A DNA stretch of 33,125 bases from Parvibaculum sp. (GTDB lineage: Bacteria > Pseudomonadota > Alphaproteobacteria > Parvibaculales > Parvibaculaceae), in NCBI RefSeq assembly GCF_030694575.1, contig NZ_JAUYUS010000057.1, positions 1-33,125 of the forward strand, read 5' to 3'. The position numbers and the translations under genes were made by a program. The notes beneath the pieces are model-generated. The model worked only from the letters and a program-made list of their open reading frames with translations, ran no database searches and was not told the origin of the DNA. This document shows, in pieces, positions 1-33,125 of the stretch (its first letter is position 1; the number at the start of each line of letters is the position of its first letter).

Positions 1-785
1 GCCATGTCGTAGACGAAGACCTCGTTCCAGACCGTGGCGAGGCTGAAGGGTATGCCCTCGCCTTCCACAAAATGTTCGACGGGGACTGCATAAGGGCTGT
101 TCCAGAAGGCATCGAAGCTGGCGGACACTTCCTTCGTCAGCGGGCCGGCGATGACGACGTCGAGGTCGAGGAAATAATGCGCCGCGTCGAGCGCGAAATA
201 GGTGTCGTTCACATTGCGCCCGCCGACAATGGCGACCGTGTTGTCGACGGCGATGATCTTGTTGTGCATGCGCTGGTTGAGGCGGGGAAAGTCGATCAGC
301 GCTTCGCCGTAGCGCAGGTAGCGCGGCCAGAAGGAGGTACGGAAGGCATTGTAGATGCGCACGTCGATATTGGGATGGTTCACGATCTGCTTGAGCGGCT
401 CGGCGCTGCCGTCGACGAGATAGCCGTCGACCAGCGCGCGGACATGCACGCCCCGCTCCGCCGCGCGGAACAGCGCCTCGCTGATCGCGCGACCGCTGCC
501 GTCGAAATCCCAGATGTAATATTGAAGGTCGATGGTGTGCGCCGCCGACTCGATGGCGAGAAGGCGCGTCTCATAAGCATCGAGCCCGCCTTCAAGAAAG
601 AAGAAGCCGGAGTGCCCCTCCGCGGCTTCCTCCGGCGGCACCAACGCATGCCAGAGTGCCGTCTCTTCCGGCTCGGCCAGCGCAGCGCCGGGCGCCAGCG
701 ACGGGTCCTGCCGCACCGACGCACAGGCGCCGAGCAGCGGCAGCGAAAGCCCGAAAAGGACCGGCAGGAAGGCGAGGCGTTTCAT
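1..785 (-). CDS. Phospholipase D-like lipoprotein, 3' end cut by window edge
   Basis: The minus-strand frame opens at an ATG (783-785) behind a GGGGGG ribosome site. It begins with a lipoprotein signal: a short basic start, a hydrophobic stretch and the lipobox LLGAC at about residues 17-21, so the product should be anchored in the envelope. At about residues 75-90 there is the phrase TIDLQYYIWDFDGSGRAI, typical of PLD/cardiolipin-synthase-like proteins. At about residue 165 there is one HKD motif, MHNKIIAVDNTVAIVGGRN. Proteins of this family carry two HKD motifs and act on phosphodiester bonds, usually of phospholipids. The second motif would lie beyond base 1, so only the N-terminal half (about 261 residues) is visible. 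The exact substrate cannot be read from the sequence. It is divergent from the amidohydrolase gene at 957. Confidence 0.85.
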   Translation of the reverse strand, partial: MKRLAFLPVLFGLSLPLLGACASVRQDPSLAPGAALAEPEETALWHALVPPEEAAEGHSGFFFLEGGLDAYETRLLAIESAAHTIDLQYYIWDFDGSGRAISEALFRAAERGVHVRALVDGYLVDGSAEPLKQIVNHPNIDVRIYNAFRTSFWPRYLRYGEALIDFPRLNQRMHNKIIAVDNTVAIVGGRNVNDTYFALDAAHYFLDLDVVIAGPLTKEVSASFDAFWNSPYAVPVEHFVEGEGIPFSLATVWNEVFVYDM

Positions 786-956
786 CCATTTCCCCCCACG
801 AACGTCCCGCGCTGCCCCGCGCGGTTCCCTTCACATAACGTCCAGGGCAGGGGATGGCTCCATGGCAGGCGGCCCCGGCCCTTCCATCCCTTGCCCCAAT
901 GACAGGCTGCAGGCAAACTGCCGGAAAGGACAGAAAATTCAGGGAGAATTCGCATC

Positions 957-2681
957 ATGGCGCAGCATGACCTCGTGATCCGCGGCGGCACGATTGTGGA
1001 CGGAACGGGCGCGAAGCCCTTTACCGGCGATGTGGCTATCGATGGCGGCACGATTTCGGCCGTGGGCAAGGTGGAGGGCAAGGGCAAGCGCGAGATCGAC
1101 GCGAAGGGCCTTCTCGTGACGCCGGGCTTCGTCGACATCCACACCCATTACGACGCGCAGGCGACCTGGGACCCCTGGCTCACGCCCTCCTCGCAGCATG
1201 GCGTGACGACGGTGGTGATGGGCAATTGCGGCGTCGGCTTCGCGCCGGTGAAGCCGGAAGCGCGGAACGAGCTGATCGACCTCATGGAAGCGGTGGAGGA
1301 CATTCCGGGCGCGGCGATGCATGAAGGCATCAAATGGGAATGGGAGAGCTTCCCGGAATTCCTCGACGCGCTGGACAAGCGCCGCTTCGCCGCCGATATC
1401 GGCACGCAGATGCCGCATTGCGCGCTGCGCGTCTATGTGATGGGCGCGCGCGGCATCGACAACGAAGCGGCGACGCCAGACGACATCGCGCAGATGCGCG
1501 ACCTCACCTATGAGGCGATGAAGGCGGGCGCGCTCGGCTTCTCGACCTCGCGCACGGATTTGCACAACACGCTGAAGGGCGACCCCGTGCCCGGCACGCT
1601 GGCCGCGACCGACGAACTCTTCGGCATTGCGGATGCGCTGAAGGAACATGGGTCGGGCGTCTTCCAGATCGCGGCGACGCATCGCGAGATGGAACAGGAA
1701 TTCGACTGGATGCTGCGGATGGCGAAGGAGACCGGCCGCATGGTCACCTTCCAGGTGCAGCAGATCGACGAGGCGCCGGACCTCTACAAGAAGATGCTCG
1801 GCCATCTCGACGAGGCGCGAGCCGAAGGCGTGACCAATATTCGCGGCCAGCATTCGGGGCGGCCGGTCGGCCTGCTCATGGGCTGGCAGACATCCGTGCA
1901 TCCCTTCATCGGCTTCCCGGAATACCGGCCTTACGCGCAGATGCCTTTTGCAGAGCGGATCGAGAATCTGAAGGATCCGGAGGTGCGCGCCGAAATCACC
2001 GGCGGAAAAAACGTCGACAAGCTCGGCGCCTTCGGCACCTTCATCACGACGTCCTTCCACAAGATGTATCCGATGGGCGAGCACGAGAATTACGAGCCCG
2101 CGCCGGAGGATTCGATTGCCGCCGTCGCGAAGCGCGAAGGCAAGACGCCGGCCGAAGCCGCCTATGACGCGATGATGCTGAACGAGGGACAGGCAATGCT
2201 CTATTTCCCGCTGTTCGGCTATTCGACCAATGACTGCACGGCCATCGAAGAGGCCCTGCGCCACCCGCAGGCGGGGCTGAGCCTCGCCGATGGCGGCGCC
2301 CATGTCGGCGCGATCTGCGACGGCGGCACGCCGACCTTCATGCTGACGCATTGGGCGCGCGACCGCACACGGGGGCCGAAGCTCTCCATCGAGGAGATCA
2401 TCCGTATCCAGACGAAGGACACGGCGGAACAATACGGGCTCTACGACCGGGGCGTGCTGAAGCCCGGCATGAAGGCCGATGTGAACGTGATCGATTTCGA
2501 GAACCTCACCTTCACGCATCCAGAAATGCGCTTCGACCTGCCGGCCGGCGGCCGCCGCCTCTGGCAGGGCGCGAAGGGATACCGCGCGACGGTGCTTTCC
2601 GGTGTCGTCGTGGCGGAGAATGACGAACCGACGGGCGAGTTGCCGGGGCGGCTCATTCGCGGGGTGCAGACGGCAGCCTAG
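957..2681 (+). CDS. N-acyl-D-amino-acid deacylase-family amidohydrolase
   Basis: The product has 574 residues and starts at an ATG preceded by AGGGAG. It opens with the beta-strand signature of amidohydrolases (DLVIRGGTIVDGTG). The metal motif HTHYD follows at residues 62-66, and MGNCGVGFAP contains the cysteine (C91) that bridges metals in D-aminoacylases. Later histidines lie in IAATHREMEQEF and IRGQHSGRP, and the catalytic aspartate is probably in LADGGAHVG. This is the full ligand set of the D-aminoacylase branch, which hydrolyses N-acyl-D-amino acids. Many proteins of this length in Proteobacteria have no tested substrate, so the family is sure and the substrate is not. No signal peptide is visible. 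The gene stands alone between a divergent lipoprotein gene and a palindromic repeat element. Confidence 0.88.
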   Translation: MAQHDLVIRGGTIVDGTGAKPFTGDVAIDGGTISAVGKVEGKGKREIDAKGLLVTPGFVDIHTHYDAQATWDPWLTPSSQHGVTTVVMGNCGVGFAPVKPEARNELIDLMEAVEDIPGAAMHEGIKWEWESFPEFLDALDKRRFAADIGTQMPHCALRVYVMGARGIDNEAATPDDIAQMRDLTYEAMKAGALGFSTSRTDLHNTLKGDPVPGTLAATDELFGIADALKEHGSGVFQIAATHREMEQEFDWMLRMAKETGRMVTFQVQQIDEAPDLYKKMLGHLDEARAEGVTNIRGQHSGRPVGLLMGWQTSVHPFIGFPEYRPYAQMPFAERIENLKDPEVRAEITGGKNVDKLGAFGTFITTSFHKMYPMGEHENYEPAPEDSIAAVAKREGKTPAEAAYDAMMLNEGQAMLYFPLFGYSTNDCTAIEEALRHPQAGLSLADGGAHVGAICDGGTPTFMLTHWARDRTRGPKLSIEEIIRIQTKDTAEQYGLYDRGVLKPGMKADVNVIDFENLTFTHPEMRFDLPAGGRRLWQGAKGYRATVLSGVVVAENDEPTGELPGRLIRGVQTAA

Positions 2682-2690
2682 CCGCCGGGA

Positions 2691-2853
2691 CCACCCTCCC
2701 CCTGTGGGAGGGTCGAAATTTGCGAGCGCAGCGAAGGAAATTTCGGGGAGGGGGACGCCGCCATCGGCAAGGAGCGCGCTTTCCGTTTCCCCCGCTTACC
2801 CCTCCCCTAAAAATCCTTGCGGATTTTTAGACCCTCCCACAGGGGGAGGGTGG
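2691..2853. repeat. 163-bp palindromic repeat element (MITE-like)
   Basis: The stretch is bounded by a perfect 24-bp inverted repeat (2691-2714 and 2830-2853, beginning CCACCCTCCCCCTGTGGGAG). Inside are smaller palindromes: GAAATTT...AAATTTC near 2714-2745 and CTAAAAATCC/GGATTTTTAG near 2808-2830. The layout suggests a short non-autonomous element or an extragenic palindrome. Similar CTCCCC-rich palindromes are common between genes in Alphaproteobacteria. It sits between the ends of two convergent genes and may also serve them as a terminator. Confidence 0.75.
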
Positions 2854-2882
2854 CAGCGAAGAGACTTTGGGCTTTTCCAGCG

Positions 2883-3413
2883 TTACGGTTTCCCGCGCCC
2901 GAGAAAGGCGGCCAGCGCGGCCCAGGGCTCGATGCTCCAGCTTCGCCGCGCGGCGCCGGAGGGGGACGAGAGCACGAAGACCTCCGGGAAGCCGGGGCGG
3001 CGCGGCTGATGGCCGTGGAGAATGCGGCCTGTCGGCACGCCCATCCAGACGCTCGCCGCCTTCTTCGACGTGAAGGCGACGGCGCGCGGGCGGCAGCGCA
3101 GGATTTCCCTCTCGAAACGCTCGACCTCGAACAGCGCCGGATCGATCTCGTGATCCATGCCGGAAGCGCGCTTCGCCATGTCGGTGAAGCCGATGCCGAG
3201 ATGGATGAGTTCGGCATATTCATGCGGCTGGTAGAGGCGCGGCGTGATGCCCACCTCAAAGAGCGCCGGCCAGAAGCGGTTGCCGGGATGCGCGTAATAG
3301 GCGCCGACGGCGGCGGAGCGGCGCGACGGCGCCGTGCCGACAAAGACGACATCGAGGCCGGGCACGAGAACGTCCGGCAATTTCTCGCCGCGCGTGTTTC
3401 GCCGGAAGGTCAT
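2883..3413 (-). CDS. Mug/TDG-family DNA glycosylase, motif I variant
   Basis: The product has 176 residues. It shows the Mug/TDG layout: LPDVLVPGLDVVFVG, then a motif I region, AVGAYYAHPGNRFWPALFE, the phrase LGIGFTDMAKRAS, and a C-terminal motif II, VLSSPSGAARR. Enzymes of this family flip out and excise uracil or thymine from mismatched DNA. Motif I normally reads GINPG, whose asparagine activates the water; here it reads GTAPS (about residues 26-30), so alanine sits in place of that asparagine. Motif II normally reads NPSG and here is SPSG. The protein may be weak, have a different specificity, or belong to a divergent UDG branch. It starts at ATG 3411-3413 and converges with the amidohydrolase gene. 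Confidence 0.82.
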   Translation of the reverse strand: MTFRRNTRGEKLPDVLVPGLDVVFVGTAPSRRSAAVGAYYAHPGNRFWPALFEVGITPRLYQPHEYAELIHLGIGFTDMAKRASGMDHEIDPALFEVERFEREILRCRPRAVAFTSKKAASVWMGVPTGRILHGHQPRRPGFPEVFVLSSPSGAARRSWSIEPWAALAAFLGRGKP

Positions 3414-3540
3414 GCGTCAACCCGCTTGTACGGTGTTCGAGGCGGGAGCGGGATCAGTCATATTTCTCGAGACGTTGAGGCGGGATGGAGAAAGTCCGGA
3501 CGATCCGCATTTGGCGATGAAACCTTTATCGTCCGCCCAC

Positions 3541-3628
3541 GGACCCCGGCTTTCGCCGGGGTGACACTGTTTTTTGTGGGCAGTCATCAAACCAAGAATG
3601 TCACCCCCGGGCTTGACCCGGGGGTCCA
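3541..3628. repeat. Pair of REP-like palindromes, head to head
   Basis: The copy at 3541-3566 has arms ACCCCGGC/GCCGGGGT and ends GTGACA. The copy at 3599-3628 begins TGTCACCC, has arms ACCCCCGGG/CCCGGGGGT and ends GGTCCA. The second is the first in opposite orientation, about 32 bases away, so together they can form a larger cruciform. Palindromes of this GTCACCCCCGGG type are frequent between genes in Alphaproteobacteria. Confidence 0.75.
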
Positions 3629-3703
3629 GGGTGAGGGACGGAAGTGCCGGCGGTTTTTGCTGGCGCCAAGAGAGTTTTTTCCTGACGCCGCTAACGCGGC
3701 TCC

Positions 3704-3749
3704 TGGATTGCCGGCCTCCTTGATTATTAAGGAGGGCCCGGCAATGACA
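3704..3749. repeat. REP-like palindrome downstream of thiC
   Basis: The sequence begins TGGATTGCCGGCCTCCTT and returns as AAGGAGGGCCCGGCAATGACA around a short AT-rich loop. The ends (TGGA...TGACA) match those of the copy at 3541-3566, so it looks like a third, longer variant of the same repeat. Confidence 0.65.
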
Positions 3750-3776
3750 AAGGAGGGGACAAACAGAGTGTCGTCC

Positions 3777-5651
<1,875 letters not shown>

Positions 5652-6026
5652 TTACTCCTTGGCGCCTTTGAGCGCGACGGCGGCGACGAGGCCGGCAAGC
5701 GCCGTCGCGAAGGCGACGCCGATGATCGTGGTCAGGAAATCGAAGGGAATGTTGGTCGTGGCGGCGGCCGCCGCCGTCGGCTCGATGAGCTTGCCGAAGA
5801 AACTCGGATAGAGCATGCCGGCGGTGGCGCCCCAGGCGCCCGCGAAGGCGGCGCGGCGCGCGATCGTGTCTTTCGCCATCAGGAAGGCGGTGACGACAAG
5901 CGGAATACCGATGAAGAAATCGTCGGCGACGAAAAGGAAGGGCCGGCCCATGCCCCAGCTTCGGATCGTCTCGCCGATCATCAGCGAGGCACCGAGGAGC
6001 CCCGCAATCCAGCGCCAGTAGATCAT
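5652..6026 (-). CDS. Small membrane protein between TPP riboswitch and thiC
   Basis: The product has 124 residues and about four hydrophobic segments (roughly residues 5-20, 38-52, 62-78 and 95-118). I do not recognise a family. It lies directly downstream of the TPP riboswitch and three bases ahead of thiC, so it is almost certainly co-transcribed with thiC and switched off by thiamine pyrophosphate. That position is common for thiamine or pyrimidine-precursor transporters, but at this size a transport role is only a guess; a partner subunit is also possible. The start ATG (6024-6026) is preceded by a GGAG-containing site. Confidence 0.8.
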   Translation of the reverse strand: MIYWRWIAGLLGASLMIGETIRSWGMGRPFLFVADDFFIGIPLVVTAFLMAKDTIARRAAFAGAWGATAGMLYPSFFGKLIEPTAAAAATTNIPFDFLTTIIGVAFATALAGLVAAVALKGAKE

Positions 6027-6090
6027 CGCTCCGTCTCCATGAATGGCGGATCGCGACGGAAAAAGGGCGGGATGTGAAATGACAACAAGA

Positions 6091-6188
6091 CTCCCGTCCC
6101 TTCGCCGGCATGACCCGGATCAGGTTCTAAGGGTGGTGGGCCCGCGTCAGGACCATCTCAGCCGGCTGCAGCCGGCCCCCCTCGGAAT
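6091..6188 (-). promoter_or_regulatory. TPP riboswitch (THI element)
   Basis: Read on the minus strand, the conserved aptamer blocks are present in order: GAGGGG, a hairpin ending GGCTGAGA, CCCTTAGAACCTGATC, then ATGCCGGCGAAGGGA. The closing stem P1 can form between TTCCG (6183-6187) and CGGGA (6092-6096). The aptamer lies about 65 bases upstream of the small membrane-protein gene that precedes thiC. Binding of thiamine pyrophosphate would lower expression of both genes. Confidence 0.95.
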
Positions 6189-6255
6189 GGAGCGAGTGTG
6201 ACTCCTCGCGCGTTTGAGGTAAAGGGTTAGCGGGGCCAAATCAGGGAGAGACGAC

Positions 6256-7320
6256 ATGGACAAGACAGCAGCGCTGACCGGGCTTCTGGGCATCGACCTG
6301 CCGATCCTGCTGGCGCCCATGGCGGGCGCCTCGACGCCGGAACTGGCGGCAGCCGTGTCGAATGCGGGCGGCCTCGGCGCGCTCGGCACGGCGATGATGA
6401 AGCTGGAACAGGTGCGCCAGGAGACGGCGACGCTGCGCCAGCTCACCAACCAGAGCTTCAACCTCAATTTTTTTGTCCATGACGAGCCGAAACTCGGCGG
6501 CTACGACGCGGGGCCCATGCAGCAGGCGCTGGCGCCCTTTTATTCGGAGCTTGGCCTCGGCGGCGTGCCCGCGCCTTCCGTGCCCGCGCCCGCCTTCAAC
6601 GAGGAGATGCTGGCGCTGCTGCTGGAGCTCAGACCGCGCGTGGCGAGCTTCCATTTCGGCTTACCCGCGCCGGAGACCGTCGAGCGGCTGAAGGAAGCGG
6701 GCATGGCGGTGATCGGCAGCGCGACGACGGCCGCGGAAGCGCGCGCGCTCGAAAGCGGCGGCGCTGATGCCATCATTGCGCAGGGCCACGAGGCGGGCGG
6801 ACATCGCGGCACGTTTCTCGATCATGTCGATCTCGGCACGGTGGGCACCATAGCGCTGGTGCCGCAGGTCGTGGACGCGGTGGATGTGCCGGTGATCGCG
6901 GCGGGCGGCATCGGCGACGCTCGGGGCATCGCCGCCGCCTTCATGCTGGGCGCGGCCGGCGTGCAGCTCGGCACGGCCTATCTCGCCTGCCCGGAAGCGA
7001 ACGTGCATCCCGTTCACCGCAAGGCACTGGCGGAAGCCTCCGACCATTCGACGGTGGTGACGAAACTTTTCTCCGGCCGTCCGGCCCGCGCGATCCGCAA
7101 CCGGCTGACGGAAGACCTGCATGCGCATGAGCGCCACGCGGCGCCCTTCCCAGCGCAACGGCCGATGGTGGCGCAACTAACGACCGCGAGCGCGAAGGCG
7201 AACCGCGCGGAGCTGATGCAGCTCTGGTCCGGACAGGCGGCGCGGCTGTCGAAGGCGGAACCGGCAGCGGAGAAGACCGTGCGGCTGATGAAAGAGGCGT
7301 ATAGATTGATGGGGCGGTAG
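6256..7320 (+). CDS. Nitronate monooxygenase (2-nitropropane dioxygenase family)
   Basis: The product has 354 residues, normal for the class I family. These FMN enzymes oxidise alkyl nitronates such as propionate 3-nitronate, giving protection from nitro toxins. Visible blocks are LPILLAPMAGASTPELAAAVSNAGGLGALG at the N-terminus, QGHEAGGHRG around residue 175 with the catalytic histidine, and the phosphate-binding region PVIAAGGIGDARG followed by GAAGVQLGTAYLACPEA. It starts at an ATG behind AGGGAGAG. It is divergent from the TPP-controlled thiamine unit, and a MAPEG gene follows 24 bases downstream and could share its transcript. Confidence 0.92.
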   Translation: MDKTAALTGLLGIDLPILLAPMAGASTPELAAAVSNAGGLGALGTAMMKLEQVRQETATLRQLTNQSFNLNFFVHDEPKLGGYDAGPMQQALAPFYSELGLGGVPAPSVPAPAFNEEMLALLLELRPRVASFHFGLPAPETVERLKEAGMAVIGSATTAAEARALESGGADAIIAQGHEAGGHRGTFLDHVDLGTVGTIALVPQVVDAVDVPVIAAGGIGDARGIAAAFMLGAAGVQLGTAYLACPEANVHPVHRKALAEASDHSTVVTKLFSGRPARAIRNRLTEDLHAHERHAAPFPAQRPMVAQLTTASAKANRAELMQLWSGQAARLSKAEPAAEKTVRLMKEAYRLMGR

Positions 7321-7344
7321 GACAAAGCAATGGGGGGAACGCCA

Positions 7345-7761
7345 ATGACCGTCGAAATCGCAATGCTGTTCTGGGCCGCCGTGCTCGGGCTCGTGCAGGT
7401 GGGCGCGCAGAGCTTCGCCTACAAGGCCCAGGAGGGGAACGCCTATACCGTCGGCGCACGGGACGAGCACCGGCCTGCGACAGGCCTTGCGGGCCGCATG
7501 GAGCGCGCGCTCCGCAACTTCCTCGAAACCTTCCCGATTTTCGCGGCCGTGATCCTCGCCGTCTATGCAACCGAACGCTCGAACCAGTGGAGCGAGATCG
7601 GCGCGCAGGTCTATTTCTGGGGCCGGCTCGCCTACCTTCCGGCCTATGCCATCGGCCTGCCCTGGGTGCGGACGGTCATCTGGCAGATCGCCACCATCGG
7701 CATCGTGCTTTGCATGGTGCCGCTGTTCGACCGGGCGCTGCTGACCGTGCTGATGGAATAG
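7345..7761 (+). CDS. MAPEG-family membrane protein, first copy
   Basis: From the chosen ATG (7345) the product has 138 residues. An earlier in-frame ATG at 7330 would add five residues, but the run GGGGGGA at 7332-7338 makes a ribosome site for the later one. MAPEG features are present: a hydrophobic first helix, the phrase GRMERALRNFLETFPIFAAVIL (second helix with its conserved Arg/Asn/Glu), and the later GAQVYFWGRLAYLPAYAIG. The family contains membrane glutathione transferases and eicosanoid enzymes. The bacterial members are mostly uncharacterised and sit in the inner membrane with four helices. A second MAPEG gene follows at 7896. Confidence 0.88.
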   Translation: MTVEIAMLFWAAVLGLVQVGAQSFAYKAQEGNAYTVGARDEHRPATGLAGRMERALRNFLETFPIFAAVILAVYATERSNQWSEIGAQVYFWGRLAYLPAYAIGLPWVRTVIWQIATIGIVLCMVPLFDRALLTVLME

Positions 7762-7895
7762 TTCACCCGCCCGAAGGGGCGGCGGCGTGAGCGAGGTGTG
7801 ATTCGTTTCCGTCCACGGATGAAGTTCCGGGGTGCGCGGAGCCCCGAATCGGGCCTAATCTCAATTCCGGTGGCAACCACTGGGGAGGAAAACCC

Positions 7896-8297
7896 ATGAC
7901 TATGGAACTCTGGTCGCTCGTCTGGGGCGGCGTACTTCTTTTCATACTGATCGCGCTTTCGGCCAATGCCAACGTCTCGGCGATGGGCATGGGCTGGGGC
8001 ATCGGCAATCGCGACGTGCCGGCAACGACGACAGGCTGGGGCGCACGCGCGCGCCGCGCCTATCTCAACCATCTCGAAAACCTGCTGATCTACGCCGCGA
8101 TCGCGATACCGGCGCATCTCGCCGGCGTGAGCACGGAACTGAGCATCCTCGGCGCGCAGATTTTCATCATCGCGCGCATCCTCTACGCGATCGTCTATGT
8201 GGCCGGGCTGACGGTGGCGGGCATCCGCACCATCTGCTGGCTCGGCGGCGTAATCGGCTACGCGCTGATCTTCGTCGCGTTGCTGCAGAACACCTGA
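7896..8297 (+). CDS. MAPEG-family membrane protein, second copy
   Basis: The product has 133 residues, starting at an ATG behind GGGGAGG. The layout is the same as in the gene upstream: a first helix, then ARARRAYLNHLENLLIYAAIAI (matching RMERALRNFLETFPIFAAVIL in the neighbour), then LGAQIFIIARILYAIVYVAG. The two are clearly paralogous but well diverged, so the duplication is old. The function is unknown beyond the MAPEG fold. A strong terminator follows 20 bases after the stop codon. Confidence 0.88.
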   Translation: MTMELWSLVWGGVLLFILIALSANANVSAMGMGWGIGNRDVPATTTGWGARARRAYLNHLENLLIYAAIAIPAHLAGVSTELSILGAQIFIIARILYAIVYVAGLTVAGIRTICWLGGVIGYALIFVALLQNT

Positions 8298-8317
8298 CAG
8301 AACGTACACGGATAAAA

Positions 8318-8348
8318 GAAGGGCGCCGGTGGAAACACCGGCGCTTTC
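8318..8348. terminator. Bidirectional intrinsic terminator
   Basis: A 9-bp perfect stem GCGCCGGTG/CACCGGCGC (8323-8331, 8336-8344) encloses a GAAA loop. On the plus strand it is followed by TTTCTT, on the minus strand by CCTTCTTTTAT. It serves the convergent MAPEG and lipase-like genes. Confidence 0.9.
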
Positions 8349-9692
8349 TTATTCTGCCAGCACCTTGAGATCGATCTTGCCGTCAAGTTCGATCAACCGC
8401 ATCCGCATTGCGGTCCTGCTCGGCCAGCTCCCCAAGGCGCGCATATAAGCCACCCGGAAATCACTATCATTCGTGTAGGCAAGTGCGTGACCCGTTTTAG
8501 TCTTTACCACGTTGTGCGGTATATCCGGAATTTCCTTGTCCGGCGCATGCTCGCCACTACGAAATGCCAGCTCGCGCAGAACTTCATGGATATGCCCGAA
8601 AGAACCGGACGAACGAAACTTCGCATACTGATCACGGGAAATCGTCACATACCCTCCGCGCCTGAGGGAGCCACCATCTGTGGAAACATAGACGCTGCGC
8701 GGCATTCCCTGCTTGTTCTTGCCTGCGGGAAGCAGCGCAATGCCTTCCGGGACGCGAGAACTCGGCATGAGAAACGGCGACGCAAGCGCGCCCTTCTGCT
8801 CTGCCGATGAGAGACCGAGATGCGGGATCGCTTTCACATAATCGTCGAGCGCAGCTTCCAGAAGCGGCGTATGGCGATAGATCATGTGACTCTCGATGGC
8901 GTCGCCATGCACCTTTCCGAGTTCGAATACGCTCGCGGCCGGCCGGGCACCCGCAAGCTTTGCGACATCGCCGAAGGTCGTCAGGATCGAGATATCATGT
9001 GCATCGAGCAGCAGGTGGCTGTAGACCGCGCCGACAAGCGGGATGAGCGTTACGCCACCTCCCTCGGCCGGCGGCGACCAGCCGACAACGCAGCCGAGAG
9101 GCGCGCCCATACGATCCCGCCGCCGCTTGAGGGCAATACAAACAAGCGCGCCAAGCGAATGGCCGGTGAGGTCGGTGATGGCGGCAATGTCGTCCGGCTT
9201 GACGCCGCGCTTCGGCGCTTCCTCGAGGGTAAAATCTGCAAGAAATCCCTCAACCGCATCGATCTGACGCAACAGGGCACCGCGCGGATTGGCAGACGGA
9301 TCGAAGAAGTTATCGAAATTGGCAAGAATATCGTGCCAGGACTCACCCTTGCTGCCGCCCGACATCGCCGTACCGTCGACGCAAAGAACATATCGTCCCG
9401 TGAGGCGGTCGCGCACAATGCACATATCGGCACCGGTCGGATTGCCCTGCGTGCCACTTCTTCGGGTGGCGAGGATCGGTCCGTAGCGCTGCTGAAGAAT
9501 TCCGGCTGCACGGTTGCCCCAAAGGGCGTTGCGCTTGAGATCTTTCGGCACACGGCGGACGAGTTCATCCATCACCCACCCGGCCGCCCCGGACCCGTCA
9601 CCGAAGTCGCCTTTGGCAAGGCCGTTCGAGTAGACGATTTCCGACAGCAGCGCCTTGTCGCGCGCCTCAATGAGATTGAGCGGCTTTGCCAT
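8349..9692 (-). CDS. Lipase-like alpha/beta hydrolase
   Basis: The product has 447 residues. The nucleophile elbow TGHSLGALVCIAL places a serine at about residue 179 in the GxSxG context used by class 3 lipases, and YVLCVDGTAMSGG upstream resembles the strand that supplies the oxyanion hole. No signal peptide or membrane segment is visible, so the protein is probably cytoplasmic unless exported by another route. The C-terminal 150 residues have no recognised motif. The substrate is unknown. The start ATG (9690-9692) has a strong GGGGAGGGAG site, and a small hairpin (9703-9719) lies just upstream of it. It follows purA on the same strand with an 84-base gap. Confidence 0.75.
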   Translation of the reverse strand: MAKPLNLIEARDKALLSEIVYSNGLAKGDFGDGSGAAGWVMDELVRRVPKDLKRNALWGNRAAGILQQRYGPILATRRSGTQGNPTGADMCIVRDRLTGRYVLCVDGTAMSGGSKGESWHDILANFDNFFDPSANPRGALLRQIDAVEGFLADFTLEEAPKRGVKPDDIAAITDLTGHSLGALVCIALKRRRDRMGAPLGCVVGWSPPAEGGGVTLIPLVGAVYSHLLLDAHDISILTTFGDVAKLAGARPAASVFELGKVHGDAIESHMIYRHTPLLEAALDDYVKAIPHLGLSSAEQKGALASPFLMPSSRVPEGIALLPAGKNKQGMPRSVYVSTDGGSLRRGGYVTISRDQYAKFRSSGSFGHIHEVLRELAFRSGEHAPDKEIPDIPHNVVKTKTGHALAYTNDSDFRVAYMRALGSWPSRTAMRMRLIELDGKIDLKVLAE

Positions 9693-9776
9693 GTCTCCCT
9701 CCCCGGTCTTCCCGACCGGATTAAGACTAGCAGAGGAAAACCGTCCGGGTAAGGAGTTAGTGACGAGACATGAAAC

Positions 9777-11069
9777 TCAATCCTCGAACGGATCCTTCAT
9801 CAGGATCGTGTCGTCGCGTTCGGGCGAGGTGGAGAGGAGCGCGACGGGGGCTTCGATCAGTTCTTCCACGTAGCGCACGTATTTGACGGCCGCCGCGGGG
9901 AGTTGCGCCCATGAGCGCGCGCCCTGGGTGCTGTCCTTCCAGCCTTCAAGCGTTTCATAGATCGGCCTGACCTTCGCCTGCGCGTCCATGCCGGCGGGCA
10001 GATGATCGACCAGCTTGCCGTCGATCTCGTAGGCCGTGCAGACCTTGATCTCGTCGAAGCCGTCCAGCACGTCGAGCTTCGTCAGCGCGATGCCGGTGAT
10101 GCCGCCGGTCTTGATCGCCTGCCGGACCATGACGGCGTCGAACCAGCCGCAGCGGCGCTTGCGCCCCGTGACGGTGCCGAACTCGTGGCCGCGCTCGCCG
10201 AGGCGCTGGCCGACTTCATCCGTAAGCTCGGTCGGGAACGGGCCTTCGCCGACACGCGTCGTATAGGCCTTGGTGATGCCGAGCACGAAACCGATGGCGC
10301 CCGGACCGACGCCGGAACCGCCCGCCGCCTGCCCCGCCACCGTGTTCGACGAGGTGACGAAGGGATAGGTGCCGTGATCGACGTCGAGCATGGTGCCCTG
10401 CGCGCCCTCGAAGAGAATGCGCTGGCCCTTGCGCTTCGCCTCGTCGAGCACGTTCCAGACGGGGGCGACGAAAGGCAGCACGCGCGGCGCGATCTCCTTC
10501 AGCGCCTCGACGATGGGACCGACTTCGAGTTCCTCGAGATTGTTGCCGCGGCGGAGCGCGTTGTGATGCGCGAGCAGGCCCTCGACCTTGATGGCGAGCG
10601 TCTTCGGATCGGCGAGGTCGATGACGCGGATGGCGCGGCGGCCGGCCTTGTCTTCGTAAGCAGGGCCGATGCCGCGCTTGGTCGTACCGATCTTCACGCC
10701 GGAATTCGCGCCTTCGCGCATCTCGTCCAGTTCGCGGTGAACGGGAAGGATGAGGACGGCGTTTTCCGCGATCTTGAGATTGTCCGGCGTGACGGTGACG
10801 CCCTTGGAGGCGATCTCATCCACTTCCTTCGCGAAGGCCCAGGGATCGAGCACCACGCCATTGCCGAGGATCGACAGCTTGCCCTTGCGGACGATGCCGG
10901 AGGGCAGCAGCGACAGCTTGTAGGTGACGCCGTCGATGACGAGCGTATGGCCCGCATTGTGACCGCCCTGGAAGCGCACCACGACATCGGCGCGCTCAGA
11001 GAGCCAATCCACGATCTTGCCCTTGCCCTCGTCTCCCCACTGGGAGCCGACTACCGCCACATTTGCCAT
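9777..11069 (-). CDS. purA: Adenylosuccinate synthase PurA
   Basis: The product has 430 residues from ATG 11067-11069. A TTG nine bases upstream would add three residues but sits too close to the AAGG site. PurA joins aspartate to IMP using GTP, the first step from IMP to AMP, in the cytoplasm. The glycine-rich loop [13 protein letters not shown] is at residues 11-23, followed by GGHNAGHT at about 38-45. The later block [17 protein letters not shown] and the C-terminal GTP-binding region KLDVLDG are also intact. Confidence 0.98.
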
Positions 11070-11138
11070 ATGATTCAAAGCCTTAGGAAGTGGATGCCCG
11101 CCCTGGCCCGCGCCTCACGCGAACCCCCAGACAAGCCG

Positions 11139-11171
11139 AAAGCCCCCTTGGCCTTTTGGGCCGGGGGCTTT
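11139..11171. other. GC-rich hairpin upstream of purA
   Basis: Arms AAAGCCCCC (11139-11147) and GGGGGCTTT (11163-11171) enclose an inner GGCC/GGCC stem. The shape resembles an alphaproteobacterial terminator but lacks a long T run on either strand. It lies between the divergent purA and pirin genes. It could be a remnant terminator of a gene that once preceded purA, or part of the purA leader. Confidence 0.5.
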
Positions 11172-11316
11172 GGCATTGTCTATCCGATCGGGAGGCCGAT
11201 GGGAAGGGGTTTGGGGCCACTTCCGCCTTGTTGGCGGGGCGGATATGGCGGAATCTCACAAGAATGACGGGGCGGCCTGCGCACCATCCGGATAGCGCGA
11301 CAGAAGGAGCATTCCC

Positions 11317-12246
11317 ATGAGCTGGCTACCCGACAAGGAACCGGAACCTGGCGACCGCAAATCCTGCGAGGCGCTGGAACTCGCGATCGTGCCGAGAGCG
11401 CGCGATATCGGCAGCTTCGGCCAGAGCTTCGAGGTCCGGCGCGCGCTGCCGCATGGCAAGCGGCAAATGGTGGGGCCTTTCATCTTCTTCGACCAGATGG
11501 GCCCGGCGATACAGGCGCCCGGACAAGGCATGGATGTGCGGCCGCATCCGCATATCGGCCTCGCGACCGTCACCTATCTCTTCGACGGCGCGATCATGCA
11601 TCGCGACAGCGAGGGCAATGCGCTGGAAATCCTGCCCGGCGCGATGAACCTGATGACGGCGGGACGCGGCATCGCGCATTCGGAGCGCTCGCCGGACGCG
11701 CAGCGTGCGAGTGGCCAGCGCATTTCCGGCATCCAGAGCTGGGTGGCGTTGCCGAAGGCGCTGGAGGAGACGGCACCGGGTTTCGAGCATTACAGCGCCG
11801 ACAGCCTGCCCGTCGTGAGCGATCATGGCGTGACCGCGCGCGTGATCGCAGGCGACGTGTTCGGCAAACGCTCGCCGGTAAAGACGCTCTCCGACTGGTT
11901 CTATGCCGATGTGTCGCTGGAGGCAGGCAAGAGCGTGCCGCTCGACAGCGATTATGAAGAACGCGCGGTCTATGTGGCCGAAGGCGCGGTGACGATCGCG
12001 GGCGAGACCTTCGAAGCGTCGCAGATGCTGATTTTCCGCCCCGGCGACAGGATTACCGTGACGGCGGCGAAGCCCTCGCGCATCATGCTGCTCGGCGGCG
12101 CGGCCATGGAAGGTTCGCGCTATATCTGGTGGAACTTCGTCTCGTCGAGCCGCGAACGGCTGGAGCAGGCGAAGGAAGACTGGGCGCAGGGCCGCTTCAA
12201 GCCGGTGCCCGGCGAAACGGAATTCATTCCCCTGCCCGAGCGTTGA
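11317..12246 (+). CDS. Pirin-family protein
   Basis: The product has 309 residues, starting at an ATG behind AAGGAG. It is a bicupin of the pirin type. The N-terminal cupin carries the metal ligands in RPHPHIGLATVTYLFDG (two histidines around residue 77) and later GRGIAHSERSP (histidine and glutamate). The pirin phrase PFIFFDQMGP precedes them, and the C-terminal cupin is less conserved. Pirins bind iron; some oxidise quercetin and others act as regulators or redox sensors, so the role here is open. An osmC-family gene follows after eight bases, suggesting an operon with a redox or stress theme. Confidence 0.93.
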   Translation: MSWLPDKEPEPGDRKSCEALELAIVPRARDIGSFGQSFEVRRALPHGKRQMVGPFIFFDQMGPAIQAPGQGMDVRPHPHIGLATVTYLFDGAIMHRDSEGNALEILPGAMNLMTAGRGIAHSERSPDAQRASGQRISGIQSWVALPKALEETAPGFEHYSADSLPVVSDHGVTARVIAGDVFGKRSPVKTLSDWFYADVSLEAGKSVPLDSDYEERAVYVAEGAVTIAGETFEASQMLIFRPGDRITVTAAKPSRIMLLGGAAMEGSRYIWWNFVSSSRERLEQAKEDWAQGRFKPVPGETEFIPLPER

Positions 12247-12254
12247 GGAAAAGC

Positions 12255-12644
12255 ATGGCGACGAGCGTACATCTGACAAGCACATCCGGCGTCTTCCAGG
12301 AAATGGAAGCGCGGCAGCACAAGATGACGGCTGACGAGCCCACGAACAATCACGGCACCGACAAGGGCCCGGCGCCTTACGAGCTGCTGCTGGCATCGCT
12401 TGCCGCCTGTTCGTCGGCAACGCTGCGCATGTATGCCGACCGCAAGGGCTTCGCGCTCGGCACGATCACGGCCGACCTGAAATTCAAGCGCGACGCTGAC
12501 GGAAACGAGAGCATCGATCGCGTCATCTCGTTCAGCGAGACGCCGACGGAAGAGCAGATGGAACGGATCAGGGATATAATCGAAAAAACGCCGGTGACAA
12601 AGACGCTGAAACGCGGCACACCGATCGCGACGCGCTTTCTCTGA
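12255..12644 (+). CDS. OsmC/Ohr-family protein lacking the second cysteine
   Basis: The product has 129 residues from ATG 12255 (GAGGAAA site). The frame stays open upstream into the pirin gene, but that part is a shadow. OsmC and Ohr proteins reduce organic hydroperoxides with a pair of cysteines. The first is present in LLLASLAACSSATLRMYADRKG (about residue 53). In the usual place of the second, within the phrase normally read as CPV, the protein has IEKTPVTKTLKRG, with threonine. There is no other cysteine. The peroxidase cycle, if it runs, would need an outside thiol; another role is equally possible. It lies between the pirin and pentapeptide genes in one probable operon. Confidence 0.9.
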   Translation: MATSVHLTSTSGVFQEMEARQHKMTADEPTNNHGTDKGPAPYELLLASLAACSSATLRMYADRKGFALGTITADLKFKRDADGNESIDRVISFSETPTEEQMERIRDIIEKTPVTKTLKRGTPIATRFL

Positions 12645-12657
12645 CAGGCAGGAAATC

Positions 12658-13323
12658 TTGAAACAATTGAAATCAGTCCGCGCGGCAATGCTGATGGCCG
12701 CGATATTCGCCGTCGCGTTTCATCATGCACCCGCCATGGCGCAACCGACGCCGGAAGTGGAAGCGCTCGCCGCCAGGATCAAGGCGGATCAATACAGGAC
12801 CATCATCAATTGCGAGGGCTGCAACCTTGCGGGCGCGAATTTCGACGGGCAGTTCCTGCGCCTCGCCGCCCTGCAGGGGGCGGATATGCGGGGCGCGAGC
12901 TTTCGCGGCGCCGACATGACGGGCGTTCATTTCAATCGCGCGAAGCTCGACGGCGCCAGTTTCGCGGGCGCCAACATGGCGGGCGCGGTGCTGCTCGGCG
13001 CGAGCCTGCGCGGCGCGGACCTTTCCGATGCGCGGCTCGACGCGGTGCGCGTGCATGACGCCGATTTCACCGGCGCGAACCTTCAACGCGCCAATCTGCG
13101 CATGCTCGAATATGTGCATCGCCTGACATTTGCGGGCGCTGACGCGCGCGGCGCCATCTTCCGTCACTCTTATCTCGCTCGGGTGAATTTCACCGGGACG
13201 GACCTCAGGGGCGCGGACTTCACCCGCGCCAAGGGCCTCACCGACAAACAGCTCTCCCTCGCCTGCGGCGACGAAACGACGATATTGCCGCCGGACCTGA
13301 CCATTCCGCGATGCGCGAATTGA
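12658..13323 (+). CDS. Secreted pentapeptide-repeat protein
   Basis: The product has 221 residues from a TTG start (12658) that has AGGAAA just upstream. This start gives a complete signal peptide: MKQLKSVRAA, a hydrophobic core, and a probable cleavage after AMA at about residue 28. An ATG at 12688 would lose the basic N-terminus and has no ribosome site. From about residue 50 to 200 the sequence is a run of A(D/N)LXX-type units such as GADMRGASFRGADMTG and FTGANLQRANLR, which build a right-handed beta-helix. The likely location is the periplasm. The function is not known. It ends seven bases before a convergent PAS gene. Confidence 0.88.
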   Translation: MKQLKSVRAAMLMAAIFAVAFHHAPAMAQPTPEVEALAARIKADQYRTIINCEGCNLAGANFDGQFLRLAALQGADMRGASFRGADMTGVHFNRAKLDGASFAGANMAGAVLLGASLRGADLSDARLDAVRVHDADFTGANLQRANLRMLEYVHRLTFAGADARGAIFRHSYLARVNFTGTDLRGADFTRAKGLTDKQLSLACGDETTILPPDLTIPRCAN

Positions 13324-13330
13324 AGCCAGG

Positions 13331-13828
13331 TCAGGCCGCGAGCGGAAAGGCGGCGCAGCGAAGGCCGGACGGCACGTCGGCGGCGACGAAATAGCTGGCG
13401 CCGCGCAGTATCTTGTTCACGGCTCCCGTCTCGTCGACCAGCGGCATTTCCACCGCCTCCATGCCAAGCCAGTTGCGCGTGTGCCAATCGAGACGCGTGA
13501 GCCGCCTGTAGGGCCGCATCTCCTCGACGATCACGCGAAGCCCGTCGAAAATCTGTGGAGCGGCCTCGCCATAGAGCTCGGCATCGACCCAATGCCCGGT
13601 GGCGTCGCGACCGAGCTTGTCGACGATCTCGGTGCCGATGAGACGGTGCCGAAAGCCTAACGGCTCGTGGCACACGTCCAGCAGGTTCAGGATCGGGAGA
13701 AAGTGTTTGATTTCGGCCGGATCGAGATCGGCCCGCATGGGTGCCGGCCGGTCGGCTTTTTTCTTCAGCCAGTAAGCGTAAAGCCGCTCCAGACGCGGGT
13801 CGCGAAAACCCGTACTTCCCAAGTGCAT
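13331..13828 (-). CDS. PAS_5-type single-domain protein, copy A
   Basis: The product has 165 residues, almost all one domain. The pattern RLERLYAYW near the start, then HRLIGTEIVDKLGRDATGHWVD, RPYRRLTRLDWHTRNW and LPLVDETGAVNKILRG-like text, fits the small PAS family (PAS_5) that is abundant in Alphaproteobacteria. These proteins have no attached output domain, and their ligand and partner are unknown. It starts at ATG 13826-13828 behind GGGGGG. It is a close paralogue of the gene at 14571-15059, and the two flank a membrane-protein gene. Confidence 0.78.
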   Translation of the reverse strand: MHLGSTGFRDPRLERLYAYWLKKKADRPAPMRADLDPAEIKHFLPILNLLDVCHEPLGFRHRLIGTEIVDKLGRDATGHWVDAELYGEAAPQIFDGLRVIVEEMRPYRRLTRLDWHTRNWLGMEAVEMPLVDETGAVNKILRGASYFVAADVPSGLRCAAFPLAA

Positions 13829-13989
13829 CTGTGCCCCCCGGCATTACCTGGTACTTTTACTGAGAGAAGTGTCACTTCGCGATAGTTAAGGGAGAGTTAC
13901 CGGCCGTCGCGGCTGGAAACCGGAGCGTTTCAGGCAGATCATGACCGCCAAGCTCCGGCGGCGGAGATGTGAGCTTTGGGGGAAAATCA

Positions 13990-14574
13990 ATGAGCGAGAA
14001 AGCCGACGATCTGGCACGCCGCATTCAGGCGCTTCAGCTCGAACTCGAAGCGGAGGTCGCCCGGCAAAGCGCGGCGCTGCGCTACGGGCTCGAACATGGA
14101 CGCGCCGTCTTCGAGGAAGAAATACTGCGCCGGCACCGCGAATTGCAGACGCGGCTTTCGAGCTACATCCTCCATGCGAAGCCGCTCGTCGTGCTGACGG
14201 CGCCGGTCATCTATTCGCTGATCGTGCCGCTGGTACTGCTCGACATCTGCGTCAGCATCTATCAAGCGGTGTGCTTTCCGGCCTATGGCATCGAGAAGGT
14301 GAAGCGGAGTGACTATCTCATTTTCGACCGCGGCCACCTCGCCTATCTCAATGCGCTGGAAAAACTGAACTGCGCCTATTGCTCCTATGCGAACGGCTTG
14401 CTCGCCTATGTGCGGGAGATCGCCGGACGGACGGAAGCCTATTGGTGCCCGATCAAGCACGCGAAGAAAGCCATCGGCGCGCATGAGCACTATATGGGGT
14501 TCGCCGCATTCGGCGATGCGGATGCCTATCGCCGGAAGATCGCCGCGCTGGACGAGACCGCACAAAAAAACTAG
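13990..14574 (+). CDS. Membrane-associated protein with conserved-looking cysteines, unknown function
   Basis: The product has 194 residues from ATG 13990, placed after a GGGGGAAAA site; a GTG 21 bases earlier is less likely. An N-terminal amphipathic stretch (about residues 2-60) looks coiled. A long hydrophobic segment (about residues 63-92) could cross the membrane once or twice. The C-terminal half has LNCAYCSYANGLLAY and TEAYWCPIKHAKK, three cysteines and nearby histidines that could bind a metal. I do not recognise a characterised family. The stop codon overlaps that of the convergent PAS gene in the four bases CTAG (14571-14574). Confidence 0.85.
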   Translation: MSEKADDLARRIQALQLELEAEVARQSAALRYGLEHGRAVFEEEILRRHRELQTRLSSYILHAKPLVVLTAPVIYSLIVPLVLLDICVSIYQAVCFPAYGIEKVKRSDYLIFDRGHLAYLNALEKLNCAYCSYANGLLAYVREIAGRTEAYWCPIKHAKKAIGAHEHYMGFAAFGDADAYRRKIAALDETAQKN

Positions 14575-15059
14575 GCGGCGATGGGCCAGCTCATGCGGCG
14601 CGCGACGCCCCAATCGGCGCCGACGGTGAAATGGCTCGCGCCGCGCAGGATCATGTTGACCCTGCCATCCTCGTCGAGGAGGGGCATTTCGAGCGACTCC
14701 ATGGCAAGCCAGGGACGGTCGTGCCAATCGAGACGCGCGAGGCGGCGGTAGGGACGTATCTCCCAGGCGACGGCCGCGAGACCGTCGAAAACCTCGGTGG
14801 TGGCGGGACCGTAAAGCGTCTCGTCCACCCATTTTCCGGTGACGTCCCGCCCCACGCGATCGACGATCTCCGCGCCGACAAGCCGGTGACAGAAGCCGAG
14901 CGGGTCCTGGTGAACATCTATGAGGTGAACGATGGGGATCAGGGGACCGAGTTCCATCGGTCTGATGTTACGGCGCGCCGGCGCCTGACGGTTTCCCCTC
15001 TTGCCGCGCCAGTAGTCGAGGAGGCGCGCGAGGCGCGTGTCCCTGAACAGGTCTTCCAT
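14571..15059 (-). CDS. PAS_5-type single-domain protein, copy B
   Basis: The product has 162 residues from ATG 15057-15059, which has a GGGGGGGTGG site; a longer open frame reaching 15188 has no good start and would overlap the serA terminator. It aligns along its whole length with the gene at 13331-13828: RLARLLDYW, CHRLVGAEIVDRVGRDVTGKWVDE, RPYRRLARLDWHDRPWLAME and VNMILRGAS. The two genes are therefore paralogues that arose by duplication around, or before arrival of, the membrane-protein gene between them. The ligand and role are unknown. Confidence 0.78.
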   Translation of the reverse strand: MEDLFRDTRLARLLDYWRGKRGNRQAPARRNIRPMELGPLIPIVHLIDVHQDPLGFCHRLVGAEIVDRVGRDVTGKWVDETLYGPATTEVFDGLAAVAWEIRPYRRLARLDWHDRPWLAMESLEMPLLDEDGRVNMILRGASHFTVGADWGVARRMSWPIAA

Positions 15060-15148
15060 ATCGCCACCCCCCCGAAACGCCACCACACCCAAGGCCCGCC
15101 TCAACTCAGAGGCCAGCAAGGTCTTAGCGCGACGGAAGGAAAGGCGCA

Positions 15149-15178
15149 ATAAAGCGGCGGACCCGAAGGCCCGCCGCT
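15149..15178 (-). terminator. Intrinsic terminator of serA
   Basis: On the minus strand the stem AGCGGCGGGCC/GGTCCGCCGCT closes on a TTCG tetraloop (15153-15178) and is followed by TTTATT. It lies 20 bases past the serA stop codon. Confidence 0.85.
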
Positions 15179-15197
15179 CAATTGCCACCCAAAGCCG

Positions 15198-16775
15198 TCA
15201 GAAGCTCAGCGACTTCACCTGCACCACATGCGGCAGGGCCTGGATTTCGGCGAGGACGGCCGGCGTCACATCCGCATCGACCTCGATGAGGCAGATGGCG
15301 TCGCCGCCGGCTTTCTCGCGGCCGAGATTGAAGTTCGCGATATTGATCGAGTTCTTACCGAGGATCGAGCCGAGCGCGCCGATAAAGCCGGGCTTGTCCT
15401 GGTTCGTCACATAGAGCATGTGCGGCCCGAGCGCCGCTTCCATGTTGACTCCCTTGATCTGGATGAGGCGCGGCTTGCCGCCCGAGAATACGGTGCCCGC
15501 GACCGAACGCTCCTGGCGCTCCGTCTTCACGACGAGGCGGATATAGGTTTCGTAGGCGCCCTGCTGCTCGCGCTTCACTTCCGAGACCTTGATGTTGCGC
15601 TCTTTCGCGATCACCGGCGCCGACACCATGTTGACGTCCTCGAGCTGCGGCTTGAGGAGGCCGGTAAGGGCGGCATTGGTCAGCACGCGCGTATTCATCT
15701 CCGCGACATCGCCCGCATATTCGACGGTAACCTCGGAAATGCCGCTCTCCGTGAGCTGACCCGCGAAGGAGCCGAGCTGCTGCGCGAGCGTGAGGAACGG
15801 CGTGAGCTTCGGCGCTTCTTCCGCCGAGACGGCCGGCACGTTGATCGAGTTGGTGATGGCGCCGTTGAGGAGATAGTCGGCCATCTGCTCGGCGACCTGC
15901 AGCGCAACATTTTCCTGCGCCTCGTTGGTCGAGGCGCCGAGATGCGGTGTGCAGATGATCTGCTCCATGCCGAAGAGCGGGTTCGACTTCGCGGGCTCCT
16001 CCTCGAACACGTCGAGCGCGGCACCGGCAACATGGCCGCTTTCGATGGCCGCCTTAAGGTCCGCTTCGACAATGAGGCCGCCACGCGCGCAATTGATGAT
16101 GCGGACGCCCTTCTTGCACTTCGCGAGGCTTTCCGCATTGAGGATGTTGCGCGTCTTGTCGGTGAGCGGCGTGTGGAGCGTGATGAAGTCGGCACGCTTC
16201 AGAAGCTCTTCAAGCTCGACCTTCTCGACGCCCATGTCCTGCGCGCGTTCCGGCGTGAGGAAGGGATCGAAGGCGATGACCTTCATGCGAAGGCCGAGCG
16301 CGCGGTCGGCGACGATGGAACCGATATTGCCGCAGCCGATGATGCCGAGCACCTTGGCCGTCACTTCGACGCCCATGAATTTCGACTTTTCCCACTTGCC
16401 CGCATGGGTCGACGCATTCGCCTGCGGAATGTCGCGGGCGAGCGCGAACATCATCGCAATGGCATGTTCGGCGGTCGTGATCGAGTTGCCGAAAGGCGTG
16501 TTCATGACGATGACGCCGGCGGCGGTGGCGGCCGGGAGATCGACATTGTCGACGCCGATGCCGGCGCGGCCGACGACCTTGAGCTTCTTCGCGGCGGCGA
16601 GAACCGGCGGCGTGACCTTGGTCGCCGAGCGGATGGCGAGACCGTCGTAATCGCCGATGATCTTGATGAGTTCGTCGCGGTCGAGGCCGGTCTTCACATC
16701 GACTTCAAGGCCGCGATCCTTGAAGATCTGTACGGCGGCGGGGGAAAGCTGATCGGAAATCAGAACCTTGGGCAT
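15198..16775 (-). CDS. serA: D-3-phosphoglycerate dehydrogenase SerA
   Basis: The product has 525 residues from ATG 16773-16775, chosen for its AGGAGG site; the frame is open 36 bases further but without one. SerA oxidises 3-phosphoglycerate with NAD, the first step of serine synthesis. The NAD-binding loop GIIGCGNIGS is near residue 147. Catalytic-region blocks INCARGGLI, AALDVFEEEP and CTPHLGAST follow. A middle domain of the long (type I) SerA and a C-terminal ACT domain (about residues 450-525, MLYVTNQDKPGFIGALGSIL) complete it; the ACT domain normally binds serine for feedback. It is downstream of serC in one operon. Confidence 0.97.
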   Translation of the reverse strand: MPKVLISDQLSPAAVQIFKDRGLEVDVKTGLDRDELIKIIGDYDGLAIRSATKVTPPVLAAAKKLKVVGRAGIGVDNVDLPAATAAGVIVMNTPFGNSITTAEHAIAMMFALARDIPQANASTHAGKWEKSKFMGVEVTAKVLGIIGCGNIGSIVADRALGLRMKVIAFDPFLTPERAQDMGVEKVELEELLKRADFITLHTPLTDKTRNILNAESLAKCKKGVRIINCARGGLIVEADLKAAIESGHVAGAALDVFEEEPAKSNPLFGMEQIICTPHLGASTNEAQENVALQVAEQMADYLLNGAITNSINVPAVSAEEAPKLTPFLTLAQQLGSFAGQLTESGISEVTVEYAGDVAEMNTRVLTNAALTGLLKPQLEDVNMVSAPVIAKERNIKVSEVKREQQGAYETYIRLVVKTERQERSVAGTVFSGGKPRLIQIKGVNMEAALGPHMLYVTNQDKPGFIGALGSILGKNSINIANFNLGREKAGGDAICLIEVDADVTPAVLAEIQALPHVVQVKSLSF

Positions 16776-16800
16776 GGGAGCCTCCTGGTTGAACGGATAC

Positions 16801-16830
16801 CTGACCCGCAAGCGATGCTTGCCGGGTCAG
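16801..16830. other. Hairpin between serC and serA
   Basis: Arms CTGACCCG and CGGGTCAG enclose a second stem CAAGC/GCTTG with a one-base bulge and a GAT loop. It sits in the 72-base gap of the operon, with no T run. It could stabilise the upstream message, lower serA expression, or be a REP-like repeat. Confidence 0.6.
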
Positions 16831-16847
16831 GATCGAAAGGAATGGAT

Positions 16848-18020
16848 TTAAGCCGCTGCCTTGAGCGAGGAGAGCGCTTCCGCGAAGGCCCAGTCGAGCC
16901 ACGGCATCAGCGCGCGCATGTCGGTCGTCTCGACCGTCGCGCCCGCCCAGATGCGCAGGCCGGCCGGGGCATCGCGGTAGCCTGCGATGTCGTTGGCGAC
17001 GCCTTCCTTGTCGAGAAGATCGGCGATCTTCTTGGCAAAGGCGACCTGCTCGTCGTCGCTGAGCGCGGTGACGCGCGGATCGACGATCTTGAGGCAGACG
17101 GAAGTGTTGGAGCGCGTCTCGACCTTGTCGGCGAGAAACTCCACCCAGGCCGTGCGACCGACCCATTCGGCGATGACGGCGGCATTCGCATCCGCACGGC
17201 CGATGAGCGACTTGAGGCCGCCGATCGACTCCGCCCAGCCGAGCGCATCGAGATAATCCTCGACACAGATCATGGAAGGCGTGTTGATCGTCTCGCCCTT
17301 GAAGATGCCATCGATGAGCTTGCCGCCCTTCGTCATGCGGAAGATTTTCGGCATCGGCCAGGCGGGCGTATAGCTTTCGAGGCGTTCGACGGCGCGGGGG
17401 CTGAGGATCAGCATGCCATGCGCGGCCTCGCCGCCCAGCACCTTCTGCCAGGAATAGGTGACGACATCGAGCTTCGACCACGACAGGTCCTGCGCGAAGG
17501 CGGCGGATGTCGCATCGCAGATCGTGAGGCCCTTGCGGTCGGCCGGTATCCAGTCGCCGTTCGGAACGCGGACGCCGGAGGTCGTGCCGTTCCATGTGAA
17601 GACGACGTCGTTGTCGAAATTGACTTCCGCAAGATCGGGCAGCTTGCCGTAATCGGCTTTGAGCGTGCGCGCATCTTTCAGCTTGAGCTGTTTCAGGACG
17701 TCGGAGACCCAGCCTTCGCCAAAGCTTTCCCAAGCGAGGAGGTCGACGCCGCGGGCGCCCAGAAGCGACCAGAGCGCCATTTCGACGGCACCCGTGTCGG
17801 AAGCGGGAACGATGCCGATCTTGTAGTCGGCGGGCACACCGAGGACGCTGCGCGTGCGCTCGATGGCATCGACGAGACGCGCCTTGCCCGGTTTGGACCG
17901 GTGGCTGCGCCCGACAAGGGCATGTTCGAGATTTTTGATGGACCAGCCGGGGCGCTTGGCGCAGGGGCCGGAAGAGAAGTGCGGATTAGCCGGACGCACG
18001 ACCGGACGTTCGATAGTCAT
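16848..18020 (-). CDS. serC: Phosphoserine aminotransferase SerC
   Basis: The product has 390 residues from ATG 18018-18020. It makes phosphoserine from phosphohydroxypyruvate and glutamate using PLP. The start of the protein, [15 protein letters not shown], is typical of the alphaproteobacterial branch of this family. The PLP lysine lies in [16 protein letters not shown] at about residue 195. The C-terminal [14 protein letters not shown] block is intact. A TTG two codons upstream is in frame, but AGGATAGG is better placed for the ATG. The ribosome site is inside the second hairpin of the leader RNA, which should control its translation. Confidence 0.96.
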
Positions 18021-18027
18021 TTGCAAC

Positions 18028-18064
18028 CTATCCTCTCAGATAGCTGCCCCTCGGTGGGGAGGGG
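18028..18064 (-). ncRNA. serC leader RNA motif (two tandem hairpins)
   Basis: On the minus strand a first hairpin CCCCTC/GAGGGG (18047-18064) with loop CCCACC is followed by a second, CTATC/GATAG (18028-18043). The ribosome site of serC lies in and beside the second stem. Position, size and two-hairpin shape fit the serC RNA motif described from comparative genomics in Alphaproteobacteria. Its ligand, if any, is not known. Confidence 0.7.
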
Positions 18065-18077
18065 TGTCCCGCCGACG

Positions 18078-18106
18078 CGTATATGCCCAGCCGTTCTCCA
18101 AGTCAA
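18078..18106 (-). promoter_or_regulatory. serC-serA promoter
   Basis: On the minus strand TTGACT (18101-18106) is followed after 17 bases by TATACG (18078-18083). Transcription would begin about seven bases later, immediately ahead of the first hairpin of the serC leader RNA. Confidence 0.75.
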
Positions 18107-18226
18107 ATGACGCCATCGCGACGGAAAAGCACATGCCGCTGGAACCCGCGGAGTTCTGCGGAATTGTTAGGAGGAAGGGCCGGGACCCCGAAAAGCTCCG
18201 CCCGAAGCGCAACCCGGGAATCGCCC

Positions 18227-19120
18227 TTGCCGTCTCGCTCCACCCTCAACTGGCTTATGCTGGGCGCCCTCGTCGTGCTCTGGGGCTCCGCCTTTGCCTT
18301 CGCCAAGCTCGCCGTGGAAACCGTGGCGCCGGAATGGACCATGGCCGGGCGGCTGGCGGCGGCGGCCCTGCTTCTGCTGCCAGTGGCGGCACTTGCCCGG
18401 GAACACTTCCCGAGAAGTGCACGGAGCTGGGGCTGGCTCGCGGCACTGGCGCTGGTCGGCAATATCGCGCCCTTCTTCACAATAAGCTGGGGCCAGCAAC
18501 ATATTTCCTCGGCGCTGGCCGGCATCCTGATCGGCTTCACGCCGCTCGCGACGCTTCTCATCGCGCGGATTTTCATTGCGGAGGAACGCATCACGCCGCT
18601 CCGGCTCGCGGGCTTCGTTACCGGATTTGCCGGTCTCGTCATCGTGATCGGACCGGGAGCGCTGATGGACCTGAATTTCGGCGACAAGCTTTTCGCTCAA
18701 CTTGCGGTAGTGGCGGGCGCCCTCTTCTTCGCCTGCAACAATGTGCTGGCGCGGCTTGCGCCCGATATGCCGCTGCTGGCGAAATCCTCCGGGGTGATGC
18801 TCGCGGGCGCACTTGCCGGCACGGCCATTTCCGCGACGATGACGCCGCCGACAGAATTGCTGGAAGCCAGTACCGCATCGCTGCTCGGCCTTGCCGGGCT
18901 CGGCATCTTCGCCACCGGACTTGCCGCCGTCGTCTTCTTCAAGCTGATAGACCGCACCGGCCCGACCTTCGTGTCGCTGACGAACTACCTCGTGCCGGTC
19001 TTCGCGGCGGTGGCGGGCTATTTCATCTTCGGCGAGGAACTGCGGGCGAGCGTGCTGCTTGGCCTCATCCTCATTCTCGCGGGCATCGCGGTGAGTGAGT
19101 GGAAACGCTACGGCGGCTAG
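18227..19120 (+). CDS. EamA/DMT-superfamily transporter
   Basis: About 297 residues from the chosen TTG start. The protein has ten hydrophobic segments in two EamA repeats, beginning WLMLGALVVLWGSAFAFAKLAVE and ending LVPVFAAVAGYFIFGEELRASVLLG, as in RhaT/YdcZ-like metabolite exporters of the inner membrane. The start is uncertain: an ATG at 18107 would add an arginine/serine-rich stretch unusual for this family and overlap the serC promoter, while an ATG at 18257 would trim the first helix. No strong ribosome site supports any of them. The substrate is unknown. The last codon overlaps the convergent LysE gene by the four bases CTAG. Confidence 0.85.
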   Translation: MPSRSTLNWLMLGALVVLWGSAFAFAKLAVETVAPEWTMAGRLAAAALLLLPVAALAREHFPRSARSWGWLAALALVGNIAPFFTISWGQQHISSALAGILIGFTPLATLLIARIFIAEERITPLRLAGFVTGFAGLVIVIGPGALMDLNFGDKLFAQLAVVAGALFFACNNVLARLAPDMPLLAKSSGVMLAGALAGTAISATMTPPTELLEASTASLLGLAGLGIFATGLAAVVFFKLIDRTGPTFVSLTNYLVPVFAAVAGYFIFGEELRASVLLGLILILAGIAVSEWKRYGG

Positions 19121-19710
19121 ACTACCAATGCAACGCCGACGCTGACCACCATGAAAAGCGAGGCAAAAACCGCAATTGTCCGCATCACACATGGATCGCG
19201 GACAAAGAGCCGGATCGCATCGCCGCCCATGCCCCAAAGCGATGTCGCCATCATCATCAAAACCATGCTGATCGCGACAAGCGCAATTGCCTGCGGTGCA
19301 TAGGGCACATCCGGCGCGACGAAGGCGGTGAACACCATGACCGTCTGCACATAGGCCTTGGGATTGACCGGATGAAGTGCGACGCCCGCCCAGAAGGACG
19401 GGGCGGTATCATGCGCGGGGCCGCCAAAGCCCGCGCGGGCGAGCCGCCATGCGAGCCAGCAGATATAGGCGAAGCCGAAAAGTTTCAGCGCGAAGAAAAC
19501 CTCCGGCAGCGTAACCAGCAGCGCGCCCAGGCCAAGTGCGCCCGCGACGATGACGAAGAATCCGCCGAGCCACACACCGAAGAGATAAGGCAGCGCACGG
19601 CCGAGGCCGAGCGAGGTGCCAACCGAGAGAAGGCTGAGATTGGCGGGACCGGGCGTGAAGCTCATGGTGGCGACGAAGACCGCGCCGAGGGCCAGTGTTT
19701 CTAGGGGCAT
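19117..19710 (-). CDS. LysE/RhtB-family amino-acid exporter
   Basis: The product has 197 residues, the normal length for RhtB-type exporters. The family start FTPGPANLSLLSVGTSLGLG is clear at residues 18-37, and the motif VALHPVNPKAYVQTVMVF stands in the middle (about 110-128). Around five to six hydrophobic segments are present. The family exports amino acids and analogues across the inner membrane; the substrate here is unknown. It lies 33 bases downstream of the PhzF-like gene on the same strand, so the two are probably one transcript. Confidence 0.9.
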   Translation of the reverse strand: MPLETLALGAVFVATMSFTPGPANLSLLSVGTSLGLGRALPYLFGVWLGGFFVIVAGALGLGALLVTLPEVFFALKLFGFAYICWLAWRLARAGFGGPAHDTAPSFWAGVALHPVNPKAYVQTVMVFTAFVAPDVPYAPQAIALVAISMVLMMMATSLWGMGGDAIRLFVRDPCVMRTIAVFASLFMVVSVGVALVV

Positions 19711-19743
19711 GATGTAACCGGAAAGGGAATGAACCCGGAGAGA

Positions 19744-20535
19744 TCAGAAGGCAATCTCCGCCTTCATGTAATCGGCACAGCGGCCGCGAATGATGACGCG
19801 CTCGCCCGCATCGGTACACCAGAGCGTACCGCCGCGCTTCGATACCTGACGTGCGACGAGATCGCTCTTGCCGAGCTTCTTCGCCCAGTAGGGAACGCTG
19901 GTGCAATGCGCCGAACCCGTGACAGGGTCTTCGTCGATACCATGCGACGGGGCGAAAAAGCGCGAGACGAAATCGACGCCGTCGCTTCCCGGCGCGGTTG
20001 CGATGAGCCCGGCATTGAGCGGCGCGAGCAGGCGGCCGAGCGCCGGAAAGTCGGGCTTCAGGGCGGCGACCTCTTCCGCGCTGTCGAAGACGGCCATGAG
20101 GTTCGATGTCTTCAGCCACAGAAGCGGCTTCGCCCCGAGCGCCTCGGCGACGCCGTCCGGCGCGGGCAAGGGCTTCGGCTTCGCGGCGGGGCAATCCATC
20201 GCGAGCTTGCCGCCTTCACGCTTCACGACCAGCGTGCCGCTGCGCGTCTCGAAACGGATCTCAGGCTTGGCGTAGCCGAGATGCGAAAAAAGCACATGGG
20301 CGGAGGCGAGCGTCGCGTGGCCGCAGAGATCGACTTCGACCGTGGGCGTGAACCACCGCAGGCGATAGCCCTCTCCTTCCGGCGCGAAAAAGGCCGTCTC
20401 GGCGAGATTGTTCTCAGCCGCTATCGCCTGCATCAGATCGTCGGCGGGCCATGCGTCCAGCGGCACGATAGCCGCCGGGTTGCCTTCGAACACCCGATCC
20501 GCAAAGGCATCGACCTGATAGAGAACCGCTTTCAT
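19744..20535 (-). CDS. PhzF-family isomerase-like protein
   Basis: The product has 263 residues from ATG 20533-20535 (GGAGACGGGA site). The PhzF fold signatures are present: YQVDAFADRVFEGNPAAIV at the start, the catalytic glutamate in ENNLAETAFF (E46), DLCGHATLASAHVLF and GIDEDPVTGSAHC. In phenazine producers PhzF isomerises dihydrohydroxyanthranilate, but no other phz gene is here, so this is a house member of the family with an unknown substrate. It forms a probable operon with the LysE exporter and is divergent from a MocR regulator, which may control both. Confidence 0.92.
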   Translation of the reverse strand: MKAVLYQVDAFADRVFEGNPAAIVPLDAWPADDLMQAIAAENNLAETAFFAPEGEGYRLRWFTPTVEVDLCGHATLASAHVLFSHLGYAKPEIRFETRSGTLVVKREGGKLAMDCPAAKPKPLPAPDGVAEALGAKPLLWLKTSNLMAVFDSAEEVAALKPDFPALGRLLAPLNAGLIATAPGSDGVDFVSRFFAPSHGIDEDPVTGSAHCTSVPYWAKKLGKSDLVARQVSKRGGTLWCTDAGERVIIRGRCADYMKAEIAF

Positions 20536-20550
20536 TCCCGTCTCCAAAGA

Positions 20551-20566
20551 ATTGTATCGATACAAT
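20551..20566. promoter_or_regulatory. Perfect 16-bp palindrome, probable operator of phzF-like gene
   Basis: ATTGTATCGATACAAT reads the same on both strands and ends 15 bases before the phzF-like start codon. A second palindrome AATATCGATATT lies at 20595-20606. The only local regulator gene is the divergent MocR protein. Confidence 0.6.
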
Positions 20567-20605
20567 TTGAAGAGCCAGACGGAAAAACCGCCTGAATATC
20601 GATAT

Positions 20606-20672
20606 TGTCACCGTTACAGGAACATGATTGAGTGCAGAGACAGGTTCAATGAGTTTATTGTTACCATGACAA
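20606..20672. promoter_or_regulatory. Two related inverted repeats before the MocR gene, probable autoregulatory sites
   Basis: TGTCACCGTTACA (20606-20618) and TTGTTACCATGACAA (20658-20672) share a TGT-N7-ACA form and match each other closely when one is inverted. The second covers the MocR start codon, so binding there could block its own expression. Confidence 0.45.
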
Positions 20673-22105
20673 TTTCCATCTTCGACGCCGCTGACATCGC
20701 CGCCCGCCCCGGGCCCCGCTACCGCGCCATCGCGGATGCGCTCAGGGATGCCGTGAAGATGGGAGCGGTGGCGCCCGGCACCAAGCTGCCGCCACTGCGC
20801 GATCTCGCCTATGAACTCGGCGTGACGGTCGGCACCGTCTCCCGCGCCTATGCGCTGGCGGCGGCGCGCGGCGAAGTTTCCGGCGAAGTCGGACGCGGCA
20901 CTTATGTGCTCGGCGGGCGCGCCGCGCGAGGCCAGGCCTCCGGCGTCGGCTCGGCGGCCTTCCTCACCATGCCGGAGACGACGCAGGTCGCCATGAAGGC
21001 GGCGCTGGCGCCGCCCGCCGGACAAACGGAAATCATCGGCGCTGCCCTTGCCGGGCTGATTTCGGACATGCCGACGCTGACAGGCCCGTCGCTTTTCAAT
21101 ACCTATCTCGAACCCGGAGGCTGCGCGCGCCATCGTGCGGCGGCGGCAAAATGGCTCACCCATAGCGATTTCGCTCCGCAGGCGGATGAGCTGATTATCT
21201 GTTCGGGAACGCAGCAAGCAATTCTTGCCGCGATGTTCGCGGCAACGGAACCGGGCGACATAATTCTCGCCGAGGCGCTCACCTATCAGGCAATGGTGAA
21301 CCAGGCTGCATTGATGGGTCTGATGGGCCGGCGCGTGGCCCCTGTCGACATAGACGGTGAAGGGATCGAGCCTCAAGCGCTGGCGCGGGCGGCAGGCGAA
21401 ATGAAACCGGCCGCGCTGTTCATCGTGCCGACGCTGCATAACCCGACCGGCGCCATCATGAGCGAGAAGCGGCGGCGCGAGATTGCTGAAATCGCGACGC
21501 GCCACGACTTCGCGATCATCGAGGACGACATCTATAGCGCGCTGGTAAAGGACCGCCCCCTGCCCGTAGCGCATTTTGCTCCGGACCACACTTACTACGC
21601 GACAAGCCTCTCGAAATCCGTCGGCTGCGGCATCCGCATCGGCTTCCTGAAACCGCCGCTCGCCATGCTCGAGCGGACGCGTGCGATACAGCATGGCTTC
21701 GGCCAGACGGTACCGCCTTTGATGGCGGAACTTGCCACAAGGCTGATCGAAAGCGGCGATGCAGCGGCGCTGACGGGAAAGCTCCGCGAGGAAATGCAGA
21801 CGCGGCACGAGATGACGGCGGAAGCCTTGACCGGCCATGAACTCGCCGCGCACCCGGCGTCGCTCTATGTCTGGCTGGCGCTGCCCGACATCTGGCGGGC
21901 GCATGCTTTCGTGGACGCGGCCCGCGCGCGCGGCCTCGCCATCGCGGCGGGCGAGGATTTCATGGTGGGAAGAATGGACAGGGCCTCGCGCCATGTGCGG
22001 CTCGCCATCGGCCAGCCTCAGACAAGGGCGGAACTTGCCGCCGGTCTCGCAACCGTCGCCGAATTGCTGGCGACGGGCCCCATATCGAGCCCGCTAGTGG
22101 CGTGA
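20666..22105 (+). CDS. MocR-type regulator (GntR helix-turn-helix plus aminotransferase domain)
   Basis: The product has 479 residues from ATG 20666; an ATG at 20624 would add 14 residues and is possible. A GntR winged helix occupies about residues 15-85 (LPPLRDLAYELGVTVGTVSRAYALA). The remainder is a fold-type I aminotransferase domain with SGTQQAILA, VPTLHNPTGAIMS and the PLP-binding lysine K317 in YYATSLSKSVG. MocR proteins bind PLP and often an amino compound as effector. The divergent PhzF-LysE pair is the likely target. The last 12 bases overlap the end of convergent thiD. Confidence 0.93.
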   Translation: MTISIFDAADIAARPGPRYRAIADALRDAVKMGAVAPGTKLPPLRDLAYELGVTVGTVSRAYALAAARGEVSGEVGRGTYVLGGRAARGQASGVGSAAFLTMPETTQVAMKAALAPPAGQTEIIGAALAGLISDMPTLTGPSLFNTYLEPGGCARHRAAAAKWLTHSDFAPQADELIICSGTQQAILAAMFAATEPGDIILAEALTYQAMVNQAALMGLMGRRVAPVDIDGEGIEPQALARAAGEMKPAALFIVPTLHNPTGAIMSEKRRREIAEIATRHDFAIIEDDIYSALVKDRPLPVAHFAPDHTYYATSLSKSVGCGIRIGFLKPPLAMLERTRAIQHGFGQTVPPLMAELATRLIESGDAAALTGKLREEMQTRHEMTAEALTGHELAAHPASLYVWLALPDIWRAHAFVDAARARGLAIAAGEDFMVGRMDRASRHVRLAIGQPQTRAELAAGLATVAELLATGPISSPLVA

Positions 22106-22942
22106 AACGGGCTCGTCGTCTTCCTCGACGGCAATGCCATCGTCGAGGGCAGCAAGGAAGTTGAGCGGCCCGTGGCCCTTGCCGAAACCCGGCGCGGTAC
22201 GGATCGCCTCATGCACATAATCGCGCGCCGCCTCGACCGCCGCCGTCAACTCCACGCCTTGCGCAAGAAGCGCGGCGATGGCGGAGGCAAGTGCGCAGCC
22301 GGTGCCGTGTGTGTGGCGCGTATCGATACGCGGCGAAGAAAAAATCTGAAGCGTCTCCTGCGTTGCCAGCACATCGAAAAGGATGTTGCCCGGCAAATGT
22401 CCGCCCTTGAGAAGGACGGCCTCGCAACCGAGCCCGAGCAGCGCGTCAGCGGCCGCCTTCTGACTTTCGATATCGACGATCTTGCGGCCGGTGAGCACTT
22501 CCGCTTCCGGCACATTGGGCGTGATGAGCGTGGCGAGCGGGATCAGCACTTGCTTGAGCGCGGAGACGGCGGACCCTTCGAGAAGCGACGCACCGCCCTT
22601 CGCGATCATGACAGGATCGACGACGAGCACGCCGGGCGCGTTTTCCTCGGAGAGCTGCGCGGCAACGGCTTCGACGATCTCGGCGCTGTGCAGCATGCCG
22701 GTCTTCACCGCGTCGGCGCCTATGTCTTCAAGAACGGCCTTCATTTGCGCCACGACGATATCCACCGGCACTTCATGGATGCCGTGAACGCCGAGCGTGT
22801 TCTGGACGGTGATCGCCGTGACGGCAGTCATCGCGAAGCCGCCCATGGCGGTGACGCTCTTGATGTCGGCCTGTATGCCCGCGCCGCCACCCGAATCCGA
22901 ACCCGCAACGATGAGAACGCGGCCTTGAGGAAGAGAAATCAT
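22094..22942 (-). CDS. thiD: Hydroxymethylpyrimidine/phosphomethylpyrimidine kinase ThiD
   Basis: The product has 282 residues, slightly longer than the usual 265 because of an acidic tail (GIAVEEDDEPVSRH). It phosphorylates hydroxymethylpyrimidine and then its phosphate, using the product of ThiC. The ribokinase-fold start VLIVAGSDSGGGAGIQADIKS, the block DAVKTGMLHS, DPVMIAKGGASLL and the catalytic HTHGTGCALASAIAA near residue 215 are intact. No riboswitch is seen near it; it lies 31 bases downstream of glmM on the same strand and may be read from that operon. Confidence 0.96.
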   Translation of the reverse strand: MISLPQGRVLIVAGSDSGGGAGIQADIKSVTAMGGFAMTAVTAITVQNTLGVHGIHEVPVDIVVAQMKAVLEDIGADAVKTGMLHSAEIVEAVAAQLSEENAPGVLVVDPVMIAKGGASLLEGSAVSALKQVLIPLATLITPNVPEAEVLTGRKIVDIESQKAAADALLGLGCEAVLLKGGHLPGNILFDVLATQETLQIFSSPRIDTRHTHGTGCALASAIAALLAQGVELTAAVEAARDYVHEAIRTAPGFGKGHGPLNFLAALDDGIAVEEDDEPVSRH

Positions 22943-22973
22943 GAAAATGAACCCGAGCTAATGCGGCCGAAAA

Positions 22974-24320
22974 TCAGGCTGCATTATGCTCGATCACGGC
23001 GGCAATGTCGTTGACGACGGAAGTAACGAGTTTTTCGTCGTCGCCCTCGCCCATCACCCGGATAAGGGGCTCGGTGCCGGATTTGCGGATGACGAGGCGG
23101 CCCGTTTTGCCGAGACGGGATTCGCCTTCGCGGATTGCCTCCTGCACGTCCTTGTCCTTCAAGGGCTCACCGCGCTTGAAACGGACATTCTTGAGAAGCT
23201 GCGGCAACGGATCGAAGAGGTGACAGATTTCGCTGATCGGCCGGTCGCCCGCCTTCAAAACCGCAAGAACCTGCAACGCCGCGATGAGACCGTCGCCTGT
23301 GGTCGAGAAATCCTTCAGCACGATATGGCCGGACTGCTCGCCGCCGACATTGTAGCCGTGCTCGCGCATATGCTCGACGACATAGCGGTCGCCGACCTGC
23401 GTGCGCACGAGATCGAGGCCGAGCGTGCCGAGATAGCGTTCGAGGCCCAGATTGGACATGACGGTCGCGACGACACCGGGCGCCGACAGCGTACCCATTT
23501 CCTTCCAGTGATGGGCGATAAGGCCCATGATCTGGTCGCCATCGACGATCTTGCCGCGTTCGTCCGCAATGATGACGCGGTCGGCATCGCCATCGAGGGC
23601 GATGCCGATGTCGGCACGACGCTCGCGCACGGCAGCGCACATGCGCTCCGGCGCCGTAGAGCCGCATTCCTCGTTGATGTTGAAGCCGTTCGGCTCGGTC
23701 CCGACGGTCACGACCTCCGCGCCAAGCTCCCAAAGCACTTCGGGCGCCACCTTGTAGGCGGCGCCATTGGCGCAGTCGATGACGATGCGCAAGCCTTCCA
23801 GCGTCTGCTGCTTGGGGAAGGTGTGCTTCACATGCTCGATATAGCGCGCCTGCGCATCCTCGATGCGCTTCGCGCGGCCGAGATCGCGGGGCCCGGCAAG
23901 ATTGTCGGCAAGCCCGTTGTCCATGTGGTGCTCGATCGCGAGTTCCACTTCATCGGAAAGCTTGAAGCCGTCCGGTCCGAACAGCTTGATGCCGTTGTCC
24001 TGAAACGAATTATGGGAGGCGGAGATCATCACGCCGAGATCGGCGCGGAGCGAGCGCGTCAGCATGGCGACAGCGGGCGTGGGCAAGGGACCGAACAGGA
24101 AGACGTCCATGCCCATCGAGGTGAAACCGGCGGTGAGCGCGGGCTCGAGCATATAGCCCGACAGGCGCGTGTCCTTGCCGATCACCACTCGGTGGCGATG
24201 CTCGCCGCGACGAAATACGCGGCCAGCCGCCATCCCGACGCGAAGCGCCGTTTCCGCGGTCATGTGGCCGGTATTGGCAGTGCCCCGGATGCCATCGGTG
24301 CCGAAATACTTGCGCGGCAT
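22974..24320 (-). CDS. glmM: Phosphoglucosamine mutase GlmM
   Basis: The product has 448 residues from ATG 24318-24320, the standard start [13 protein letters not shown]; the longer open frame upstream is not supported. GlmM turns glucosamine-6-phosphate into glucosamine-1-phosphate for peptidoglycan and lipid A. The active-site phosphoserine is S102 in [15 protein letters not shown], the metal-binding loop is ALDGDADRV, and the sugar-binding [10 protein letters not shown] and phosphate-binding [12 protein letters not shown] blocks are present. The gene follows folP at 167 bases, an order typical of Proteobacteria (ftsH, folP, glmM). Confidence 0.98.
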
Positions 24321-24487
24321 GAAGTGAACTGTCCTCGCGCCTTGTCTTGGTCTGTGTCTCACGCTGACCTGCCAATTGCCCCCACGGCCCCGGCACGCCT
24401 CCCCTAACGACACTCTTATCCGAACTATATGTGGCGAATATAGGATTCTATGCGCCTGTTGCAGTTAAAGTTTTCTTGCGAAATCTT

Positions 24488-25300
24488 TCATTGGCGTCCC
24501 GCCTCGACACATGCCGCGACAGAAAGGGCGTCCGCAAGCGGCCGAGGCTCATGGGTTCGGATGAAATCGGCACCCCGCAGGGCGGCCAGAAGCTCCGCCG
24601 CGAGCGTCGCCGCACCCGCTTCGCCGGCTGCCCGGCCCGTGACGGCCCGAAGGAAGGACTTGCGGGATACGGAGACGAAGAGCGGCAGGTCGAACCGCGC
24701 CTTGATCTCGCCGAGCCGGGCCAGAACCTCGAAAGAGGTTTCCGGGGTCGGCCCGAGAAAAAAGCCCATGCCCGGATCGAGTACGATACGGGAACGCTCA
24801 ACCCCTGCCCGCTCCAGAGCGGCAATTCGCCCGGCAAAGAACCGGCAGATATGCTCGACAATATCGCCTTCGGGTGCCGAGCGGCGGTCCGCGTTGCCCA
24901 TTTCCTGGATCGAATGCATCAGGACGAGCCGTGCTTTCGAAGCCGCGAGCGCGGGATAAAATCGCTCATCGGCAAATCCGTGAATGTCGTTCAGCCACGC
25001 CGCCCCATGCGCCAGCGCATAGGCCTGCGTCTCGGCGTGGAAGCTGTCGACGGAGAGAGGCACCTCGTTAGCGGAGAGCGCCTCGATGACCGGCCCAAGA
25101 CGACGAATCTCCTCCGCCGGGGAGACCGGGACCGCATCCGGATTGGACGAAGCGGGGCCGAGATCGATCACATCCGCGCCGTCGCCGACCAGCTCTCGTG
25201 CATGGGCGATAGCGGCGGCTGGATCGAAATATTTTCCGCCGTCGGAAAAGGAGTCCGGCGTGATGTTGACGATGCCGAAGATGCGCGGGCGCTGGAACAT
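24488..25300 (-). CDS. folP: Dihydropteroate synthase FolP
   Basis: The product has 270 residues, the family's usual length. It condenses the pterin pyrophosphate with p-aminobenzoate and is the target of sulfonamides. Conserved parts are FGIVNITPDSFSDGG near the start, DVIDLGPASSNPDA (normally GGESTRP in this loop, here GPASSNP, a known alternative in some groups), LVLMHSIQEMG, the region DPGMGFFLGPTPE, and VSVSRKSFLRAVTG. The altered ESTRP loop resembles FolP variants in Alphaproteobacteria and could affect sulfonamide binding, but this is an inference. The ATG 25298-25300 lies 45 bases from the TetR gene. Confidence 0.93.
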   Translation of the reverse strand: MFQRPRIFGIVNITPDSFSDGGKYFDPAAAIAHARELVGDGADVIDLGPASSNPDAVPVSPAEEIRRLGPVIEALSANEVPLSVDSFHAETQAYALAHGAAWLNDIHGFADERFYPALAASKARLVLMHSIQEMGNADRRSAPEGDIVEHICRFFAGRIAALERAGVERSRIVLDPGMGFFLGPTPETSFEVLARLGEIKARFDLPLFVSVSRKSFLRAVTGRAAGEAGAATLAAELLAALRGADFIRTHEPRPLADALSVAACVEAGRQ

Positions 25301-25345
25301 GCGTGGTCTTCTAGCACAGGCCCCGCGAGGCGGCGAGACTGAGAC

Positions 25346-25978
25346 CTAGAAATCCGAAGGGAGGACCGCGTCCGGGCCGACACCCATGACACCTCGCACG
25401 AGCTGTTCGATCAAAGCATCGAGCTCGCGGCGGCTCGCGCCCGCGAACTGCATCAGCGCCACCGTGTGGCCACCGCCGAGATAGATACGGGCAGCCGCCC
25501 GCGCGTTGAGCGTCGCCGGGAGCAGCCCCTCCCGCTTGCCGCGCGCAAAGACCTTCTGCGCAATGCCATGCAGGTTTTCAAGGACTTCCATATAGCGCGG
25601 CCAGACATCCGCGCGGACACCCGTGCTCCAGTCGAGCCAGACCTTGAGCATATCCGGCTTTTCGCGCGCATCGGCGGCGAAGCGAATCGGCAACATCACC
25701 AGCGCGTCGTGAACGGTTTTCGGTCCGCCGAGCGACGTCGATACGATATCGACGAGATAGGTCTCGACCTCGTCAAGGACGGCGGAAACAAGGTCTTCGC
25801 GCGTCCGGAAATAGGAATGGACGGCGGAAACGGAGACGCCTGCCCGCTCCGCGACATGGGAATGGGTGGCCCGCGCGACCCCGTGCTCGGCCAGCGCCCC
25901 AAGGGCACAATGCAGGAGCTGGGCCCGGCGGGCTTCCGGCTGGAGCCTTGTCCGGGGTACTGCGGCGGCTCTCGTCAC
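25346..25978 (-). CDS. TetR-family transcription regulator of the CYP153 genes
   Basis: The product has 210 residues from a GTG start (25976-25978), fixed by the site AAGGAGAG just upstream; the ATG two bases earlier is followed at once by TGA. The N-terminal helix-turn-helix (about residues 18-64, including [23 protein letters not shown]) is typical of TetR. The C-terminal half, about 140 residues, is the ligand-binding domain without a recognised subgroup. It is divergent from the CYP153 gene and the inverted repeat over that promoter is its probable site, so an alkane or alcohol may act as effector. Confidence 0.9.
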
Positions 25979-26070
25979 ATATCTCTCCTTCGGGAATCGG
26001 CGGCTTTCCGCGCCACAGTATAGCCGGAGCGGCAGAACCGTGGGAGCGGGATGAGTTGTTTCGACCCATA

Positions 26071-26111
26071 TTGACTCTCGGCACCATAGCTATTGATAAT
26101 ATACTCAATAG
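26071..26111 (+). promoter_or_regulatory. CYP153 promoter with overlapping operator
   Basis: TTGACT (26071-26076) and GATAAT (26095-26100) are spaced 18 bases and make a plausible promoter. An inverted repeat CTATTGA-N8-TCAATAG (26090-26096 and 26105-26111) covers the -10 element. A repressor bound there would block transcription; the adjacent TetR protein is the obvious candidate. Confidence 0.65.
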
Positions 26112-26154
26112 TGAGACCCGAGAGACATCGAGTTCATTGCCGGGAGGAACCGCC

Positions 26155-27426
26155 ATGACCGCTATTGCTTCCGCCGCTGCGCCGGCCGGGATCGAAGATC
26201 CCTATGCGCTATCCCTCGACCAGATCGACGTGAGCAGGCCCGAACTTTACGAGCGCAATATGGAGGGCGCGTATTTCGCGCGACTGAGACGCGAAGACCC
26301 TGTGCATTTCTGCGCCGACAGCGCCTACGGCCCTTATTGGTCGATCACAAAATACAAGGACATCATGGCGGTCGATACGAACCACCAGGTGTTCTCCTCG
26401 GAGGCCGGGCTCGGCGGCATCATCATTGAGGACGGCATCCAGAAAAGCAGCGGCGAAGGTTCGATCGATCTGCCCAACTTCATCGCCATGGACCCGCCGA
26501 AGCATGACGACCAACGGAAAGCCGTAAGCCCCATCGTCGCGCCCGCGAACCTTGCAAAGCTTGAAGGGACGATCCGCGAGCGCGTCGGTCGCGTGCTCGA
26601 CAGTCTGCCCGTCGGCGAAGAATTCGACTGGGTGTCGGCCGTTTCCATCGAGCTGACGACGCAAATGCTGGCGACCCTGTTCGATTTTCCGTTCGAGGAA
26701 CGCTCAAAGCTCACCCGCTGGTCGGACGTTGCAACGGCCGAACCGGGCAGCGGTATCGTCGACAGTTGGGAGCAGCGCACGAGCGAGCTCATGGAATGCG
26801 CCGAATGCTTCCAGGGTCTCTGGAACGAGCGCCTGGAGAAACCGGGCATGGACCTCGTTTCCATGCTGGCGCATTCCCCCGCGACCCACGACATGACCCC
26901 GCAGAATTACCTGGGCAATGTGCTGCTGCTCATCGTCGGCGGCAACGACACGACACGCAACTCCATGACGGGCGGCGTACTCGCGCTCGACAAGAACCCG
27001 AAGGAGCGCGAGAAGTTGTACGACAATCCCGCCCTCATCGACAGCATGGTGCCGGAGATCATCCGCTGGCAGACGCCGCTCGCGCATATGCGCCGCACCG
27101 CAATTTCCGACGCGGAACTCGGCGGCAAGACCATCCGCAAAGGCGACAAGGTGGTGATGTGGTACGTCTCGGGCAACCGCGACGAGGAAGCGATTGCCCA
27201 ACCGGACGACTTCATCATCGATCGGGAACGCCCGCGCCAGCATCTCTCCTTCGGCTTCGGCGTTCACCGCTGTGTCGGCAATCGCCTCGCCGAAATGCAG
27301 TTGAAGATTCTCTGGGAAGAGATCCTGAACCGCTTCAGCCGCATCGAGGTCACGGGCGAGCCCGTCCGCACACGCTCCAACTTCGTACGCGGCTATGCAA
27401 GCATGCCGGTGCGGCTGCACGTCTGA
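26155..27426 (+). CDS. CYP153-type cytochrome P450, alkane hydroxylase
   Basis: The product has 423 residues from ATG 26155 (GGGAGGAAC site). Bacterial soluble P450 marks are all present: the oxygen-binding helix [13 protein letters not shown] (residues 262-274), EIIRW with the ExxR pair (E301, R304), and the haem loop [15 protein letters not shown] with C373. The combination of [10 protein letters not shown], the phrase [13 protein letters not shown] and [11 protein letters not shown] is characteristic of CYP153. That family hydroxylates medium-chain alkanes at the terminal carbon. The ferredoxin gene follows 11 bases downstream; no ferredoxin reductase is in the window, so it must be supplied elsewhere. 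Confidence 0.93.
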
Positions 27427-27437
27427 GGAAACAACAT

Positions 27438-27761
27438 ATGCCTCTCATCAAATATATCGAAGCGAATGGAACGGAATATGCCGTGGAGGCCGAAAGCGGC
27501 ATCTCGGCGATGGAAGCCGCGGTGAAGAACAACGTGCCCGGCATCGACGGCGATTGCGGCGGCGCGGCCGCCTGCGCCACCTGCCACGTCTATGTCGATC
27601 CGGATTGGATCGGGAAGACAGGCCCGGCGGCGGAGGGCCTGGAGAAGAGCATGCTCGAATTCGCCGAAGACGTGCATGAGAACAGCCGCCTCGCCTGCCA
27701 GATCACGCTTAACGACGCACTTAACGGACTGGTCCTGAAGCTGCCGGAGAAGCAGCACTAA
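27438..27761 (+). CDS. [2Fe-2S] ferredoxin, partner of the P450
   Basis: The product has 107 residues, starting at an ATG behind GAGGAAA. Its cysteines C40, C46, C49 and C87 (the pattern [15 protein letters not shown], then RLACQITL) are those of putidaredoxin/adrenodoxin-type ferredoxins, which pass electrons to bacterial P450s. The gene follows the CYP153 gene by 11 bases, so the two are translated from one message. Its own terminator, at about 27787, has been split by the mobile element. Confidence 0.95.
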
Positions 27762-27786
27762 CGGCATCGGGAGACGCCAGACAAGG

Positions 27787-27806
27787 AAAAGGGAGGCCGC
27801 GAGGCC
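27787..27806. terminator. Left half of a terminator split by the mobile element
   Basis: AAAAGGGAGGCC-GCGA-GGCC is the first arm, loop and inner 3' arm of a hairpin. Its missing part (TCCC and seven T residues) lies at 31056-31066 beyond the element. Rejoined, the hairpin has a 12-bp stem with a GCGA loop and T runs on both strands. As it stands, no T run follows on this side. Confidence 0.85.
27795..27806. repeat. Target-site duplication, left copy
   Basis: GGCCGCGAGGCC is repeated in the same direction at 31044-31055. The true duplication may be shorter, because the GGCC next to the inverted repeats is itself a palindrome: lengths of 12, 10, 8, 6 or 4 fit with terminal repeats of 25 to 29 bases. 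Confidence 0.8.
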
Positions 27807-27831
27807 CAGCCGTTCGGGTAACTGGTGGTTT
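27807..27831 (+). repeat. Left terminal inverted repeat
   Basis: It is a 25-base perfect match to the reverse complement of 31019-31043; the match extends to 29 bases if the adjoining GGCC is counted. It begins CAGCCGTTCGGG and ends GGTGGTTT. Confidence 0.93.
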
Positions 27832-27838
27832 AATGGGG

Positions 27839-27867
27839 AACACTATGGCTACATAGTGTTTGTAGCC
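27839..27867. other. Two mutually exclusive hairpins next to the left end
   Basis: AACACTATG/CATAGTGTT (27839-27847, 27852-27860) is a perfect 9-bp stem. GGCTAC/GTAGCC (27847-27852, 27862-27867) uses part of the same bases, so only one can form at a time. The position, eight bases inside the terminal repeat, could matter for transposase recognition or for an RNA made from this end. Confidence 0.6.
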
Positions 27868-28063
27868 GTAAGGATCTCTACTGTTGGTTGTGTGAAGCCC
27901 TAGAAACTAGTGGTTGCTAAGGGGGTAAGGGGTTAAGGACGTTCAATTTGAGGCTCTGCCAAGGTTTTCTGGGTCACCGCCTCAAACCTTGATACCTTTA
28001 TCGGTTCGACCTATATTTTTGCTTGAGACGCGACCCAAGAGATTGGGCTGCCTTCGTTCCGAG

Positions 28064-28083
28064 GCCCACGCGAAAGCGTGGGC
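28064..28083 (+). terminator. Hairpin with GAAA loop, possible inward terminator
   Basis: GCCCACGC-GAAA-GCGTGGGC is a perfect 8-bp stem, followed on the plus strand by TTTCGCGCTTCTT. The T run is interrupted, so termination is less sure than for the hairpin at 28395. Confidence 0.5.
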
Positions 28084-28394
28084 TTTCGCGCTTCTTACAT
28101 AATCCTTTTCCTGGTTCTATGTGGGTATGCGCCGCGCCTGTCTCTGACCATTCTTGATATTGCTGTTATTTACCAAGTGTTTAGATCTATTTTCCATGGC
28201 GGCCGTTACCGCGTTTCTCTTGACTTTTGCTCTTGCCACTGCCATGTTGTTTCTACCGGTGCAGATCGACTGAGGCTTTGTGGAGCCTATTTTAGGTAGC
28301 AAAGCTGATAGCACTGGGGTCGTTGAGCGCATGCGTTCAATCACTTGCCTAGAGCTGTGGGCCGAAAGGTTTGACATTAGTCGAGGAATTACTC

Positions 28395-28425
28395 GGGGGA
28401 GACGAAAGTCTCCCCCTTATTTTTT
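28395..28425 (+). terminator. Intrinsic terminator on the plus strand inside the element
   Basis: GGGGGAGAC-GAAA-GTCTCCCCC is a perfect 9-bp stem followed by TTATTTTTT. There is no T run on the minus strand, so it acts on plus-strand transcripts only, though no plus-strand gene is seen upstream inside the element. Confidence 0.88.
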
Positions 28426-28497
28426 GGAGCAAGATCTCTCCTCTGGCCAACGGGACATTGGAAACTGTTTTTAGTCGCTCGGCTGAAGCATGCGACT

Positions 28498-29043
28498 CTA
28501 AAAATAACGCTCTCCATTCCATGTAAGCTCTGCGACCTTTCCAAATGGCATATTTTTAATGATGCCGACTCTCTCTCCTCGCGGATATGCGCTTTCTACA
28601 TATAAGTCGAGAGGTAGGAGTTCGTCTCTCAAATTCTCATGCGGCTTCTTCAGGGTAAAGAAGCAGCAGTATCTTTGTTGCGCACCGTGCTCCGGCGATA
28701 TGTAGATTTGGAATGTGTGCCAATTTCTCTTGGTAGTAGTGAGACCGACAGATGTTCCTGGCTTTTTGATTAGGCCGTCGATGATACCAACAAGCATTGA
28801 TGTGCATGAGTGTCTCTCGGGACAGAAAACCCTCAGTGGATTTTCGCCGACCGTCACGTCGTCATCGGCTTTGATATCAGGTAATTTAATTTCACGCGAA
28901 ATACAATGATCGCTGAAGCGAACCCTGACACTAAAAGTAACTGTAGTGTCTTCTCGGGTTCTCCAAGCGAAAGTCTTAAACGACTGCCTAAGATGGCCAA
29001 GCTCAAAAATTTCTCCACGATAGGAAATGTCCCGAATATCCAT
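28498..29043 (-). CDS. Unknown 181-aa protein carried by the mobile element
   Basis: The product has 181 residues from ATG 29041-29043; a TTG 12 bases upstream is possible. No named domain is recognised. The spaced phrases VRFSDHCISREI, RVFCPERHSCTSM, RNWHTFQIYIS, CCFFTLKKP and LDLYVESAYPRGE resemble an uncharacterised bacterial family that I have seen with an HCxxR motif and an SAY motif, without a known role. There is no signal peptide or membrane segment. It lies 56 bases downstream of the transposase-like gene, probably on the same transcript, and is more A/T-rich than it. It may be a transposition helper, a regulator or cargo. Confidence 0.75.
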   Translation of the reverse strand: MDIRDISYRGEIFELGHLRQSFKTFAWRTREDTTVTFSVRVRFSDHCISREIKLPDIKADDDVTVGENPLRVFCPERHSCTSMLVGIIDGLIKKPGTSVGLTTTKRNWHTFQIYISPEHGAQQRYCCFFTLKKPHENLRDELLPLDLYVESAYPRGERVGIIKNMPFGKVAELTWNGERYF

Positions 29044-29099
29044 GAGCGCCCACAAAAAATAGAATGCTCAAAAGTATATACGACCAATCGTTCTCCATT

Positions 29100-30914
29100 T
29101 CACTCTCTCTTTGGTGTCCAGTAAATGATGTCCTCAAATCTAACGGGCCCCTTCGCCAGACCGAACTTCACCGCCGGCGTGCTCTTGCCGTCTTTCGTGC
29201 GGACGTAGTTCGTATAGACACGGAATATCTCAAGCATCTGTAGAACCCGCTTCGGGTCGTAGGCGTGATAGCCGCTCCAGAGACGGCTGGCATTCGAGCG
29301 CGTGGGGATGGGGCGCTCCAGATAATTGATTTTCCTCCGCAGGCGCATGAAATAGTTGTCCACCGGCGCAAGCGTCGCGCCTGCCAGCGTCCATCCGATA
29401 CGCTCCGGAGTCTTGTTGCCGGTATTGGTCAGATAGAGAATACGGCGCATCGGCTCGTTTATCGTGCTGCGGGGGTGAGATATCCAGCGCTTGCGCCAGT
29501 CGGGTTCGCCTGAAACGGCCGCCGCATACTCATTCGCCATGAATTTCACGATTGCCGCCTGCTCCGTATCGCCGGAAGCGAGCGCGAGCGAGGCAACGAC
29601 CTTGTTGGACTTGCGCATCAGGTCCTTCTTCTCATCGATGGTCATCTGCTTCTGGAACTGGACATAGGCCATTTCGGCTTCTTCCATCAGAATCTTCGGT
29701 GCGAAGGCGGAGATGAAGGCGGCGCGGAGGACTTCGTCCTGGTCGCAGTAGATGGTTGCGTATCTGGCGCCCGAGACGAAGCGGCGAACCAGCCTGGCAT
29801 GCGCATAGGCCGTGTAATCGAGATGCGTCATCACACCATCGGGCGACAACTGATTTTTCCTGCCAGGCAAGTCCGGACGCTCCGGGTCAGGCAAGGCGTT
29901 CTCCCAACGGCTCTTCGCGGCAATCAGTTCGTCCACCGTCATTTCTTCGCCATCGAAATTCGGACGAATATCCGTTCTCGATTTTCCGGCCATCCGCTCG
30001 AATTCGGCATTGAGCCAATATTGCGATTGGGCCCGGAAGTAGCTTCGCCTGTCGGGTGCGAAATCGCCATTTACGGCCGCGGCGTCTTCGACCTCGGTCT
30101 GGTTTATATCGGGGTCGAAGTTGAGGTGATGACCGAGCACATATCCGCTATCGGCTTCCACCGTACAAATAGCGGTGAGCTGAATGTTTTTCCGGGCTGA
30201 CTTGCTGCGCCAGTTTATCATGTAGTCCTGCCGGTCGACGCAGAGCCGCACGCGCTTTCTCTCGATGCGATGGGCACGGCTCTCGCGCTCGCCGGCGAAC
30301 CCTCGGCACTGGCGATAGAGAAAGTCGAGCTTGTCATAAACGGCCGCCGCCGAAAGACCCGTTACTTCCATGATGCCGCGGAGCGGCTTCTTCGACACGA
30401 CTTCGGCAAAGACAGTGCGATTGAAATGCGGCACCTTCTGCCGCACCGTCGACTTAATCGTTACCGAGAAGGTTCTCCGGCAGGCCTTACATCTGAACCG
30501 CTGGGCCCCGCCGCGGCTTCCCTGCGAGACATAGGCTTCCGGACGGGAATACACGCCGGCGCCGGCGTTCTCGCAGCCCGGCGCCTGGCACGATGGCTCT
30601 GGCCGCGGCTCCAGATAGGCGGAGATGCGAGACAGCTCCGCGGCGATTGCCGCATTGCTCTTGATTGAGTGTGTTCGAAGGCACCGCTTACATTTGAGGA
30701 AGCTGTCCGGCGCCAACTTCGCTTCACCGGTCAGAACATAGTCATCCCGTACTGCCGCCGTGCCCGACGATGGGCGACCTCTGGGAACGAATGGCCTTGC
30801 CGGATTGCCGAAATTCGAACAGGTGGGATTGCGGCAGGAATTGACCTGGATATCCCGGAAAGCGCCGGGAATCCGGGGCATACCAGATGTTGATTTCCGT
30901 CCCTGCCCGGCCAT
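29100..30914 (-). CDS. Putative transposase with duplicated zinc-finger module
   Basis: The product has 604 residues from ATG 30912-30914 (GTGAGG site). The N-terminal 150 residues hold two similar modules: C27-x4-C32 with C75-x2-C78, and C109-x4-C114 with C142-x2-C145 (SCRNPTC/SCQAPGC and LKCKRC/FRCKAC). A helix-turn-helix-like stretch follows at about 165-200 (LRGIMEVTGLSAAAVYDKL). A DDE-like core is suggested by D227 in RLCVDRQDYM, D391 or D393 in ATIYCDQDEVLRAAF, and D519 in LAPVDNYFMRLRRKINY. The last phrase recalls the HNxxLR region of IS1-type transposases. The overall order (zinc ribbon, HTH, DDE core) fits IS1 and IS1595 relatives, but this protein is about twice the usual length, so the family call is tentative. 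Confidence 0.75.
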   Translation of the reverse strand: MAGQGRKSTSGMPRIPGAFRDIQVNSCRNPTCSNFGNPARPFVPRGRPSSGTAAVRDDYVLTGEAKLAPDSFLKCKRCLRTHSIKSNAAIAAELSRISAYLEPRPEPSCQAPGCENAGAGVYSRPEAYVSQGSRGGAQRFRCKACRRTFSVTIKSTVRQKVPHFNRTVFAEVVSKKPLRGIMEVTGLSAAAVYDKLDFLYRQCRGFAGERESRAHRIERKRVRLCVDRQDYMINWRSKSARKNIQLTAICTVEADSGYVLGHHLNFDPDINQTEVEDAAAVNGDFAPDRRSYFRAQSQYWLNAEFERMAGKSRTDIRPNFDGEEMTVDELIAAKSRWENALPDPERPDLPGRKNQLSPDGVMTHLDYTAYAHARLVRRFVSGARYATIYCDQDEVLRAAFISAFAPKILMEEAEMAYVQFQKQMTIDEKKDLMRKSNKVVASLALASGDTEQAAIVKFMANEYAAAVSGEPDWRKRWISHPRSTINEPMRRILYLTNTGNKTPERIGWTLAGATLAPVDNYFMRLRRKINYLERPIPTRSNASRLWSGYHAYDPKRVLQMLEIFRVYTNYVRTKDGKSTPAVKFGLAKGPVRFEDIIYWTPKRE

Positions 30915-30946
30915 TCTGCCTCACGAAGATTTCTTCGCGATCCAAT

Positions 30947-30980
30947 GAAAAGCGGGACAGCCGCCAAGTGGCTGTCCCGC
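30947..30980 (-). terminator. Inward-facing terminator-like hairpin before the transposase gene
   Basis: GCGGGACAGCC/GGCTGTCCCGC is a perfect 11-bp stem (30952-30962, 30970-30980), followed on the minus strand by TTTTC. It stands between the right end of the element and the transposase start, so it would stop transcripts coming from ftsH, and perhaps dampen those of the transposase itself. Confidence 0.75.
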
Positions 30981-31021
30981 CTGTCACTTTAGACAGAGTT
31001 TCAGGATTGTTCTACCTGAAA
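30981..31021. other. Two further hairpins at the right end
   Basis: CTGTC/GACAG (30981-30996) and TTTCAGG/CCTGAAA (30999-31021) follow directly on the larger hairpin, the second running into the right terminal repeat. Three stems in a row in 70 bases suggest a structured end, as a transposase binding region or leader RNA. Confidence 0.55.
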
Positions 31022-31043
31022 CCACCAGTTACCCGAACGGCTG
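31019..31043 (-). repeat. Right terminal inverted repeat
   Basis: It is the perfect reverse complement of 27807-27831 and ends CGAACGGCTG. Confidence 0.93.
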
Positions 31044-31055
31044 GGCCGCGAGGCC
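31044..31055. repeat. Target-site duplication, right copy
   Basis: GGCCGCGAGGCC, identical and in the same direction as 27795-27806. Confidence 0.8.
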
Positions 31056-31066
31056 TCCCTTTTTTT
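31044..31066. terminator. Right half of the split terminator
   Basis: GGCC-GCGA-GGCC followed by TCCC and seven T residues. With the AAAAGGGA now at 27787-27794 it forms the original bidirectional terminator of the ferredoxin gene and ftsH. For ftsH the hairpin now lacks its second arm beyond GGCC, so its transcripts would read into the element. Confidence 0.85.
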
Positions 31067-31095
31067 CTTTGGACTTGGTCTGCCGGACCGACTCC

Positions 31096-33021
<1,926 letters not shown>

Positions 33022-33125
33022 GGTTCTTACCTTTTCTCACCTGAGGACAGGTATCGCTTTGCAGGGTGCGTGCCAGCTTGCCCCCGCTTCTCGACCGTTT
33101 CTAATCTAGAAGAACATAGTGAGCA

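What the first reader, a model, noticed from the sequence alone, without database searches (positions are those of the whole stretch)
27787..31066. Transposable element inserted exactly in the loop of a bidirectional terminator
Removing 27807-31043 and one copy of the 12-base direct repeat joins AAAAGGGAGGCC-GCGA-GGCCTCCCTTTT, a 12-bp hairpin with T runs on both strands between the convergent ferredoxin gene and ftsH. The duplicated bases are the inner stem and loop. A choice of palindromic terminators as target would give an insertion strategy that avoids harm to genes. One insertion cannot show preference, so this is a hypothesis from a striking single case.
Basis: partly seen in the sequence, partly recalled or inferred. 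Interest (0 to 1): 0.85.

Follow-up and report, generated by a model that had tools for sequence, protein, structure and literature searches.

The report
Transposon family that targets terminator hairpins
This is one copy of a family of bacterial jumping genes that mostly insert into the middle of the hairpins that end transcription, where they are unlikely to break a gene, and whose relatives carry genes that look like phage defences and, in one case, a drug-resistance gene.

Summary
A 3.24-kb element (27806-31044; 26-bp perfect terminal repeats) interrupts a bidirectional terminator between convergent ferredoxin and ftsH genes. Natural empty sites confirm the reconstruction: a sister genome has the window's hairpin uninterrupted with a compensatory base pair, and genome G001 shows a second copy's empty site exactly as rejoined. 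The single case becomes a rule. Of 22 elements of this transposase family with both ends defined, 16 sit in a strong hairpin centred within 2.5 nt of the target-duplication centre. Moving insertions at random within 100 nt predicts 0.8 of 22 within 3 nt; 16 were seen. The sites are in Pseudomonadota, Desulfobacteraceae and a Bacillota plasmid, with transposases down to 21% identity. Inner stems share little sequence, so the fold is probably what is read. Six of 22 fail, so the preference is not absolute. The duplication is 10 bp, not 12 (8-10 in the family). The transposase passes no Pfam cut-off; a zinc ribbon resembles IS1. Hairpin targeting is known for IS1272 (IS1182 family), but with partial deletion and no duplication. 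Relatives' cargo includes restriction-modification genes, HipA and dfrG.

The parts
27806..31044 (.). Transposable element, 3239 bp
   Evidence: Perfect terminal inverted repeats, flanking direct repeat, natural empty site in a sister genome
27806..27831 (+). Left terminal inverted repeat, CCAGCCGTTCGGGTAACTGGTGGTTT
   Evidence: related repeats in relatives
31019..31044 (-). Right terminal inverted repeat
27796..27805 (.). Left copy of the 10-bp target duplication GCCGCGAGGC
31045..31054 (.). Right copy of the 10-bp target duplication
27787..27798 (+). Left arm of the interrupted terminator hairpin (AAAAGGGAGGCC)
   Evidence: uninterrupted in G013
31052..31063 (+). Right arm of the interrupted terminator hairpin (GGCCTCCCTTTT)
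   Evidence: uninterrupted in G013
29100..30914 (-). Transposase, 604 aa; IS1-like zinc ribbon; candidate DDE residues D227, D391, E533
   Evidence: low-confidence model
28498..29055 (-). Cargo ORF, 185 aa, no Pfam, NCBIfam or PADLOC match; 29% identical to the cargo ORF of the G013 copy
28395..28416 (+). Terminator-like hairpin inside the element, followed by TTATTTTTT
   Evidence: pattern match only
27438..27761 (+). Ferredoxin-like gene upstream of the target terminator
31096..33021 (-). ftsH-like gene, convergent with the ferredoxin gene

Best explanation
This is a cargo-carrying DNA transposon of a family with a ~570-650-aa zinc-ribbon, probably DDE, transposase. The family preferentially inserts into intrinsic-terminator hairpins: it cuts the two strands 9-10 bp apart, symmetrically about the hairpin's dyad axis, so loop and innermost stem are duplicated and the outer arms are left one on each side. 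Shown: ends, duplication, hairpin at the rejoined site, two natural empty sites, the same placement in 16 of 22 elements. Inferred: catalysis by D227/D391/E533, and that the transposase reads the folded DNA (a cruciform or single-stranded hairpin) rather than sequence, because palindromes without a shared sequence have little in common as plain duplex. The likely benefit, also inferred, is landing in the gaps between genes, found in any genome and so compatible with wide host range.
For: Rejoined sites: 16 of 22 have a stem score >=20 hairpin centred within 2.5 nt of the duplication centre; background, with a more generous 5 nt, is 6359 of 182,087 positions (3.5%) and 303 of 14,201 positions outside ORFs (2.1%); binomial P 1.2e-22. 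Local-shift control: expected 0.80, observed 16 within 3 nt; expected 0.30, observed 13 within 1 nt. Natural empty sites: G001 for L018 (661 of 690 bases, junction exact) and G013 for the window (540 of 630 bases). Thirteen of 13 assessable orthologous regions, of 24, keep the hairpin with changed loops. Hairpin insertion is scattered over the transposase tree, including its most distant row, a Pontibacillus plasmid copy. Pairs 1-10 of the 16 hairpins are 94-100% complementary (partly by construction, since they were picked by score) while columns 1-8 carry only 0.12-0.75 bits. Relatives share inverted ends matching 14-22 of 22 bases with 8-10-bp duplications.
Against: Six of 22 rejoined sites fail: L065, L066, L067, L108 have no such hairpin; L114 has only a short one (score 16); L022 none at the exact place, although it lies between convergent ORFs and the orthologous site in G023 folds a hairpin a few bases away. 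No activity is shown. The structure model is unusable (mean pLDDT 40). The 22 came from protein searches in a limited genome sample and include degraded copies; 16 further relatives gave no convincing ends. Outer columns are A-rich (0.99-1.33 bits at pairs 9-12), so a sequence component may exist. By a stop-to-stop test 12 of the 22 rejoined sites, the window among them, lie in a frame of >=100 aa; the test is too lax in G+C-rich DNA, so intergenic placement is not shown for most sites.
Confidence: 0.88

Rival explanations
1. Insertion is roughly random and only copies between genes survive; terminators are hit because intergenic space near gene ends is rich in them.
For: The window site lies between convergent genes and L022 between convergent ORFs; 10 of 22 sites lie outside stop-to-stop frames of 100 aa.
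Against: Keeping each insertion within 100 nt of its own place still predicts only 0.80 of 22 hits within 3 nt (16 seen) and 0.30 within 1 nt (13 seen). Survival cannot explain exact centring on the loop.
Confidence: 0.04
2. The transposase is brought to terminators by paused or terminating RNA polymerase or by the RNA hairpin, not by DNA structure.
For: 15 of 22 sites have a hairpin together with a T or A tract, as an RNA-based route would need.
Against: The cut is centred on the loop, not on the T tract where polymerase pauses (pause position recalled), and is symmetric; no orientation test was made.
Confidence: 0.15
3. A degenerate duplex sequence (G+C core between an A tract and a T tract, dyad-symmetric) is bound by a symmetric transposase dimer without any folding.
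For: A-richness at outer stem positions; dyad-symmetric complexes are normal for DDE transposases (general knowledge).
Against: Inner eight columns carry little information; L020 has an A+T-rich core. The high complementarity is partly by construction, so this rival is weakened, not excluded.
Confidence: 0.12
4. The palindromic flanks belong to the element (it carries its own terminators at its ends).
For: Flank and terminal repeat together form one 56-nt inverted repeat.
Against: Flank sequences differ between copies while terminal repeats are alike; natural empty sites contain the hairpin without the element.
Confidence: 0.01

Closest known systems
IS1272 / TnSha1 (IS1182 family), Furi et al. 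2016, PMC4923244 (abstract and passages seen)
   Same: Inserts into hairpins without a primary-sequence consensus, five of seven sequenced targets confirmed there as terminators by RNA-seq; can carry a cargo gene.
   Different: There the insertion is reported as blunt, deletes part of the hairpin and leaves no target duplication. Here a 9-10-bp duplication is centred on the loop and nothing is lost. No IS1182 model appears among the 10 NCBIfam families matched by the 17 A3 proteins.
IS1 and IS1595 families
   Same: N-terminal zinc ribbon: 17 of 17 A3 proteins hit the NCBIfam IS1 model at E<=0.1 (best 6.6e-12), 16 the IS1/IS1595 zinc-binding model. IS1 also makes about 9-bp duplications (recalled).
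   Different: The window protein scores 26.4 bits against a cut-off of 100 and only its residues 129-199 match; it is about three times the model's 199 positions.
IS1202 family (ISAjo2 group), PMC10132070 (abstract and introduction seen)
   Same: Large transposase, 24-26-bp terminal repeats, a special target class (dif sites).
   Different: 441-457-aa TnsB-like transposase, 5-bp duplication 5 bp from the site rather than inside it, ends 5'-TGT. Here 16 of 22 elements begin 5'-C(N)AGCC.
Elements that insert in REP/BIME palindromes (IS1397, IS621 and others; recalled, not checked)
   Same: Palindromic, intergenic target.
   Different: Those targets are a repeated sequence family; here the hairpins share little sequence.
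Group IIC introns (recalled; a related paper, PMC7923331, seen only in search listings)
   Same: Use terminator stem-loops as insertion sites.
   Different: Retroelements inserting beside the stem, not DNA transposons inserting in the loop.

Membership tests
IS1182 family (IS1272 type) | No target duplication; part of the hairpin deleted | tested here: not met
   9-10-bp duplication, exact natural empty site with nothing lost
IS1182 family (IS1272 type) | Transposase related to IS1182 | tested here: inconclusive
   No IS1182 model among the NCBIfam matches of 17 members; whether the library holds such a model was not checked and no direct comparison with IS1272 was made
IS1 family | Transposase passes the curated NCBIfam IS1 model | tested here: not met
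   26.4 bits against cut-off 100, residues 129-199 only
IS1 family | IS1-type N-terminal zinc ribbon | tested here: inconclusive
   Weak hits in 16-17 of 17 members; the window protein is below the domain cut-off (24.1 against 28)
IS1202 family | Ends 5'-TGT..ACA, transposase 441-457 aa, 5-bp duplication near dif (ISAjo2 group) | tested here: not met
   Ends CCAGCC, 604 aa, 10 bp
DDE transposases in general | Conserved D, D, E in an RNase H-like fold | tested here: inconclusive
   D227 and D391 invariant in 17 of 17, E533 at 90% or more; fold model low confidence
ISDol1 and other ISNCY groups of ISfinder | Similarity to listed transposases | not testable with these tools
   ISfinder not held; only a mention of ISDol1 seen in passages of PMC8147514
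Present family: targeting of intrinsic terminators | Duplication centred on a hairpin with a T or A tract | tested here: met
   Window and 15 others of 22 for the hairpin; 15 of 22, window included, with tract

The most novel reading that the evidence does not exclude
An unnamed transposon family, spread across Pseudomonadota, Thermodesulfobacteriota and Bacillota, whose DDE transposase recognises hairpins extruded from DNA by shape and opens them symmetrically across the loop. Intrinsic terminators serve as its universal safe harbour, and the element doubles as a vehicle for defence (restriction-modification, HipA) and resistance genes.
Probability: 0.6. Interest if true: 0.87.

Novelty: new variant of a known kind. 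Interest (0 to 1): 0.78.

Why it matters
It turns a single striking insertion into a testable rule: a probably DDE-type transposase family that aims at folded terminator DNA with near-base precision and no loss of target. That is a way to place cargo between genes in nearly any bacterium, and it makes the question of whether cruciforms form at terminators in cells directly testable. Relatives carry restriction-modification genes and, in a Gram-positive plasmid, the trimethoprim resistance gene dfrG, so the target rule bears on how such genes spread.

Tried and rejected
A 12-bp duplication was rejected in favour of 10 bp after comparing copies. The structure model was too poor to search with, so no fold search was made. 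The solved-structure search listed only zinc-finger proteins among the 60 shown of 186, aligned mostly over profile positions 105-157; I read these as chance or composition matches. The viral-contig scan gave 104 pattern matches and no relative; Rfam gave nothing. No convincing ends were found in 16 relatives: L023, L024, L025, L026, L029, L030, L068, L069, L071, L101, L102, L104, L106, L109, L110, L111. Weak candidates there (14 of 22 matching end bases with 8-12-bp near-repeats in L102, L104, L024, L025, L029; 11-12 of 18 in L104, L106, L110, L025, L029) were dropped as chance, because second-best hits of the same quality occur beside true ends in other loci. These 16 and L120 are not in the count of 22. 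L115, equally weak (14 of 22, 8-bp repeat, not its top-scoring pair), was kept because its ends resemble those of L112 in the same genome; without it the count is 15 of 21. In one search the 2-nt tolerance missed L064, whose hairpin centre is 2.5 nt off; one search widened it. In one search the ends of L066 and L115 were set one base wrong and were corrected from then on. The ORF mask is over-inclusive in G+C-rich genomes; the local-shift control does not depend on it. The tree holds 19 of the 22; L028, L112 and L115 were left out for short or broken transposases. Papers: ten searches listed no paper that I recognised, from titles and abstract openings, as describing this family or duplication-forming insertion in terminator loops; the library holds open-licence papers only, lists are capped, and ISfinder was not available.
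Full report
OBSERVATION. The window lies in G000; the nearest named relatives of its transposase are in a Parvibaculum MAG and an unplaced alphaproteobacterial MAG, so I call the genus Parvibaculum by inference. The element is present in full once. Its ends are 25-bp perfect inverted repeats flanked by a 12-bp direct repeat. Rejoining the flanks gives AAAAGGGAGGCC-GCGA-GGCCTCCCTTTT with T runs on both strands, between convergent ferredoxin-like (27438-27761) and ftsH-like (31096-33021) genes. Comparison of copies moves the boundary by one base on each side: in L019 and L022 the outer bases of the 12-mer differ while the inner ten agree, so the duplication is 10 bp and the element 27806-31044.

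NATURAL EMPTY SITES. A search of 27 genus genomes with the ftsH-side flank matched 25. In G013 the rejoined window sequence aligns through the junction over 630 bp at 86% identity; its hairpin is AAAAGGGAGGCT-GCGA-AGCCTCCCTTTT, one C-G pair replaced by T-A. Of 24 orthologous loci, 13 hold both genes and all 13 have a GGGAGGC hairpin just after ferredoxin with different loops, eight of them judged by eye. For the copy L018, genome G001 has the empty site: 661 of 690 bases identical and no difference across the hairpin junction. So these hairpins belong to the host and the first is a conserved structure.

THE FAMILY. The transposase (604 aa) has no Pfam match above cut-off and only weak IS1-type zinc-ribbon matches. 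Relatives, the window's own genome counted in where it was searched: 8 of 290 nearest genomes at E<=1e-20, 4 loci in genome contigs, 15 of 398 phylum genomes at E<=1e-20, several partial, and 2 of 78, 17 of 247, 2 of 244, 8 of 195 and 2 of 240 genomes in order or class searches at E<=1e-40; 12 of the 17 are the shorter f188 homologues noted below. Plasmids: 123 records, of which 85 Enterococcus and 9 Staphylococcus. Phages: 2 records. Viral contigs: none. D227 and D391 are invariant in 17 of 17 aligned members and E533 at 90% or more, which I take as a candidate DDE triad; the structure model (mean pLDDT 40) neither supports nor excludes it.

ENDS AND TARGETS. I looked for inverted ends plus flanking repeats around 39 relatives, the window included. 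Twenty-two gave both ends and an 8-10-bp duplication and were rejoined; one (L120) was characterised without joining; 16 gave no convincing ends. Sixteen of the 22 begin C(N)AGCC. Duplications are 10 bp in the window clade, 9 or 10 elsewhere, 8 in L115.

Of the 22 rejoined sites, 16 hold a hairpin with stem score >=20 (G-C 3, A-T 2, G-T 1, mismatch -3) centred within 2.5 nt of the duplication centre: window, L018, L019, L020, L021, L028, L060, L062, L064, L070, L103, L105, L107, L112, L113, L115. Thirteen are within 0.5 nt. The six others are L022, L065, L066, L067, L108, L114. Background for a centre within 5 nt is 3.5% of 182,087 positions and 2.1% of 14,201 positions outside ORFs of 120 aa. 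With a T or A tract of at least 5 of 8 as an added demand and a 2-nt tolerance, 15 of 22 pass against 0.33% of positions outside ORFs. When each insertion is moved at random within 100 nt of its own place, 0.80 of 22 would be within 3 nt of such a hairpin, and no simulation of 200,000 exceeded 6; 16 were seen. Within 1 nt the expectation is 0.30, the maximum 5, and 13 were seen.

Against the rule: L065, L066, L067 and L108 show no such hairpin; L066 lies beside IS66 genes. L114 has a short CCCC/GGGG hairpin. L022 lies between a TetR-like ORF and a convergent autotransporter-like ORF (named by eye); the orthologous empty region in G023 folds a hairpin a few bases to the right, so it may be a near-miss or a decayed site. 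The preference is therefore strong, not absolute. A stop-to-stop test put 12 of 22 sites, the window among them, inside a frame of at least 100 aa; it is too lax in G+C-rich DNA to decide, and I did not annotate the neighbours of most sites, so 'between genes' is shown for few.

WHAT IS READ. In the 16 hairpin sites pairs 1-10 are 94-100% complementary, partly because the sites were chosen by that score, while the eight inner columns carry 0.12-0.75 bits each (small-sample bias 0.14); pairs 9-12 are A-rich, 0.99-1.33 bits. This favours recognition of the fold with perhaps an A-tract component. Cuts symmetric about the dyad axis fit a two-fold transposase complex on a cruciform. This step is inference.

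TREE. In a 27-row tree (19 of the 22 plus 8 without ends) hairpin-inserted and other copies are mixed: 6 changes of label, shuffled mean 5.3. The most distant row, the Pontibacillus plasmid copy, is hairpin-inserted, but its branch is long and its place unsure. Neighbours can differ (L065 none, L103 hairpin). The simplest reading is an old family habit with off-target insertions, not a recent invention.

CARGO. Eighteen of 22 elements have another ORF of at least 90 aa beside the transposase. Family matches: D12-type methyltransferase plus NotI-like nuclease (L060), Eco57I-like methylase plus BsuBI/PstI nuclease (L114), a DNA methylase (L062), a type IIG-like enzyme (L113), HipA (L028, whose transposase is only a fragment), NYN/HEC-09 (L019), an HTH protein (L018), DUF6338 (L107) and PEP-CTERM proteins (L112, L115); others had none or sub-threshold matches. 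The window's 185-aa cargo protein has no family match but is 29% identical to the cargo of the G013 copy. The element has its own terminator-like hairpin at 28395-28416. In Listeria innocua a relative carries dfrG, with 22 of 22 matching end bases, a 10-bp repeat and flanks complementary at 22 of 30 positions.

COMPARISON. Terminator-hairpin insertion is known for IS1272/TnSha1, where part of the hairpin is deleted and nothing is duplicated (PMC4923244, passages). The present family differs in outcome and, as far as tested, in transposase, so I file it as a new variant of a known kind. IS1, IS1182 and IS1202 membership each fail on at least one tested feature. ISfinder could not be consulted, so single members may be listed there.

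Noticed in passing
L060, L114, L062, L113, L028, L019, L018: Cargo of these terminator-targeting elements is often defence-like: restriction-modification genes, a type IIG-like enzyme, HipA, NYN/HEC-09, an HTH protein. L114 is the one of these whose target hairpin is weak.
   Followed up: partly
L120 (Listeria innocua plasmid NZ_CP071158.1): A relative of the window transposase sits beside dfrG inside one pair of 22/22 ends with a 10-bp repeat and largely complementary flanks. 94-99 Enterococcus and Staphylococcus plasmid records match the same kind of query, most listed rows at one identity value, but only L120 was opened. PMC4923244 cites a dfrG unit on Tn5801 (passage); whether it is the same was not checked.
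   Followed up: partly
L071 and L077-L087, L089: A homologue with an open frame of 493-526 aa gives one match per genome in 12 genomes of family f188. A Photobacterium replicon has a 493-aa one next to a purine nucleoside phosphorylase-like gene (by eye), without ends in the one search made, and by eye it seems to lack D227. Possibly a domesticated transposase.
   Followed up: partly
L024, L026, L102, L104, L106: A supported group of five relatives (two in the window's genus) in which no convincing terminal repeats were found in any member.
   Followed up: partly
L103, L104, L105, L106: Four of eight matching genomes in one order have a transposase with exactly one in-frame stop (TAA or TGA); decay or read-through not tested.
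   Followed up: no
L125, L131, L133, L137-L141: In eight of 13 orthologues 563-1420 bp lie between the ferredoxin and ftsH stops instead of 66-86; L137 and L141 show a second GCCTCCC-type hairpin at the far end.
   Followed up: no
G000:C39:35275-35587: Fragment of a second transposase of this family in the window's own genome (79% identical as protein, 89-92% as DNA).
   Followed up: no
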